Assembly: GCF_001679785.1 (NCBI RefSeq)
Contig: NZ_CP016286.1
Location: 2,604,001 to 2,668,000 of the forward strand
Direction of reading: 5' to 3'
Length of the DNA: 64,000 nt
Origin: Rhizobium leguminosarum
Lineage (GTDB): Bacteria; Pseudomonadota; Alphaproteobacteria; Rhizobiales; Rhizobiaceae
Both the position numbers and the translations under genes were made by a program. The notes under the pieces were generated by a model. The model was not told the origin of the DNA. It ran no database searches and saw only the letters and a list, made by a program, of their open reading frames with translations. Numbering within the stretch: position 1 is the stretch's first letter; the number at the start of each line of letters is the position of its first letter. This document shows positions 1-64,000 of the stretch, in pieces.

Positions 1-241
1 CGGGGCCGCTCGTCGTGCCCCCGGTATCGAGCACCTGCAGCAGATCGATGCCCATCATCTTGAAGATGAAATAGATGACGACGAGGAAGATGATCGTACC
101 GATGCTGAGTCCGCCGCCGGCTCGGCGAACGCCGCCGCCGGAGGGAAAATTAAAGCCACCGCCGCGGCCGAAACCGCCGCCGGACGGACCGCCGCGGCGA
201 TCCTCGACATTGTCTGACTGACGCCGGCCTCTCCATTCCAT
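1..241 (-). CDS. YpfJ-like neutral zinc metallopeptidase, N-terminal part only
   Basis: Only the first 80 codons are present; the gene runs off the left edge. The start ATG at 241 follows a GGGGAGAG ribosome-binding site. The visible protein begins MEWRGRRQSDNVEDRRG, continues with a Gly/Arg-rich stretch to about residue 45, and then has one membrane-spanning helix (about residues 46-64, IGTIIFLVVIYFIF). This opening, with a short basic head and a single anchor, is typical of the YpfJ/KPN_02809 family of membrane-anchored neutral zinc peptidases. The catalytic HExxH domain would lie outside the window, so activity cannot be judged here. Family assignment is by recognition of the N-terminus. 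Confidence 0.75.
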   Translation of the reverse strand, partial: MEWRGRRQSDNVEDRRGGPSGGGFGRGGGFNFPSGGGVRRAGGGLSIGTIIFLVVIYFIFKMMGIDLLQVLDTGGTTSGP

Positions 242-318
242 TTTCGCTCTCCCCGGGCAATGCCTGTGCTTGCACTCAAGCATCTATATATCCGTCGGCG
301 GCCGGAATTCCAGCGACT

Positions 319-819
319 TCATCGGGCAATCAGGCGCGCGCGTCGGCGGCGCAGCACGATCGCGACCAGGATCGAGCCGATCACCGCCGCGGCAAGGGCA
401 GCCGGCCGTTCCGCGCCGGTGAAGACAACCGCATGCATGATCCGGCCGGGCAGGAAAGTGAACAGGCCGGCAAGCACGATGCCGCCGAAATAAAGGCCGG
501 CGACGATGCGCTTGTGCAGACGGATATCGCCGCGGCGAGCCGCCGCGATCGCATTCCAGCTGCCGAACAATGTTGCGATCGACAGAAGATGGATCGGGCT
601 GAACCCGTAGAAGAGATCGAGCTCATGAATGAAGAAGCTCGAAATCGCCGTGACAATCATCAGCGCCATCCAGATCCTGCCGAGCAGACGGTGCAGCGGC
701 GTGCCCTTGGGGCGCAACAGGATATAGGCGCCGAGAAGTGCCGCCGGCGTAACAGCAGTGACATGGATCTGAACGGCGAGCGGGGCGCCGAGGAGCGGTT
801 CGAGGATCATGAGCGACAT
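319..819 (-). CDS. DUF2306 family membrane protein
   Basis: Protein of about 166 residues with four predicted membrane helices. The helix pattern and the HELDL...FSPIHLLS segment after the second helix match DUF2306 (YozB-like) membrane proteins, whose function is unknown. The C-terminus is strongly basic (RRRRARLIAR), suggesting a cytoplasmic tail. The frame is open upstream to a TTG at 849, but no good ribosome-binding site precedes it; ATG codons at 819 and 810 are more likely starts, and the choice is uncertain. It is divergent from the LytTR regulator that begins at 897, so the two may share a control region of under 80 bases. Confidence 0.7.
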   Translation of the reverse strand: MSLMILEPLLGAPLAVQIHVTAVTPAALLGAYILLRPKGTPLHRLLGRIWMALMIVTAISSFFIHELDLFYGFSPIHLLSIATLFGSWNAIAAARRGDIRLHKRIVAGLYFGGIVLAGLFTFLPGRIMHAVVFTGAERPAALAAAVIGSILVAIVLRRRRARLIAR

Positions 820-896
820 CCGGTTGAATTCGATCCCTGTTTCCGCCAAGACTTCATCCGCCTCAATCCGAACCGCGCGAACGGCAGGAAAACTTC

Positions 897-1673
897 GTGA
901 TTCACCTCTTCTTGCAATCCACGCTTCGCGAATTGCAGGTCTTTCTCCACTCCTGGCGCTTCTGGGTAACCTTTGCCGCGATCGTCCTGCTCTTTGCCGT
1001 TACCGGTCCCTACGGCACGATGGAGAGCATGGCCTTCGGCGAACGCCTCGCCTACTGGCTGACGCTGCATGCCCTTGCCTGGACGATCGCCATTTTCTGC
1101 GCAGTCACGGCCGAAAGACTACTGCAGGGAGTGATCGTTTCGATGTTCGCCCGCATGATGGCGGGCTCGCTCATAGCCGCCCTGCCAATCGGTTTTGCCA
1201 TCGGCCTCGTCGACCATGTCTTCACCGGCGAAGCGACCACACTCGAAAGCGGCCTGCAGCGCGCGCTTTTTGCGGTGCCGCTCTGCGCCCTCTTCTGCCT
1301 TTTGACCTACATGGCGATGAGCCAGAAAATCGCCGAAGCCGCAGCACCTCTGGAAACCGGCTCCGCAGCCTCGATCCTCGACCGGCTGAAGCCTGAGAAT
1401 CGTGGCTCGCTGCTGCGCCTTTCCGTCCAGGACCACTATACCGAGGTGGTGACCAACCGCGGGCGCGAACTGGTGCTCTTGCGTTTCGCCGATGCGCTGA
1501 GGGAAACCACCGCAACGCCGGGCCTTCGCGTCCATCGCTCGCACTGGGTGGCCGACGCCCATGTCGAAAGCCTGAAACGCGACAATGGCAGGCTGCTGAT
1601 CCTCACCCGCGACGGCACGGAAATTCCAGTCAGCCGCAGCTATGCCGAGGAAGTGCGCCGCCGCTTCACGTAA
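897..1673 (+). CDS. LytTR-family membrane-bound DNA-binding regulator
   Basis: The GTG start at 897 has an AGGAAA site 7 bases upstream. The 258-residue protein has a membrane part with four hydrophobic helices (roughly residues 20-140) followed by a C-terminal LytTR domain (about 155-258), recognised by LSVQDHYTEVV and LRVHRSHWVA and by the terminal basic segment. LytTR domains bind direct repeats in promoters; fusion to a membrane domain instead of a receiver suggests that it senses a membrane or extracellular cue directly. The ligand and targets are unknown. The divergent DUF2306 gene is an obvious candidate target, but this is inference from position only. Confidence 0.8.
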   Translation: MIHLFLQSTLRELQVFLHSWRFWVTFAAIVLLFAVTGPYGTMESMAFGERLAYWLTLHALAWTIAIFCAVTAERLLQGVIVSMFARMMAGSLIAALPIGFAIGLVDHVFTGEATTLESGLQRALFAVPLCALFCLLTYMAMSQKIAEAAAPLETGSAASILDRLKPENRGSLLRLSVQDHYTEVVTNRGRELVLLRFADALRETTATPGLRVHRSHWVADAHVESLKRDNGRLLILTRDGTEIPVSRSYAEEVRRRFT

Positions 1674-1818
1674 AGAAGACGCGCCAAACGCTTGACGGGA
1701 CTCCTGCTTTCGCTCTTCCGGAAGCAGGGCGGCGGCGAAATCCGGGTGGCGGTCGTGTCTGTTGGGAAATAGTCTTCCGCGCCGTGTTGGATTCCTGTCG
1801 ATTCCGCGATTTATGGGG

Positions 1819-1847
1819 TTCCGTTTGCAAATACATTTGCCTATAAG
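1819..1847 (+). promoter_or_regulatory. Candidate sigma-70 promoter for carB
   Basis: TTCCGT (1819-1824) and TATAAG (1842-1847) are separated by 17 bases and would start transcription near 1854, leaving a leader of about 90 bases before carB. Assigned by eye; no start-site data. Confidence 0.35.
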
Positions 1848-1873
1848 CCGCTTCTAGCCTGAAAAGACCCAGC

Positions 1874-1894
1874 ATGCGCGACCCGACCCGGTGA
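1874..1894 (+). CDS. Possible six-residue leader peptide (MRDPTR) upstream of carB
   Basis: A complete mini-ORF, ATG to TGA, encodes MRDPTR inside the putative carB leader. Two of its six codons are arginine (CGC, CGG), and carbamoyl phosphate feeds arginine synthesis. The ribosome-binding site is weak and so short an ORF occurs easily by chance, so this is only a candidate leader peptide. Confidence 0.2.
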   Translation: MRDPTR

Positions 1895-1910
1895 TCACCC
1901 ACCCTGGCCG

Positions 1911-1932
1911 GTTTTCTGCGCAGCCAGAAAAC
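1911..1932 (+). promoter_or_regulatory. Stem-loop just upstream of the carB start
   Basis: GTTTTCTG (1911-1918) and CAGAAAAC (1925-1932) form an 8-bp stem with the 6-base loop CGCAGC, ending 10 bases before the carB ATG. It covers or abuts the place where the ribosome would bind. The pairing is seen directly; a regulatory role is inference. Confidence 0.4.
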
Positions 1933-1942
1933 GGAAGCACTC

Positions 1943-5431
<3,489 letters not shown>

Positions 5432-5437
5432 AATAAT

Positions 5438-5470
5438 GTAGCGTCATTGCTCGATGAGCGGTGACGCTAC
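5438..5470. terminator. Cruciform-like hairpin between carB and udgX
   Basis: GTAGCGTCA (5438-5446) pairs with TGACGCTAC (5462-5470), and the 15-base interval contains a nested GCTC/GAGC hairpin. It lies between two convergent genes, 7 bases after the carB stop, so it may end transcripts from both sides. There is no U-tract, so efficiency is uncertain. Confidence 0.5.
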
Positions 5471-5495
5471 CCGCCGTTCACTCATCGGAATCAAT

Positions 5496-6950
5496 TTATC
5501 TGGTCGCCGTCATAAGCCGCTGGATTTTCAGCATATCTTCGCGAAATCGCGCCAGCTCTTCCGCCTTCAGCCGCTCGTCGGGAATACGTAGCAGATAGGA
5601 CGGATGCACCGTCACGAAGAGCGTTTGCTTCTCGTCGATCGCGATCGCTTTTCCCCTGACATCCTGCAGCCGCTGTTTTGCATCGGTCAGCGCCGCAAGC
5701 GCCGTCGCCCCCATGGCAACGACCAGCTTTGGCTTGATCAGCGCCATCTCCAGATTGAGCCACCAGCGGCAATGCTTCACCTCGCCCATATTGGGCTTCT
5801 GATGGATTCGACGCTTGCCGCGCGGCTCATATTTGAAATGCTTGACGGCATTGGTGACGTAAAGCATTGAGCGGTCGATGCCGGCTTCAATGATCACCTG
5901 GTCCAGCAGCCTACCGGCGGGCCCGACGAAGGGGCGCCCTGATATATCCTCCTGGTCGCCTGGCTGCTCGCCGACGAACATCACCTCTGCATCGCGCGGC
6001 CCGTCCCCGAATACGGTTTGCGTCGCCTTCGCATGAAGCGGACAACGGGTGCAAGCGGCAGCTTCCGCGCGCAGTGCTTCCAGCGTGCCCGCCGGCGCTT
6101 CGGGTTCAGCAGGAATGCTGCGCGCGGCTTCCTGCAGGCGATCGTGAAAGGGCAACGACTGGGTCGCCTCCCTTGCAGCCATGGCCCGCACCTTGCTCTC
6201 CGCCGATGCGATCAGCCCAGGGATGAGATCGGCTTCCGGCAGGTTCTTCCAGTATTTTTTCGGCATCTCAGCCTGCATCGCCTTCAGCTTCAACCGCGCC
6301 GGATTGAAAATGCTGGCATAGTAGGTGCGCCAGAGGTCATCGGTAGCATCGGTAAGATTGGGTTTTTCACACGGTTCGTCGCTCATCGTCAGCCGCTCGC
6401 CGTCCCAGGCGGCCGATCCCCTGGGTGTGGCGATCAGCCAGTCCATGTCGGTGAAGCGCCGTTGGAAGAAGGGCGCTGTGCGCCTGACGATATGATGATC
6501 CGGCTCGAACCAAGCGAGGAATTTTCGACGGTCCGCCGACACCGCACCAACCTCCTTGAAGCGGACGAAGGCCGTCATCTTATGCGCGTCGCGCCGAACG
6601 TTTTTCGCCATCAGCCTTGCACGGGCGACGTCCTCGTCGGAGGCCACTTCAAGCAGCTGCCGGTCCAACTGCAGCCGCCAGAGCAGATGGTAAAGCAGGG
6701 AAAAACGAGCCGGGTCGGAATGGCAGAGCACTGTCTCCGCCAACTCGATGAAGGCGGGCGGCACTGTCATCGGCTTGCGTGCTGCGGCAGACGTAGGCGG
6801 CATGGCGTCGTGTTGAAACGCTAAACCCGGCTCAGCGCGTTTTTCGCGCCACTCGATCTCCTCCGGCAGGATGCCGGCGACCGCGAAAGCGCGCGCGGCG
6901 TCACGCCATTCGGCAAGCTCCCCGCGTCCTGCCAGCACGACCCGGCGCAT
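5496..6950 (-). CDS. DUF4130-UdgX fusion, uracil-DNA binding/glycosylase family protein
   Basis: The 484-residue protein joins an N-terminal DUF4130 domain (about residues 1-250) to a C-terminal UdgX uracil-DNA glycosylase-superfamily domain (about 290-480). UdgX hallmarks are intact: GEQPGDQED near 327-335, the KRRIH loop at 379-383 whose histidine forms a covalent link to the uracil-derived abasic site in characterised UdgX, and the HPSYLL motif near 449. Cys300, Cys303 and Cys394 are candidate Fe-S ligands. The ATG at 6950 shares one base with the stop of the upstream radical SAM gene (TGATG), indicating translational coupling; a GTG one codon earlier is also possible. Likely SOS-induced through the LexA box at 8188-8202. 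Role: handling of uracil or other modified bases in DNA. Confidence 0.92.
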   Translation of the reverse strand: MRRVVLAGRGELAEWRDAARAFAVAGILPEEIEWREKRAEPGLAFQHDAMPPTSAAARKPMTVPPAFIELAETVLCHSDPARFSLLYHLLWRLQLDRQLLEVASDEDVARARLMAKNVRRDAHKMTAFVRFKEVGAVSADRRKFLAWFEPDHHIVRRTAPFFQRRFTDMDWLIATPRGSAAWDGERLTMSDEPCEKPNLTDATDDLWRTYYASIFNPARLKLKAMQAEMPKKYWKNLPEADLIPGLIASAESKVRAMAAREATQSLPFHDRLQEAARSIPAEPEAPAGTLEALRAEAAACTRCPLHAKATQTVFGDGPRDAEVMFVGEQPGDQEDISGRPFVGPAGRLLDQVIIEAGIDRSMLYVTNAVKHFKYEPRGKRRIHQKPNMGEVKHCRWWLNLEMALIKPKLVVAMGATALAALTDAKQRLQDVRGKAIAIDEKQTLFVTVHPSYLLRIPDERLKAEELARFREDMLKIQRLMTATR

Positions 6951-8181
6951 CACAGCAACGACAATTGTTCGGGTTGTGGTTCGAACATGGCGCGAAGGTC
7001 GGGGCGCTCGATCAATCGGCGCGGCGACCAGCCTTCCGCCGAGATGAAGGACTGGACCTTCTTGATCGAAATGCCGAGCCGCTGGAGATCATCGAGCCGC
7101 AACCGGCGAAAACGGCGGGCCGAAACGATCGCTTTGACTGTCTTGGTGCCGAGACCGGGCACACGCAGCAACCGCTCGCGCTCGGCCCTGTTGATATCGA
7201 CGGGAAATTCGGCCCGGTTGGCGAGCGCCCAGGCAAGCTTGGGGTCGAGGGTGAGATCGAGCATGCCGCCCGCCTGGTTCGCGGTGATCTCGTCGATGCC
7301 GAAACCGTAGAATCGATAGAGCCAGTCGGCCTGATAGAGCCGATGCTCGCGCATCAACGGCGGCTTGATCAGCGGCAGGTTTTTCGACGAGTCCGGGATC
7401 GGGCTGAAGGCGGAATAATAGACGCGCTTCAGCCCGTAGCTGCTGTAAAGCCGGCCGCTGGTCGCAAGGATCGTCGCATCGTTCGCGCCGTCGGCGCCGA
7501 CGATCATCTGCGTGCTCTGGCCGGCCGGCACGAAACGCTGACGCTTCTTCGTCCTGAGCGTCGGTTCGCCGGCGGCCTCGATCTTCAGCCTCAGATCCCC
7601 ATCGATCGCCGAATATTGGCAGGCTTCTTTTCCGGCGCAAAGCGGGTAATGCCGTTATCCGTCGGCAACTCGATATTGAGCGACAGCCTGTCGGCATGAA
7701 GCCCCGCCTCTTCGATCAGACGCGGCGACGCCTCAGGGATCGACTTCAGGTGAATATAGCCGCGGAAATTATGCGTCACGCGCAGTTCGCGGACGATGCG
7801 GACCATCTCTTCCATCGTGTAATCGGACGAACGAATGATGCCGGAGGAAAGGAACAGGCCTTCGATATAGTTGCGTCGGTAAAATTCCAGCGTCAGCCAG
7901 ATGACCTCCTCGGGCGTAAAGCGCGCCCGTTCGACATTGCTCGACGAGCGATTGACGCAATAGGCGCAGTCGTAAATGCAGAAATTGGTCAGCAGTATTT
8001 TCAAAAGCGAAATGCACCGTCCGTCCGGGGCATAGGCATGACAGATGCCGAATCCCTCGGTCGAACCGAGCCCGCCACTTGCCCGGGAATCACGTTTCAC
8101 CGTGCCGCTGGAAGCGCAGGAAGCGTCATATTTCGCGGCATCGGAAAGAATGGCCAAGCGTTCTGTGAGCGACTTCTTCAT
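6950..8181 (-). pseudogene. DNA modification/repair radical SAM protein, broken by a 1-base frameshift
   Basis: The two halves belong to the putative DNA modification/repair radical SAM family that regularly partners UdgX. The N-terminal half (ATG 8181) carries the radical SAM motif CX3CX2C (Cys68, Cys72, Cys75; CIYDCAYC). The C-terminal half has a helix-hairpin-helix (LLRVPGLGTKTVKAI). At the GGGG run on the minus strand (7597-7600) the reading changes: the first frame reads SMGI and stops at 7591, while the -1 frame continues as DLRLKIEAAGEPTLRTKKRQ into the second half. Restoring one base gives about 410 residues, the usual family length. The site does not look like a canonical slippery heptamer, so a real null mutation or a sequencing error is more likely than programmed frameshifting. 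A GTG at 8193 could add four residues. Confidence 0.85.
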
Positions 8182-8187
8182 TAGTAT

Positions 8188-8202
8188 GTTCACTATATGT
8201 TC
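8188..8202. promoter_or_regulatory. LexA (SOS) box upstream of the radical SAM-udgX operon
   Basis: GTTC (8188-8191), seven bases, GTTC (8199-8202): a perfect match to the alphaproteobacterial LexA operator GTTC-N7-GTTC. It sits 6 bases upstream of the ATG at 8181, where bound LexA would block transcription. It is far (over 120 bases) from the likely greA promoter, so it most likely controls only the leftward repair operon. Confidence 0.85.
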
Positions 8203-8324
8203 TTATGTGCAGAGTCAATCAGGACGGTCCGATTTCTGCCCATTTTCAAGTCGCACCACCCAATATCGGGGCAAGCCGCGTTTCTTTTATGCGAATTTTC
8301 TGGAAATCGGCCTTGGCGATCTGC

Positions 8325-8330
8325 TATAAG
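8325..8330 (+). promoter_or_regulatory. Candidate -10 element of greA
   Basis: TATAAG (8325-8330) precedes the greA leader; no convincing -35 hexamer is present at 17 bases (the best is TGGAAA at 18). Transcription would begin near 8337. Confidence 0.35.
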
Positions 8331-8352
8331 CGTCCGACTAAGATTGTGGCAC

Positions 8353-8388
8353 GGTTCCGAAGCTCCCCTTCGGGACCTGTTTTCTTTT
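8353..8388 (+). terminator. Intrinsic terminator-like hairpin in the greA leader (attenuator candidate)
   Basis: GGTTCCGAAG (8353-8362) pairs with CTTCGGGACC (8368-8377), a 10-bp stem with one G-U pair and a 5-base loop, followed at once by a T-rich tract (8378-8388). No rightward gene ends upstream, so the structure belongs to the greA 5' leader, 46 bases before the ATG. An intrinsic terminator in a greA leader recalls the enterobacterial greA leader that yields the short RNA GraL. Confidence 0.65.
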
Positions 8389-8434
8389 GTGTTCGCCGCT
8401 GATTGTGCGGATACGAGGATTGAAGGACAGAAAA

Positions 8435-8911
8435 ATGGTTGAAAAGGTACCGATGACACCAGGCGGTTTCGTCAAGCTGCAGGAAGAACTGCGCTGGCGT
8501 CAGCAGGAGGAGCGCCCCCGAATCATCGAGGCGATCGCCGAAGCCCGTGCCCATGGCGACCTTTCCGAAAACGCCGAATACCACGCCGCCAAGGAAGCTC
8601 AGAGCCATAATGAAGGCCGCATCAGCGAGCTGGAAGACCTGACGGCGCGCGCCGAGGTCATCGACCTCACCAAGATGTCGGGCGACAAGATCAAGTTCGG
8701 CGCCAAGGTGAAGCTCATCGACGAGGACACCGAGGAAGAAAAGACCTACCAGATCGTTGGCGACCAGGAAGCCGACGTCAAGGCCGGCCGCATCTCCATC
8801 TCCTCGCCGATCGCCCGCGCGCTGATCGGCAAGGAAGTCGGCGATTCCATCGAGGTCAATGCGCCGGGCGGCTCCAAGGCCTACGAAATCCTCCAGGTTT
8901 CCTGGGGCTGA
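8435..8911 (+). CDS. greA: Transcription elongation factor GreA
   Basis: GreA rescues backtracked RNA polymerase by stimulating cleavage of the nascent transcript. The 158-residue protein has the normal length and layout: an N-terminal antiparallel coiled coil (about residues 10-75) with the acidic tip region [15 protein letters not shown], and a C-terminal FKBP-like domain ending [12 protein letters not shown]. The ATG at 8435 ([11 protein letters not shown]) follows GAAGGACAG; the frame is open further upstream, but that would add a non-conserved extension. The leader carries a terminator-like hairpin, suggesting autoregulation by attenuation. lpcC follows 28 bases after the stop and may be cotranscribed. 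Confidence 0.97.
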
Positions 8912-8939
8912 TCGCCCGCCAGCCGCGAGACCCATCCCC

Positions 8940-9998
8940 TTGCCTGATATTCGTGACGTCGAGATCATTGCGCCCAATTTCAAGCGCCGGCTCTCCGGCG
9001 TCACGTCGACTATCGTCCAGCTCATCCCGTGCCAGATCCGGCTCGGCATCAAGATCGCGACACTCGGCCCCGGCCTGCCGGAGGACCTGCCGAAACTTAA
9101 GGGGCGGCAGCTCCTCGGCCTCTGGCGCCCGCCGGCGCACCGGCGCCAGCGCGTCTGGCACGCGCGCCGCAACAACGAGATGGCGGTCGGCATCCTGCTG
9201 CGCCATCTGTTGCGCATGCCACTGAAGCTTCTCTTCACCTCGGCCGCGCAACGCCGGCACACCGCCTATACGAAATGGCTGATCCGTCGCATGGACGCCG
9301 TCGTCGCGACCAGCGATCGATCCGGCTCGTTCCTCGAGGTGCCGCATACGGTGATACAGCACGGCGTCGACCTTGCTCTGTTCCATCCGCCGGAAACGGC
9401 GGAGGACGGCATCGCCGCCACCGGCCTGCCGGGCCGCTATCTCATCGGCTGCTTCGGCCGTGTGCGCCATCAGAAGGGCACTGATCTTTTCGTCCAGGCG
9501 ATGATCGAACTGCTGCCGCAGCACCCCGAGTGGACGGCGGTCGTCTCCGGCCGGGTGACGGCCGAACACGCGGCATTTGGCGACAAACTCAAGGCGGATG
9601 TTGCCGCCGCCGGGCTCAGCGACCGTATCCTCTTCCTCGGCGAAGTGCCTGACATCAAGGTCTGGTATCGCCGCCTGACGCTTTACGTCGCCCCTTCCCG
9701 CAACGAGGGTTTCGGCCTGACGCCGCTCGAAGCCATGGCCTCGCGCACCGCGGTGGTGGCATCGGACGCCGGCGCCTATGCCGAGCTCATCGTCACGGGC
9801 GAGACGGGCTCGGTCGTCGTCGCCGGCGATGGCGAGGCGCTGACGCGGGCAATTGCGCCCTATATTGCAGATCCCGCTCTGGCGATTGCCCATGGCGAGA
9901 ATGCGCTACGGCATGTCAGGACGAATTTTGCGCTGGAGAAGGAAGCGAGCGCGATCGGCGCCGTTTATAACAGCCTTCTCGGCGACAATCGCGGCTGA
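8940..9998 (+). CDS. lpcC: LPS core glycosyltransferase, LpcC-type (GT4 family)
   Basis: The 352-residue protein is a GT-B fold glycosyltransferase: an N-terminal acceptor domain beginning LPDIRDVEIIAPNFKRRLSG and a C-terminal GT4 donor-binding domain with GRVRHQKGTDLFVQAM (about residues 175-190) and the E-x7-E region SRNEGFGLTPLEAMAS (about 255-270). The sequence resembles rhizobial LpcC, the mannosyltransferase of the LPS inner core, and the dct neighbourhood fits Rhizobium. The start is taken as TTG 8940 because conservation begins there; an upstream start inside greA (frame open to 8859) is less likely. A strong bidirectional hairpin follows at 10014-10035. Confidence 0.85.
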   Translation: MPDIRDVEIIAPNFKRRLSGVTSTIVQLIPCQIRLGIKIATLGPGLPEDLPKLKGRQLLGLWRPPAHRRQRVWHARRNNEMAVGILLRHLLRMPLKLLFTSAAQRRHTAYTKWLIRRMDAVVATSDRSGSFLEVPHTVIQHGVDLALFHPPETAEDGIAATGLPGRYLIGCFGRVRHQKGTDLFVQAMIELLPQHPEWTAVVSGRVTAEHAAFGDKLKADVAAAGLSDRILFLGEVPDIKVWYRRLTLYVAPSRNEGFGLTPLEAMASRTAVVASDAGAYAELIVTGETGSVVVAGDGEALTRAIAPYIADPALAIAHGENALRHVRTNFALEKEASAIGAVYNSLLGDNRG

Positions 9999-10013
9999 AG
10001 CAGAAAAGAGAAA

Positions 10014-10035
10014 CGGCCCGTTGGATAACGGGCCG
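10014..10035. terminator. Bidirectional terminator between lpcC and dctA
   Basis: CGGCCCGTT (10014-10022), loop GGAT, AACGGGCCG (10027-10035): a perfect 9-bp stem with a tetraloop, between the convergent ends of lpcC and dctA. U-tracts are short on both sides. Confidence 0.75.
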
Positions 10036-10070
10036 CTGCAGGGATTCTAAGGATAAGGAATAGCGGCTGA

Positions 10071-11405
10071 CTATTCGGCCGGCTGGAGCCCGGCAGCCGA
10101 AATATCCTCTCCGGTCTGGCCGCCCAGTGCCGCGGCGAGCTGCGCCGTATCCAGTTCGTTTTCCCAACGTGCGACGACGATCGTCGCGACCGCATTGCCG
10201 ACGAGGTTGGTCAGCGCCCGGCATTCCGACATGAAGCGGTCGATGCCGAGGATGAGCGCCATGCCGGCAACCGGCACGGAGGGCACGACGGAGAGCGTTG
10301 CAGCAAGCGTGATGAAACCGGCGCCGGTGATGCCTGCGGCACCCTTCGAGCTCAGCATCGCCACCAGCAGCAGCAGGATCTGATCACCCCAGGAGAGCTG
10401 GATGCCGGTTGCCTGAGCAATGAACAAGGCAGCCAGCGTCATGTAGATGTTGGTGCCGTCAAGATTGAAGGAATAGCCTGTGGGGATGACGAGGCCGACG
10501 ACCGAGCGCTTGCAGCCGGCCTTTTCCATCTTGTTCATCAGCCCCGGAAGGGCGGCCTCCGAAGACGAGGTGCCGAGGACCAGCAGCAGTTCTTCCTTGA
10601 TGTAGCGCAGCAGCGCCACGATCGAGAAGCCATTGTAGCGGGCGACAGCGCCGAGAACGACGAGGACGAAGAGCAGAGAGGTGATGTAGAAGGTGCCGAT
10701 CAGCATGGCGAGGTTGGCGATCGATCCGACGCCGTACTTGCCGATGGTGAACGCCATGGCGCCGAAGGCGCCGATCGGAGCAGCCTTCATGAGGATGGCG
10801 ACGAGCTTGAACACGGGCGCCGTCAGGGCATTGAGGAAGTTGACGACCGGTTCGCTCTTTTCGCCGACCATGGCGAGCGCGATGCCGAAGAGCACCGAGA
10901 AGAACAGCACCTGCAGAATGTCGCCATCGGCAAAAGCGCCGACGATCGTCGTCGGGATGATGTTGGTCAGGAAACCGACGATGCTCTGCTCATGCGCCTT
11001 TGCGGCGTAGCCGGCGACGGCGGCCGGATCCAGCGAGGCAGGATCGATGTTCATGCCGGCGCCGGGCTGGACGACATTGGCGACGATCAGGCCAATGATG
11101 AGCGCCAATGTCGAGAATGTCAGGAAGTAGAGCATCGCCTTGCCGGCGACGCGGCCGACCTTCTGCAGGTCGCTCATGCCGGCAATGCCGGTCGCAACCG
11201 TCAGGAAGATGACGGGGGCAATGATCATCTTGACGAGCTTGATGAAGGCATCGCCGAGCGGCTTCAGCTGGGTGCCGAATTCGGGATAGAAATGGCCGAG
11301 AAGGATACCCGCGGCGATGGCGGCGAGAACCTGAACGTAAAGATGGGTATAAAAGGGCTTCTTGCCCTTGCTGTCTGCGACTGCATCGAGTGGTGCTGCG
11401 ATCAT
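10071..11405 (-). CDS. dctA: C4-dicarboxylate:cation symporter DctA
   Basis: DctA imports succinate, fumarate and malate across the inner membrane with cations; in rhizobia it fuels nitrogen-fixing bacteroids. The 444-residue protein is a full-length DAACS/SdcS-fold carrier with about eight membrane helices and two re-entrant loops; hallmark segments include [17 protein letters not shown] (serine-rich loop) and [14 protein letters not shown]. The ATG at 11405 is preceded by AGGAGGACATC. It is divergent from dctBD and has a sigma-54 promoter (11500-11514) and two DctD-type upstream sites (11590-11637), so control by the DctB/DctD two-component pair is almost certain. Confidence 0.97.
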
Positions 11406-11499
11406 GATGTCCTCCTAATGGCTCGTCCGGAACGAACTCCGGCCTCCCGAGCCGTTCGCTTCAAGTCCAACAGCTCAGCCGTTGTTGCCCAGGTTCTTC

Positions 11500-11514
11500 G
11501 CAATCGCCGTGCCA
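11500..11514 (-). promoter_or_regulatory. Sigma-54 (-24/-12) promoter of dctA
   Basis: On the minus strand TGGCAC (11514-11509), five bases, TTGC (11503-11500) matches the RpoN consensus exactly. It lies about 95 bases upstream of the dctA ATG. Confidence 0.9.
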
Positions 11515-11589
11515 GTTTTGCGCCGACCATCCAACAGATTGAATTTATTAAGGAAAAATTTACGGGGCTTCTAATGGCTCATTAAACAA

Positions 11590-11608
11590 TGCGGAAATCC
11601 GCACAAAT
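11590..11608. promoter_or_regulatory. DctD-type upstream activator site 1
   Basis: TGCGGA-AA-TCCGCA (11590-11603), an inverted repeat followed by CAAAT. Its layout matches site 2, 33 bases away (about three helical turns), as expected for tandem NtrC-family activator sites above the sigma-54 promoter. Confidence 0.75.
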
Positions 11609-11621
11609 CCATTTGCGTTTC

Positions 11622-11641
11622 GTGCAGAAAGATGCACAAAT
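11622..11641. promoter_or_regulatory. DctD-type upstream activator site 2
   Basis: GTGCA-GAAAGA-TGCAC (11622-11637) followed by CAAAT, the same 3' extension as site 1. It overlaps the first possible dctB start codon (11632), so DctD bound here could also affect dctB expression. Confidence 0.75.
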
Positions 11642-13500
11642 CTGCCATGTCCGTGTCGCAGAAATTGTGGCCTTCGCTGCCCCTGCAACACCGCATCCGC
11701 CGGATGTGGTGGGTCTACGCCGTGCTCGCCCTCCTCGCTGTCGTGGCAAGCCTATGGGCCAGCGGCGAGATCGGTCGGCACCGTGCGGAGGTTGCCCTCG
11801 AGGAACAGGCCCGCATGGATTCGAGGCTGAATGCGGCTTTGCTGCGCACGGTTCTCGAAAAATACCGGGCGCTTCCCTTCGTGCTGTCGCAGGACGCGGC
11901 ACTCGCCGCCGCACTGGCGGGAAACGATGCCGGCGCGTTCGAGCGCCTCAGTCAGAAGCTGGAAAATTTGGCGGCGGGCACGAAGGCTGCCGTCATCTAT
12001 GTCATCGACAAGGACGGCATGGCGGTTTCGGCCAGCAACTGGCGCGAACCGACGAGTTTCGTCGGCAATGACTATCGTTTCCGCGAGTATTTTCAGGGGG
12101 CGGTCGAACGAGGACAGGCCGAGCACTTCGCGCTCGGCACGGTCAGCAAGAAGCCGGGCCTCTATATCTCCCAGCGGATTTCGGGCGGCAATGGCCTGCT
12201 GGGCGTCGTCGTGGTCAAGGTCGAATTCGACGACGTCGAGGCGGATTGGAATGCCTCGAACACCCCGTCCTACGTCGTTGACGAGCGCGGCATTGTCCTC
12301 ATCACCAGTATTCCGTCGTGGCGGTTCATGACGATCGGCCGGATCGCCGAGGACCGGCTGACGGCGATCCGCGAAAGCCTTCAATTCGGCGATGCGCCGC
12401 TTCAACCCCTGCCGCTCGACATGGTTCGAAACCTCGGTGACGGGCTCGATGTCGTCGGGATCGTCATGCCCGGCGATGCCGGGAAAACCAGGTTTCTCGA
12501 TGTCGCAACGTCGGTGCCGGCGACCGGTTGGCATTTGCAGCATCTCGTCGCACTCGGACCATCCGTCGATGCGGGGATTCGCGAAGCCCGCATGCTGGCA
12601 TTGCTGATACTCCTGCCGCTGCTGGCTGGAACAGCCTTCCTGTTGCGCCGTCGCCATGTGATCACCCTGCGAATCTCCAGCGAACAGCGGGCGCGGGAGG
12701 AACTGGAACGGCGCGTCGCCGAGCGGACGCTGGATCTCAGCCAAGCGCGGGACCGGCTGCAGGCTGAAATCATCGGCCACAAGAGCACGGAGCAGAAATT
12801 GCAGGCGGTGCAGCAGGACCTGGTGCAGGCCAACCGGCTGGCCATCCTGGGTCAGGTGGCAGCCGGCGTCGCCCATGAAATCAACCAGCCGGTGGCAACC
12901 ATTCGAGCCTATGCGGATAACGCCCGCACCTTCCTCGATCGCGGCCAGACGGCGCCTGCCGGCGAAAACCTCGAAAGCATCGCGGCGCTGACGGAACGCA
13001 TAGGTTCGATCACCGAGGAACTGAAGACCTTTGCCCGCAAAGGCCGAGGCAGCGCCGAACCAACCGGATTGAAGGACGTCATCGAGGGCGCGGTGATGCT
13101 GTTGCGCAGCCGGTTTGCCGGCCGCATGGATACGCTCGACATCGACCTGCCGCCCGCCGAACTGCAGGTGATGGGAAACCGGATTCGTCTCGAGCAGGTG
13201 CTCATCAACCTGCTTCAAAACGCCCTTGAGGCGGTGGCGCCGAAGGCCGGAGAGGGTCGCGTCGAGGTCAGAACATCCACCGATGCAGGGATGGTAACGG
13301 TGACGGTCGCCGACAACGGTCCCGGCATCCCGCCGGAGATCCGCAAAGGCTTGTTCACGCCGTTCAATACTTCGAAGGAAAGCGGCCTCGGCCTCGGCCT
13401 GGTGATCTCCAAGGAAATCGTCGGCGACTACGGCGGCCGGATGGAGGTTGCAAGCGACAGTGGCGGAACCAGGTTCATCGTTCAGCTGAGGAAGGCTTAA
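11632..13500 (+). CDS. dctB: C4-dicarboxylate sensor histidine kinase DctB
   Basis: DctB senses dicarboxylates in the periplasm and phosphorylates DctD. The 622-residue protein has two membrane helices (about residues 26-45 and 318-338) around a tandem PAS-like/Cache sensor domain, then a coiled coil (about 350-400) and the kinase core: H-box [18 protein letters not shown] with His415, N-box NLLQNALEA, and G-boxes DNGPGIPPE and [12 protein letters not shown]. The start is either ATG 11632, inside a DctD-type site and with AGAAAG very close, or ATG 11647 ([10 protein letters not shown]); neither has an ideal ribosome-binding site. dctD begins 4 bases after the stop, so the two are cotranslated from one mRNA. 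Confidence 0.96.
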
Positions 13501-13504
13501 GGTC

Positions 13505-14851
13505 ATGGACACACTGATGCCTGTTGCACTGATCGACGACGACAAGGACCTGCGCCGCGCCACCGCCCAGACGCTCGAACTCGCCGGATTTTCCGTTTCC
13601 GCCTATGACGGCGCGAAAGCCGCGCTGGCGGAACTGCCGGCGGACTTTGCCGGCCCCGTCGTCACCGATATCCGCATGCCGGAGATCGACGGACTGCAGC
13701 TCTTCGCCACGCTGCAAGGGATGGATGTCGACCTGCCGGTGATATTGATGACCGGCCACGGCGATATTCCCATGGCCGTTCAGGCGATCCAGGATGGCGC
13801 CTATGATTTCATCGCCAAGCCCTTTGCAGCCGATCGGCTCGTCCAGAGCGTGCGTCGCGCAAGCGAGAAGCGGCGGCTTGTTCTGGAGAACCGCATGCTG
13901 CGAAAGGCAGCCGAAGATGCGCAGGAGAATTTGCCGCTGATCGGTCAGACGCCTGTCATGGAAAACCTCAGAAACATTCTTCGCCACATCGCCGATACCG
14001 ATGTGGACGTGCTCGTCGCCGGCGAAACGGGCAGCGGCAAGGAAGTGGTTGCCCAGCTCCTGCATCAGTGGAGCCACCGCCGGAGAGGCAATTTCGTCGC
14101 GCTGAACTGTGGCGCCCTGCCCGAAACTGTCATCGAAAGCGAGCTGTTCGGCCACGAGGCCGGCGCCTTTACCGGCGCCCAGAAGCGCCGCACGGGCCGC
14201 ATCGAACATGCAAGCGGCGGTACGCTTTTCCTCGACGAGATCGAAAGCATGCCGGCCGCCACCCAGGTCAAGATGCTGAGGGTGCTGGAGATGCGCGAGA
14301 TCACGCCGCTTGGCACCAATGAGGTGCGCCCGGTTGATCTTCGCGTCGTCGCGGCGGCCAAGATCGACCTTGGGGATCCCTCGGTGCGCGGCGATTTTCG
14401 TGAGGATCTCTATTACAGGCTGAATGTCGTGACGATCTCCATTCCGCCGCTGAGAGAACGCCGCGACGATATTCCGCTGCTGTTTTCCCACTTCGCCGCT
14501 CGCGCCGCCGAGCGCTTCCGTCGCGATGTCCCGCCGCTTTCACCGGATGTGCGACAGTATCTCGCCTCGCACCCATGGCCGGGCAATGTCCGCGAACTCT
14601 CGCATTATGCCGAACGCGTGGTGCTTGGCGTGGAAGGCGGAGGAACGGCAGCAGTCGCTCCGCAGCCGACGGATGCGACGCTTCCCGAACGGCTGGAGCG
14701 CTACGAGGCGGAGATCATCCGCGATGCGCTGTCGGCCAATGACGGCGACGTCCGCCGCACCATCGAGGCGCTCGGCATTCCGAGAAAGACGTTTTACGAC
14801 AAACTCCAGCGCCACGGAATCAATCGGGGCGGCTACATCTCGCGCAAGTAG
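13505..14851 (+). CDS. dctD: C4-dicarboxylate response regulator DctD (sigma-54 activator)
   Basis: DctD is the NtrC-family activator that remodels RpoN-RNA polymerase at dctA. The 448 residues comprise a receiver domain with acidic pocket DDD (about 12-14) and phosphoacceptor Asp55 (VTDIRMPE), a linker, and an AAA+ domain (about 145-380) with Walker A GETGSGKE, the sigma-54 contact loop [13 protein letters not shown], Walker [11 protein letters not shown] and arginine-finger region [12 protein letters not shown] Fis-type helix-turn-helix closes the protein ([20 protein letters not shown]). An overlapping ribosome-binding site, GAGGAAGG, lies in the end of dctB. Confidence 0.97.
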
Positions 14852-14883
14852 TTGGCGATGATGTTTGCTCTGCCGAGGTGGCG

Positions 14884-15351
14884 TTAGACCTCCACCAGTC
14901 CCAGCTTCTTCACCTGCCGGATCGTCAGCATGGTGCGCACGGTATCGACATGTTCGTTCGCCGTCAGCACCTCGATGACGAAATCCTGGAAACGTGTGAG
15001 GTTCTCCGCCACGCAGTGCAGCAGGAAATCGCTGTCGCCGGAAACCATCCAAGCCTGGCGCACCAGCGGCCATTCGGCCGTGGCGGCGGCGAAGGCTTTG
15101 AGATTGCCTTCCGACTGATGCTTGAGGCCGACCATGCAGAAAGCGACGAGGTCGAATCCGAGCTTCGGGCTGTTCAGCATCGCGTGATAGCCCTCGATGA
15201 TGCCGGCTTCCTCGAGCTTGCGCACCCGGCGCAGGCAAGGCGGCGCCGAGATGCCGACCCGATCGGCGAGCTCCACATTGGTCATGCGGCCGTCGGCCTG
15301 CAGCTCCCGGAGTATCTTTATATCGATGACGTCGAGTTCCGCACGACCCAC
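14884..15351 (-). CDS. Lrp/AsnC family transcriptional regulator
   Basis: The 155-residue protein has an N-terminal winged helix-turn-helix (LDVIDIKILRELQADGRM, NVELADRVGISAPPCLRR) and a C-terminal RAM/ligand-binding domain. The frame is open to 15537, but the GTG at 15351 (VGRAELDVIDIK) has AAGAAAGG 5 bases upstream and gives the normal family length. It is divergent from trxB with about 230 bases between them. The Lrp-trxB-LysR order is a conserved rhizobial arrangement. Target genes are not known; amino acid metabolism is likely for the family. Confidence 0.92.
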   Translation of the reverse strand: MGRAELDVIDIKILRELQADGRMTNVELADRVGISAPPCLRRVRKLEEAGIIEGYHAMLNSPKLGFDLVAFCMVGLKHQSEGNLKAFAAATAEWPLVRQAWMVSGDSDFLLHCVAENLTRFQDFVIEVLTANEHVDTVRTMLTIRQVKKLGLVEV

Positions 15352-15581
15352 ATCATTGCCTTTCTTTAATTCTCCGCGGGGAGCTTCTATATAAAGCCGC
15401 GGAATACGCAAGAAAGTTTCACGCCGATGACGGATTCTTGCACATCCGGCCGATTTGCCTTGTTGGTAACGCAAGGCTGCCCTTGAATAAAAGCATTGGA
15501 CGTTCATAAATGGCGCAGGGACGCGAAACGGCCGCAATCGCTATCTAGCCGCCGCCCTCCTGCCAGTCGAAAGGAAATGAC

Positions 15582-16556
15582 ATGCCCGCCCGCCATACCA
15601 AGGTGCTCATCATCGGTTCCGGACCCGCAGGCTATACCGCCGCGGTCTATGCCGCGCGCGCCATGCTGAAACCGGTTTTGATCGCCGGTCTCGAACAGGG
15701 CGGCCAGTTGATGATCACCACCGATGTCGAGAACTATCCGGGCTTTGCCGATCCGATCCAGGGTCCCTGGTTGATGGAACAGATGCTGCAGCAGGCAAAA
15801 CATGTCGGCGCTGAGATCGTCAACGACCTCGTCACCGAAGTCGACATGAATCAGCGTCCTTTCGTCGCCCGCACCGACAGCGGCCAGGTCTGGACCGCCG
15901 ATACGCTGATCATTGCCACCGGCGCCAAGGCCAAGTGGCTCGGCATCGAGAGCGAGCAGCATTTCCAGGGCTTCGGCGTTTCGGCATGCGCCACTTGCGA
16001 CGGTTTCTTCTATCGCAACAAGGATGTGATCGTGGTTGGCGGCGGCAACAGCGCCGTCGAGGAGGCGCTCTATCTCTCCAACATCGCCAAGTCGGTCACA
16101 TTAGTGCATCGCCGCGACTTCTTCCGCGCCGAGAAAATCCTGCAGGAACGCCTGTTCTCCAAGGACAATATCAAGGTTCTGTGGAATACCGAAGTGGCTG
16201 AGATTACCGGCACGCCGGCCAAGCCGCCGATGCCGCAATCCGTATCCGGAGCGCGCCTGCGCGACGTCAGAACCGGCACGATCACGGAGATGGTGATCGA
16301 TGGCGTCTTCGTCGCTATCGGCCATGCGCCGGCAACCGAGCTCTTCAAGGACAAGCTGAAGCTGAAGGACAATGGTTATCTCTGGACCGCGCCGGATTCG
16401 ACTGCGACCAGCCTGGACGGCGTCTATGCCGCGGGCGACGTGACGGATGATACGTTCCGCCAGGCGATCACTGCCGCCGGCCTGGGGTGCATGGCTGCAC
16501 TTGAAGCCGAGCGATATCTGACGGGCCACATGCCCGTCGCCGTGGCCGCGGAGTAA
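15582..16556 (+). CDS. trxB: Thioredoxin-disulfide reductase
   Basis: TrxB passes electrons from NADPH through FAD to thioredoxin. The 324-residue protein has the FAD-binding GxGPAG motif (IGSGPAGYTAAVYAAR, residues 11-26), the redox CATC motif (Cys136/Cys139), the NADPH-binding GGGNSAVEEA segment and the second FAD motif near the C-terminus (YAAGDVTDDTFRQAITAAG). An AAGGAA ribosome-binding site precedes ATG 15582. lsrB starts 22 bases after the stop, so the two are probably cotranscribed. In Sinorhizobium the LsrB-type neighbour has been connected to oxidative stress, which fits this pairing. Confidence 0.97.
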   Translation: MPARHTKVLIIGSGPAGYTAAVYAARAMLKPVLIAGLEQGGQLMITTDVENYPGFADPIQGPWLMEQMLQQAKHVGAEIVNDLVTEVDMNQRPFVARTDSGQVWTADTLIIATGAKAKWLGIESEQHFQGFGVSACATCDGFFYRNKDVIVVGGGNSAVEEALYLSNIAKSVTLVHRRDFFRAEKILQERLFSKDNIKVLWNTEVAEITGTPAKPPMPQSVSGARLRDVRTGTITEMVIDGVFVAIGHAPATELFKDKLKLKDNGYLWTAPDSTATSLDGVYAAGDVTDDTFRQAITAAGLGCMAALEAERYLTGHMPVAVAAE

Positions 16557-16578
16557 GATCGGCATGAGGGGTGGGGGA

Positions 16579-17475
16579 ATGCCATTGGATTGGGACAAGC
16601 TGCGTATTTTTCACGCAGCTGCCGAGGCGGGTTCGTTCACGCATGCGGCGGATAAACTGCATCTGTCCCAATCCGCCATCAGCCGCCAGGTCAGCGCGCT
16701 GGAGCAGGATGTCGGCACCAAGCTGTTTCACCGCCATGCGCGTGGCCTGATTCTGACGGAACAGGGCGAGCTGCTTTACCGCACCGCCCATGACGTGCTG
16801 CTGAAGCTCGAAACCGTGAAGATGCAGCTCACCGAAACGACCGAGACGCCATCCGGCAAGCTGCGCGTCACGACGACAGTCGGCCTCGGCCAGGGCTGGC
16901 TGACCGACAAGATCCAGGAATTCCTGCAGCTCTATCCCGATGTGCAGATCCAGCTGATCCTCGACAATGAGGAAGTGGATGTGAACATGCGTCATGCCGA
17001 CTGCGCGATCCGCCTGCGCCAGCCGCAGCAATCCGACCTCATCCAGCGCAAACTCTTCACCGTGCACATGCACGTCTATGCGGCCCCGTCCTACATCAAT
17101 CGCCACGGCGAGCCGCAGAAGGTCGAGGATCTCGACAATCACCGCATCATCACCTTCGGCGAGCCGGCACCGAGTTACCTGCTCGATGTCAACTGGCTTG
17201 AGGTCGCCGGCCGCTCGTCCGACAACAAGCGTATTCCGCATCTGCAGATCAACAGCCAGACCTCGATCAAGCGCGCCGCCCTGCTCGGCATCGGCGTCGC
17301 CTGCCTGCCGGATTACATCGTCGGCCGCGACCCAGGCCTGATTCAGCTGGCAATCAATGCCGACGTCCCTTCCTTCGACACCTATTTCTGCTATCCCGAC
17401 GAGATCAAGAACGCCGCCAAGCTGAAAGCCTTCCGCGATTTCATCGTCAGCAAAGCCAGAAACTGGAACTTTTGA
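16579..17475 (+). CDS. lsrB: LysR-family regulator LsrB/VtlR
   Basis: The 298-residue protein has an N-terminal LysR helix-turn-helix (LDWDKLRIFHAAAEAGSFTH, LHLSQSAISRQVSALE) and a type-2 periplasmic-binding-like effector domain from about residue 95. ATG 16579 is preferred over ATG 16564 because the purine-rich GGGGTGGGGGA lies just before it and conservation starts at MPLDWDKLR. Position after trxB and before two tandem AbcR-like sRNAs is the arrangement known for S. meliloti lsrB and the orthologous VtlR genes of Agrobacterium and Brucella, where the regulator activates an abcR sRNA. It is likely the activator of one or both RNAs here. Confidence 0.9.
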   Translation: MPLDWDKLRIFHAAAEAGSFTHAADKLHLSQSAISRQVSALEQDVGTKLFHRHARGLILTEQGELLYRTAHDVLLKLETVKMQLTETTETPSGKLRVTTTVGLGQGWLTDKIQEFLQLYPDVQIQLILDNEEVDVNMRHADCAIRLRQPQQSDLIQRKLFTVHMHVYAAPSYINRHGEPQKVEDLDNHRIITFGEPAPSYLLDVNWLEVAGRSSDNKRIPHLQINSQTSIKRAALLGIGVACLPDYIVGRDPGLIQLAINADVPSFDTYFCYPDEIKNAAKLKAFRDFIVSKARNWNF

Positions 17476-17524
17476 GCCTGGTTTTATTGATAAATCGGTT
17501 ACTATGCAGTACACGCATGACTGG

Positions 17525-17576
17525 CATGCACAAATGAGGGTTGCCGTTTGCACATTAAACCACCATATCGCTCATA
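17525..17576 (+). promoter_or_regulatory. Promoter region of the first AbcR-like sRNA
   Basis: TTGCCG (17541-17546), 17 bases, CATATC (17564-17569), with start expected near 17577. The motif CATGCACAAA (17525-17534) lies around -47 and recurs at the same distance before the second sRNA, so it is a candidate LsrB site. Confidence 0.6.
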
Positions 17577-17691
17577 GCTGATGCACATGGTGGCTTTTCC
17601 TCCCAGTTCCACCGCATTAGCTGTTCCCCTCTGGAGGTTTTTGACCTTCACACTTATAAGGGCCCTGGTTTTCCAGTGGCCCTCTTTTTTT
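17577..17691 (+). ncRNA. abcR: AbcR-like trans-acting sRNA, copy 1 (alpha-r15 family)
   Basis: About 115 bases, beginning AGCTGATGCA and ending in an intrinsic terminator: AGGGCCCTGG, TTTT loop, CCAGTGGCCCT (17659-17683) and a T7 run. It is closely similar to copy 2 downstream over nearly its whole length, including the internal CACCGCATTAGCTGTTCCCC and CTGGAGG blocks, which expose an unpaired pyrimidine-rich, anti-Shine-Dalgarno-like segment. AbcR RNAs are Hfq-dependent repressors of many ABC-transporter substrate-binding protein mRNAs. Position beside lsrB supports the identity. Which copy is AbcR1 and which AbcR2 was not resolved. Confidence 0.88.
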
Positions 17692-17748
17692 GCCTTTCTT
17701 CCTCAGCGAAATGCCGCACCGCAAAAAAATTGTGCGACGCATAGCAGA

Positions 17749-17798
17749 CATGCACAAAAAAGCATTGAAACCTGCTCAAGGAAGCACCATATCCTTCT
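17749..17798 (+). promoter_or_regulatory. Promoter region of the second AbcR-like sRNA
   Basis: TTGAAA (17765-17770), 17 bases, CATATC (17788-17793), start near 17799. CATGCACAAA (17749-17758) repeats the motif found at the same offset before copy 1. The -35 here is nearer consensus than that of copy 1, so basal strength may differ. Confidence 0.6.
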
Positions 17799-17915
17799 CA
17801 GCTGATGCATCTTGTGGTTTCTCTCCCAGTACCACCGCATTAGCTGTTCCCCTCTGGAGGTTTTTTGACCTTCACAATTATAAGGGCCCTGGTTTTCCGG
17901 TGGCCCTCTTTTTTT
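17799..17915 (+). ncRNA. abcR: AbcR-like trans-acting sRNA, copy 2 (alpha-r15 family)
   Basis: About 117 bases, beginning AGCTGATGCA; it shares CACCGCATTAGCTGTTCCCC, CTGGAGG and the terminator AGGGCCCTGG-TTTT-CCGGTGGCCCT plus a T-run (17883-17915) with copy 1. The main differences fall in the first 30 bases (CATCTTGTGG versus CACATGGTGG), where seed regions could diverge so that the two RNAs regulate overlapping but distinct mRNAs. The tandem copies look like a local duplication including the promoter. Confidence 0.88.
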
Positions 17916-17987
17916 GCCTAAAATTTACTCATTCAACAAGACCCATCGCCTCGCGGCTCCGTGATTTGCATATCGAAGTTCGACGAT

Positions 17988-17997
17988 CGATATATCG
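17988..17997. promoter_or_regulatory. Candidate operator of the ArsR-MFS-OYE operon
   Basis: CGATATATCG is a perfect 10-base palindrome 33 bases upstream of the ArsR start, beside a TATAAT-like box at 18011-18016. An autoregulatory ArsR site is plausible but not shown. Confidence 0.4.
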
Positions 17998-18029
17998 GTC
18001 AGGCACGATTTATAATTCGGCGAACGACG

Positions 18030-18323
18030 ATGGACAAAGACGAAATTATCAAGGCGCTCGCCCATCCCACCCGGATGGACATTCTGAACTGGCTGAAAAA
18101 CCCCGAGGAGCATTTCCCCTCACAGGAGCATCCTTTCGAAATGGGCGTCTGCGCCAGCCAGTTCGAGCGCTGCGGCCTGTCGCAGTCGACGGTCTCGGCC
18201 CATCTCGGCACGCTACATCGTGCCGGTCTTGTCACCACCAAACGCGTCGGCCAGTGGATCTTTTACAAGCGCAACGAAGAAACCATCGCTGCCTTCCTCA
18301 AGCAACTGACGCAGGACCTTTAG
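18030..18323 (+). CDS. ArsR-family transcriptional regulator
   Basis: A 97-residue winged-helix protein (IIKALAHPTRMDILNWL, LSQSTVSAHLGTLHRAGLV). The ATG at 18030 (MDKDEIIK) gives the normal ArsR length; the frame extends to 17961, but that would read into the promoter. It lacks the CxC metal site of classical ArsR. Cys41 and Cys48 flank the recognition-helix region and could instead sense oxidants or electrophiles. The MFS transporter begins one base after its stop and an old yellow enzyme follows, so it is probably the local repressor of an efflux/detoxification operon. Confidence 0.85.
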   Translation: MDKDEIIKALAHPTRMDILNWLKNPEEHFPSQEHPFEMGVCASQFERCGLSQSTVSAHLGTLHRAGLVTTKRVGQWIFYKRNEETIAAFLKQLTQDL

Positions 18324-18324
18324 A

Positions 18325-19491
18325 ATGCCCCTCGCTCTCCTCGTTCTTGCCTTGAGCTCGCTTGCGATAGGCACCGCCGAATTCGTCATCATGGGTCTGT
18401 TGCCGGAGGTCGCAGCCGATCTCTCGGTCAGCATCCCGCAGGCCGGGTGGCTGGTGACCGGTTATGCCCTGGCGGTCGCGGTCGGCGCGCCTTTGATGGC
18501 GATTTCGACTGCGAAGCTGAAGCGCCGCACCGCCCTGATTGCGCTGATGGCCTTCTTCATCGCCGGCAACCTGCTTTGCGCTCTGGCGAGCGACTACTGG
18601 GTGCTGATGATCGCCCGTGTCGTGACAGCACTCTGCCACGGCGCCTTCTTCGGCATCGGCTCGGTGGTCGCCGCCGGCCTCGTTGCCGAAGACCGCAAGG
18701 CCCGCGCCGTCGCGCTGATGTTCACCGGCCTGACGCTCGCCAATGTTCTCGGCGTGCCGCTCGGCACGGCGATCGGCCAGGCCTATGGCTGGCGCGCCAC
18801 CTTCGGCGTCGTCACCGTCATCGGTATCGTCACCATTCTCGGCCTGATCGCCATCCTGCCCAGGGACAAGCAGCAAGAAAGCGGCAGCATCCTGCGCGAG
18901 ATCGCAGCCCTCAGGAATGGCGGCCTGTGGCTGGCGCTCTCCACCACCGTCTTCTTCGCCGCCTCGATGTTCGCCCTCTTCACCTATATCGCGCCGCTAC
19001 TGCGCGACGTCACCGGCGTGTCGCCGGAAGGTGTCACCTGGACGCTGTTCCTGATCGGCCTCGGGCTGACCATCGGCAACCTCGTCGGCGGCACGCTTGC
19101 CGATTGGCGGCTCGGCGCGACGCTTGCCGGCGTCTTCGCCGCGATCGCCATCACTTCGATCGCCTTCAGCTATACGAGCCGCTTCTTCATCCCGGCTGAA
19201 ATCACCCTCTTCCTTTGGGCAATGGCAAGCTTTGCCGCCGTGCCGGCGCTTCAGGTCGGCGTCGTCGGCTTCGGCAAGAACGCACCGAACCTCGTCTCGA
19301 CGATCAACATCGGCGCCTTCAACACCGGCAATGCGCTCGGTGCCTGGGTGGGCGGCCTGGTCATCGACGCCGGCTTCGATCTCACCCGCGTTCCGCTCGC
19401 CGCGGCCTTGATGGCCCTGATCGGCCTCGGCGCGACGGCGCTCACCTATCTCTCCGCCAGGGGCCGGGCCGCCCTCGCCCCTGCCGAGTGA
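18325..19491 (+). CDS. MFS efflux transporter (AraJ/YdhP-like DHA1 family)
   Basis: The 388-residue protein has 12 predicted membrane helices with the DHA1 drug:H+ antiporter layout. Family signatures include GTAEFVIMGLLPEVAADL in helix 1, the basic loop KLKRRTALI between helices 2 and 3, and LTLANVLGVPLGTAIGQ in helix 5. Its start is one base after the ArsR stop, with no room for a promoter, so translation is probably coupled. Together with the downstream OYE reductase it suggests export plus reduction of a reactive or aromatic compound; the substrate is unknown. Confidence 0.88.
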   Translation: MPLALLVLALSSLAIGTAEFVIMGLLPEVAADLSVSIPQAGWLVTGYALAVAVGAPLMAISTAKLKRRTALIALMAFFIAGNLLCALASDYWVLMIARVVTALCHGAFFGIGSVVAAGLVAEDRKARAVALMFTGLTLANVLGVPLGTAIGQAYGWRATFGVVTVIGIVTILGLIAILPRDKQQESGSILREIAALRNGGLWLALSTTVFFAASMFALFTYIAPLLRDVTGVSPEGVTWTLFLIGLGLTIGNLVGGTLADWRLGATLAGVFAAIAITSIAFSYTSRFFIPAEITLFLWAMASFAAVPALQVGVVGFGKNAPNLVSTINIGAFNTGNALGAWVGGLVIDAGFDLTRVPLAAALMALIGLGATALTYLSARGRAALAPAE

Positions 19492-19515
19492 TCCTCCCGC
19501 AAAGAAAGGACCATC

Positions 19516-20640
19516 ATGGCCAAGCTTTTCGAACCCACCAAAGTCGGCGACATATCAGTCAAGAACCGAATCGTCATGGCGCCGCTCACCCGTAACCGCT
19601 CGCCGGGCGCAATCCCCAACGACCTCAACGTCGAATACTACCGCCAGCGCGCTACCGCTGGCCTGATCATCACCGAAGCAACCGCGATCACCCATCAAGG
19701 CCAGGGTTATGCCAATGTGCCTGGTCTCTACAGCAAAGAGGCTCTCGGCGGCTGGAAGCGCGTCACCGACGCCGTTCACGCAGCCGGCGGCAAGATCGTT
19801 GTCCAGATGTGGCATGTCGGCCGCATCTCGCACACGACGCTGCAGCCGAACGACGGCAAGCCGGTTTCCTCGACCAACCGCATCGCCAAGGCCAAGACCT
19901 ATCTGGTCAATGCCGACGGCACCGGCAGCTTTGCCGACACCTCCGAACCACGCGCGCTCGAAACCGCCGAAATCCCCGGCATCATCGAGGATTACCGCAA
20001 GGCTGCCCGGGCGGCGATCGACGCCGGCTTCGACGGTGTCGAGATCCACGGCGCCAACGGTTACCTGCTCGACCAGTTCATCCGCGACGGCGTCAATGAC
20101 CGTACTGATGCATATGGCGGCTCGATCGAAAACCGCACCCGTCTGACCTTCGAAGTCGTCGATGCCGTGGTGAAGGAAATTGGCGCCGGCCGCACGGCGA
20201 TCCGCATCTCGCCAGTGACGCCATCAGGCGAAAGCTACGATTCCAATCCGCAGGCGACCTTCACCCATGTCGTCGAAGGACTGGCCAAATACGAGCTCGC
20301 CTATATCCATATCATCGAAGGCCAGACCGGCGGCGACCGCGACTACAAGCAGGGCAACAACCCCTCCTTCGATTACAAGGCGCTGTGCCAGACTTATGAA
20401 AAGGCCGGCGGCAAGGCCGACTGGATGGTCAACAATGGTTACGATCGCGGTCTGGCGATCGACGCTGTCGAAAGCGGCCGCGCCGATCTCGTCGCCTTCG
20501 GCAAGCCCTTCATCGCCAATCCCGATCTCGTCGAGCGCCTGGAACACAACCTGCCACTCAACACGCCCGACCAGTCGACCTTCTATGGTGGCACCGGCAA
20601 GGGCTATATCGACTATCCCATTCTCGAAAAGGTCGCCTGA
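19516..20640 (+). CDS. Old yellow enzyme family ene-reductase (NemA-like)
   Basis: The 374-residue protein is an FMN-dependent TIM-barrel reductase of alpha,beta-unsaturated carbonyls and nitro compounds. Evidence: the N-terminal FMN segment (VMAPLTRNRSPGAIPNDL), QMWHVGRISH, the catalytic/substrate-binding pair in EIHGANGYLLDQFIRDG (HxxN), the DAYGGSIENR signature and the C-terminal VAFGKPFIANPDLVERL. It lies 24 bases downstream of the MFS gene in the ArsR-led operon, with AAGAAAGGA as ribosome-binding site. NemA-type enzymes often sit under electrophile-responsive repressors, which supports a detoxification role. Confidence 0.95.
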   Translation: MAKLFEPTKVGDISVKNRIVMAPLTRNRSPGAIPNDLNVEYYRQRATAGLIITEATAITHQGQGYANVPGLYSKEALGGWKRVTDAVHAAGGKIVVQMWHVGRISHTTLQPNDGKPVSSTNRIAKAKTYLVNADGTGSFADTSEPRALETAEIPGIIEDYRKAARAAIDAGFDGVEIHGANGYLLDQFIRDGVNDRTDAYGGSIENRTRLTFEVVDAVVKEIGAGRTAIRISPVTPSGESYDSNPQATFTHVVEGLAKYELAYIHIIEGQTGGDRDYKQGNNPSFDYKALCQTYEKAGGKADWMVNNGYDRGLAIDAVESGRADLVAFGKPFIANPDLVERLEHNLPLNTPDQSTFYGGTGKGYIDYPILEKVA

Positions 20641-20659
20641 CCCTTCACACGCGAATGCG

Positions 20660-20685
20660 AATCCCGCCGAAAGGCGGGATTTCCA
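20660..20685 (+). terminator. Terminator of the ArsR-MFS-OYE operon
   Basis: AATCCCGCC-GAAA-GGCGGGATT (20660-20681): a 9-bp stem with a GNRA tetraloop followed by a short T-run, 20 bases after the OYE stop. A second GGCGGGTTTTT (20691-20701) could pair with the first arm as an alternative. Confidence 0.8.
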
Positions 20686-20714
20686 TCTTCGGCGGGTTTT
20701 TGTAGGGTGCCGCC

Positions 20715-21515
20715 ATGTTTGCTCCCTATCTTGATCGCTGGTCGCTCATAGCAGACGGCGAGCCCATCATCACCCACTCCAGCCGCCTGCTGCCGGTCCT
20801 CTGGCAGGACAGGCCTGCCATGCTGAAAGTGGCGGCCGATATCGACGAACGATACGGCGCGCTTCTGATGCAGTGGTGGGAGGGGGACGGGGCAGCCTAT
20901 GTGTATGCTCATGAGGGCGATGCCGTGCTGCTCGAAAGGGCGACGGGAAAACGCTCGCTGCTTGCCATGGCCATGAACGGCGAGGACGATGAGGCAAGCC
21001 GCATCCTCTGCCGCACCGCGGCCCGGCTGCATGCGCCGCGCGATAAACCGCTTCCCGATCCCATCTCCCTTACCCGCTGGTTCCGTGATCTGGAGCCGGC
21101 GGCAGGCAAGCATGGCGGCACGCTTGCCGATTGCTCGGCGATCGCAAACGTTCTCGTTGCCGATCAGCGTGATGTCACCATCCTCCATGGCGACATCCAC
21201 CACGACAATATCCTCGATTTCGAGGCGCGCGGCTGGCTGGCCATCGATCCGAAGCGGCTGTACGGCGAGCGCGGCTTCGATTTCGCCAATATCTTCGCCA
21301 ACGAAGAACTGCCTGTCATCACCGATCCCGCCCGTTTCCGCCGCCAGTTGGCCATCGTCTCCGCGGAGGCGAAGCTGGAGCCGAAGCGGCTGCTGCAGTG
21401 GATCGTAGCCTATTCCGGTCTTTCCGCCGCCTGGTTCCTCGGCGATCCGAATATTCAGCAGGCAGAAACGGCCCTGACGGTCGCCCGGATCGCGCTGGCC
21501 GAACTCGAGAGCTAA
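20715..21515 (+). CDS. APH(6)-like aminoglycoside/hydroxyurea phosphotransferase
   Basis: The 266-residue protein has a protein-kinase-like fold of the streptomycin 6-kinase/hydroxyurea phosphotransferase family. Key motifs are the Brenner motif HGDIHHDNILDF (about residues 157-168), with the catalytic Asp and Asn, and the metal-binding IDPKRLYGERGFDFAN about 10 residues later. Whether it confers antibiotic resistance cannot be told from sequence; many rhizobial members act on unknown small molecules. It is preceded directly by the OYE terminator, so it has its own promoter or relies on readthrough, and it converges with the SDR-like gene, overlapping it by 4 bases. Confidence 0.85.
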   Translation: MFAPYLDRWSLIADGEPIITHSSRLLPVLWQDRPAMLKVAADIDERYGALLMQWWEGDGAAYVYAHEGDAVLLERATGKRSLLAMAMNGEDDEASRILCRTAARLHAPRDKPLPDPISLTRWFRDLEPAAGKHGGTLADCSAIANVLVADQRDVTILHGDIHHDNILDFEARGWLAIDPKRLYGERGFDFANIFANEELPVITDPARFRRQLAIVSAEAKLEPKRLLQWIVAYSGLSAAWFLGDPNIQQAETALTVARIALAELES

Positions 21516-22534
21516 CCCGCGTTCTGCGACAAGTGCCCGATCAGGGCGTCCGCCGTGTCACGATGCGGTTCGGGCAGGCAGCCGAGTGCCACGAGCGAAG
21601 CCCTTACCGCCTCGTCGATCGGTGTCTGCGGCTCTTTGCCAAGTTCGGCCGTAAGCTTGTCGTTCCTCATCCGCACCGGCACCTTCCAGAGATAGCGCAT
21701 CTCCTTGATTTCCCGCATCACGGGCACGAAGAGTGCAGCAAGCGGCACGATCCACCAGGGGAAGTTGCCGATCTTTGCCTTACCGCCGGCAACGCGCTTG
21801 ATCGCTTCGGCCATCTGCATGCCATCAGCATCCCAGAAGCCCTCCATATGATAGACGGTGAAGGCCGGCAGCCGATCGGCCCGCTCGATGAGCTGGGCGA
21901 TGGTTTCCGCCATGTCTGGCAGGTAGGTCCATTGATGACCGACACCGCGCCGACCCGGGTTCCTGATCGTGCCGACCGGCTTGCCTGGGGTTACGAGACC
22001 AGACGAAAACCAGCTATTGGCCGTCGTGCCTGGGCCGAAGAAATCCCCCGCCCTGACGATGATGACGCCGGCGCCGGACTGCGACGCGGCCTTCAGCCGC
22101 CTCTCCATTTCGACCCGGATCGTCCCCTTCTTAGTCACCGGATGCTGCGGGCTTTCTTCCGTCGGCGCCGGTAGGGCGTCGGGACCGAAATTATAGACGT
22201 TGCCCGGCAGCACGATGCGCACGCCGACAGCGCGAGCAGCGGCGATGGTATTGTCGAGCATGGGCAGCACCAGCGTTTCCCAGTCGCGATAGCCGGGCGG
22301 ATTGACGGCATGGACGATCAGGCCGACACCTTCGGCCGCCCTCAGGACGTCGCCCGCATTCATCGCATCGCCCTGCACCCATTCGAAAGCCGGCTCGCTC
22401 CTCGACGCCTTGGCGGCGTCACGGTTCAGCGCCCGGACACGCCAGCCGCGCGCAACCAGCTTGCGGGCAACCGCGCCGCCGATACCGCCTGTCGCGCCGA
22501 GAATAAGGGCCGTCATCTTCATTTCGCTGCTCAT
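21512..22534 (-). CDS. NAD(P)-binding epimerase/NmrA-type oxidoreductase
   Basis: The 340-residue protein has a Rossmann nucleotide-binding motif at the start (LILGATGGIGGAVARKLVARG, residues 8-28) and an atypical extended-SDR layout (NVYNFGP, VIIVRAGDFFGPG), close to NAD-dependent epimerase/dehydratase or NmrA-like proteins; substrate unknown. The ATG at 22534 (MSSEMKMTAL) lies 9 bases after AAGGAG and is preferred to ATG 22543, which abuts it. It is divergent from a LysR gene at 22629, the classical layout for LysR control of the neighbour. Confidence 0.8.
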   Translation of the reverse strand: MSSEMKMTALILGATGGIGGAVARKLVARGWRVRALNRDAAKASRSEPAFEWVQGDAMNAGDVLRAAEGVGLIVHAVNPPGYRDWETLVLPMLDNTIAAARAVGVRIVLPGNVYNFGPDALPAPTEESPQHPVTKKGTIRVEMERRLKAASQSGAGVIIVRAGDFFGPGTTANSWFSSGLVTPGKPVGTIRNPGRRGVGHQWTYLPDMAETIAQLIERADRLPAFTVYHMEGFWDADGMQMAEAIKRVAGGKAKIGNFPWWIVPLAALFVPVMREIKEMRYLWKVPVRMRNDKLTAELGKEPQTPIDEAVRASLVALGCLPEPHRDTADALIGHLSQNAG

Positions 22535-22628
22535 GACAATCATCTCCTTCCATCGGATGAGAGGATCATGCCATCAGCATGGCATAAACGAAATTGACGA
22601 AAGAAATACATCTGTTATACAAAAATGT

Positions 22629-23555
22629 ATGAACATGGAGCCGAGTTGGGATTTCTACCGCAGTTTTCTTACCGTGCTTCAGCAGGGGTCGCTTTCGGCG
22701 GCCGCCCGCGAACTGGGGCTAACCCAGCCAACCATAGGCCGCCACGTCGACGCTCTGGAACTGGCGATCGGCGCCGAACTTTTCACCCGCTCGCCGAACG
22801 GCCTGCTGCCGACCGATGCCGCACTGGCCTTGAAGCCCTATGCCGAGACGCTGGCGGCAACTACCGCCGCCCTTTTGCGCACCGCATCCGGCCAGCGCGA
22901 GCGCGTGGCGGGAACGGTCAGGGTTAGCGCCAGCGAGGTCATCGCCGTCGAAGTGCTGCCGGGGATTCTCGGACCGCTGCAGGAGACCTATCCCGAACTG
23001 CAGATCGAGCTCTCGGCATCCGATATGATCGAGGACCTGGTGAACCGCGAGGCCGATATTGCCGTGCGCATGGCAGAGCCGCAGCAAGCCGCGCTCGTCG
23101 TGCGCCGCATCGGCGATATCCCGCTCGGCTTTCATGCCCATCGCCGCTATCTCGAACGACACGGCATACCACAAACCCTGTCTGACCTCGCAAACCACCG
23201 GCTCATTGGCTTCGACCGACAGACGGCCTATGTCCGCATCGCGATGAAACGTTATGCGGTGCCCGACATCAGATTCTCCTACAGAACCGACAGCAATCTT
23301 GCCCAGCTTTCGGCGATCCGCGCTGGCGTCGGCATCGGTCTCTGCCAGATCGGACTTGCCCGCGAGGACCCTGATCTGGTGCACGTCCTGCCTGATGCCT
23401 TCGCTATACCGCTCGGCACCTGGGTGGCGATGCATGAGAGCCTGAAGACTTCGCCGCGCTGCCGTGCCACCTTCGACGCGCTGGTCAAGGGGCTGCAGGA
23501 CTATCATCGATATTCGACCTGGCGGGAACGAGATGGCAACGCACAATCCGGTTGA
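22629..23555 (+). CDS. LysR-family transcriptional regulator
   Basis: A 308-residue LysR protein: helix-turn-helix near the N-terminus (FLTVLQQGSLSAAARELGLT, TIGRHVDALE) and an effector domain from about residue 90. The frame is open back to 22302 inside the divergent SDR gene, but the ATG at 22629 (MNMEPSWDFYRSF), or the one at 22635, fits the family length. It probably regulates the divergent SDR-like gene. Its end overlaps the start of the GrpB pseudogene (23533) by 23 bases. Confidence 0.88.
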   Translation: MNMEPSWDFYRSFLTVLQQGSLSAAARELGLTQPTIGRHVDALELAIGAELFTRSPNGLLPTDAALALKPYAETLAATTAALLRTASGQRERVAGTVRVSASEVIAVEVLPGILGPLQETYPELQIELSASDMIEDLVNREADIAVRMAEPQQAALVVRRIGDIPLGFHAHRRYLERHGIPQTLSDLANHRLIGFDRQTAYVRIAMKRYAVPDIRFSYRTDSNLAQLSAIRAGVGIGLCQIGLAREDPDLVHVLPDAFAIPLGTWVAMHESLKTSPRCRATFDALVKGLQDYHRYSTWRERDGNAQSG

Positions 23556-24048
23556 GCTCGTGCCCTATGATCCGCAATGGCCAGAAGCCTTCCAGCGCAT
23601 CCGCGGCAGGCTTCTGGCCTTGCTGCCGCAGGCGCTCTCCATCGATCACATCGGCAGCACGTCCCTACCAGGCATGATCGCCAAACCGCTTATCGATATC
23701 GACATCGTTCTTCCCGGCCTCGGGCATATCGAGGACGCCACACGCGTGCTTCTGGCCGAAGGCTATGAGCCGCGCGGCAACCGCTATGACGACGAAGTCT
23801 GAGCGTTTTTATCGAGAGCTTCAGTGCCGGCGGAACGGGTCTACCTTTGCCCGGCAGGCAATGGCACGCATCGAAACAGGCTGGCTTTCCGGGATTATCT
23901 CATCGCGCATCCACATGCGGCGGCCGATTATGCCGCACTCAAACGCAGGCTGGCGGCCGAATTCCGGATGGACGGCGACGGTTATACCGCACATAAACGC
24001 GAATTCGTCGACGCGATTGTCGCGCGGGCATTGATGGACGATCGCTAA
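23533..24048 (+). pseudogene. GrpB family (UPF0157 nucleotidyltransferase-like) gene with an internal TGA
   Basis: The frame starting MATHNPVELVPYDPQWPEAF matches GrpB/UPF0157 proteins, with the nucleotidyltransferase-like HIGSTSLPGMIAKPLIDIDI segment. It reads to a TGA at 23800-23802 after RYDDEV and continues in the same frame without another stop (AFLSRASVPAERVYLCPAGN...) to 24048. The total would be 171 residues, the normal family length, and TGG (Trp) is the simplest ancestral codon at the stop. So this is a single nonsense change, or a sequencing error. Only a 90-residue fragment would be made unless the stop is read through. Confidence 0.8.
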
Positions 24049-24050
24049 TT

Positions 24051-24332
24051 TCAGATGCCTTGCGAGGCCCCGGCGCTGCGATCCTTCCACAGGCCATCCA
24101 CCACCTCGGTTTCCGGCCGGTCGCCGCCCTCAGCATATTCCTCATGCCACTTGCCGTTCTCGTCCTGCCAACTGATCTCGGCGGAATCGCCGCCGACCTG
24201 CTGTTCGGCCGCGACGATGCGCGCAGCTTCGAGCGCCTCGGCATGGGTCGGGAATGCCTCGGAATAGACACCCCCCAGCCTGTAGGCCCAGCCGCCGTCA
24301 TGCGGCACGACTTCGTAGACCACCTTGATCAT
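24051..24332 (-). CDS. DUF2188 domain protein
   Basis: A 93-residue soluble protein beginning MIKVVYEVVPHDGGWAYRLGG. The short beta-rich opening with a Tyr/Trp pair, followed by an alanine-rich helix (FPTHAEALEAARIVAAEQQ), is the DUF2188 pattern; function unknown. It converges on the GrpB pseudogene with 2 bases between them. About 230 bases separate its start from the rightward ChaA-like gene; in that gap I see no further gene. Confidence 0.7.
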   Translation of the reverse strand: MIKVVYEVVPHDGGWAYRLGGVYSEAFPTHAEALEAARIVAAEQQVGGDSAEISWQDENGKWHEEYAEGGDRPETEVVDGLWKDRSAGASQGI

Positions 24333-24563
24333 GCATCCGTCTCCTCATCTTCTTGTTGCGCATTCGCACGCTTCCGGAAAAGATCCGGATCATCGCGGCC
24401 GCTTGACGAGAATTCGAGGACGCCGCGATCTGCTTTCCGGCCCCGATGACGCTCAGTATTCCATTAAACGCCGAAGACTGCAAATCGCACTCGACCAGGA
24501 CTTGCTTGATATGCGAAATCAGCGACTTAGATAGAGCGCATAAATCGAGACAGGAGCTGAGGC

Positions 24564-25661
24564 TTGGGGATTGCGTCACGCTTTAAAGAGGAAAAGTTTC
24601 TGGTCGCCGCACTTGTCGTTGCAGCGATCGCCTATTTCTTCGAACATGCAGTGATCGAGATGGGGCGCGGCGTCGCGCTGATTGCCGCAGCTGCCCTCGT
24701 CGGCACCATCGTACTCGCTTCCATCCGCGTTGCCCATCATGCCGAGCTGCTCGCCGTCAAGGTCGGCGATCCCTATGGCACGATGATCCTGACGCTCTCG
24801 GCCGTCGCCGTCGAAGTCATCATCCTCGCCATCATGATGAGCGGCGAAAGCTCGCCGACGCTGGTGCGCGACACGATCTATTCTGCCCTGATGCTCGATA
24901 TCAATGGCATTCTCGGCTTAGCCGCCCTGCTCGGCGGCCTTAAGCACGGCGAACAGCCCTACAACGACAATTCCGGCAAGACCTACGGCGTGATGATCCT
25001 GACCGCCATGGGCATTTCAATGATCGTGCCGGAATTCGTGCCGAGCGACAAATGGCACTATTATTCCGCCTTCACCATCGTCGCGATGATCGCGCTTTAT
25101 GGCCTCTTCCTGCGAATGCAGGTTGGCCAGCACAGCTATTTCTTCAGCTACAGCTATCCGCGCTCCGAACGGAAGAAAGAAAGTCCGCATGAGGATGACC
25201 ACGACGCACCGGCCGCGATCTCGATCGCCACCATTCTCGCCGGCGTCGTCATTATCGGCCTGCTCGCGGAATTCATGGCGACCTTCATGGCGGAAGGCCT
25301 GCGCGACAGCGGCGCGCCGATCGCCGTGACCGCCGTCGTCGTCGCGGCGATTTCGGCCGCCCCCGAGATCCTGACCGCGTTGAGGGCGGCGCTGAGGAAC
25401 CGCATGCAGGCGACGGTCAACATCGCCATGGGCGCCTCGCTGTCGACGGTCATCCTGACGGTGCCCGTCATGGAGGCGATCGCGCTCTATACCGGCCAGC
25501 CCTTCATCATGGCGATGACCCCCGTACAGACGGTGATGGTGGCGATCACGCTGATTGCCGCCGCGATCAACCTCAACGACGGCGAGACCAACGCGATCGA
25601 GGGCATGACGCATTTCATCCTCTTCGCCACCTTCGTCATGCTGACGGCGCTGGGCCTTTGA
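24564..25661 (+). CDS. chaA: ChaA-like Ca2+/H+ (Na+/H+) antiporter, CaCA family
   Basis: The 365-residue membrane protein has about 11 helices in two inverted halves, each with the alpha-repeat of the cation/Ca2+ exchanger superfamily: SAVAVEVIILAIMMSGE (about residues 77-93) and AAISAAPEILTALRAALRN (about 262-280), whose acidic residues bind the cation. A His/Glu/Asp-rich loop (ESPHEDDHD, about 209-217) separates the halves. The start is TTG 24564, supported by AGGAG 8 bases upstream. ChaA-type proteins export Ca2+, Na+ or K+ at high pH or salt. Confidence 0.9.
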   Translation: MGIASRFKEEKFLVAALVVAAIAYFFEHAVIEMGRGVALIAAAALVGTIVLASIRVAHHAELLAVKVGDPYGTMILTLSAVAVEVIILAIMMSGESSPTLVRDTIYSALMLDINGILGLAALLGGLKHGEQPYNDNSGKTYGVMILTAMGISMIVPEFVPSDKWHYYSAFTIVAMIALYGLFLRMQVGQHSYFFSYSYPRSERKKESPHEDDHDAPAAISIATILAGVVIIGLLAEFMATFMAEGLRDSGAPIAVTAVVVAAISAAPEILTALRAALRNRMQATVNIAMGASLSTVILTVPVMEAIALYTGQPFIMAMTPVQTVMVAITLIAAAINLNDGETNAIEGMTHFILFATFVMLTALGL

Positions 25662-25766
25662 TGGCTTCGTCTTTCTAACAGGGGAACGAACAGCAGTGAT
25701 CCGCACGCGTAACGTCAAATCATAGAGCAGCCTGACAGCCCGCCTTTTGAGGAGAGCTTTCGACAG

Positions 25767-26636
25767 TCATTCCTTCGACTTTTCGAGAAAACGCTGCTTG
25801 CGGGTTTTCGGCTTGAAGCGCCGGAAGAAACCCTCGATGGCGCGGATGGATTTGGTGACGGACATGAGCCTGTCGATCTGGCTGTTTGCGTTGTGGAGCC
25901 GCTCCGACAGGACTTCGGCCGCCGTCATCGCGATTTCGATCGGCGGCACCTGTGGAAACCGTCTGGCAAGTGCAGCATAGGGGCTGGCATCCACGCCGCC
26001 CATCATCGAGATCGTACCCATCCGTGCAAAGAGACGCAGGAAAATCTGCTCGAACGTCCAGTCGTGCACGTCAAAGACCTTCCACTTCTCGCTCCTCTTC
26101 GCCGAAAAACCGGCAAGCAGGATCTTGCCCGGCAGTTGCAGCTCGGCGAGCCACAGCGCCACCGCAAAACCACTCGTCGCGATCTTGCCCACCGGATAGA
26201 CGTCGACGAGCATTTTCGTCAGATCAAGATGGCGGGTTTCAGCGCCTTCGAAGCTGCCCTCCTCGCTGAAGTTTTCCTCCGGGGAGACGCGAATGTTGAC
26301 GACGCCCAAAAAATCGTCGCCGGCAAAGAAGCGCAGGACATCCGCCGCCTCGCGCCGGTGGACGATATTGGCTCCCATTACGCCGCTGCGGGCAAATAGC
26401 ACCGCATGGCCGGCGAAGGGCTCGTCGAGCACCTTATAGACATTGTTGAAGAAGACGTAGAGCGCCGTCTCCGGCAATTCGCTTCGCAGCCGTTTGAAAT
26501 CGACGGCCTCGCTGTTTGCCACCAGCACGACGTGGGAATAGTGCGACAACAGCGCTTTCCACGCATCCGGCGTCAGAAAATTGAAGCCGCTATCCGGGGC
26601 GGGCATGGTCTGCGTGTCGCTGGGGATTGCTTCCAT
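25767..26636 (-). CDS. Uncharacterised protein, possible sialyltransferase-like (GT29-like) transferase
   Basis: A 289-residue soluble protein without signal or membrane segment. I do not recognise a secure family. Features: a Rossmann-like start (HYSHVVLVANSEAVDF), the segment YVFFNNVYKVLDEPF, and KILLAGFSAKRSEKWKVFDVHDWTFEQ near the centre, which recalls CMP-sugar-using transferases; the basic C-terminal tail is KPKTRKQRFLEK. It lies 46 bases downstream of a GT8 glycosyltransferase on the same strand, so a role in surface polysaccharide or LPS synthesis is plausible. This rests on context and should be treated as tentative. Confidence 0.5.
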   Translation of the reverse strand: MEAIPSDTQTMPAPDSGFNFLTPDAWKALLSHYSHVVLVANSEAVDFKRLRSELPETALYVFFNNVYKVLDEPFAGHAVLFARSGVMGANIVHRREAADVLRFFAGDDFLGVVNIRVSPEENFSEEGSFEGAETRHLDLTKMLVDVYPVGKIATSGFAVALWLAELQLPGKILLAGFSAKRSEKWKVFDVHDWTFEQIFLRLFARMGTISMMGGVDASPYAALARRFPQVPPIEIAMTAAEVLSERLHNANSQIDRLMSVTKSIRAIEGFFRRFKPKTRKQRFLEKSKE

Positions 26637-26682
26637 ATCGGCTCACATGCACTTTCCAAGGACGATGCGCTCTGCCGTCCCA

Positions 26683-27585
26683 CTAGCTGTTGCTGAAATA
26701 AGCGCGTGTCCGTGCCAGCCGCGCCAGCCCGCCGATCCGCTTTCCCAAATGCGAAACGAACCCCGCGATCCGGCCCGTCATCGATGGCTGCCTGCAGAAG
26801 GAAGCCCACGGCGTATTGGCGAGATCCTCTGCATAACGCTTCGCCATCCGGCGATGCACCCACGGCACAGTCGCCTGCCACGGCTTTTTCCGGCCGGTGA
26901 AATGGATGATCGCCGGCTGGCCGACGAAAGGCAGGAGGCCGGTCTGCGTGTTCCAGCGAGGATCGAGCACCAGCCAGTCGCCATCGAAAGTGACGTTCAG
27001 CGCATCCTGGTCGTTATTCTCGAAAAGATGCGATCGCTCCTCGAATATCTCCCGTGTCCTGGCAAAAAGCCCCCTCGCCCGGCAGGCCGACCAGTCGAAC
27101 AGCAGAACGCCGGCATTGAAATAGTGGCCGCCCTCGCGCATGCCGATCTTTCGCTGCCGTGCGCCGGCCTTCTCGGGAAAGGCCATAACATAATCGTCTA
27201 TGGCGGCAAGCACCTTGCCCTGCAAATCCATGTCGAAGAGGTCGTCGACCGGCGCAACCGCAAGCACATCGGCATCGAGATAAAGCAGCCGCTCGACATG
27301 ATCGGGAATGTGCAGATCCATGTAGAGCCGCGCCAGCGTCGCGCCCGACCAGCGGCCGCGCGCCTGCAGCGTATCCGGCGTATTGTAGGGTAGCACCTTG
27401 ATTGCCATGCCGTGCAGCCGCGCGAAATTTCCGACCTCGGCGATCTCGTTCGGCTCGAGGTCGATGCCGAGAAGCAGGAACTCCACGGTGGAATCTGAGA
27501 GCTTGCGCTTGACGGAAAGCAGGGTGCAGCAGGCCGCCGGCAGCATGTTGACATCCGAACAGACGATCACGGCACTCTGCTGCAA
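26683..27585 (-). CDS. Glycosyltransferase family 8 protein
   Basis: The 300-residue protein has the GT8 (GT-A, retaining) signatures: an N-terminal nucleotide-sugar segment VIVCSDVNMLPAACCTLLS, the metal-binding DxD in RLLYLDADVLAV (about residue 95), HYFNAGVLLFDW, and NNDQDALNVTF, with HFTGRKKPW near the C-terminus. The TTG at 27585 is preferred because GGGAGG lies 8 bases upstream and the fold begins there; the frame is open to 27666. GT8 enzymes in rhizobia usually add galactose or glucose to LPS core or capsule. It is upstream of the uncharacterised transferase candidate. Confidence 0.85.
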   Translation of the reverse strand: MQQSAVIVCSDVNMLPAACCTLLSVKRKLSDSTVEFLLLGIDLEPNEIAEVGNFARLHGMAIKVLPYNTPDTLQARGRWSGATLARLYMDLHIPDHVERLLYLDADVLAVAPVDDLFDMDLQGKVLAAIDDYVMAFPEKAGARQRKIGMREGGHYFNAGVLLFDWSACRARGLFARTREIFEERSHLFENNDQDALNVTFDGDWLVLDPRWNTQTGLLPFVGQPAIIHFTGRKKPWQATVPWVHRRMAKRYAEDLANTPWASFCRQPSMTGRIAGFVSHLGKRIGGLARLARTRAYFSNS

Positions 27586-27764
27586 AATCCCGGCCTCCCG
27601 AAGCGGCGACTTAAACTGATGCCGGATATCTAGTTGGTTTGATGCCAACCCGCAACCGCAGATCACCCGCCTGACAGTCTCTCTGCGTCACGTTTTGAAT
27701 CGGAATTCAACGACGCGAGGTAAAGCGGATTCAGATGAGGAGCACATTGAATCGGAACGTGAAC

Positions 27765-28151
27765 TTAGAGCCGCAGCGCCAATGGATGATCAACGAGCAG
27801 CCGGTCGACTGTCGCAAGCTGCAGCCCCTCGACCTTGCATTGCGCAAGCAGCAAGCGATCGAAGGGATCGCGCGTCTCCGGCTCGGGGTCGGCGGCGGTG
27901 ATGACGTGCGCGATATCGATGGGCAGGATCGTCAGCCCGGTCTCCCCGAGATAAACGGGAATGGTCTCGAGGGGCAATCCGGGCTGCAATTTTCCAAGCC
28001 TTGTCTTGATGGCAATTTCCCAGAGGCTGGCGACGCTGACGAATCCGATGGCGGCACCGTCCGAAAGCACCTGCTCGACACGCGGAAAACGCTCCGCCAG
28101 TTTCTTCTGGGCAATTGCAATCACCATGTGCGTGTCAAGCAGCAGACGCAT
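27765..28151 (-). CDS. PIN-domain toxin (VapC family)
   Basis: A 128-residue PIN nuclease with the expected acidic residues: the first Asp in RLLLDTHMVI, Glu in SLWEIAIK, and Asp residues in DPFDRLLLAQC and ATVDRLL. PIN toxins cleave RNA, often tRNA or rRNA, when freed from the antitoxin. The ATG at 28151 follows the antitoxin stop by two bases (TGATCATG); a GTG at 28157 overlapping the stop is the alternative. Tight coupling to the Phd/YefM-type gene upstream makes this a type II toxin-antitoxin module. Confidence 0.9.
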   Translation of the reverse strand: MRLLLDTHMVIAIAQKKLAERFPRVEQVLSDGAAIGFVSVASLWEIAIKTRLGKLQPGLPLETIPVYLGETGLTILPIDIAHVITAADPEPETRDPFDRLLLAQCKVEGLQLATVDRLLVDHPLALRL

Positions 28152-28153
28152 GA

Positions 28154-28414
28154 TCACGGCAGCGGCTTGAGAAGAAAATCTTCCGGCAAAGGATCGTCGA
28201 AGTCGTCGGCGATATACATCTCCGTGCGCGTGATACCCTTGGAACGAAGATAGGCTTCGCCGGCCTCCAGGTTCAAACCGCCGCGTTTTTGATGAGGCAC
28301 GAGATCGAACACCGGCCGGCCGTTGCGCGTCACGACAATGGTCTCGCCTTCCTCGACCTCGCGGGCAAGCTCGGTCAGGCGGTTCTTCGCATCGCGGATC
28401 GAAACGGTCTTCAT
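28154..28414 (-). CDS. Phd/YefM-family antitoxin
   Basis: The 86-residue protein begins MKTVSIRDAKNRLTELAREV and contains EEGETIVVTRNGRPVFDLVP, the classical Phd/YefM DNA-binding fold; the acidic C-terminal half (YIADDFDDPLPEDF) would wrap the toxin. The frame is open to 28639, but the ATG at 28414 gives the standard length. The antitoxin-toxin complex probably represses its own operon through the repeats just upstream (28425-28444). Confidence 0.9.
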   Translation of the reverse strand: MKTVSIRDAKNRLTELAREVEEGETIVVTRNGRPVFDLVPHQKRGGLNLEAGEAYLRSKGITRTEMYIADDFDDPLPEDFLLKPLP

Positions 28415-28424
28415 GCAGCTAAAT

Positions 28425-28444
28425 GTAGCCACATGCAGCCACAT
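28425..28444. promoter_or_regulatory. Repeat cluster, likely autoregulatory operator of the Phd/PIN module
   Basis: AGCCACAT occurs at 28427-28434 and again at 28437-28444, a 10-base (one helical turn) direct repeat; ATGT-AGCC-ACAT also makes a small inverted repeat. They lie 10-30 bases upstream of the antitoxin start. Confidence 0.5.
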
Positions 28445-28460
28445 CGTCAACGCCGCCAAC

Positions 28461-28490
28461 AAAAAAGGCCCGCCGTTGCCAGCAGGCCTT
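28461..28490 (-). terminator. Intrinsic terminator of aatA
   Basis: On the minus strand AAGGCCTGC and GCGGGCCTT form a 9-bp stem (one G-U pair) followed by a T6 run ending at 28461, 24 bases after the aatA stop. Confidence 0.85.
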
Positions 28491-28514
28491 CGATCGGTGT
28501 TTTTGAAAACCCGC

Positions 28515-29771
<1,257 letters not shown>

Positions 29772-29776
29772 TTAGC

Positions 29777-29805
29777 TCTATGTCCAATGTATGACGGCAT
29801 TTCAA
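29777..29805 (-). promoter_or_regulatory. Candidate aatA promoter
   Basis: On the minus strand TTGAAA (29805-29800), 17 bases, CATAGA (29782-29777), about 60 bases before the aatA ATG. It fits the rhizobial sigma-70 pattern. Confidence 0.5.
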
Positions 29806-30094
29806 GCGGAAAGGCGTCATGGTGGCATGATTCTTATTGATCGGTTCGCCGCGCCACCCGCCCGGCACGCCATCCCCTCGGAGAGGCTTGCGTCACGCGG
29901 TCGAAACGCCATGCGAAGATCTTGAATCAATCTCTGAAGTCACCCGGATTTATCCCCTGAAATCAGTGGCATCGTCGAATTCGGCCATTGCCACGAATAA
30001 GCCGCAACAAATGCTGCGCCACGCCGCAATTCGGTCGCGAGCGCGCCGAGATCGAAGCCGCATCATCCGGCATCCGAAATTGGTTATTGAGGGT
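29806..30094. other. Intergenic region between aatA and the sortase-substrate gene
   Basis: Apart from the aatA promoter I find no gene, RNA or repeat here. The rightward frame of the VIT-VWA gene is open across most of it, but the translation (Arg/Ser-rich, no conserved start) does not look like protein. Confidence 0.5.
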
Positions 30095-32488
30095 ATGCCA
30101 ATGTTTCTGGAAGATGAGTTTGCCATAGGGCGCATTCGTGCGCGCCGAATATCCGTTTCAGTCCTTGTTGCCGTCACCGCCTTTGCCGCCTGCATCGCCG
30201 CGATCCTGGGGCTTGCCTCTGCCGCCCGCGCTGCCGAGACGCCGCAGGCATCCGCCCAGCTCGCAGCGCTTGTCCGGCCGAACGACGTCAATAGCGGCTC
30301 GCTGCTCTTTCCTTCGAAGGAGCCGGGCTTCTATGTCGAAGCGCCGCGGCTGAAAACCGATGTCGCCATCGATGTCTCCGGCCCGATCGCCAGGGTGAAG
30401 GTGACGCAGCGCTTCCAGAATCCGAGCCAGGGTTGGGTCGAAGGCACCTACGTCTTTCCGCTGCCGGACAATTCCGCCGTCGACGCGCTGAAAATGCAGA
30501 TCGGCGAACGCTTCATCGAAGGCCTGATCAAGCCGCGCCAGGAAGCCCGCGAGATCTACGAGCAGGCCAAGGCCGAGGGCAAGAAGACGGCGTTGCTCGA
30601 GCAGCAGCGGCCGAACATCTTCACCAACCAGGTCGCCAATATCGGTCCCGGCGAAACCATCGTCGTCCAGATCGAATACCAGCAGACCATCCACCAGTCG
30701 GGCGACGAGTTCTCGCTGCGCTTCCCGATGGTCGTCGCTCCGCGCTACAATCCGGCGCCGATCGTCCAGACTGTCGAGTTCAACAATGGTGCCGGTTTCG
30801 CCACGCCGCGTGACCCGGTGGAAAACCGCGACAAGATCGAAGCCCCCGTGCTCGATCCGCGTGAGAACGCCAGGATCAATCCGGTTTCGCTGACTGTCGA
30901 CCTCAAGGCCGGTTTCCCGCTCGGCGACGTCAAATCGTCCTTCCACGCGGTCGATATCAGCCAGGACGGCGACCAGGCGAGGACGATCAGCCTGAAGGCG
31001 GACACCGTTCCCGCCGACAAGGATTTCGAGCTCACCTGGAAGGCCGCTCCCGGAAAGATGCCGAGTGCCGGCCTCTTCCGCGAAGTGATTGATGGTAAGA
31101 CCTACGTGCTCGCCTTCGTCACCCCGCCCACGGCCCCGGACGCGGTAACGCCGCCGGCAAAACGCGAGGTGGTCTTTGTCATCGACAATTCCGGCTCCAT
31201 GTCCGGCCCGTCGATCGAGCAGGCGAGGCAGAGCCTGGCGCTTGCCATCTCCAAGCTGAACCCCGACGACCGCTTCAACGTCATCCGTTTCGACGATACG
31301 ATGACCGACTATTTCAAGGGTCTCGTTGCTGCGACCCCTGACAATCGCGAAAAGGCGATCGCCTATGTCAGAGGACTGACCGCTGACGGCGGCACGGAAA
31401 TGCTGCCTGCCTTGCAGGCTGCGCTGCGCAACCAGGGACCGGTCGCAAGCGGCGCATTGCGCCAGGTCGTGTTCCTGACGGATGGCGCGATCGGCAACGA
31501 ACGGCAGCTCTTCCAGGAAATCACCACAAACCGCGGCGATGCCCGTGTCTTTACCGTCGGCATCGGCTCGGCGCCGAACACCTATTTCATGACCAAGGCC
31601 GCCGAGATCGGCCGCGGCACCTTCACGGCGATCGGCTCGACCGACCAGGTGGCAAGCCGCATGGGCGAGCTTTTCGCCAAGCTGCAGAACCCAGCCATGA
31701 CCGATATCGCCGCGACATTCGAAGGCATCGAAGCCGAGAATATCACGCCGAACCCGATGCCGGACCTCTACAGCGGCGAGCCCGTCGTGCTGACCGCGGA
31801 GCTGCCTGAGGCGAAGCCCGCCGGCAAGCTGCAGATCATCGGCAAGACAGGCGACCAGCCCTGGCGCGTCGAGATGGATATCGCCAATGCCGCCGACGGC
31901 AGCGGCATTTCCAAGCTCTGGGCACGCCGCAAGATCGACGATTTCGAGGCCCGTGCCTATGAGCGTCAGGATCCGGCCGCGCTCGACAAGGATATCGAGA
32001 CGGTGGCGCTCGCCCACCATCTCGTCTCCCGCCTCACCAGCTTGGTTGCCGTCGATGTCACCCCGTCGCGCCCGGCCGATCAGCCGCTCGGCTCGGCCAA
32101 GCTGCCGCTCAACCTGCCGGATGGCTGGGATTTCGATAAAGTCTTCGGCGAAAACGCTGCCCCTCTTGGCGGCGCAGAACGCCATGGCTCGGCTGCGCCG
32201 GCAGAAAACGCCGGACCGGAGCAGGCTGCAGCCGAAACACAGGATCTCGCCGCATCGCCTGAGATCGCAAACATGATGGCCGCAGCCCCGACTGCCAAGG
32301 CGGCCACCATGATCGCGCAGAAGAGCTCGACCGTGAACCTGCCGCAGACGGCGACGCGTGCTGACGAGCAGATCATCCGCGGGCTGACCATGCTGTTCCT
32401 GGCGCTGACGGCGGCAAGCGGGCTGGCCGTCTGGCGGCGGCGCCTCAAGCGCATTATTGCGGTCGGAGCCAAGCGCAATGGTCTCTAG
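30095..32488 (+). CDS. VIT/VWA-domain sortase-substrate protein
   Basis: The 797-residue protein has a hydrophobic signal segment (about residues 24-48, ISVSVLVAVTAFAACIAAIL), a VIT domain (about 70-210; GWVEGTYVFPLPDNSAVDAL), a von Willebrand A domain (about 360-540) with an intact MIDAS (FVIDNSGSMSG), and a C-terminal sorting signal: LPQTA at about 749-753, a hydrophobic helix and a basic tail (RRRLKR). This matches the proteobacterial sortase-target family encoded beside class GN sortases. The start at ATG 30095 follows TTGAGGG. Its last codons overlap what was the original start of the sortase gene (ATG 32478), now separated by an IS. It is probably anchored to the envelope; function unknown. 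Confidence 0.88.
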   Translation: MPMFLEDEFAIGRIRARRISVSVLVAVTAFAACIAAILGLASAARAAETPQASAQLAALVRPNDVNSGSLLFPSKEPGFYVEAPRLKTDVAIDVSGPIARVKVTQRFQNPSQGWVEGTYVFPLPDNSAVDALKMQIGERFIEGLIKPRQEAREIYEQAKAEGKKTALLEQQRPNIFTNQVANIGPGETIVVQIEYQQTIHQSGDEFSLRFPMVVAPRYNPAPIVQTVEFNNGAGFATPRDPVENRDKIEAPVLDPRENARINPVSLTVDLKAGFPLGDVKSSFHAVDISQDGDQARTISLKADTVPADKDFELTWKAAPGKMPSAGLFREVIDGKTYVLAFVTPPTAPDAVTPPAKREVVFVIDNSGSMSGPSIEQARQSLALAISKLNPDDRFNVIRFDDTMTDYFKGLVAATPDNREKAIAYVRGLTADGGTEMLPALQAALRNQGPVASGALRQVVFLTDGAIGNERQLFQEITTNRGDARVFTVGIGSAPNTYFMTKAAEIGRGTFTAIGSTDQVASRMGELFAKLQNPAMTDIAATFEGIEAENITPNPMPDLYSGEPVVLTAELPEAKPAGKLQIIGKTGDQPWRVEMDIANAADGSGISKLWARRKIDDFEARAYERQDPAALDKDIETVALAHHLVSRLTSLVAVDVTPSRPADQPLGSAKLPLNLPDGWDFDKVFGENAAPLGGAERHGSAAPAENAGPEQAAAETQDLAASPEIANMMAAAPTAKAATMIAQKSSTVNLPQTATRADEQIIRGLTMLFLALTAASGLAVWRRRLKRIIAVGAKRNGL

Positions 32489-32489
32489 G
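32484..32489. repeat. Left target-site duplication of the IS481-family element (TCTAGG)
   Basis: TCTAGG at 32484-32489 is repeated exactly at 33492-33497, directly flanking the element. It contains the TAG stop of the VIT-VWA gene. Confidence 0.9.
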
Positions 32490-33491
32490 TGTTTAGTCCC
32501 GGCATTTGATGGTGCATTATTTTCCTTAGAATGGAGGGAGGCACTATGGGCCAGGTTCTACACGGGAGCGCCACAACGACAGAGGCAATCCGTCGAGCAA
32601 TACAAAATAGTGAAGAGAGCCTGAGAGCGCTTTCAAAGCGGTATGGGGTCAATCAGAAGACAATAGCCAAATGGAAGAGACGGACATCATTGGCCGATCT
32701 TCCGACAGGCCCGAAGGACCCGCATTCGACAATCCTCTCCCTTGAAGAAGAAGCCGTCATCGTCGCCTTTCGCAGGCATACATTGCTGCCTCTTGATGAC
32801 TGCCTCTATGCCCTTCAACCGACGATCCCGCATCTGACACGTTCGTCCCTGCACAGGTGTCTGCAGCGCCACGGCATTTCACGCCTGCCGGAAGTGAAAG
32901 GCGACAAAGAACCGAAGAAAAAGTTCAAAAGCTACCCGATCGGCTACTTCCACGTCGATATTGCCGAGGTGCAGACGGCTGAGGGCAAGCTCTATCTCTT
33001 CGTGGCGATTGATCGCACGTCCAAGTTCGCCTTCGCTGAGCTCTATGCCAAAGCTGGCAAGATGAATGCCGCCCAGTTCCTGCGCAACCTGATCGCGGCG
33101 GTGCCCTACACCATCCATACTATCCTGACCGATAATGGCATCCAGTTCACCAACCGGGCCTGTGACCAAAATGCCTTCCAGCACATCTTCGACCGAGTCT
33201 GTGAGGAATACGAGATCGAGCATCGCCTGACAAAGGTTAAGCACCCATGGACCAATGGGCAGGTCGAGCGGATGAACCGGACGATCAAGGAAGCGACTGT
33301 CAAGCGCTTCCACTACGACGATCACGCACAACTGAAAAAGCATCTCGCCGACTTCATCGACGCCTACAATTTTGGGCGCAGGCTCAAGACACTAAAGGGC
33401 CTCACCCCCTACGAGTTCATCTGCAAAAGGTGGACTTCCGAGCCAGATCGATTCATCATCGATCCTATCCATCAAATGCCGGGACTAAACA
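32490..33491 (+). mobile_element. IS481-family insertion sequence, complete (1002 bp)
   Basis: The element has perfect 23-bp terminal inverted repeats (32490-32512 and 33469-33491) starting TGTTTAGTCCC and ending GGGACTAAACA, TGT...ACA termini as usual for IS481, a 6-bp target duplication TCTAGG, and one DDE transposase gene. Perfect ends and duplication point to a recent insertion. It separates a sortase substrate gene from its sortase and displaces the first four codons of the sortase. Confidence 0.93.
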
Positions 33492-33496
33492 TCTAG
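32546..33496 (+). CDS. IS481-family transposase
   Basis: A 316-residue DDE transposase: N-terminal helix-turn-helix (ESLRALSKRYGVNQKTIAKW, about residues 24-43), then an integrase-fold core with Asp138 (HVDIAEVQ), Asp196 (LTDNGIQF) and Glu241 (NGQVERMNRTIKE). ATG 32546 follows GGAGGGAGG. The last sense codons run through the right inverted repeat, and the TAG stop (33494-33496) lies in the target duplication, outside the element, so the exact C-terminus depends on the insertion site. Codon use is less GC-rich than in the flanking genes. Confidence 0.93.
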   Translation: MGQVLHGSATTTEAIRRAIQNSEESLRALSKRYGVNQKTIAKWKRRTSLADLPTGPKDPHSTILSLEEEAVIVAFRRHTLLPLDDCLYALQPTIPHLTRSSLHRCLQRHGISRLPEVKGDKEPKKKFKSYPIGYFHVDIAEVQTAEGKLYLFVAIDRTSKFAFAELYAKAGKMNAAQFLRNLIAAVPYTIHTILTDNGIQFTNRACDQNAFQHIFDRVCEEYEIEHRLTKVKHPWTNGQVERMNRTIKEATVKRFHYDDHAQLKKHLADFIDAYNFGRRLKTLKGLTPYEFICKRWTSEPDRFIIDPIHQMPGLNI

Positions 33497-33497
33497 G
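33492..33497. repeat. Right target-site duplication of the IS481-family element (TCTAGG)
   Basis: Second copy of TCTAGG immediately after the right inverted repeat. It supplies the stop codon of the transposase. Confidence 0.9.
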
Positions 33498-33563
33498 CTC
33501 TCTGCAAGCCCGAACGAGGAAGCGGCCGAATTCGAGCCGCTTCCGACCTATCTGGAACTCGCC

Positions 33564-34259
33564 ATGGCCGCCGCCACGGCCCACGACATGCCGAAGCCGC
33601 GCCAGCGGAAGGGTTTCTTCCTCTGGCGTCTTTCCTCAATCGAAAAGGCAATCGCCTTTGCCATCGCCGGCCTTGCCTTTTATGGCTTGGCGCTGATCGG
33701 CGACGGTTTCCTGCTGAAGGCGAAAGCGGAGCTCTCCCAAATCCTGCTGAAACGCGCCTTCGCCGCGGAGCTGCAGGGGAAAGAGACAAAACCCTGGCCC
33801 TGGGCGGATTTCACCACGGAGGCCAAGGTGCGCGCCCCGCGCCTCGGCAAGGAGGCTATCGTGCTTTCCGGCGCCTCTGGCGAGGCTCTGGCCTTCGGTC
33901 CGGCCTGGCTCGCCAACACGCCGCAACCGGGCGAGGAAGGCACCTCCGTCATCGCCGCCCATCGCGACACGCATTTCCGCTGGCTGCAATATATAAGGCC
34001 CGGCGATACGATCGAGGTCACTCGCCGCGACGGCAAACTATTGACCTTCAAGGCCGGCGAGGGCCGCATCGCCCCGTGGGATGCCAACGGCATCGATCCC
34101 TCCTCCGAGGGCCACCGCCTGGTTCTGACCACCTGCTGGCCCTTCAATGCCACCGAACGCGGGCCACTGCGCTACATCCTTGAGGCAGAATTGGTCGACG
34201 ACCAGGCAACGGGCTCGGTTCAGCCGCCGAACACAAAGCCGTTATTGCAGACCGAATAA
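33564..34259 (+). CDS. Class GN sortase, 5' end displaced by the IS
   Basis: A membrane-anchored transpeptidase: one helix (about residues 28-48, KAIAFAIAGLAFYGLALIG), then the sortase domain with catalytic His133 (AAHRDTHF), Cys191 (LTTCWPF) and Arg203 (LRYILE). Joining the sequence across the element gives a longer original frame: ATG at 32478, codons MVSR, then LSASPNEEAAEFEPLPTYLE into this ORF, 257 residues in all and overlapping the substrate gene by 11 bases. The IS removes that start, but the anchor and catalytic domain are intact and could be made from ATG 33564 or 33588. Coupling to the substrate gene is lost; expression now depends on readthrough or a promoter in the IS. Confidence 0.85.
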   Translation: MAAATAHDMPKPRQRKGFFLWRLSSIEKAIAFAIAGLAFYGLALIGDGFLLKAKAELSQILLKRAFAAELQGKETKPWPWADFTTEAKVRAPRLGKEAIVLSGASGEALAFGPAWLANTPQPGEEGTSVIAAHRDTHFRWLQYIRPGDTIEVTRRDGKLLTFKAGEGRIAPWDANGIDPSSEGHRLVLTTCWPFNATERGPLRYILEAELVDDQATGSVQPPNTKPLLQTE

Positions 34260-34318
34260 GGTTGAAGCTCTCCCCTGCCCGCTCCACGTTCAGCCTGGAT
34301 AGACGACGGGGATGCAAG

Positions 34319-35461
34319 ATGAAGAGAATGTCCGCCTTCCATTTCGCCGCAGCGCTGGTCCTGCTCGGCACCGTATCGGCGGATGCAGCCGATACCATCA
34401 ACACGCAGGATCTCGCCGTCCGTGTCGACAAGCTCGCCGACGGCCTCGAACATCCCTGGGCGGTCGAGGTGTTGCCCGATGGCGCCTATCTCATCACCGA
34501 GCGGCCTGGCCGCATACGCATCGTCCGCGACGGCAAAGTCTCCGAGCCGATCGGCGGCGTGCCCAAAGTCAGCGCCCGCGGCCAGGGCGGCCTGATGGAC
34601 GTGGCGCTCGCTCCGGACTTTGCGACATCTCGCAAGCTCTATTTCACCGCCGCCATCGCCAACAGCCAGGGCTCCGGCACCGAAGCCTTCAGCGCCACGC
34701 TTTCCACTGACGAGAAGACACTCGACGCCGTGACGCCTATCTTCAGCATGCGGCGCTTCACGTCAGGCAATATCCAGTACGGCTCGCGCATCGCGATATC
34801 AGGTGACGGTACCCTGTTCATCAGCGTCGGCGATCGCGGCAACCGCGACCGCTCGCAGAACTGGCAGGACGATGCCGGCTCGATCATCCACATCAATGCC
34901 GATGGCAGCATCCCTGCCGGCAATCCGTTCAAGGACGGCGGCAAGGCGCTGCCGGAAATCTGGTCGAAAGGCCACCGCAACCCGCAGGGCATCACCTTCG
35001 ACGCCAAGGATGGCAAGCTCTATACCGTCGAACACGGCGCACGCGGCGGCGACGAGATCAACCAGCCCGAGGCCGGCAAGAATTACGGCTGGCCGATCAT
35101 CAGTTATGGCCGCAATTATTCAGGCTCTGAGATCGGCGAAGGGACGGCCAAGAAAGGGCTGGAACAGCCGCTGCATTATTGGGATCCTTCGATCGCGCCT
35201 GGCGCCCTCATCGTCTATCGCGGCGCCATGTTCCCGGAATGGGACGGCAATTTCCTCGTCGCGGCGCTGAAGTTCCAGTTGCTCTCGCGCATGCAGCGTG
35301 ACGAAACCGGCGCCTTCGTCGCCGAGGAGCGCCTGTTCAAAGGCGAATACGGCCGCATCCGCGACGTCGTCGTCGCCCCCGACGGCGCGCTGCTGATGGT
35401 GACGGACGAGGACAACGGCGCATTGCTCAGGATCTCGAGAGCCCAAGCCCGTAACGGCTGA
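34319..35461 (+). CDS. PQQ-dependent aldose sugar dehydrogenase (YliI-like)
   Basis: The 380-residue exported protein starts with a signal peptide (MKRMSAFHFAAALVLLGTV, cleaved near SADA) and folds as a six-bladed beta-propeller of the soluble glucose dehydrogenase family. Characteristic segments: HPWAVEVLPDGAYLITERPG, GLMDVALAPDF, SVGDRGNRD, GHRNPQGITFD (the His that contacts PQQ) and EHGARGGDEINQPEAGKNYGWP. It oxidises aldoses in the periplasm, passing electrons via PQQ. The ATG at 34319 is preferred over the TTG at 34262. It lies 59 bases after the sortase stop; a functional link to the sortase is not evident. Confidence 0.92.
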   Translation: MKRMSAFHFAAALVLLGTVSADAADTINTQDLAVRVDKLADGLEHPWAVEVLPDGAYLITERPGRIRIVRDGKVSEPIGGVPKVSARGQGGLMDVALAPDFATSRKLYFTAAIANSQGSGTEAFSATLSTDEKTLDAVTPIFSMRRFTSGNIQYGSRIAISGDGTLFISVGDRGNRDRSQNWQDDAGSIIHINADGSIPAGNPFKDGGKALPEIWSKGHRNPQGITFDAKDGKLYTVEHGARGGDEINQPEAGKNYGWPIISYGRNYSGSEIGEGTAKKGLEQPLHYWDPSIAPGALIVYRGAMFPEWDGNFLVAALKFQLLSRMQRDETGAFVAEERLFKGEYGRIRDVVVAPDGALLMVTDEDNGALLRISRAQARNG

Positions 35462-35465
35462 GACG

Positions 35466-35936
35466 TCACAACGCGCCGCGCAGTTCCTTGCGGATGACGA
35501 ATTTCAACCCGGACCAGATCTCGTCGACGGCGCAGACCTTGACGTCGACCAGACCGGTTGGGAGCAGAACATCCCGCAGCACGTCCTCGGTGATATCGGT
35601 CGAAACCCGTGAACTCTTCTTCGGCCAGGAGATCCAAACCATACCGTCCGGTCTCAGGACACAAAATAGCGCGGGCGCGATGGCCTCCAGCGCCGCACGT
35701 TCCGTCGTAAACAGATGCACATAGTCGAATGCACGTTGAGGCGTCTCGGGAAGCGTGTGGACGACCGAAGCAAAACCGTCGAAACCATTGATGTCGCCGA
35801 TCGATTCGGGAATGCCGAGAAGAGCGGCTGCCTGCCCCTGTGCGAGGCCGAGTTTCCTGACGAGCGGCGTGCCGGAATAGCCTGCTGTCCCAGCTACCGC
35901 CGCATCGCCGGCCGGCTTCCGTTCCTCGCGTCGCAC
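35466..35936 (-). CDS. DUF3052 family protein
   Basis: A 156-residue protein containing TAGYSGTPLVRKLGLAQGQ and WISWPKKSSRVSTDITEDVLR, the hallmarks of DUF3052, whose role is unknown. The frame extends to 36011, but the GTG at 35936 has a strong GGAGGTGA 6 bases upstream and gives the family length. It converges with the sugar dehydrogenase (4 bases apart) and is divergent from the DMT transporter. Confidence 0.8.
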   Translation of the reverse strand: MRREERKPAGDAAVAGTAGYSGTPLVRKLGLAQGQAAALLGIPESIGDINGFDGFASVVHTLPETPQRAFDYVHLFTTERAALEAIAPALFCVLRPDGMVWISWPKKSSRVSTDITEDVLRDVLLPTGLVDVKVCAVDEIWSGLKFVIRKELRGAL

Positions 35937-36034
35937 GTCTTCACCTCCGTCAACCGGCACGAAGTCTTCACCCTTGCCGAAAGCAAACGCAACTGCTAAC
36001 CGCTCGGGCACAGCTCCTTCCCATCGAGGACGAC

Positions 36035-36925
36035 ATGACGCGCGTTCAGGCGAACCTCCTCCTATTGCTTGCAGCTGCCATCTGGGGCGGCGGCTTCGTC
36101 GCGCAGTCGACGGCGATGAAGGCGATCGGCCCCTTCTGGTTCATCGGCCTGCGTTTTGCCGTCGCCACCCTGGCCGTGCTGCCTTTTGTCCTTTTTGAAG
36201 CGCGCAAGGCAAAGGAGAAGACCAGCGCGCGCCATGCGAAGCTCTACATCCTGATCGGCCTGGCCCTTTTCGGCGGCGCAGCCACGCAGCAGGTCGGACT
36301 GCAGACGACGACGGTGACGAATTCCAGCTTCATCACCGGCCTCTACGTCGTTTTCGTGCCGCTGATCGCCGTGTTCTTCCTGCGCCGTGCCCCGCATTGG
36401 ATCATCTGGCCGGGGGCGCTGATGGCGGTCACCGGCATCTATCTCCTCTCCGGCGGCCATCTCTCGGCGCTGACACCTGGCGATCTGCTGACCGTCGTCT
36501 GTGCCGTCTTCTGGGCGATTCAGATCACCCTTGCCGGCACGACCGTTTCCGAGACCGGAAGACCGCTCGCACTCTCCGCCACGCAATTTGCCGTCACCGC
36601 AGTCTGTGCGCTGGCCGTTGCCGCAGCCGTCGAACCAGTCAGCCTTTCGGCAATACAGGCCGCGGCGCCGGAGATCCTTTATGTCGGCATCTTCTCCTCG
36701 GGCGTGGCTTTCGTGCTGCAGGTGATCGGCCAGCGCTACACGACGCCCTCGCAGGCCGCGATCTTTCTTTCTTCCGAAGCGCTCTTCGGCGCCTCGCTTG
36801 CAGCCCTGCTGCTCGGCGAAACGATGCCGGTAACAGGTTATGCAGGTTGCGCGCTAATGTTTATCGCTATGCTTGTGGTCGAACTCGTGCCGGGATTGAC
36901 CCGCCGACGCCAGCCAGCCACGTGA
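36035..36925 (+). CDS. EamA/DMT-family transporter
   Basis: The 296-residue membrane protein has ten predicted helices forming two EamA repeats (N-terminal LLLLLAAAIWGGGFVAQSTAM; second repeat from about residue 155). Members export amino acids, metabolites or toxic compounds; the substrate cannot be inferred. GAGGA precedes ATG 36035. A small hairpin (ATGGGTG-AGT-CACCCAT, 36940-36956) followed by an A-rich stretch lies just downstream. Confidence 0.88.
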   Translation: MTRVQANLLLLLAAAIWGGGFVAQSTAMKAIGPFWFIGLRFAVATLAVLPFVLFEARKAKEKTSARHAKLYILIGLALFGGAATQQVGLQTTTVTNSSFITGLYVVFVPLIAVFFLRRAPHWIIWPGALMAVTGIYLLSGGHLSALTPGDLLTVVCAVFWAIQITLAGTTVSETGRPLALSATQFAVTAVCALAVAAAVEPVSLSAIQAAAPEILYVGIFSSGVAFVLQVIGQRYTTPSQAAIFLSSEALFGASLAALLLGETMPVTGYAGCALMFIAMLVVELVPGLTRRRQPAT

Positions 36926-37411
36926 ACACGCGTCCAAATATGGGTGAGTCACCCATCGGAAAAAAAATTTATCGGATGCGGGAGACGCGTTCACGTTGCA
37001 TTTTTGGGAAAATCTGCTCGGAACTTATATTGCAGACGATATAAAACGTTAATCATTCCCTATCGGCGAAGGAAATTTTGCGTTTTTGCGCAAATTGGAT
37101 ATCGGCAGGGGTGTGCCCAGAACGACACGTTAAAAAACTTTTGCTTGCCAAAATCCTTTAATCGCAGCACTCTCAGCGCGTTCGGGCATTTTGCGAGCAT
37201 GGGAAGTCCTTAAGTATTTGCGCGCCGGGAACGCTAATATTCCGGTCAGCCGGTTCCAAAAATGGCGGGCGAAAGTCCTGCCTGGAACAGGCCGAGGTAG
37301 AGGGGACCTTTTTCTCAAATTTCAAGAATTGCCTGCCAACACCTCCTGCAAGGAGGCAATGCTATGATGCTGCCCGTGTGGATGGCGGGCAGAGAGAAAA
37401 GGACCTGAGGC
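36926..37411 (+). other. Long intergenic region and presumed 5' leader of the cold-shock gene
   Basis: This 486-base gap has no normal-size gene. It holds a hairpin after the DMT gene (36940-36956), an AT-rich stretch (about 37010-37150) that could contain promoters, a GGCGGG/CCTGCC foldback near 37263-37284, the CCTCCT-GCA-AGGAGG hairpin (37352-37366) and a 14-codon ORF (37364-37408). Long structured leaders are usual for cold-shock mRNAs. Confidence 0.5.
37364..37408 (+). CDS. Candidate 14-residue leader peptide upstream of the cold-shock gene
   Basis: The mini-ORF encodes MMLPVWMAGREKRT and stops three bases before the csp ATG (TGAGGCATG). It is preceded by AGGAGG, the right arm of the small hairpin CCTCCT-GCA-AGGAGG, so its own ribosome-binding site can be hidden. 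The good Shine-Dalgarno and the exact end-to-start spacing favour translation, and coupling to csp. No homology is claimed. Confidence 0.4.
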   Translation: MMLPVWMAGREKRT

Positions 37412-37627
37412 ATGGCAGAGACTGGCACTGTAAAATTCTTCAATACCGACAAAGGCTTCGGCTTCATCAAGCCGGACCGGGGCGGCGCCGATATCTTCGT
37501 TCACATTTCTGCCGTTCAGGCCTCCGGCCTGGCCGGTCTGACGGAAAACCAGAAGGTAAGCTTCGACACGGAGCCGGATCGCCGCGGCAAGGGCCCGAAG
37601 GCCGTCAATCTGCAGATTGCGGGCTGA
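37412..37627 (+). CDS. Cold-shock domain protein (CspA family)
   Basis: A 71-residue single cold-shock domain with both RNA-binding motifs: RNP1 KGFGFIKP and RNP2 DIFVHIS, starting AETGTVKFFNTDKGFG. It is an OB-fold RNA chaperone that prevents or melts mRNA secondary structure. It is preceded by a long structured leader and a mini-ORF, and followed by a clean intrinsic terminator, so it is monocistronic. Rhizobia carry several csp paralogues, so cold induction of this copy is not certain. Confidence 0.95.
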   Translation: MAETGTVKFFNTDKGFGFIKPDRGGADIFVHISAVQASGLAGLTENQKVSFDTEPDRRGKGPKAVNLQIAG

Positions 37628-37660
37628 ACCCTTAACAAGGCTGGCGAATTCCAGTTGAAG

Positions 37661-37682
37661 CCCGGCAGCAATGCCGGGTTTT
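37661..37682 (+). terminator. Intrinsic terminator of the cold-shock gene
   Basis: CCCGGCA-GCAA-TGCCGGG (37661-37678) followed by TTTT, 33 bases after the csp stop. Confidence 0.88.
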
Positions 37683-37768
37683 GTCGTTCAGCCTTCGTTC
37701 AGCTACAGATCTGTACCACTGTAACCATCGAGAAAGGAACCGGCGTTCGGTTCCGGGATTAGGATTTT

Positions 37769-38221
37769 ATGCTTATGAACAGGCTCGCCAAAACCCTTCT
37801 GCTGACAGCAACCGCTGCCGCGCTCACGCTTTCCGCCATCGGTGAAGCGTCGGCCCGCGACCGCCACTGGCGCCGTGATCACGGCCGCAACGATGCACTC
37901 GTCGGCGGCGCCGTTGGCCTCGCCACCGGCCTGATCGTCGGCTCTGCCATCGCCAATGCCAACAACGGTCCGGTTTACGAAGAGCGCCGCTACATCGACC
38001 CGGCCTACGAGCCGGATTACTACGAGCCCGCTCCGGTCTATCGCGCCCCGCGCCGCGTCTATGTCGATCAGCCGCAATATTACGCGCCGGTTCGCACATC
38101 GGTTGAGCCCTGGTCGCCGCAATGGCAGCGCTACTGCTCCTACCGTTACCGCTCCTTCGATCCGCGCAGCGGCACCTATATCGGCTATGACGGCCGCAGC
38201 CACTTCTGCACCGCCGGCTGA
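37769..38221 (+). CDS. BA14K-family exported protein
   Basis: A 150-residue protein with a signal peptide (LAKTLLLTATAAALTLSAIG, cleaved near ASA), a short hydrophobic glycine-rich segment (LVGGAVGLATGLIVGSAIA), a Tyr/Pro-rich middle (PDYYEPAPVYRAPRR), and a C-terminal BA14K motif (WQRYCSYRYRSFDPRSGTY..HFC). BA14K proteins are alphaproteobacterial envelope proteins, first known as a Brucella immunoreactive antigen; biochemical function unclear. The start may be ATG 37769 or 37775. Terminated by the hairpin at 38245-38270. Confidence 0.85.
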   Translation: MLMNRLAKTLLLTATAAALTLSAIGEASARDRHWRRDHGRNDALVGGAVGLATGLIVGSAIANANNGPVYEERRYIDPAYEPDYYEPAPVYRAPRRVYVDQPQYYAPVRTSVEPWSPQWQRYCSYRYRSFDPRSGTYIGYDGRSHFCTAG

Positions 38222-38244
38222 TCCCCCGATTATCCTCAACGCCA

Positions 38245-38270
38245 AGCGCCGCTTCTCAGCGGCGCTTTTG
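38245..38270 (+). terminator. Intrinsic terminator of the BA14K gene
   Basis: AGCGCCGC-TTCTCA-GCGGCGCT (38245-38266) followed by a T-rich run. Confidence 0.85.
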
Positions 38271-38300
38271 TTTTGCCTGCGTCAGCCGGCCTTCTTTTCC

Positions 38301-38413
38301 TAGAGCATGATGCCAAAAAGTGTGCGCGGTTTTCGGACGACATCATGCTCTATTTCTTTGATTTAGATCAGGATTCAGATTTTAGGCCGATCGGGCCTAA
38401 AATCGTCCTGATC
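38301..38413. repeat. Two-palindrome intergenic mosaic repeat (RIME-like)
   Basis: The first palindrome pairs TAGAGCATGATG (38301-38312) with CATCATGCTCTA (38341-38352). The second pairs GATCAGGA (38366-38373) with TCCTGATC (38406-38413) around ATTTTAGGCC/GGCCTAAAAT. Length (113 bp) and the two-palindrome layout resemble rhizobial intergenic mosaic elements. Its right half encodes the C-terminus and stop of the SDR pseudogene. Confidence 0.75.
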
Positions 38414-39260
38414 TGGGGCATGGAGTCGGCTTCGGCATCGAAATCGGTCGAGACGCTGACGGTGCGCCACATCCGATCAGCTTCGATACGCGCCGCATCC
38501 GCCTTTTCGACATTGCGTAGCGCATCGCTGCCGAGCAACAGCCGGAACGGCGGCTCTTTGAGACCGGCGATGTGGATGACGACCGCAGCCGCTTTGGCAG
38601 GATCGCCAGGCTGGCGACCATCGTATTCACGCTGGAAGCGCACCGTGGCGCCGACCGTCTCCGCATAGTCCTGCCGCCCTTCGGCAAGCACCGTCGAGGA
38701 GCCGGCGAAATCGGTCCTGAAGCCGCCGGGCTCGATCACCGTCACCTTGATCCCGAATGGCGCGACCTCCTTCGCCAGCACCTCGGAAAAACCCTCGACA
38801 CCGAATTTCGCCGCCGAATCGGCGCCGCGCCCGGCAGGTCCGATCCGGCCGCCGACGGATGAGAACTGGATGATGTGCCCAGCTCCCTGCCCGCGCATCA
38901 GGGCGATAACCGCCTTGGTCATGATGATCGTGCCGAAGAGGTTGGGCTCGATCTGGGCTCGAAAATCGGCGAGGCTGGTATCCTCGATCGAGCCGACATT
39001 GCCGTAGCCGGCATTGTTGACAAGCACGTCGATGCGCCCGACCGCTTCACACCCGCCTCGACTGCCGCCGCTGCCGCCGCCTCGTCGGTCACGTCAAGCG
39101 CCAGCGTCAGCACCTGATCGCCATACCGCTCGGAAAGATCGGCAAGCTGGCCGGGATCGCGCGCTGTCGCCACCAGATTGTCGCCGGAGGCCAAAACCGC
39201 CTCCGCCAGTGCCCGGCCGAGACCGCGCGAACTCCCTGTTATCAACCAGACCCTGGACAT
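38368..39260 (-). pseudogene. Short-chain dehydrogenase/reductase, frameshifted
   Basis: The first part (ATG 39260, with GGAGGG upstream) is a classical SDR N-terminus with the TGSSRGLGRALAEAV nucleotide-binding motif. After VEAGVKR (minus strand, around 39041-39045) the frame is lost, and the remainder continues in another frame as IDVLVNNAGYGNVGS (the SDR NNAG motif), FSSVGGRIG and onward; the position of the usual Tyr-x3-Lys is occupied by DSAAKFG, so the Tyr may also be replaced. Adding one T (CGG TTC GGG CGC) restores a continuous protein of about 297 residues. The final residues, TILGPIGLKSES, are encoded by the mosaic repeat. Divergent from an HxlR gene. Confidence 0.82.
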
Positions 39261-39304
39261 CGGAAACCCTCCTTCTTTGGTTCCCGGCTCATGTATGGTC
39301 TACT

Positions 39305-39327
39305 GTATCCAATCGAAAGAAGGTACC
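39305..39327. promoter_or_regulatory. Candidate HxlR operator
   Basis: GTATCC (39305-39310) and GGTACC (39322-39327) form an imperfect inverted repeat in the short region between the divergent SDR and HxlR genes. HxlR proteins commonly bind GTA-containing inverted repeats in such positions. Confidence 0.3.
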
Positions 39328-39360
39328 CAGACGATCTATACACACCTTGAGGTAACTGAC

Positions 39361-39750
39361 GTGAGCAGCGACATGTTCGATTTCTGCAGCATGGCGGACG
39401 AACAGGATGCGCGGGCCCGCGAACTGATCGAGCGGGCGGCAGCGAAATGGCCGCTGCGCATCCTGCATGTGCTCTCCGATGCTGGCGCACCCCTGCGCTT
39501 CGCGCGCCTTATGGAGAGGGTCGAGGGCATCAGCCAGAAAGTGTTGACGCAGACGCTACGCACCCTCGAAAGAGATGGCCTCATCATCCGCTCACTCTAT
39601 CCCGAAGTGCCGCCGCGCGTCGAATATGAGTTGACGCCGCTCGGACGCGACCTCCTCATGCAGGTCGCCGCGCTCTGGCGCTGGATCGTCGAACACATGG
39701 ACGATTTCGATGCACGCAAAGCCGTCAAGCTGACGGTCGCCCGTGCCTAA
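39361..39750 (+). CDS. HxlR-family transcriptional regulator
   Basis: A 129-residue winged-helix protein: WPLRILHVLSDAGAPLRFAR, followed by GISQKVLTQTLRTLERDGLI, the HxlR signature. The start is GTG 39361 (GAGG 9 bases upstream) or ATG 39373; the frame extends back into the SDR gene, but that part is not conserved. HxlR regulators usually control an adjacent divergent oxidoreductase in response to aldehydes, quinones or drugs; here the divergent SDR is frameshifted. Its 3' end overlaps the convergent histidine kinase gene by 4 bases. Confidence 0.88.
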   Translation: MSSDMFDFCSMADEQDARARELIERAAAKWPLRILHVLSDAGAPLRFARLMERVEGISQKVLTQTLRTLERDGLIIRSLYPEVPPRVEYELTPLGRDLLMQVAALWRWIVEHMDDFDARKAVKLTVARA

Positions 39751-41123
39751 GCCGGGATGCGGATCGTGGCCCTCAGCCCGCCGAGCGGGCTGTCACTGAG
39801 CGTGACGTTGCCGCCGTGGCTGCGGGCGATGTCGCGGGCGATCGCCAGGCCGAGCCCGGTGCCTGATGCATCGAGGTTGCGCGCCGTATCCAGCCGGAAG
39901 AACGGCTTGAACACGTCCTCGCGATTCTTTTCGGGAATGCCCGGACCGTCATCGTCGAAGATGACGGTCAGCCATTTGGCATTGTGCTTGGCCTCGATGT
40001 CGAGCCTATCGGCATACCGCCGAGCATTCGAGGCAAGGTTGGTGACGAGACGCATGAAGGCGTTCGGCCTGACGGAGATATCGTCATCGCCTTCGATGGA
40101 GTAGCTGAATTTTTTGCCGTGCAGGGCGAAATCGGATTCCAGCTTGGCGAAGATCTCACTGAGTCTCAGCTCGCCGACATCCTCTTCGACCTCGCCGCGT
40201 GCAAAGGCCATATAGGCCTCCAGCATGGTCTGCATGTCGTTGACGTCATCGTTGAGGCCATGCAGGTCGGGATTGTCGCCGGCCAGCGCCAGCTGCAGCT
40301 TGAAGCGGGTGAGGATGGTGCGCAGATCATGGCTGACGCCGGAGAGCATCGCGGTGCGCTGCTCGATCTGCCGTTCGATTCGCTCGCGCATCAAAATGAA
40401 GGCAAGGCCGGCGCGCCTGACCTCGTCGGCGCCGCGCGGATAGAAATTATCGGGCTTCTGCCCCTTGCCGAAGCTTTCGGCCGCGCGCGCCAAGGTGAGG
40501 ATCGGCCGGATCTGCCCGCGCAGGAAGAGGATCGAGATGCCGATCAACACCAGCGAGGTGCCGACCATCCAGACGATGAAGATATGCGTGTTCGAGGCAT
40601 AGGTCTGGCTGCGTTTCGTCAGCACCCGCAGGATCTTGTTGTCGAGTTTGATGCGGATCTCGACGAGGTTCGAGTTGCCGACCGTGTCGATCCAGAAAGG
40701 CCGATGGATCTCGTCAGTGATCTCGTCGCTGAGGATGCCGTCGAGGATCGAGAAGAACGGCTTGACGCGCGGTGGCGGCAGGTCGCCGTCCGGCTCGATC
40801 GAGATCTGCAGGCTGAGCTGGTCGCGGGCGATGCGGATGATCTCGCTATAGTCCGAATTCTGCGGATAGGTCTCGATGATCTCGATGATCGCGGCGATGT
40901 CACGGGTAACCGCAAGCGACAGCCGCTCCGTTACCATTTGCCAGTGGCGCTCCATGAAAACGGCGGCGACGACGGATTGCAGGAGCACCATCGGAATGAT
41001 GATGATCAGCAGCGAGCGCGCGTAAAGTCCGGTCGGCAGCCGCCGGCGCAGCCAGCGGACGATCGAGCGCCAGCCCGGCGCAGAAGTGCGGTCTTCCCGC
41101 CGCAAGCTGTCGATCGTCACCAT
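39747..41123 (-). CDS. EnvZ-like sensor histidine kinase
   Basis: The 458-residue kinase has two membrane helices (about residues 38-58 and 183-203) around a periplasmic domain of about 120 residues, a HAMP domain (PILTLARAAESFGKGQ), the H-box GVSHDLRTILTRFKLQLAL, and HATPase boxes NLASNARRYAD, DDDGPGIPEK and GTGLGLAIARDIARSHGG. It is the partner of the OmpR-type regulator 24 bases upstream. The MarR/OmpR-regulator part resembles the petP-petR arrangement, and such pairs in other alphaproteobacteria (CenK/CenR-like) govern cell-envelope functions. Which ortholog this is cannot be settled here. Confidence 0.9.
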   Translation of the reverse strand: MVTIDSLRREDRTSAPGWRSIVRWLRRRLPTGLYARSLLIIIIPMVLLQSVVAAVFMERHWQMVTERLSLAVTRDIAAIIEIIETYPQNSDYSEIIRIARDQLSLQISIEPDGDLPPPRVKPFFSILDGILSDEITDEIHRPFWIDTVGNSNLVEIRIKLDNKILRVLTKRSQTYASNTHIFIVWMVGTSLVLIGISILFLRGQIRPILTLARAAESFGKGQKPDNFYPRGADEVRRAGLAFILMRERIERQIEQRTAMLSGVSHDLRTILTRFKLQLALAGDNPDLHGLNDDVNDMQTMLEAYMAFARGEVEEDVGELRLSEIFAKLESDFALHGKKFSYSIEGDDDISVRPNAFMRLVTNLASNARRYADRLDIEAKHNAKWLTVIFDDDGPGIPEKNREDVFKPFFRLDTARNLDASGTGLGLAIARDIARSHGGNVTLSDSPLGGLRATIRIPA

Positions 41124-41147
41124 CAGCGCCGGTCCCGAACCTTGAGT

Positions 41148-41849
41148 TTAGTCGATGCTCAGCCTGTATCCGATGCCGCGCACGGTCTGCAGCCAGACGG
41201 GATTGGCGGGATCGTCCTCGATCTTACGCCTCAGCCGGTTGATCTGCACGTCGATCGTCCGCTCGCCGACTTCGGTATCGTTGCCGATCAGTTCATGGCG
41301 GGGGATCGTGTCGCCGGCGCGCCGCGCAAAGAGCAGCATGATCTCCTGCTCGCGGTCGGTGAGCCGGATCACCTCACTGGCTTTCTTCAGCTCCTTGCGG
41401 GTCAGCGAGAAAGTGTAGGGGCCGAACATCACCTGTTCGATCTTCGGTCCCTCGCCCCCGGCGTTGCGGCGCAGGATGTTGTTGATGCGCAGCACCAGTT
41501 CGCGCGGGTCGAAGGGCTTGGAAAGATAGTCGTCGGCGCCCGCCTCAAGGCCTTCGATGCGGTTGCCCGATTCTGCCAGCGCCGTCAGCATGATGATCGG
41601 GACGTTCTTGATGGCGCGAAGCCCGCGGGTAACCTCGATGCCGGATTCGCCGGGCATCATCACATCCATGATGATCAGGTCGAAGTCGAGACCCGCAAGC
41701 TTGCGCTGCGCCTCGGCGCCGTCGGCGGCGACGGTGACGCGGAAGCCGTTCTCGGCGAGATAACGATTGAGCAGCGCACGGATGCGGGAGTCGTCATCGA
41801 CCACCAGCAAGTGCGCCGCATCATCGGAAATATCTGTCTTGACCGCCAT
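41148..41849 (-). CDS. OmpR-family response regulator (PetR/CenR-like)
   Basis: The 233-residue protein has a receiver domain (LLVVDDDSRIR; phosphoacceptor Asp in DLIIMDVMMPGESG; Lys in LSKPFDPREL) and a C-terminal winged-helix (LTDREQEIMLLFARRAGDTI, GERTIDVQINRLRRKIEDD, LQTVRGIGYRLSI). The ATG at 41849 follows the TGA of the MarR gene directly, so the two are translationally coupled; the kinase follows. The order MarR-regulator-kinase is consistent with a single operon. Confidence 0.93.
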   Translation of the reverse strand: MAVKTDISDDAAHLLVVDDDSRIRALLNRYLAENGFRVTVAADGAEAQRKLAGLDFDLIIMDVMMPGESGIEVTRGLRAIKNVPIIMLTALAESGNRIEGLEAGADDYLSKPFDPRELVLRINNILRRNAGGEGPKIEQVMFGPYTFSLTRKELKKASEVIRLTDREQEIMLLFARRAGDTIPRHELIGNDTEVGERTIDVQINRLRRKIEDDPANPVWLQTVRGIGYRLSID

Positions 41850-42341
41850 TCAATCCGCCTTCTGTCTGTCCCGCATGCCGCTGAGGAAAGCTTTTACGCT
41901 CTCCCGCACCTCCGCAGAAGCCCCTTCGAATGCCCGCTCAATGCGGCGCGATTGCGGCTCGGCAAGGGCAAGCGCCAGCTCTCGTCCCGATTTCGTCGGA
42001 TAGAGCTTGCGCTGCCGCCGGTCTTCAGGACCTGCCACCTGGCGAATATAGCCTGAGTCGATCAGCTGTTTCAGCACCCTTGCAAGGCTCTGCTTGGTGA
42101 TCTTCAGCGTTTCGAGAAGATCGGCTACCGTCATGCCGGGATTGCGGTTGACGAAATGCACGACGCGGTGATGCGCCCGACCGAAGCCGCTCTTTTCGAG
42201 GATAGCGTCAGGATCGGAAACGAAGTCGCGATAGGCGAAGAAGAACAGCTCGATGATCTCGAAATCGATGATATCAGTATCTTCCATCGGCGTGGCTAGC
42301 GGCTCCGGCTTGCCTGCTTTCGGGCCGGTCTGTCGTGACAC
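41850..42341 (-). CDS. MarR-family regulator (PetP-like)
   Basis: A 163-residue MarR protein: winged helix from GMTVADLLETLKITKQSLARVL to EDRRQRKLYPTKSGRELA. The GTG at 42341 (VSRQTGPKAG) has AAGGAA about 10 bases upstream; the longer frame to 42410 is not conserved. First gene of the operon with the response regulator and histidine kinase; the MarR/OmpR-type coupling is like petP-petR of Rhodobacter. An inverted repeat upstream (42391-42411) may be its operator. Confidence 0.88.
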   Translation of the reverse strand: MSRQTGPKAGKPEPLATPMEDTDIIDFEIIELFFFAYRDFVSDPDAILEKSGFGRAHHRVVHFVNRNPGMTVADLLETLKITKQSLARVLKQLIDSGYIRQVAGPEDRRQRKLYPTKSGRELALALAEPQSRRIERAFEGASAEVRESVKAFLSGMRDRQKAD

Positions 42342-42390
42342 TCGGCATTTCCTTTCTTTTTCCGCGCGCTGCCGGAAGTTTTCGCGAAGA

Positions 42391-42411
42391 TATGTCAGCC
42401 TCATAGACATA
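42391..42411. promoter_or_regulatory. Inverted repeat upstream of the MarR operon
   Basis: TATGTC (42391-42396), nine bases, GACATA (42406-42411), about 50 bases upstream of the MarR start. Size and position suit a MarR dimer or a response-regulator site. Confidence 0.45.
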
Positions 42412-42609
42412 AATTTGCGTCGCTATTAGCTTCCGCGAACTCTGCGGGAGCCCCGTACGGCCTCTCATTTCCCTGGCATTTCCCTGGAAACCAAGGTCCG
42501 TCTGGCACTCCCACGCAATACGCGTTTTCCCCTTGCGTCTGTGGATAAAACGTAATTGGGACAACAATCAACAGGCATGGCGCGTGAAGCGCCGGAGGAG
42601 TCTGGGGAG

Positions 42610-42847
42610 ATGATGCTCGATTATCTCGGTCAGGTCACTGAGGCGACCGGCGCCAACATCTTCTTCATCAAGGATGGCGTCATTCACACGCCGACCCCGG
42701 ATTGCTTTCTGAACGGTATCACCCGCCAGACGTCATCAACCCGGTTTCCGAAATCGGCCCGTATCGCTTCACGCCGTCGACGATCTCGAAACACGGATGA
42801 ACGATCACATGAAGGAAGTCTATCCGGCGGTGGTCGCCGCCGAATAA
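42610..42847 (+). pseudogene. ilvE: Remnant of a branched-chain amino acid aminotransferase gene
   Basis: The translation [19 protein letters not shown], then [22 protein letters not shown], is the conserved core of class IV (IlvE-type) aminotransferases. After RQT the sequence jumps to [18 protein letters not shown] in another frame and then to [16 protein letters not shown] and TAA at 42847 in a third. So the 5' half is missing, roughly 40 codons are deleted internally, and at least one more frameshift is present. No functional protein is possible. A complete ilvE must lie elsewhere in the genome. It is divergent from the MarR operon. Confidence 0.8.
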
Positions 42848-42873
42848 GACCCTCACGCAATCGGTCGGGCTAC

Positions 42874-42952
42874 CGCATAATTCTTTAAATCGGAATCGAT
42901 TTAAGGAGGCAGCAGTTCAAAGTGCTAAAGATACAGACCCGTCGGGCCTTTT
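42874..42952. repeat. Rhizobial intergenic repeat with TTAAATCG/CGATTTAA palindrome
   Basis: TTAAATCG-GAAT-CGATTTAA (42885-42904) followed by AGCAGTTCAAAGTGCTA. This sequence context is familiar to me as a dispersed intergenic repeat of Rhizobium genomes; boundaries are approximate. Confidence 0.55.
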
Positions 42953-43220
42953 ATCTATGCGCCCGTGCCATGACCAGTCCGGCGAGCGTCGAGAGAATGC
43001 CGCCGCCGATCAAGCCGCCGATGCCGTCGGCGATCAGGCCGGTCATAGCCGCTTCCCCACCGACCATGCTGAGCAGCATACCGCCGGCAACGCCGCCGAT
43101 CGCACCCGCGATCGTACGGGCGACGACATTGATCGCCTGCTGCTTCAAAGCGGCGCTCGCGGCGTTGCCGCCAATTGCACCGGCAATCAATTGTGTGATG
43201 AGCGGAAGTAGCGCTTCCAT
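42951..43220 (-). CDS. Small glycine-rich membrane protein
   Basis: An 89-residue hydrophobic protein with two or three glycine-zipper-like helices (LIAGAIGGNAASAAL, IAGAIGGVAGGMLLSMVGG, GIGGLIGGGILSTLAGL). No known family is assigned. The ATG at 43220 has GAGGAGGAAATC upstream, a strong ribosome-binding site. Gly-zipper proteins of this kind are often small envelope proteins; function unknown. Confidence 0.65.
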   Translation of the reverse strand: MEALLPLITQLIAGAIGGNAASAALKQQAINVVARTIAGAIGGVAGGMLLSMVGGEAAMTGLIADGIGGLIGGGILSTLAGLVMARAHR

Positions 43221-43359
43221 GATTTCCTCCTCTGGCGATCTCCCCGACCGCCGATCTATGCCGAACCTTCAGCACATTAGTATATTATCATATTTCGGAG
43301 GAAAACGTTAAGAAAAATCAACCGATGCGGGATTAAGGCAGGGAGAAGCGCCCCGGAAC

Positions 43360-43381
43360 GAGGCGGTCCGACGTCCGCCTC
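43360..43381 (-). terminator. Hairpin downstream of the SH3/DUF1236 gene
   Basis: GAGGCGG (43360-43366) pairs with CCGCCTC (43375-43381) around an 8-base loop, 22 bases after the stop at 43404. No clear U-tract, so weak evidence for termination. Confidence 0.4.
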
Positions 43382-43403
43382 GCCTCAGTTTCTGTCGATC
43401 ACG

Positions 43404-44021
43404 TCACTGATAGACGTAGACGATCCGGCGTGTACCGGGATCGACCAGCACCGGCCGGTCGTTGATCCTGGTATAGCGATACTCGTAATCCGGGATCGAC
43501 TGGAAGGTGACATCGGCAGGCACTTCCGCGCCGACGACGACGTCACCGCCGAGTTGCACCGTCTGGCCTGGATTGGTCTCGATGTAGGTGCGGACTGTCT
43601 CCGGTGGGGTGATGGTCTCGACCGCACCGACGGGGCCGAGCAACTCATCGCCCGGTGCCGGCTGCGGATCGGCCGGGACGACACTCGCGGTCGACTCGTA
43701 AGTCACGCTGGGAACGCCGATCTCGGCGCGGTGTTGTTCGACGATAACAGAGCTGCCGCCATGATCGACCTGCAGATAATCGGCATAGACCCAGCCGCGC
43801 ATGCCGTTGACGTCGACGCGGCACCAGCGGCTGCCTTCGATGCAGCCGTCGAGCACCGCGGTCGAGCCGCGGGTGGCAAGGCCGACCGAGGGATATTGCG
43901 GGCCCGGGCCGGCGCGAACGTTGAGATCATTGACCGTTGTCGCCATCATCTCCGCCTGCGCAAGACCGCCGCTCGCCAGGAGCACGGCTCCAGCCAACAG
44001 AATGTTTCTCTTCAAGGTCAT
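43404..44021 (-). CDS. Exported SH3b-DUF1236 protein
   Basis: The 205-residue protein has a signal peptide (MTLKRNILLAGAVLLASGG, cleaved near AQA), a bacterial SH3 domain (about 27-85; LNVRAGPGPQYPSVGLATRG, GWVYADYLQ), a Pro-rich linker and a C-terminal DUF1236 domain (about 140-200; YEYRYTRINDRPVLVDPGTR). SH3b domains bind peptidoglycan or envelope ligands; DUF1236 is typical of Rhizobiales. The ATG at 44021 follows AAGGAGA; longer frames are not supported. Confidence 0.87.
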   Translation of the reverse strand: MTLKRNILLAGAVLLASGGLAQAEMMATTVNDLNVRAGPGPQYPSVGLATRGSTAVLDGCIEGSRWCRVDVNGMRGWVYADYLQVDHGGSSVIVEQHRAEIGVPSVTYESTASVVPADPQPAPGDELLGPVGAVETITPPETVRTYIETNPGQTVQLGGDVVVGAEVPADVTFQSIPDYEYRYTRINDRPVLVDPGTRRIVYVYQ

Positions 44022-44308
44022 ATGAGCGTCTCCTTGGTTTCGATGGGCTGACAACGCGCGGGGTTCCACGATGTTCCCCGGCACTCCGCCCAGCGAAACG
44101 CCGCTTGTGGGAGATTTCATCCAAGTGCCTTGAAGAATTGAAGAAAAATCGATTTTTCCGCTCTACGACAATGGCGAAGAGAGGCATAAACTCTTGTTTC
44201 AGTCCGTCTTTTTGCCGTGAGGCAGGCCGCAATGGCGGAAGATTCCGGCTGTCCTTGCCGTGGTTTCGGACTATACCCGAAGCAACAGAGACACGAAGCG
44301 AGGCACAT

Positions 44309-44968
44309 ATGGGCATGCTCCAGGCCGGCATCATTCCGGTGACACCCTTCCAGCAGAACTGCACGATCTTCTTCGATCCCGATACCAAGGAAGGCGTCGT
44401 CGTCGATCCCGGCGGCGACGTGCCGCTCATCCTGCAGGCGATTGCCCAGAACGGCCTGACCATCAAGGAAATCTGGCTGACACACGGCCATCTCGACCAT
44501 GCGGGCGGCGCCAGTGAATTGAAGGAGGCCCTCGGCATCGACGTGGTCGGCCCGCATCAGGACGATCTGCCGCTGCTGCAACGGATCGAAACGCAGGCTG
44601 AAAAATACGGCATATCAGGATTGCGCGACGTCGTGCCCGACCGCTGGCTGAAGGATGGCGACAAGATCTCTTTCGGCGCCCATGAATTCGAAGTCTATCA
44701 CACGCCCGGCCATGCCCCCGGCCACGTCATCTATTTCAACCGTGCGCAGAATTTCGCCCATCTCGGCGACGTGCTTTTCAACGGCTCGATCGGCCGCACC
44801 GACCTGCCCGGCGGCAATCATCAGCAGCTTCTCGATTCGATCCGCGACAAGGTATTGCCGCTCGGCGACGACGTCGGCTTCATCTGCGGCCACGGCCCCG
44901 GCAGCCGCATCGGCGACGAGCGGCGAAGCAATCCATTCCTGCAGGAGATCAGACCTCGGAGTATCTGA
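44309..44968 (+). CDS. MBL-fold metallo-hydrolase (glyoxalase II-like)
   Basis: A 219-residue single-domain metallo-beta-lactamase protein with the dinuclear zinc motif THGHLDHAGG (His, Asp, His) at about residues 58-67, further ligands in HTPGHAPGH, GDVLFNGSIGRTDLPGG and the terminal CGHGPGS. It resembles the YcbL/glyoxalase II-like hydrolases. The frame opens at 43937, but the ATG at 44309 (MGMLQAGIIPVTPFQQN) is the conserved start. It converges with csaA, 13 bases apart. Confidence 0.9.
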   Translation: MGMLQAGIIPVTPFQQNCTIFFDPDTKEGVVVDPGGDVPLILQAIAQNGLTIKEIWLTHGHLDHAGGASELKEALGIDVVGPHQDDLPLLQRIETQAEKYGISGLRDVVPDRWLKDGDKISFGAHEFEVYHTPGHAPGHVIYFNRAQNFAHLGDVLFNGSIGRTDLPGGNHQQLLDSIRDKVLPLGDDVGFICGHGPGSRIGDERRSNPFLQEIRPRSI

Positions 44969-44981
44969 TGCGAGCTCGCGC

Positions 44982-45323
44982 TCACATCATCTTTCGGCCG
45001 TTCGGCACCGGCTGTTCGACCGCAGCAAGCACTATCGCGCCGTTCTCGTTCTCGAATCCCAGCGTCAGCACTTCCGAGCGGAACGGCCCGATCTGGCGCG
45101 GCGGGAAATTGACGACGCCGAGCACCTGCCGGCCGATCAGGCTTTCCGGCGTATAATGAACGGTGATCTGCGCTGAGGATTTCTTATTGCCGATGTCAGG
45201 ACCGAAATCGATCAGGAGTTTGAACGCCGGCTTGCGCGCCTCCGGAAAGGGACTGGCTTCGATGATCGTGCCGACGCGGATATCGACACGCTCGAAATCG
45301 GCGTAGGTGATATCTTCTGCCAT
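44982..45323 (-). CDS. csaA: CsaA-type tRNA-binding protein/chaperone
   Basis: A 113-residue OB-fold protein, the usual CsaA length: ITYADFERVDIRVGTIIEA, GNKKSSAQITVHYTPESLIG, VVNFPPRQIGPFRSEVLTLG. CsaA binds tRNA and unfolded proteins and has been proposed to help protein secretion. ATG 45323 gives the standard N-terminus. It lies 10 bases downstream of proC on the same strand, probably in one operon (ybjN-proC-csaA). Confidence 0.92.
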   Translation of the reverse strand: MAEDITYADFERVDIRVGTIIEASPFPEARKPAFKLLIDFGPDIGNKKSSAQITVHYTPESLIGRQVLGVVNFPPRQIGPFRSEVLTLGFENENGAIVLAAVEQPVPNGRKMM

Positions 45324-45333
45324 ATGGTCTCCG

Positions 45334-46161
45334 TCAGCCAGCCAGTTCCTCGGCCCGCTTGCGCGCCGCCGCAAGGGCTGCGTCGAACAAGGGCTGCATG
45401 CCGTCTTCGGCCATCAGCACGGCGAGCGCCGCCGCCGTGGTGCCGCCGGGAGAGGTCACATTCTCCCGCAGCCGCGAAGCGTCGTCGGGGGACTGGTGCA
45501 TGAGTTCACCAGCCCCCGCGACTGTTTCCCGCGCAAGACGCATGGCGAGGTCCGCCTGCAGACCGAGTTTACGGCCTGCCTCCGCCATACATTCGACGAG
45601 ATAGAATACATAAGCCGGACCGCTGCCCGAAAGCGCCGTCACGGCATCGATATCGGCTTCCGCCGGCACCCATTCGACAGGCCCCGAGACGCGCAGAAGG
45701 GAATGGACGCGTTCGCGCTGCGGATCGCTAACCCTTGAATTCGCAAAAGCGCCGGTAACGCCGCGCCCGACCATGGCTGGTGTGTTCGGCATGGCCCGCA
45801 CCATGGCGGCCTTGCCGAGATGTTTCTCGAGGAAACCGAGCGTCTTGCCGGCCGCGACCGAGACGACGACCGTGTCTGGCCCGACGGCACTCTTCACCGC
45901 CGGCAGCACCGCCTCCATCACCTGCGGCTTGACCGCCAGGAACAGCACGCTTGCCTTCAAATCCGTGGGAAGCGCGGTCAGATGGGTCGCGCCAGCCTCG
46001 CTGATCGTCGAAAGCATCGCCGGCGATGGGCCTGGATCGACAACGATGACGGCCGAGCCCGGAACGCCGCTTTTCAGCCAGCCGGAGAGCATCGCCCCGC
46101 CCATGTTTCCGGCACCGATCAGAACGACGGGATGTGTCGAGGAGAAAGCCTTCGTCGGCAT
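45334..46161 (-). CDS. proC: Pyrroline-5-carboxylate reductase
   Basis: ProC catalyses the last step of proline synthesis (P5C to proline, NADPH). The 275-residue protein has the Rossmann motif VVLIGAGNMGGAMLSGWL near the N-terminus, VKPQVMEAVLP, RAMPNTPAMVGRGVTG and the C-terminal P5CR signature (SGSGPAYVFYLVECMAEAG and TSPGGTTAAALAVL). The ATG at 46161 lies one base beyond the ybjN-like stop codon, implying coupled expression. Confidence 0.96.
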   Translation of the reverse strand: MPTKAFSSTHPVVLIGAGNMGGAMLSGWLKSGVPGSAVIVVDPGPSPAMLSTISEAGATHLTALPTDLKASVLFLAVKPQVMEAVLPAVKSAVGPDTVVVSVAAGKTLGFLEKHLGKAAMVRAMPNTPAMVGRGVTGAFANSRVSDPQRERVHSLLRVSGPVEWVPAEADIDAVTALSGSGPAYVFYLVECMAEAGRKLGLQADLAMRLARETVAGAGELMHQSPDDASRLRENVTSPGGTTAAALAVLMAEDGMQPLFDAALAAARKRAEELAG

Positions 46162-46162
46162 C

Positions 46163-46663
46163 TTAAGCCTCGCCGACCGTTTCAAACAGCACGGCTTCCA
46201 TCGCCTTCGTCGCTTCCATGCCGGACCAGACGACGAACTGGAATGCCTGGAAATAGGCCTCGCAGGTGTCAAGCGCGCTGGAAAGCAGCACCTCCACCTG
46301 GCGATTAGTAGGCTCCGCACCGCCGGCAAGCAGCAGCGATTGGCGGAAAATCACGACATCTTCCTGGCGCCAGAGGTCGAAATGACCCATCAGCACCTGC
46401 CCGTTGATCGCCGAGAGCAGCTTGACCACCTCGTTGACCCTGATGTCGGGAACTTTGATATCGAAGGCGCAGCCGAGGTGCAGCGCCTCGAATTCCTCCA
46501 TCCAGGAGAAGGAGACGTGGTAGTCCGTCCAGCGGCCCTCGACCGTCATCGCGATCTCGTCCTCGCCGGACCGCTCGAACGACCAGTCGTTGTTGGAGGC
46601 AACGTACTCGATCATATCGACCGGGTTCGACTGACGCTCGACTTCCAATTCCATCAGGTTCAT
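46163..46663 (-). CDS. YbjN-domain protein
   Basis: A 166-residue soluble protein (MNLMELEVERQSNPVDMIE; SFSWMEEFEALHLGCAFDI; GQVLMGHFDLWRQEDVVIFR) of the YbjN/sensory-transduction-regulator type fold, related to type III chaperone-like folds. In enterobacteria YbjN affects motility and stress responses; its mechanism is unknown. It is the first gene of a ybjN-proC-csaA operon, which is conserved in Rhizobiales as far as I recall. Confidence 0.88.
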   Translation of the reverse strand: MNLMELEVERQSNPVDMIEYVASNNDWSFERSGEDEIAMTVEGRWTDYHVSFSWMEEFEALHLGCAFDIKVPDIRVNEVVKLLSAINGQVLMGHFDLWRQEDVVIFRQSLLLAGGAEPTNRQVEVLLSSALDTCEAYFQAFQFVVWSGMEATKAMEAVLFETVGEA

Positions 46664-46969
46664 GCAGCACCTTCTTGACCGGAACGAATGCGACCTAACT
46701 TGGTGTACGAACACAAGAAAGACACACGCAAAATACCGGAACCACCACTCGGATGATCGTTGAACCGCTGCCAGACTTAACGCAGATAACCTGCCCGGAG
46801 CTTACCACGTCGCTTCGAATCATCATTTAAAATCAGTGTATAGCGCCCCTGGTCCCCTGCCAGCCCCCTGAACGGAAAATAGGACCGGCCACTGTGGAAA
46901 GGCTCTTCGAAATTCAATTCAGAAGGGAGAATAAGCGACTCTGCGAATTGGCTTTTTTGGCAGTGTCCA

Positions 46970-46996
46970 CAGGTGGAAAACTCACCTGGTTTTTTT
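46970..46996 (+). terminator. Rightward intrinsic terminator in a gap (sRNA candidate end)
   Basis: CAGGTG (46970-46975), seven bases, CACCTG (46983-46988), then G and a T7 run. The U-tract is good for the + strand, although no protein gene precedes it. Confidence 0.5.
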
Positions 46997-47002
46997 ACGG
47001 AA

Positions 47003-47036
47003 GATGCGGCGTGTGGCATGAAGGCAACGCCGCATC
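47003..47036 (-). terminator. Hairpin downstream of the BMFP gene
   Basis: GATGCGGCGT (47003-47012) pairs with ACGCCGCATC (47027-47036), a perfect 10-bp stem with a 14-base loop, 17 bases after the stop of the leftward gene. U-tract poor. Confidence 0.55.
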
Positions 47037-47052
47037 TGTGTCGTATCGGGAC

Positions 47053-47313
47053 TTAAGCGCCCTCGCCGGCAAGCTTCGCCTCGAGTGCTGCGATGCGGGC
47101 GGCAAGCGCCTCGTTCTCGTCGCGTGCCTTGATCGCCATCTCGCGCACGGCCTCGAACTCCTCGCGCTTGACGATGTCCATGCTGTTCAGCCAACGCTCC
47201 GCCTGGGCGTTGAAGGCGGTTTCGATCTCCTTGCGGACGCCCTGGGCGGCACCGGCCGCATCGGTCATCAGCTTGGCGAATTCGTCCATGATGCGGTTCG
47301 TTCCGGTCGTCAT
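47053..47313 (-). CDS. UbiK/BMFP-family accessory protein
   Basis: An 86-residue protein with an amphipathic N-terminal helix (RIMDEFAKLMTDAAGAAQGV) and a C-terminal coiled coil (VKREEFEAVREMAIKARDEN, ALAARIAALEAKL), the pattern of Brucella membrane fusogenic protein/YqiC, renamed UbiK in enterobacteria for its role in ubiquinone synthesis. It forms trimers and binds membranes. ATG 47313 follows GAAGGGAG. It is divergent from lgt. Confidence 0.88.
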   Translation of the reverse strand: MTTGTNRIMDEFAKLMTDAAGAAQGVRKEIETAFNAQAERWLNSMDIVKREEFEAVREMAIKARDENEALAARIAALEAKLAGEGA

Positions 47314-47515
47314 GGCGTTTTTCTCCCTTCGCATGAGGTGAATTCAGCCCTTCAGGGCCTCGGGGATTGAGGTAGGGCTTCGCCATCGACGATGCAAGCG
47401 CTTTACACGGGATAAGCTTGCCGGAACCAGCCCGGGAATGGGCCATCACGAACAATGGACTTGACCGTCCGGGATCGCAGCGGCATGTTCCGCGCAACTC
47501 AACAGGTGGAAAACC

Positions 47516-48364
47516 TTGCCGACAGCAGCCGATCTCCTTGCCATCATGCCTTTCCCGGATATCGATCCGATCGCCTTTTCGATCGGTCCGCTGGCGATTC
47601 ACTGGTACGGTCTCGCCTATGTCGCCGGCATCCTGCTCGGCTGGGCGTATGCGTGCCGCATCGTCGCCAATGACAGTCTCTGGCCCGGCAACGTCTCGCC
47701 GATATCAAAGACGCATCTCGACGATTTCATCGTCTGGGCAGCGCTTGGCGTCGTCCTCGGCGGTCGTCTCGGCTATATTTTCTTCTATGACCTCCCCGCC
47801 GTCCTGCGCACTCCCGTCCGTGCGCTCGAGATCTGGAACGGCGGCATGTCCTTCCACGGCGGCCTGACCGGTACGACGATCGCCATGATCCTCTTTGCCC
47901 GCCGCAACGCCATCCCGGTCTGGAGCCTGTTCGACATCGTCGCCGCCGTCGTTCCCTTCGGTCTGTTCTTCGGCCGCATCGCCAATTTCATCAATGGCGA
48001 GCTGTGGGGCCGGTTGACCGACGTGCCCTGGGCCGTGGTCTTCCCGACCGGTGGTCCCTTCGCCCGCCATCCGAGCCAGCTTTACGAAGCCGGCCTCGAA
48101 GGCATCGTTCTGCTCCTGGTGCTGGCCGCCTTCGTCTATGGCATGCGAGCGCTGAAAAGCCCCGGCTTCATTACAGGCGTCTTCGTTTGCGGTTATGCAC
48201 TGTCGCGCATCTTCGTCGAATTCTTCCGCGAGCCTGATGCCCAGCTCGGTTACCTCGTCGGCACGAACTGGCTGACCATGGGCATGGTGCTCTCCTTCCC
48301 GATGATCCTGCTTGGCCTCTGGGCGATGCTGCGGGCCCGCCGCCAGGCTGCGCTGCAGCTCTGA
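47516..48364 (+). CDS. lgt: Prolipoprotein diacylglyceryl transferase
   Basis: Lgt transfers diacylglycerol from phosphatidylglycerol to the lipobox cysteine of prolipoproteins in the inner membrane, an essential step. The 282-residue protein has seven helices and the conserved motifs [40 protein letters not shown] (with the His), the signature [14 protein letters not shown] and [12 protein letters not shown], and FREPDAQLG. The start is TTG 47516 with AGGTGG 7 bases upstream; ATG 47546 is the alternative. It heads a rightward run lgt-midA-pgeF-M24. Confidence 0.96.
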
Positions 48365-48382
48365 AACGGCAGGACGCGCGAC

Positions 48383-49483
48383 ATGACCACCGCTCTAGGC
48401 GAAAAGATCAAGGCGATTATCCAGGCCAACGGCCCGATCAGCGTCACCGATTATTTCTCGCTCTGCCTCGCAGACCCCGAACACGGCTATTACCGCACCC
48501 GCGAGCCCTTCGGCCGTTCCGGTGATTTCGTCACCGCGCCGGAGGTCAGCCAGATCTTCGGCGAGATGATCGGCGTGTTCATCGTCCATGCGTGGCAGCG
48601 CCATGGCACACCGACAGACGTCCGCCTCGTCGAGATCGGCCCCGGCCGCGGCACCATGATGGCCGACATGCTGCGCGTCATCTCCCGCATCGCTCCACCG
48701 CTTTTCGACGCCATGACCGTGCATCTCGTCGAAACCAGCGAGCGCCTGCGCGATGTCCAGAGCCAGACGCTCGAACCCCACGGCGAGAAGATCACCTGGC
48801 ACGATGGCTTCGACGAAGTACCATCAGGCTTCACGCTGATTGCCGCCAACGAACTCTTCGACGCCATCCCGATCCGCCAGTTCGTCCGCATGCCGACGGG
48901 GTTCCGTGAGCGCATGGTCGGTATCGACGCCGATGGCGAGCTGACTTTCGCCGCCGGCGTCGCCGGCCTCGATCCTACCTTGCTGCCCGAACCGGTGCAG
49001 AACGTGCCGGTCGGCACCCTCTTTGAGATCTCGCCTGCCCGCCAGGCGGTGATGATGGCGATCTGCGAGCGGCTGCGCGCCTTCGGCGGCACGGCGCTTA
49101 CGATCGACTACGGCCATCTCGTCACCGGCTTCGGCGATACGCTGCAGGCCGTGCGCATGCATGAATTCGACCCGCCGCTCGCCCATCCCGGCGAAGCCGA
49201 TCTGACGAGCCATGTCGACTTCCAGCAGCTCGCCGAAACGGCGCTTGCGGCCGGCCTCCATCTGAACGGCGCCCTGCATCAGGGTGATTTCCTGACCGGT
49301 CTCGGCATCCTCGATCGCGCAACCGCCCTCGGCCGCGATCGCGAGCCGCAGACCCAGCAGGTCATCCAGGCGGCGGTCGAAAGGCTCGCCGGCGCCGGTG
49401 AAGGCCGGATGGGCGAACTCTTCAAGGTGATGGCGGTCTCCTATCCCGCCCTCGATCTCATGCCCTTTCGTCCGGTGGATTGA
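48383..49483 (+). CDS. MidA/NDUFAF7-like SAM-dependent methyltransferase (COG1565)
   Basis: The 366-residue protein has the family opening ISVTDYFSLCLADPEHGYY, the SAM-binding motif VRLVEIGPGRGTMMADMLR, and FTLIAANELFDAIPIRQFV. The mitochondrial orthologue NDUFAF7/MidA methylates an arginine of complex I subunit NDUFS2; a role in complex I assembly is therefore likely but unproven here. It begins 18 bases after lgt. Confidence 0.92.
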   Translation: MTTALGEKIKAIIQANGPISVTDYFSLCLADPEHGYYRTREPFGRSGDFVTAPEVSQIFGEMIGVFIVHAWQRHGTPTDVRLVEIGPGRGTMMADMLRVISRIAPPLFDAMTVHLVETSERLRDVQSQTLEPHGEKITWHDGFDEVPSGFTLIAANELFDAIPIRQFVRMPTGFRERMVGIDADGELTFAAGVAGLDPTLLPEPVQNVPVGTLFEISPARQAVMMAICERLRAFGGTALTIDYGHLVTGFGDTLQAVRMHEFDPPLAHPGEADLTSHVDFQQLAETALAAGLHLNGALHQGDFLTGLGILDRATALGRDREPQTQQVIQAAVERLAGAGEGRMGELFKVMAVSYPALDLMPFRPVD

Positions 49484-49594
49484 CAGGGCGCACGCGGCTG
49501 GTTCAACATCCGCCCGAAACAAGAACTTGAAGCGCGCCGCATATGCGATGCGCTTGGGATAATAACAAACCCCTCGAAAACCCCGGAATCACAG

Positions 49595-50389
49595 ATGCAG
49601 GACGCGGCCTCTCCCGCACCGATCGAAAGCGTGCTGCTGAACGAAGCGACGGGCGCCACGATCCGGCACGGATATTTCACTCGGGCCGGCGGCGTTTCGG
49701 AGGGGCTGTATCGTGGCCTTAACGTCGGCCTCGGCTCCAGCGACGAACGCGACAAGGTCCTGGAAAACCGCTGTCGCGTCGCCGCCTGGTTCGGCTTGCC
49801 GGTCGAGCGGCTGGCAACCGTGCATCAGGTCCATTCCCCCGATGTCGTGACGATCGGCGCCGATTACGACGGCGCCCGTCCCGATGCGGATGCGATGGTA
49901 ACGCGCACCCCTGGCATTGCGCTTGGTGTGCTCGCCGCCGATTGCGGACCCATCCTGTTTGCCGACCCCGGCAATCGCGTCATCGGTGCTGCCCACGCCG
50001 GCTGGAAGGGCGCGCTGACGGGCGTGCTCGAAAACACCATCGCCGCCATGGAGGCACTGGGTGCGGACCGCGCTCGCATCGTCGCTTGCCTCGGCCCCTC
50101 AATCAGCCAGGCGAGCTATGAGGTCGGCCCTGAGTTCGTCGAGCGTTTCGTCGCCGAAAACCCGGAGGACGAGCGCTTTTTCGTGCCTTCCGCAACGCCC
50201 GGCCACGCCATGTTCGACCTGCCGGCGCTGACCGTCGACCGGTTGACGAAAGCCGGCGTGCGTGCGGAAAGCCTCGGCCTCTGCACCTATCCGGACAACG
50301 AGCGCTTCTTTTCCTACCGCAGGACGACACATCGCAAGGAGCCGGATTACGGCCGCCAGATTTCCGCGATATCAATCAGGGAGACTTGA
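49595..50389 (+). CDS. pgeF: Peptidoglycan editing factor PgeF (laccase-domain, YfiH family)
   Basis: A 264-residue YfiH-family protein with the zinc-site motifs VHSPDVV (His), LAADCGPILFAD (Cys) and GAAHAGWKGALTGVLENTI (His), and ACLGPSISQASYEVG. In E. coli PgeF hydrolyses wrongly incorporated L-Ser-containing muropeptide precursors; older annotations call it polyphenol oxidase. ATG 49595 gives the normal start. It lies 111 bases after midA and 5 bases before the M24 peptidase. Confidence 0.93.
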   Translation: MQDAASPAPIESVLLNEATGATIRHGYFTRAGGVSEGLYRGLNVGLGSSDERDKVLENRCRVAAWFGLPVERLATVHQVHSPDVVTIGADYDGARPDADAMVTRTPGIALGVLAADCGPILFADPGNRVIGAAHAGWKGALTGVLENTIAAMEALGADRARIVACLGPSISQASYEVGPEFVERFVAENPEDERFFVPSATPGHAMFDLPALTVDRLTKAGVRAESLGLCTYPDNERFFSYRRTTHRKEPDYGRQISAISIRET

Positions 50390-50394
50390 GCAGA

Positions 50395-51546
50395 ATGGCA
50401 CTGCACTTCGAAAAGGCCGAATTCGCAAGCCGGCTTGCGCGCCTCACCGAGAAGATGAAGGAAGAAAAGCTCGACGCCTTGCTGCTCTTCGCCCAGGAAA
50501 GCATGTACTGGCTGACGGGCTACGACACCTTCGGCTACTGCTTCTTCCAGACGCTGGTCGTCAAGAGCGACGGCACCATGGCGCTGATCACCCGCTCGGC
50601 CGATCTTCGCCAGGCCAGGCATACCTCGATCCTCGAGGACATCCATATCTGGGTCGACCGGGTCAATGCCGACCCGACGCTCGACCTGAAGAACCTGCTG
50701 GTCGAGATGGACCTGCTCGGCGCCCGCATCGGCATCGAATATGATACGCACGGCATGACCGGCCGCGTCGCCCGGCTGCTCGACGCGCAATTGACCACCT
50801 TCGGCCAGATCGTCGACGCCTCCTACCTCGTCAGCCGCCTGCGCCTGATCAAGAGCCCGACGGAGGTCGCCTATGTCGAGCGTGCCGCCGTTCTCGCCGA
50901 CGATGCGCTCGATGCCGCGATCCGGCTGACAAAACCCGGCGCCGACGAGGCCGATATCCTCGCCGCCATGCAGGGCGCGATCTTTTCCGGCGGCGGCGAC
51001 TACCCCGCCAACGAGTTCATCATCGGCTCCGGCGCCGACGCCCTGCTTTGCCGCTACAAGGCCGGCCGCCGCAAGCTCGACGCCAGCGACCAACTGACGC
51101 TCGAATGGGCCGGCGCCTATGCGCATTACCATGCCGCCATGATGCGCACGATCGTCATCGGCGAGCCGACGCATCGCCACCGCGAGCTTTACAACGCCTG
51201 CCGCGAAACAATCGAAGCGATCGAGACCGTGCTCAAGCCCGGCCAGACCTTCGGCGATGTCTTCGACATGCATGCCAGGATCATCGACGAGCGCGGCCTG
51301 GCCCGCCACCGGCTGAATGCCTGTGGCTATTCGCTCGGCGCCCGCTTCTCGCCCTCCTGGATGGAGCATCAGATGTTCCATGTCGGCAATCCGCAGCCGA
51401 TCGAGCCGAACATGTCGCTCTTCGTGCACATGATCATCGCCGATTCCGATACGGGCACGGCGATGACGCTCGGCCAGACCTATCTGACGACTGCGGATGT
51501 GCCGCGCGCGCTATCCCGCCATCCACTCGATTTCATCGGGCTCTGA
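50395..51546 (+). CDS. M24-family metallopeptidase (Xaa-Pro aminopeptidase-like)
   Basis: The 383-residue protein has an N-terminal creatinase-type domain (about 1-150; ALLLFAQESMYWLTGYDTF) and a pita-bread M24 domain. The metal-site region is divergent from classical aminopeptidase P: TLEWAGAYAHYHAAMMRT replaces the usual D-x10-D segment, with Glu in place of the first Asp, while HRLNACGYSLGARFSPSW resembles the creatinase-like His region. Hydrolytic activity is therefore uncertain; it may be a creatinase/ectoine-hydrolase-type relative. ATG 50395 is preferred to TTG 50386, which abuts the Shine-Dalgarno. Confidence 0.83.
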   Translation: MALHFEKAEFASRLARLTEKMKEEKLDALLLFAQESMYWLTGYDTFGYCFFQTLVVKSDGTMALITRSADLRQARHTSILEDIHIWVDRVNADPTLDLKNLLVEMDLLGARIGIEYDTHGMTGRVARLLDAQLTTFGQIVDASYLVSRLRLIKSPTEVAYVERAAVLADDALDAAIRLTKPGADEADILAAMQGAIFSGGGDYPANEFIIGSGADALLCRYKAGRRKLDASDQLTLEWAGAYAHYHAAMMRTIVIGEPTHRHRELYNACRETIEAIETVLKPGQTFGDVFDMHARIIDERGLARHRLNACGYSLGARFSPSWMEHQMFHVGNPQPIEPNMSLFVHMIIADSDTGTAMTLGQTYLTTADVPRALSRHPLDFIGL

Positions 51547-51637
51547 CCGGTGAGAATCCGGAATTGACAGACGACCGTCCCCACCCGCATAAATTCGGGT
51601 GGGGCTGATTGCGATTGCGGGAAGGACGGACCAAGGG

Positions 51638-52459
51638 ATGACGCGAGCTGCGATTGTGCCCACGCTCCTGTTCGTCATGGCTCTACTGACAGCCTGCAAC
51701 ACGACCGATGCGCTGACGCCGCAGGTCGACATCGGCAATTCCTCCGGGGGCGCCCCGTCGAGCCCGGTGACGCAGAGCGAAGCCGAGCGCTTGGCAGGCA
51801 CCCGCCAGCCGAGTTTCTCGGGAAGCTCGCAGCAGGGCGGCTACCATCCAGCCTATGATCAGTCGCAGCGGGCCTTTCGACCCGGCACCGGCGCGCCGCC
51901 GACGACGATGCAGGAACAGGCAGACGCCCTGTCGAGAAGCGGCTCCTCACCGGCCGCCTCGGCCCCGATCGACGGACAATCGCTGCCCCCGCCGGCGGCC
52001 AGTGGTGAGCTTGCCGCACAGCCGGCTCCGCCGGCCGAGGCGCAACAGCCGCAGCAGACCGCCGCCCTTCCTCCCAGTTCCTCCTCCGCCCGCGGCAATA
52101 CCGTGCGCTTCCTACCGATCATCGGCGCGCCGGTGCAGGCCGTGACACCGCTCTCGCGCCAGCTCGGCGCCGAGGCGCGCGCGCACGGCCTTTCCATCAA
52201 GAGTTCGAACGACGCGAGCAGCGACTACATCCTCAAGGGCTACCTCTCCGCCTTCAGCGACGACGGCAAGGTCACCGTGGTCTATGTCTGGGACATTCTC
52301 GACAGCGGCGGGGGCCGCCTGCATCGCATCCAGGGACAGGAAAGCGTGCCGACGGCCGCGGCCGATCCATGGGCGGGCGTTCCGGCCTCGGTGATGCAGC
52401 AGATCGCCTCGAAAACCATCGCGGAATTCTCTTCCTGGCGGCAGGCTCAGGGCGGTTAG
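51638..52459 (+). CDS. Predicted lipoprotein, unknown function
   Basis: A 273-residue protein with a lipoprotein signal (VPTLLFVMALLTACN; lipobox LTAC), a Ser/Pro/Ala/Gln-rich low-complexity region (about 30-150) and a compact C-terminal domain (about 155-270; VRFLPIIGAPVQAVTPLSRQ, SSNDASSDYILKGYLSAFSD, VYVWDILDSGGGRLHRI). The C-terminal domain looks like a small alpha/beta fold common in rhizobial lipoproteins; I assign no family. The ATG at 51638 is the likely start. Its lipobox would be a substrate of Lgt encoded 4 kb upstream. Confidence 0.75.
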   Translation: MTRAAIVPTLLFVMALLTACNTTDALTPQVDIGNSSGGAPSSPVTQSEAERLAGTRQPSFSGSSQQGGYHPAYDQSQRAFRPGTGAPPTTMQEQADALSRSGSSPAASAPIDGQSLPPPAASGELAAQPAPPAEAQQPQQTAALPPSSSSARGNTVRFLPIIGAPVQAVTPLSRQLGAEARAHGLSIKSSNDASSDYILKGYLSAFSDDGKVTVVYVWDILDSGGGRLHRIQGQESVPTAAADPWAGVPASVMQQIASKTIAEFSSWRQAQGG

Positions 52460-52564
52460 TCACAAACTTTTTGCAAATATGGAAGCCTGTGGCGCCTTTG
52501 CCCTTGCATTCACGGGGAAGCTGACTAAAAAGCGCGGCTATCAGCGCGTAACAGGCGGACCAAA

Positions 52565-53497
52565 ATGAAGGTTTTCGCGGGCAATTCGAACCGGCAACTC
52601 GCCGAAGCGATCTGCAACTATCTCAATGTTCCCTTGGGGAAAGCCAGTGTTCGAAGGTTTGCCGATCAGGAAATCTTCGTGGAAATCCAGGAAAATGTGC
52701 GCGGCGAGGACGTTTTCCTTGTACAGCCCACCGCTTTTCCCGCAAACGACCACCTGATGGAACTGCTGATCATGATCGACGCCATGCGTCGTTCGTCAGC
52801 CCGCCGCATCACCGCCGTCCTTCCCTATTTCGGCTATGCCCGCCAGGACCGCCGAGCCTCCGGCCGCACGCCGATCTCCGCCAAGCTGGTCGCAAACCTC
52901 ATTACCGAAGCCGGCGCCGACCGTGTCATGACGCTCGATCTCCATGCCGGGCAGATCCAGGGCTTCTTCGATATTCCGACCGACAATCTCTTCGCCATGC
53001 CCGTGCTGACGCGCGACATCAAGAGCCATTATGACCTCAGCAACGTCGTGGTCGTCTCGCCTGACGTCGGTGGTGTGGTTCGCGCCCGCGCGCTTGCCAA
53101 GCGGCTGGACTGTCTTCTGGCCATCGTCGACAAGCGTCGCGAGCGGCCGGGTGAATCCGAAGTCATGAACATCATCGGCGACATCACCGGCAAGGACTGC
53201 CTGCTGATCGACGACATCGTTGATTCCGGCGGCACGCTCTGCAACGCGGCCGACGCGATGCTGGCCAAGGGCGCATCCAGCGTCACCGCCTATATCACCC
53301 ACGGCGTTCTCTCGGGCGGCGCAGTCACCCGCGTCACTTCCTCGAAGCTTCGCGAACTCGTCATCACGGATTCGATCCAGCCGACCACGGCGGTTCTCTC
53401 GGCGCACAATATCCGCATCGTGACCACGGCTCCTCTGATCGGCGAAGCCATCAGCCGAACGGCTCAGGAAGAGTCCGTCTCCAGCCTGTTCGATTAA
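52565..53497 (+). CDS. prs: Ribose-phosphate pyrophosphokinase
   Basis: Prs makes PRPP from ribose 5-phosphate and ATP for purine, pyrimidine, His, Trp and NAD synthesis. The 310-residue class I enzyme has the family segments [61 protein letters not shown] (ATP loop), [18 protein letters not shown], and the PRPP-binding loop [18 protein letters not shown]. Single gene with a clear terminator at 53500-53525. Confidence 0.97.
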
Positions 53498-53499
53498 AG

Positions 53500-53525
53500 A
53501 GAGCCGGCATTCGACCGGCTCTTTC
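53500..53525 (+). terminator. Intrinsic terminator of prs
   Basis: AGAGCCGG (53500-53507), seven bases, CCGGCTCT (53515-53522), then TTT, starting three bases after the prs stop. Confidence 0.85.
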
Positions 53526-53668
53526 AATTTCTGCATTAGATGGACCAAGCTATTACCGGGCATGCCCTCCGAGCCGCAGGATTTGCTGGCCGTTGATTGT
53601 GGCGGAGACGCGTTTCGCAAGCGGCCGCCCCGATCGTTGGTTTCGGCGAAGCTTGTGACGTAAGGCGC

Positions 53669-53693
53669 AAAAAAGCCGGCACAAGGCCGGCTT
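53669..53693 (-). terminator. Intrinsic terminator of the exported-protein gene
   Basis: AAGCCGGC (53673-53680) pairs with GCCGGCTT (53686-53693); read leftward it is followed by a T-run (A-run 53669-53672 and beyond on the + strand), 31 bases after the stop at 53724. Confidence 0.85.
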
Positions 53694-53723
53694 CCTTTCA
53701 TTGCGGATACCAATTGATAATAC

Positions 53724-55265
53724 TCAAGGCTGCTGCGGTGGCGCAGGTACCGCATCCTGCCCCTGATCCGGTTCCTGCTCAGTCTCCAGCCCCTGATCCT
53801 GATCCGGACCATCCGGCCCCTTGATCTGCTGGCCGTTGACGGCGACTGCACCATCGCGGCTGACACTGATGTCCCAGCGCGAGCGGCCATCTGCATCGGT
53901 CTTGGCGAAACCCTTCACCATCATGATGCCGAAGGAGACCTGGTTGAGATCGGGATCCGTCTTGGCAAGCTCCTGAACCGCGGCAATCGTCTTGTCGAGA
54001 TCACGGGCAAGGATCGTCGCCTCCATCGAATAGTCCTTTTCGGTGTCGACCCGCCCCTCGATCTTGCCGGTCATATCGAGGTCGTAGACATCGGATTTGG
54101 CGCTGACCTTGGGAAACTCGACGGCGAGCCGGCCGTCGCGGAAGAGCTTCTTCGCCATCTCCTCGCCGCTCGTCTCCGACGCCTCGGCGCTGCTGAAATC
54201 CACCGCCATGAAGGCGTCGCCGAAGGTTGCGAAATCCAGATTCGGCATGGCGAGCTGCAGCTCGAAGCTGGTCGGCACGAAAGTAGAATAGCTTGCCGGC
54301 ATCAGCGGGCTGTCGAGGCTGATATCCTTCGCATTGATGCCGAAGCCGAAACGCATGGCGTCGCTCGGCCCGTCGACGGCCACATTGTAACCGAATGCCT
54401 TGACGCCGCCATTGCCCATCTGGCTGCTGATGGTCAGATTATTGACCCCGATCGTCTCGCTGAACGAGGCAAGAATCGGGAAGGCTTGCTTGAGCATTCC
54501 CTTTATCTTGTCGCTATTCTCCGGGCTTAGTTCCTTCTCCTCGAGATGGTCGAGAACGAAAAGGACGATCTCGCGGATCTGCTTGGCCGGCAGGCCGTTC
54601 ACCTTGGCATCGAAATCGATCGAATCGGCACGGATTTCAACGGGCGGCATTTGCAGGCCGGAAACCTGCTCGACGAAAGTGGACATCGAGCCGCTGCCCG
54701 CAAAATCGATACGCCCGTTGCCGCCTGCGCTGTCCGTCGAACTCAGCTTTTGGTCGATCGCGGCGATGCTGGCATGGACTTCCTCGGTCTCGGACTTGCT
54801 GGTGACCTTGATATCCTTGGCGGCGAAGGTGCCGGAGCGCAGATAGCTGATCGCCGGATCGAAGACGCCGGTGTAGACAAGCGAAGCAATGGAATAGGAG
54901 AAATCCGTCGGCTTCTGGTCGGGGCCTTTGAAATGACCGGAGACGTTGAGGTTGTTGTCACCCTCGATGTTCCAGAGCCCGCTGTCGAGCGGCGTGGCGA
55001 ACATCGAGAACGGCGTCAACCCGCTGATCGCGAATGTCGCCGGATCGGCCTTGGCGAGCAGCTTCGCCAGATCGTAAATGATCTCGTATCGCGCGCCCGC
55101 CGGATTGACGGTGATCAGGCCGCTCTTTGCCAGATCCTCGGGAAGCAGCTTCGTCAGCGTGTCCTTGACCGCATTGGCGCCATCCTGATTGATCTCGACA
55201 CCCTGGGCCGTGGTGACAAGGCAAAGTGCCAGCAAGCTCGTTGCCGTGACAAGTTTGAGACGCAT
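53724..55265 (-). CDS. Large exported protein of unknown function
   Basis: A 513-residue protein with a signal peptide (MRLKLVTATSLLALCLVTTA, cleaved near QGV), then a beta-rich body of repeated long strands (DLAKLLAKADPATFAISGLT, DFSYSIASLVYTGVFDPAIS, MRFGFGINAKDISLDSPLMP) and an acidic Gln/Asp/Pro-rich C-terminal tail (DGPDQDQGLETEQEPDQGQD). The shape suggests a periplasmic lipid-transport-like or DUF945-like beta domain, but no family is assigned. ATG 55265 follows AGGAGAAAT. Terminated by a strong hairpin. Confidence 0.75.
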   Translation of the reverse strand: MRLKLVTATSLLALCLVTTAQGVEINQDGANAVKDTLTKLLPEDLAKSGLITVNPAGARYEIIYDLAKLLAKADPATFAISGLTPFSMFATPLDSGLWNIEGDNNLNVSGHFKGPDQKPTDFSYSIASLVYTGVFDPAISYLRSGTFAAKDIKVTSKSETEEVHASIAAIDQKLSSTDSAGGNGRIDFAGSGSMSTFVEQVSGLQMPPVEIRADSIDFDAKVNGLPAKQIREIVLFVLDHLEEKELSPENSDKIKGMLKQAFPILASFSETIGVNNLTISSQMGNGGVKAFGYNVAVDGPSDAMRFGFGINAKDISLDSPLMPASYSTFVPTSFELQLAMPNLDFATFGDAFMAVDFSSAEASETSGEEMAKKLFRDGRLAVEFPKVSAKSDVYDLDMTGKIEGRVDTEKDYSMEATILARDLDKTIAAVQELAKTDPDLNQVSFGIMMVKGFAKTDADGRSRWDISVSRDGAVAVNGQQIKGPDGPDQDQGLETEQEPDQGQDAVPAPPQQP

Positions 55266-55367
55266 AGTCCGATTTCTCCTCAGCCGCTTTTTTGAATGCG
55301 GGCCATCCAAAGATGCGAAGCGCGCCGATGTCAACCTCAGCTGTTGCAGAGAATGGCAATTTGCCGC

Positions 55368-57452
55368 TCACGCGGCCGCGGATTTCTTCACGACCGGCGC
55401 AAGAACCGTTTCCAGCTGTACGGCCGGCACCTCGCCGTTGACGATCGCCTCGATGCCCGAGCGCGGTCCCGGCTTACCGAAGAGGAAGCCCTGCACCTGC
55501 AGGCAGCCTTCCCGTCGCAGGAAATCGATATGGTCTTCGTTTTCGACGCCTTCAGCAAGCACCGGTATGTCGAGGCTTGATGCAAGAATTAGCGTCGAAC
55601 GCACGATTGCCGCAGACTGCTTATTGGTGACGACGCCGTCGACGAAGGCGCGGTCGATCTTGATCTTGTCGAACGGGAAGCTCTGCAGTGTCGACAGTGA
55701 CGAATAACCCGTGCCGTAATCGTCCATCGCCACCTTTACGCCGAGCGCTTTCAGCCGGCGGATGGCCTGAAGCGCATGTTGATGATCGGCGATGATGCCG
55801 GATTCGGTGATCTCGATCTCTAGTCGCGCCGCCGGCAGGCCGGTCTCAAGCAGGATCTGATGCACGATGTGCGGTAGGCGGTTGTCGCCGAGCTGCTGCG
55901 GCGCGACGTTGACGGCGATGCGTAACGGGTTCTTCCAGGTCGCCGCTTCCGCGCAAGCGGCCCGCAGCACCCATTCACCAAGCTCAATGATAAAGCCGGT
56001 CTTCTCCGCGATCGGAATGAATTCGACGGGTGAGATGTAGCCGCGCGCAGGATGTCTCCAGCGCAGGAGCACTTCCAGGCCAACGATGTCGCGCGTCACC
56101 GTGTCATTCTGCTGCTGGTAGAACAGCTCGAATTCGCCGCGCGCCAATCCCTCCCGCATCTCGCTCGCCAGCGCGTTGCGTTCGCGCGCTACCTGGTCCA
56201 TCGAGGGCTCGTAGAAGCATATGCTGTTGGTCGCTGTCGATTTTGCCCGATACATAGCGATATCGGCCTGCGACAGCAGGTCATCCAAAGTATCCGCCTG
56301 TCCGGGATAGGTGGAGATACCGATACTGGAGCCGACGGTCAGCGCATGGCCGTTCCATTCGATCGGCCGGGCGATCTCGTCAAGCATGCGTTGTGCCAGT
56401 CCCTTGGCGTCCGAACGGACGAAATAATCGCACATGACCGCCACGAACTCGTCGCCGCCGACCCGCGCCACGAACTGGCCGTTCTGCATGATCCTGGACA
56501 GCCGCTCGGCGACGGCGCGCAGCACGGCATCGCCGGCGGCGTGGCCATGAACGTCGTTGATTTCCTTGAAACGGTCGAGGTCGAAGGAAAGCACGGCGAT
56601 ATTGGCCGTCATGTCCTTCGGCTTGTTGACCAGCGCCGACAGATGCTCGTTGAAGGCGGCGCGATTGGCAAGATTGGTCAGCGGGTCATGCAGCGACAGA
56701 TGGCGATAACGCTCGACGGCTGCCTGGGTCGACTGCATGTCGATGATATAGGTGGAGGCGCCCAGCGTCAGGATGATGATCATGACGGCGCTGACGAGAC
56801 CGGTCATGATGCCGTCCGAGATGATCTCGGTGGGTGCGGCGACAGTGGCATCCGGCAGGATCGTCAGCCCCGCCATGCCAGTGAAATGCGTGAGCACGAT
56901 CGCAAGGATCAGTGAAAGGGCAGCCCCGTGGCGGCAGAAACGCGTGATCGGCCGGCAGACGCGATTGGTGGCGACTGCGCCGAACAAGCCGGCCAAGACC
57001 AGCGAGGCGGCGACATAGGAAGTCTGCCATTCGAGACGACCCTCGATCTCGTAACCGGCGATCCCGACATAGTGCATGACCGCGATGCCGAGGCCGACGA
57101 TCACGCCGCCTGCCTCGATGAGCGCGCTCTTCTGCGCGATTGACGCGATGGCAAAGCCGATCATCGTCGTCGCGACGGCGGCAAACAGCGACAGCAGCGT
57201 CAGTGTCGGCTCATAGCCGTTCGCCACCGGCGTCTGGTAACCGAGCATGGCGATGAAATGCGTCGTCCAGATGGTCGAGCCGCCAACGAAACCGGAGAGA
57301 AACAGCCAGTTGGTTTTCTGCAGCCCCTGCGATCGGCGCACCCGGGTGAAGAGGCGCATCGACAGCATCGATCCGAGAACGCAAATAACGGTGGCGAAGA
57401 TCAGATGCGGAAGGCTGTGTTCGACGGTGATACAGGAAAGGACGCGCAACAT
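55368..57452 (-). CDS. MHYT-GGDEF-EAL c-di-GMP enzyme
   Basis: The 694-residue protein has an N-terminal seven-helix MHYT sensor (about 1-250) with the expected motifs TTHFIAMLG, MHYVGIAGYE and LTHFTGMAG (putative metal or gas ligand), a GGDEF domain (about 260-425) with intact catalytic VGGDEFVAV, and an EAL domain (about 435-685) in which the signature is EVL (GLEVLLRWRHP), with ESGIIAD, MDDYGTGYSS and EGVE present. Both cyclase and phosphodiesterase activity are possible; the balance is unknown. The start is ATG 57452 (or TTG 57461). It is divergent from rplY. Confidence 0.93.
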   Translation of the reverse strand: MLRVLSCITVEHSLPHLIFATVICVLGSMLSMRLFTRVRRSQGLQKTNWLFLSGFVGGSTIWTTHFIAMLGYQTPVANGYEPTLTLLSLFAAVATTMIGFAIASIAQKSALIEAGGVIVGLGIAVMHYVGIAGYEIEGRLEWQTSYVAASLVLAGLFGAVATNRVCRPITRFCRHGAALSLILAIVLTHFTGMAGLTILPDATVAAPTEIISDGIMTGLVSAVMIIILTLGASTYIIDMQSTQAAVERYRHLSLHDPLTNLANRAAFNEHLSALVNKPKDMTANIAVLSFDLDRFKEINDVHGHAAGDAVLRAVAERLSRIMQNGQFVARVGGDEFVAVMCDYFVRSDAKGLAQRMLDEIARPIEWNGHALTVGSSIGISTYPGQADTLDDLLSQADIAMYRAKSTATNSICFYEPSMDQVARERNALASEMREGLARGEFELFYQQQNDTVTRDIVGLEVLLRWRHPARGYISPVEFIPIAEKTGFIIELGEWVLRAACAEAATWKNPLRIAVNVAPQQLGDNRLPHIVHQILLETGLPAARLEIEITESGIIADHQHALQAIRRLKALGVKVAMDDYGTGYSSLSTLQSFPFDKIKIDRAFVDGVVTNKQSAAIVRSTLILASSLDIPVLAEGVENEDHIDFLRREGCLQVQGFLFGKPGPRSGIEAIVNGEVPAVQLETVLAPVVKKSAAA

Positions 57453-57594
57453 GAGAGGCAACCGGCAAATTGAGACGGCCCTGCTTATATTGGCGGGTAA
57501 ACGCAGGATTTATTAATCGCCGCCGATTTCGTTTTCGATGGTTAAACCTTGGCGAAAGCGTGTATATGGGCAAAAAACAACCCAAATCCGCAAC

Positions 57595-57623
57595 TTGCGT
57601 TTCCGATCGACTTATAATATAGG
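57595..57623 (+). promoter_or_regulatory. Candidate rplY promoter
   Basis: TTGCGT (57595-57600), 17 bases, TATAGG (57618-57623). The resulting leader of about 120 bases contains a GGAGGC...GCCTCC foldback (about 57648-57685). Confidence 0.4.
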
Positions 57624-57748
57624 CCACCGGTCCGTGTAGACACCCTTGGAGGCAACGCGGATGAGGTCGGGTCATACCGCCTCCGGTTCGTCGGAACAAG
57701 GCTTTTGCCCGCCGCCGAACTCTCCAAATAACCTCGAAAGGAATAGCC

Positions 57749-58357
57749 ATGAGCCAGGAAACTTACGAGCTCAAGGCCGAGGCGCGCGAACGGGTTGGTA
57801 AGGGGTCCGCCCGTGAACTTCGCCGCAACGGTTTGATTCCCGCTGTCATCTATGGTGACAAGCAGGCCCCCATCGCCATCGCTCTCAACACCAATGAGGT
57901 GACGAAGCGCATTCACGCCGGTAGTTTCATGACTACCGTGGCGACGATCGACGTCGACGGCAAGAAGCACAAGGTTCTGCCGAAGGACTACCAGCTCGAT
58001 CCGGTCCGTGACTTCACGATGCATGTCGATTTCCTGCGCGTCTCCGGCAACACCCAGGTGACCGTTGAAATCCCCGTTCACTTCATCAACGAAGAGAAGT
58101 CCCCGGGCCTCAAGGTCGGTGGCGTTCTGAACATCGTTCGCCATGAAGTCGAAGTTCATTGCCCGGCCGATGCGATCCCTGAGTTCTTCAACATTGACCT
58201 CAGCGGCAAGAAGATCGGCGACAGCATCCATATCGCGGAAGTCACCTTGCCGAAGGGCGTCACCCCGGTCATCGACCGCGACTTCACGATCGCGACGATT
58301 ATCGCTCCGGCTGCCGGCATCGACGAGAGCGCCGCGGAAGGCGAAGCCGAAGCCTGA
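57749..58357 (+). CDS. rplY: 50S ribosomal protein L25 (long, Ctc-type)
   Basis: L25 binds 5S rRNA in the large subunit. The 202-residue protein is the long form: an N-terminal L25 domain (about 1-95; [27 protein letters not shown]) and a C-terminal TL5/Ctc beta domain (about 100-190; [21 protein letters not shown]), with a short acidic tail. CGAAAGGAA precedes ATG 57749. In many bacteria pth follows directly; here a c-di-GMP sensor and a binding protein lie between. Confidence 0.96.
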
Positions 58358-58385
58358 TCGCTTCGACCAATTTGTAAAGCATATG

Positions 58386-58414
58386 GCCCGCTTTCCCCTG
58401 GAAAGCGGGCTTTT
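58386..58414 (+). terminator. Intrinsic terminator of rplY
   Basis: GCCCGCTTTCC (58386-58396), loop CCT, GGAAAGCGGGC (58400-58410), then TTTT: a perfect 11-bp stem. It should separate rplY from the downstream sensor gene. Confidence 0.92.
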
Positions 58415-58541
58415 CATTGCTCGGAAACGCCCCGTTTCAGCAACATTTAACAAATTCGTGAAAGCATGCTCCGTCAGCTGCGAAGAAGCCCGCCTCAACG
58501 CGCGACAGCAAATACGGCCGGCCCGGGGAGTAGACGGAACC

Positions 58542-60893
58542 ATGAACAATTCCGTTGAGAACAGATTTTTTGCGATAGTTTGCGGAGCGCTGCTTGTTTT
58601 TGTCGCTCCCCTCTTTGTTCTCTTCCTTTTTCTTTCCTCGGAACGGGCCGACAAGGAAATACGCGACCATATCTCCGTTCTTCTTGTCGCCAATGCCCAG
58701 GCGCTGGCCAAACCCTTGTGGGACCTCGATGAGGATAGCGTCACCCAGATCAGCGCGACGGTCGTTTCCCAGGGCGCCATCGTCAAGGTCGAAGTGCGTG
58801 ACCAGTCAGGCCAGCTCGACGTCAGCCAGTCCACCATTCCGCGCTCCTTCGACGGCAAGCTCGTGCAGGTGTCGCGCGCCATCATCTACAACACCGTCGA
58901 CGGTCCGAAGAACCTCGGCAGCATCAGCGTCTATTATCCCGCCCTCAGCCTGTTTTCCGGCCTGAAGCAGGAAGAAGTCGTCTTCATCTCGATCTTCATC
59001 TTCGCGGTGCTGACCGTTTTCGGCACGGCGCTGATCGGCAACCGCTTCTTCGTCATCCAGCCGCTGATGCGGCTGACGGCGGCTATCGAGGCCACCCGCC
59101 AGCTGGGTTCCCGCCATCATGTCGACTGGCAGTCGAACGACGAGATGGGACGGCTCGCCCATAGCTTCAACGAGATGCAGACCAAGCTCGAAAGCGAGGA
59201 AAAGGAGCTGAAGCTCGCCCACCGCCGCGCCACCGATATCTACAATCTGACGCCCGCCATGCTCTTCTCGCTCGACGAGGAAGACCGCATCACCGCCGTC
59301 AGCGATTATTGGCTGCTTGCCACCGGTTATAACCGTGCCGCCGTCATCGGCCGCAACTTCGCCAATCTCGTCACCCCCCCGACCCGCGACAAATTCGTCA
59401 AGCGCCGCCAAGCCGAAAGCGGCATGACCGTCACCGTCAAGTTCGTTTGCCTGGATGGCCGCACCATGGACGTCCTCATCATGGAATCGGAGGCGGGAGC
59501 TGGCGCTCAGGACCGCCTCTCGCTATCGGTCATGACCGATGTGACCGAACTCAAGGCGTCCGAGGACCGCAACCACCGCCAGGCAATCACCGATCACCTG
59601 ACCGGGCTTCTCAACCGCCAGGGCTTCGAAGCCGTCCTCGACAACAAGATCGCCGCCGCCGATGCCGCCGGCCAGGAACTCGCCTGTCTCTTCGTCGATC
59701 TCGACCGCTTCAAGTGGATCAACGACAATATGGGCCATGCCGCCGGTGACACTGCGCTGGTCGAGCTCGTCGAGCGCCTGAAGATCCATCTTGCCCCCTC
59801 CGACGAGGCGGCCCGTCTCGGCGGCGACGAATTTGCCATCCTGCTGCCAGCCAAGGACGCCGAAAACCGCGCCAAGGTGATGTGCGAGCAGATCGCCTCG
59901 ATCTTCGAAACGCCATTCGCGCCCGACATGCATCTGAGCGCTTCCGTCGGCATCGCCATCTATCCGCATCATGCTGCAACCGCGGCCGAGCTGCTGCAAA
60001 AATCCGACATGGCGATGTATGCCAAGAAACGCGATGGCAAGAACGGTGCGCAGCTCTTCGACAATGCCATGCTCGACCGTGCCCGCAGCCGGGCCGAAAT
60101 CGAGGCCAATATCGAAGCCGGCCTCGTCGACAACTGGTTCGAAGCCTTCCTGCAACCGATCGTCACCCTGAACGGCCGCGGCATTGCCGGTTTCGAGGCG
60201 CTGATGCGCCTCAACCATCCGCAGAAAGGCTTGATGCCGCCGGCCGAGATCATCAGCGTCGCCGAGGAAACGGCAAAGATCGTCCGCGTCGGCAACGTCA
60301 TCATGGAAAAGGCGATCGCCAACCTCGCCAAGATTTCCCGCATATCAGGCATGCAGGATACCTATCTCGCCATCAACTTCTCGCCGCTGCAGTTCGAGCC
60401 GGCGCTGCCGGCCCGTCTTGCCGCCATCGTCGGTCGCCACGGCATCCGTCCCGAGCGCATCGTCGTCGAGATCACCGAAGCCGTGCTGATGCACGACAAC
60501 CCACAGATTCGCTTGATCGTCACGGAACTTCGTCGCTTCGGCTGCCGCATCGCGCTTGACGATTTCGGCACGGGCTATTCGTCGCTGAGCTACCTCAACC
60601 GCTTCCCTGTCGACATCATCAAGATCGACCAGTCCTTCACCCGCGCGATCAACGACGGCGACGACGACGTGCGCCAGAAGAGCCGCATGCTGATCGAAGG
60701 CATCACCACACTTTCCCACAAGATGAACTGCACCGTCATTGCCGAGGGTATCGAGACCGAAGAGGAATGCCGCACGCTCCATCAGATGGGGCTTGACTAT
60801 GGCCAGGGCTATCTCTTCCATCGTCCACAGCACGCCGCCACGCTGATCGAGGAACTGACGGCCTCGCAATCGGCCGTCGCACGCGCCTCGTGA
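58542..60893 (+). CDS. Membrane sensor GGDEF-EAL protein with PAS domain
   Basis: The 783-residue protein has an N-terminal helix (about 10-32), a periplasmic domain of about 115 residues (ALAKPLWDLDEDSVTQISAT), a second helix (about 148-170), HAMP (RLTAAIEATRQLGSRHH), a coiled linker, a PAS domain (about 230-350), GGDEF (about 355-510; intact LGGDEFAIL) and EAL (about 530-780; intact FEALMRLNHP, EITEAVLMHD, LDDFGTGYSS, EGIE). Both active sites look complete. The ATG at 58542 is preferred. The binding-protein gene 24 bases downstream suggests that it reads a periplasmic ligand through that protein. Confidence 0.92.
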   Translation: MNNSVENRFFAIVCGALLVFVAPLFVLFLFLSSERADKEIRDHISVLLVANAQALAKPLWDLDEDSVTQISATVVSQGAIVKVEVRDQSGQLDVSQSTIPRSFDGKLVQVSRAIIYNTVDGPKNLGSISVYYPALSLFSGLKQEEVVFISIFIFAVLTVFGTALIGNRFFVIQPLMRLTAAIEATRQLGSRHHVDWQSNDEMGRLAHSFNEMQTKLESEEKELKLAHRRATDIYNLTPAMLFSLDEEDRITAVSDYWLLATGYNRAAVIGRNFANLVTPPTRDKFVKRRQAESGMTVTVKFVCLDGRTMDVLIMESEAGAGAQDRLSLSVMTDVTELKASEDRNHRQAITDHLTGLLNRQGFEAVLDNKIAAADAAGQELACLFVDLDRFKWINDNMGHAAGDTALVELVERLKIHLAPSDEAARLGGDEFAILLPAKDAENRAKVMCEQIASIFETPFAPDMHLSASVGIAIYPHHAATAAELLQKSDMAMYAKKRDGKNGAQLFDNAMLDRARSRAEIEANIEAGLVDNWFEAFLQPIVTLNGRGIAGFEALMRLNHPQKGLMPPAEIISVAEETAKIVRVGNVIMEKAIANLAKISRISGMQDTYLAINFSPLQFEPALPARLAAIVGRHGIRPERIVVEITEAVLMHDNPQIRLIVTELRRFGCRIALDDFGTGYSSLSYLNRFPVDIIKIDQSFTRAINDGDDDVRQKSRMLIEGITTLSHKMNCTVIAEGIETEEECRTLHQMGLDYGQGYLFHRPQHAATLIEELTASQSAVARAS

Positions 60894-60917
60894 ACGAAGA
60901 ACCAAGGAGATGAACGG

Positions 60918-61631
60918 ATGAAAAAACTCCTGCTTCTCGCATGCCTGGCGCTGCCCTGCACCGCCCATGCGCAAACGGTGACGTTCACGACCGAGGACTA
61001 TGCACCCTTCAACTATCGCGAAGGCAAGGAGATCAAGGGCGCCACCGTCGAGCAGGTCGAAAAGGTGATGGCCGCGATCGGCGTCGACTACACAATCGAG
61101 GTCATGCCCTGGGCGCGCGCCTACGGCCTTGCTCGCACGGCGCCGATGACCTGCGTCTTCGCGACTGCCCACAACAGCACGCGCGATCCATTGTTCAAAT
61201 GGGTCGAACCGCTGCTCATCGATCGCAATATCCTGATCACGCGAAAGGGCTCGGGCGTCACCGCCGGCAATCTGGACGAAGCGAAGAAATATACGATCGG
61301 TACTCAGCGCGAGGATTACACCGAGACGATCCTGAAGGAAAAGGGCTTCACCAAGCTCGATGTCGCCAGCGACTTCAACGCGACGCTGCGCAAGCTGCTT
61401 GGCGGGCGCATCGACATGATGCCGATCTCCGAACTCTATTTCGAAAAGCTGAAGGCAGACCAGCCGGTGGAATTGGTGACCGTGCTCTCCGCCCAGCCAA
61501 TGGGCATCGCCTGCGAGAAGAACTTTCCGGACGATCTGCTCGCCAGGATGCAGGCTGCCCTCGACAAGCTGATCGCCGATGGAGACCAGAAGCAGATCTT
61601 CTTGAAATACGGCATGAACCTGTCGGACTGA
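60918..61631 (+). CDS. Periplasmic solute-binding protein (SBP family 3)
   Basis: A 237-residue protein with a signal peptide ([18 protein letters not shown]) and a type-3 bacterial solute-binding domain ([60 protein letters not shown]). No ABC permease or ATPase is nearby, and the gene follows a GGDEF-EAL sensor by 24 bases with an AAGGAG site. It is therefore more likely a ligand-sensing partner of that sensor than a transport component; the ligand is unknown (amino-acid-like for the family). Confidence 0.88.
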
Positions 61632-61698
61632 CTCCGAAGATATCTGCCCTTTCCGCTTGACTTTGCTTTCATTTCGCGGTGGTGAACGGCGGGAAGTT

Positions 61699-61805
61699 CT
61701 AGAGCGCGTCGCGATCTTTCAGATTCGCTTGTCGCGCTTTAGGTCTTTGTTTTTATGCATGTGGTTGTCGCAGAACCGCTGCACACTTTGCGCGACATGC
61801 TTTAG
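61699..61805. repeat. Two-palindrome mosaic repeat, about 107 bp (RIME-like)
   Basis: The first palindrome pairs TAGAGCGCG near 61700 with CGCGCTTTA near 61733-61742. The second has GCATGT/ACATGC arms (61757-61800). Length and two-palindrome plan match rhizobial RIME-type elements, and the sequence is familiar to me as a dispersed repeat. It occupies most of the gap before pth and would be in the pth leader. Confidence 0.75.
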
Positions 61806-61821
61806 TGAGGAAAAACAGGCC

Positions 61822-62553
61822 ATGCTGATCATCGCGGGTCTCGGCAATCCCGGCGGCAAATACGTCGGCAACCGCCACAATATCGGCTTCATGGCCGTCG
61901 ACGCCATCCATCGGCGCCACAGCTTTTCGCCCTGGTCGAAGAAGTTCAGGGCCGAGATCGCCGAGGGCGAGGTCGGTGGCGAGAAAGTGCTGCTGATGAA
62001 GCCGCAGACCTTCATGAACCTTTCCGGCGAGTCCGTCGGCGAGGCGATGCGTTTCTACAAGCTCCAGCCGGCCGATCTCGTGGCCATCTACGACGAGCTC
62101 GACCTTCCCCAGGGCAAGGCGCGGCTGAAGACCGGCGGCGGCCACAACGGCCACAACGGCATCAAGTCGCTCGATGCCCATTGCGGCAGGGAATACCGAC
62201 GGCTACGCCTCGGTATCGGCCATCCCGGCATCAAGGAAATGGTGCAGAACCATGTGCTCGGCGATTTCGCCAAGGCCGACAAGGCCTGGCTGGAGCCGCT
62301 TCTCGACACGCTCGCCGACAATGCCGACATGCTGGTGCGAAACGAAGATTCGCAGCTGATGAACAAGATTGCGCTGGCGCTCGGCGGAAAGGCCGAGGAG
62401 GAGAAACCGGCGAAAGAAAAGAAGGACGCCGAGAAGAAGCCGGCCGGCCAGTCGCATATCCATCAGGCCCGCAACCACAATCAGCCGAAGTTGCCGGCCA
62501 CCGGCCCGATGGCCGACATGCTGAAAAAGATGTTCGGCAAAAAGGGCGATTGA
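61822..62553 (+). CDS. pth: Peptidyl-tRNA hydrolase
   Basis: Pth releases peptides from prematurely dropped peptidyl-tRNA, an essential recycling step. The 243-residue protein has the catalytic domain with [18 protein letters not shown] (catalytic His), [34 protein letters not shown] and [20 protein letters not shown]. It carries a C-terminal extension of about 50 residues, Lys/Glu-rich ([19 protein letters not shown]), common in Rhizobiales. ATG 61822 gives the conserved start. The mosaic repeat ends 16 bases upstream. GNAT follows by 5 bases. Confidence 0.96.
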
Positions 62554-62558
62554 GACCG

Positions 62559-63011
62559 ATGCCGGATCAAGACGTCATCATCCGCCCGGCTGCCCGCGGC
62601 GATCTCGCCGGTCTCATGACACTTTACCGTCACCTGAACCCCGCCGATCCGGTTCTTGACGAGGCCATTGCCGAAGAACGCTTTTCCGCCATCCTGGCCC
62701 AGCCCGGCATGACCGTCTTCATCGGTTTCGCGGGTGAGGTCGCCGTCGCCACCGTCACAAGCGTCGTCGTGCCGAACCTGACACGGAACGGCGCGCCCTA
62801 TGCGCTCATCGAAAACGTCGTCACCCATGCCGATCATCGCAAGCGCAGTTATGCCCGCACCGTCATCGGCCACGCGGTCGCCGAGGCCTGGAACGCCGGA
62901 TGCTACAAGGTGATGCTGCTTACCGGCTCGAAGAATCCGGCAACGTTGCGCTTCTATGAGAATTGCGGTTTCGTGCAGGAAAAGACCGGCTATCAGATCC
63001 GCCGGCCCTGA
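62559..63011 (+). CDS. GNAT-family N-acetyltransferase
   Basis: A 150-residue single GNAT domain: VIIRPAARGDLAGLMTLYRH, ALIENVVTHADHRKRSYART (acetyl-CoA loop region) and TGSKNPATLRFYENCGFVQE. It acetylates an amine of unknown identity. It starts 5 bases after pth, so it is probably cotranscribed. Confidence 0.9.
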   Translation: MPDQDVIIRPAARGDLAGLMTLYRHLNPADPVLDEAIAEERFSAILAQPGMTVFIGFAGEVAVATVTSVVVPNLTRNGAPYALIENVVTHADHRKRSYARTVIGHAVAEAWNAGCYKVMLLTGSKNPATLRFYENCGFVQEKTGYQIRRP

Positions 63012-63042
63012 CTCCATATTCGGGGCGGCCCTCGGAAAGCGC

Positions 63043-63354
63043 CTATTCCTCCGGTTCGGTGGTGAACATCAGCGGAAAGCCCATGCCTTTGGCAAGGTCG
63101 ATGCCTTCCTTGGCTTTGGTCTCGGCGATATCCCTGACGCAGACCACGACCACGCAGGAACCAAGCTTGTGCGCCGTCATCATCACCCGGTAGCCGGTCT
63201 CCTCGCTCATGCGGAAGACGGCCTTCAGGATCGTGATCACCAGTTCGCGCGGCGTATAATCGTCATTGACGAGAATGACCTTGTAGAGCTTTGGCTTGTC
63301 CAGCTTGAGCTTCACTTTGGTCTTCGGTTTCAGGGCAATGTCATTGTCACTCAT
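63043..63354 (-). CDS. clpS: ATP-dependent Clp protease adaptor ClpS
   Basis: ClpS binds N-degron substrates and hands them to ClpA-ClpP. The 103-residue protein has the typical core YKVILVNDDYTPRELVITIL, FRMSEETGYRVMMTAHKLG, CVVVVCVRDIAETKAKEGID. The Asn-Asp-Asp substrate pocket is present. Alphaproteobacteria often have two paralogues; the short N-terminus, and the lack of clpA nearby, suggest the ClpS2 type. ATG 63354 is preferred to upstream codons. Confidence 0.92.
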   Translation of the reverse strand: MSDNDIALKPKTKVKLKLDKPKLYKVILVNDDYTPRELVITILKAVFRMSEETGYRVMMTAHKLGSCVVVVCVRDIAETKAKEGIDLAKGMGFPLMFTTEPEE

Positions 63355-63450
63355 CGGAAAAACCCACCCGTTGATGACATGGAAAAGGCGGAGAAAAACA
63401 TCCGCCATCAATATATTGCACCGTAAGCACGGCAGTTCAATGACGGAGTG

Positions 63451-63849
63451 TTATTCCGCGGAGAGCAGGAGGCAATTCTGGCCGGCTTTTTCCAGGATTG
63501 CGGCAGCCTTCTTGTCGAATGTCACGAATGTTTCGCCGCCAAGCCTGCGACCTTCGAAGACGATGATGCCATCGGCGAAGTCCCCGCCAGCATCGAGAAA
63601 GGATAATCCGGCTTCGACGGCAACTCTGTCATAGACAACCTTCCTGTCCGATATCAGCAGCCGGATGGCCGCTGATATCTCTGAAGCGCTCTTGCGATAG
63701 ACCCGGCTGGCGACCCAGACGAATTCGCAAAACGTCAGATTGGAAATGAACAGGCGTTCGGCCTCGCGCATGAACGTCCTTGCACGCTCAGTTTGCTTCG
63801 GATCGTCGTGCACGGCCGAACGTACGAGCACATTCGAATCAACGATCAT
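63451..63849 (-). CDS. PIN-domain toxin (VapC family)
   Basis: A 132-residue PIN nuclease: first Asp in MIVDSNVLVRSAVHDD, Glu in LTFCEFVWVASRV, Asp in GGDFADGIIVFEG and FVTFDKKAA. It overlaps the end of the upstream antitoxin gene by 11 bases, typical of translationally coupled type II toxin-antitoxin operons. Confidence 0.9.
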   Translation of the reverse strand: MIVDSNVLVRSAVHDDPKQTERARTFMREAERLFISNLTFCEFVWVASRVYRKSASEISAAIRLLISDRKVVYDRVAVEAGLSFLDAGGDFADGIIVFEGRRLGGETFVTFDKKAAAILEKAGQNCLLLSAE

Positions 63850-64000
63850 TGTCGACGCCGACCTCGCCTGCCCAGCCCGCCTTTATGGCCTCATCGATCT
63901 CTTCGAGCGTCGCATGAATATTCACCTTATTCTCCAAACTCCCGAAGAAGCTTTCCACCGAGCCGGCGACCGGCCGCCTCCCAACAGCAACGACCTCCAG
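63839..64000 (-). CDS. Antitoxin partner of the PIN toxin (C-terminal part, AbrB-like)
   Basis: Fifty-three codons plus stop are visible; the start lies beyond the right edge. The readable part, ending FGSLENKVNIHATLEEIDEA and AIKAGWAGEVGVDNDR, looks like the C-terminus of an AbrB/MazE-type antitoxin (SL-N-V-IHATLEEIDEAI). The TGA (63841-63839) overlaps the toxin start. Family assignment is tentative because the DNA-binding part is missing. Confidence 0.7.
   Translation of the reverse strand: MEVVAVGRRPVAGSVESFFGSLENKVNIHATLEEIDEAIKAGWAGEVGVDNDR

Follow-up and report, generated by a model that had tools for sequence, protein, structure and literature searches.

According to the passages of PMC8565304 covered here, the SOS system of Bacteroidetes controls a COG1573-COG4277 operon of two genes that includes a uracil-DNA glycosylase; these passages cite Erill 2016 and da Rocha 2008 for earlier reports of such control in Verrucomicrobia and Alphaproteobacteria. 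Going by them, control of such operons by the SOS system has already been published and is not new. SplB, a radical SAM protein of DNA repair, has LexA sites in alpha- and beta-proteobacteria, for which the covered part of PMC3323433 presents a two-motif argument. The locus described below is like SplB in that a radical SAM gene carries LexA-type sites in both of these groups, but it belongs to a separate family: the part of PMC8565304 covered lists SplB (COG1533) apart from COG4277, and the family found here is TIGR03916. The covered part of PMC7739468 places a radical SAM gene under LexA, as is predicted here, in Gram-positive and Balneolaeota SOS regulons, with the family left unspecified. 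In PMC3765255 a figure legend ties DUF4130 to SplB-like radical SAM proteins and uracil-DNA glycosylases, and DUF4130 is called a predicted mutagenesis-related enzyme; the passages of it that were covered mention no LexA boxes at such an operon. Two UdgX papers (PMC10359453, PMC10776899) make no mention of radical, operon, SOS, LexA or DUF4130.

The stretch of DNA analysed here (the window) comprises 64,000 nt of Rhizobium leguminosarum NZ_CP016286.1, from 2,604,001 to 2,668,000, and positions are counted within it. All features of the locus lie on the minus strand. A predicted LexA operator (8188..8202) reads GAACATATAGTGAAC on the gene strand, a direct repeat GAAC-N7-GAAC, and a probable -35 element TTGAC (8214..8218) is found 16 bases upstream of it on that strand. 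The radical SAM gene follows in two pieces. Its first half (7591..8181) covers TIGR03916 profile positions 1-189, carries the CX3CX2C motif and runs into a stop after a one-base frameshift (7597..7598, as judged from three close relatives). Its second half (6950..7600) lies in another frame, corresponds to about 191 to 394 of the profile and contains a helix-hairpin-helix motif. A TGATG stop/start overlap (6948..6952) leads into a DUF4130-UdgX fusion gene (5496..6950), with DUF4130 at about residues 1-241 and UdgX at about 242-476. Among 158 relatives the most frequent arrangements are overlaps of 4 bases (73 cases) and 1 base (46 cases).

The radical SAM/helix-hairpin-helix family of this gene is presumably COG4277. 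Like the COG1573-COG4277 operon in the published passages covered, the locus has two genes, a uracil-DNA glycosylase-family protein and a partner, with LexA control that is here predicted. Unlike that operon, DUF4130 is the constant member and UdgX the optional one, CTGT-N8-ACAG and Gram-positive-type operators also occur, and the copy in the window is frameshifted. UdgX of Mycobacterium smegmatis is, we assume, a stand-alone protein. Its solved chains (PDB 6l6s, 6iod, 6ajo and others) have about 210 residues, whereas UdgX here makes up the C-terminal half of a fusion with DUF4130. All three members of the NCBIfam trio TIGR03914/TIGR03915/TIGR03916 are matched, with the radical SAM match split into halves that each fall below the cut-off. 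As far as our literature searches reach, the alphaproteobacterial extent, the operator in other Pseudomonadota, the dependence on DUF4130 rather than UdgX and the broken copy are new.

A sequence-only reading of the locus had proposed that a perfect GTTC-N7-GTTC box precedes the radical SAM gene by six bases. This box, GTTCACTATATGTTC at 8188-8202, is indeed separated by six bases from the ATG at 8181 on the minus strand. Taken alone, the match is at chance level: the window holds 3 copies of the bare pattern where 1.95 are expected, and 32 of 100 shuffles have at least 3, so the evidence rests on position and conservation. The two further matches, at 37686-37700 and 48989-49003, are no more frequent than chance predicts. 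In the close relatives the first is identical in 3/3 and the second in 2/3, and conservation of the operon's box in the three near strains is for this reason uninformative. The sequence GAACATWTNNNGAAC occurs once more in the genome (L120, G000:C1:2711945-2711959).

The conserved A+T core of the box resembles, and probably holds, a -10 element. Across 118 distinct promoters, TTGAC stands at -16 relative to the box in 58, at -18 in 12 and at -17 in 3, with none in 45. TTGAC and TATAGT are 15 bases apart, under the usual spacing of 17, which leaves the -10 register uncertain. The lexA gene of the same genome has GAAC-N7-GAAC upstream of itself, and recA has one-mismatch boxes only. A weak LexA-like helix-turn-helix match with equal score in the same 108-residue frame appears at 16 places of this genome (G000 C1, C2, C5, C8); from their sequences these look like a multi-copy insertion element.

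Conservation at greater distance is informative. There are at least 575 relatives, and the best 80 were taken as the near set. Of these 80 loci, 77 have a perfect box within 200 bp upstream, and in 74 of these 77 it stands 17 to 22 bases before the start. The three exceptions within the best 80 are one single-mismatch box and two loci without a box in 200 bases. A wider sample was obtained from a 398-genome draw of the phylum, which contains 83 loci with a full-length radical SAM gene (54 alphaproteobacterial, 29 from other Pseudomonadota). GTTC-N7-GTTC lies within -120..+15 of the start in 54/54 alphaproteobacterial loci, spanning 9 families, while five 135-base control windows at the same loci each gave 0/54. 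The background of this box is 2/2106 other windows. Fisher values overstate the significance because the genomes are related to each other, a caveat to be set against the breadth of nine alphaproteobacterial families and five other families with strict or loose boxes.

In the non-alphaproteobacterial loci a different box takes its place. The strict pattern CTGT-N8-ACAG, which we take to be the beta/gamma LexA box, is found in 19/29 of them (background: 5/2106 windows) and the loose pattern CTG-N10-CAG in 24/29, with the loose form also turning up by chance within 250 bases in 5/54 alphaproteobacterial loci. The strict beta/gamma box is present in 0/54 alphaproteobacterial promoters and the alphaproteobacterial box in 0/26 of the non-alphaproteobacterial loci scanned for it. 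In 5/29 non-alphaproteobacterial loci (f37, f85 and three of f46) none of the boxes tried was found. The three f46 loci, all from one genus (L157, L158, L162), have a TCTCAT/ATGAGA palindrome roughly 20-45 bases ahead of the start of the radical SAM gene, where other families have their LexA boxes; judged by sequence it is possibly the site of another regulator.

Named records extended the sample further: plasmid and phage records gave 168 matches (158 plus 10 phage), and 17 of them were chosen by hand for spread. The alphaproteobacterial box is present in 4/4 alphaproteobacterial records and CTGT-N8-ACAG in 2/2 betaproteobacterial ones. The remaining eleven were scanned for GAAC-N4-GTTC, presumably the Gram-positive-type LexA box. 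Perfect boxes of this type were detected in 2/5 gut scaffolds: two in L246 and one, 190 bases upstream, in L247. Single-mismatch forms occur twice in L232 and once in L240 (Acetoanaerobium), and one in Spirosoma (L238) is taken as chance. In the other seven of the eleven records, L247 included, the pattern was absent within 160 bases. No perfect box of the kinds tried was seen at the Bacteroides, Spirosoma, Fusobacterium, Gemmatirosa or Acinetobacter copies, and a scan of 16 loci for boxes of the Xanthomonas, Bacteroidetes and Verrucomicrobia types gave no match. The patterns GTTC-N7-GTTC, GGA-N5-TCC and CTAA-N5-TTAG are stated in the covered part of PMC8565304, which also places two Bacteroidetes motifs upstream of such operons; these motifs were not found in the two Bacteroidetes loci examined here. 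The distribution of the three box types by lineage indicates that the operator changes with LexA specificity.

A phage origin of the operon is unlikely. Of the 10 matching phage records 6 were examined, and the only annotated one, labelled Acinetobacter phage (L231, CAKLQH020000003.1), has the operon beside glyS/glyQ and looks like a piece of bacterial chromosome entered under a phage name; the remaining five are faecal scaffolds without annotation. Scans of viral contigs with the Acetoanaerobium protein and with one gut-scaffold protein found no relative. The matching phage records are probably bacterial DNA.

The proposal of an SOS operator thus stands on the side of conservation, with the box kept across relatives and swapped for another LexA-type box elsewhere, and does not stand on the match alone, which is at chance level in the window. 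That the box arose by chance or is an ordinary promoter element, and no LexA operator at all, is very improbable. Such a reading would draw on the pattern count of the window (3, with 1.95 expected) and on the -10-like core; against it are 54/54 alphaproteobacterial loci compared with 0 in the controls, the other LexA-type box in 19/29 non-alphaproteobacterial loci, and the SOS control of this operon type published in the covered part of PMC8565304. Comparison across genomes strongly supports SOS control of the operon.

The fusion protein was called correctly from sequence, and so was the TGATG stop/start overlap, which is present at 6952-6948. It scores 216 bits against TIGR03915 (cut-off 112.25) and 350 against TIGR03914 (cut-off 189.95). 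The KRRIH loop, which provides the capture histidine (His383), can be aligned with that of UdgX structures already solved, and motif A, GEQPG with its Gln, is present within GEQPGDQED. Motif definitions come from the covered part of PMC10359453, in which motif B is HPS(S/A)(L/V)(L/V)R; HPSYLLR here fits at every position except the one after HPS, where Tyr replaces the published Ser/Ala. No fold match to DUF4130 itself is among those listed, and since DUF4130 was not folded alone this is uninformative.

Which of the two domains accompanies the radical SAM gene is clear from the 398-genome draw. Where the radical SAM gene is present, counting the split copy of the window, DUF4130 is over its cut-off in 84/84 genomes, compared with 63/84 for UdgX. 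The other 21/84 have radical SAM and DUF4130 without an over-cut-off UdgX; a degenerate UdgX-like domain occurs in one of these (G390). DUF4130 lacks the radical SAM gene in three genomes, and in 13 UdgX occurs while both partners are below their cut-offs. At 158/160 loci the DUF4130 match is downstream on the same strand, and at the other two it is on the same strand about 3 kb downstream. The 15 commonest spacings listed, from -20 to +62 bases, cover 146 of the 158. Among 152 complete partners, 125 are fusions of more than 400 residues and 27 are shorter and consist of DUF4130 alone; six more, cut by the end of the stretch, are outside this count. The capture histidine is retained in 123/125 fusions. 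In one fusion (L139, G158) the UdgX part seems frameshifted, its profile match beginning at position 99 in another frame.

The box follows DUF4130 as well. The 27 DUF4130-alone operons have a strict box in 21 cases, a loose one in 2 and none in 4, and DUF4130 genes without radical SAM carry the alphaproteobacterial box in 3/3 cases, at an upstream distance of 146 to 219 bases. Among UdgX genes that stand alone (from 13 genomes, together with the second copy of this genome) 1/14 has it. The single boxed one (G074 / L217) is a deletion remnant, in which the box is followed by a DUF4130 tail and then UdgX: the radical SAM gene and most of DUF4130 were lost and the box was kept, leaving a natural UdgX-only gene with an SOS-type box. 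With 13/14 stand-alone UdgX genes lacking it, tracking of the box with UdgX can be ruled out. Its presence at DUF4130-only genes and its general absence at stand-alone UdgX genes argue that the operator belongs to the radical SAM-DUF4130 module. The second UdgX of this genome, at G000:C4:89439-90005, is stand-alone and has no LexA box.

These counts bear on the role of UdgX, which the sequence-only reading had cast as the core partner of the radical SAM protein and as the recogniser of its product. As a description of the core function neither is borne out, given DUF4130 in 84/84 but UdgX in only 63/84 genomes, 21/84 pairs without a UdgX over the cut-off and 13 genomes with UdgX but neither partner above its own. 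A reading in which UdgX is nevertheless central, with radical SAM and DUF4130 processing or resolving the covalent UdgX-DNA adduct or making the base that UdgX recognises, gains from the overlap of the genes, from the 125/152 complete partners that are DUF4130-UdgX fusions and from the capture histidine in 123/125 of these. It is unlikely nonetheless, as the same 21 and 13 genomes, together with the DUF4130-only operons that retain the operator (21/27 strict, 2 near, 4 none), count against it.

The radical SAM gene of the window, taken as intact in the earlier reading, turned out to be broken. The frame from 8181 stops at 7591 and the remainder of the protein lies in another frame, from about 7600 to 6950. 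Compared with TIGR03916, the two half frames reach 316.2 and 228.2 bits, each below the cut-off of 343.5, with matches at profile positions 1-189 and 212-394. One base is missing near 7597 compared with three close relatives (95% identical over the stretch). A search of the whole genome found this split copy only. A single protein reaches the TIGR03916 cut-off in 83/398 genomes of the draw, the window copy being below it; these 83 copies are all open, and two strong half-matches occur in the window's genome only among the 398. The near set (the 80 best, out of 575 or more relatives) likewise has an unbroken frame of 408 to 413 residues. Open frames in both sets rule out a programmed frameshift. 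A named R. leguminosarum record with the same neighbours (greA, carB) has an unbroken radical SAM gene annotated.

Assembly quality was checked over 264 kb against one relative. The comparison took in 222 reference frames no shorter than 150 residues; 182 have an orthologue with more than 85% identity, and 162 of these are full length. Individual inspection of 17 of the 20 others found many to be antisense frames or differences near misplaced starts. Three, perhaps four, show a real shift and normal codon bias; the radical SAM gene is one of them, and a short-chain dehydrogenase gene of the window (about 38426-39260, minus strand) is another, with a one-base frameshift near 39040 compared with a close relative. 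The 42 substitutions that separate the radical SAM gene from that of the relative fall on third (36), first (5) and second (1) codon positions. Selection therefore acted until very recently, and the loss, if real, is very recent.

Whether the strain is really losing the system is evenly balanced against an assembly error, and either answer is compatible with every other reading of the locus. The frame is broken both in the window and in the whole-genome sequence, and with only three, perhaps four, genes of normal codon bias frameshifted in 264 kb errors are not rampant. On the other side, single missing bases are common sequencing errors, and 36/42 third-position substitutions speak for selection until very recently. 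The frameshift rate does not separate sequencing error from recent decay. The window's own copy is unsuited to function tests before re-sequencing.

PF04055 is found in the first half of the radical SAM gene (31 bits, cut-off 29.5) with CX3CX2C present, the radical SAM barrel is recognised, and a helix-hairpin-helix motif lies C-terminally. Six cysteines are invariant in all 160 relatives: Cys68, 72 and 75, kept in 160/160, and three extra ones at 22, 47 and 56. Besides TIGR03916 there is only a weak, sub-cut-off match to HydE. The predicted model has low confidence, with residues 14-86 below pLDDT 50, too low for judging how the extra cysteines are arranged. Viperins rank first among its Foldseek matches (best E 5.7e-4). 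Most of the matches listed for this low-confidence model are enzymes whose substrates are nucleotides, peptides or cofactors, and none of those listed is an enzyme of DNA repair; spore photoproduct lyase gave no family match and is likewise absent from the 50 rows listed for each fold search. Chemistry on a small molecule, in which the radical SAM protein would modify a nucleotide as viperin does, or another metabolite made upon damage, and not DNA, draws on the viperin ranking of the low-confidence model and seems rather improbable.

We consider it probable, from the comparative evidence, that this is a LexA-repressed operon for a radical DNA-repair reaction, with radical SAM and DUF4130 as the core and UdgX as an add-on. 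In an undamaged cell, LexA would sit on the box overlapping the -10 region and block transcription, as the layout suggests. Upon DNA damage, RecA triggers the self-cleavage of LexA, as is established for the SOS response. A very short-leadered or leaderless message would then be made, encoding the radical SAM protein with its C-terminal helix-hairpin-helix and, via the overlapping start, DUF4130, here fused to UdgX. Radical SAM and DUF4130 would be the working core, most likely carrying out a radical reaction on damaged DNA. Mycobacterial UdgX, as studied by others, excises uracil and then bonds to the resulting abasic site; in the present operon UdgX would be a separable add-on that may shield or mark abasic sites. 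If the frameshift is real, the strain would make a truncated enzyme and probably less DUF4130-UdgX. A fuller version, which we offer only tentatively, holds that radical SAM and DUF4130 are a core SOS function in radical-based DNA repair, perhaps with a second iron-sulphur cluster on Cys 22, 47 and 56, under LexA across at least three operator types, and that UdgX was recruited later and repeatedly lost.

For the family, the comparative data turn guilt by association into something testable, and the operon is expected to be damage-induced. The minimal functional unit would be radical SAM plus DUF4130, not UdgX, and species without UdgX would be the cleaner system for study. DNA repair by a radical SAM enzyme during growth would be a rarity.
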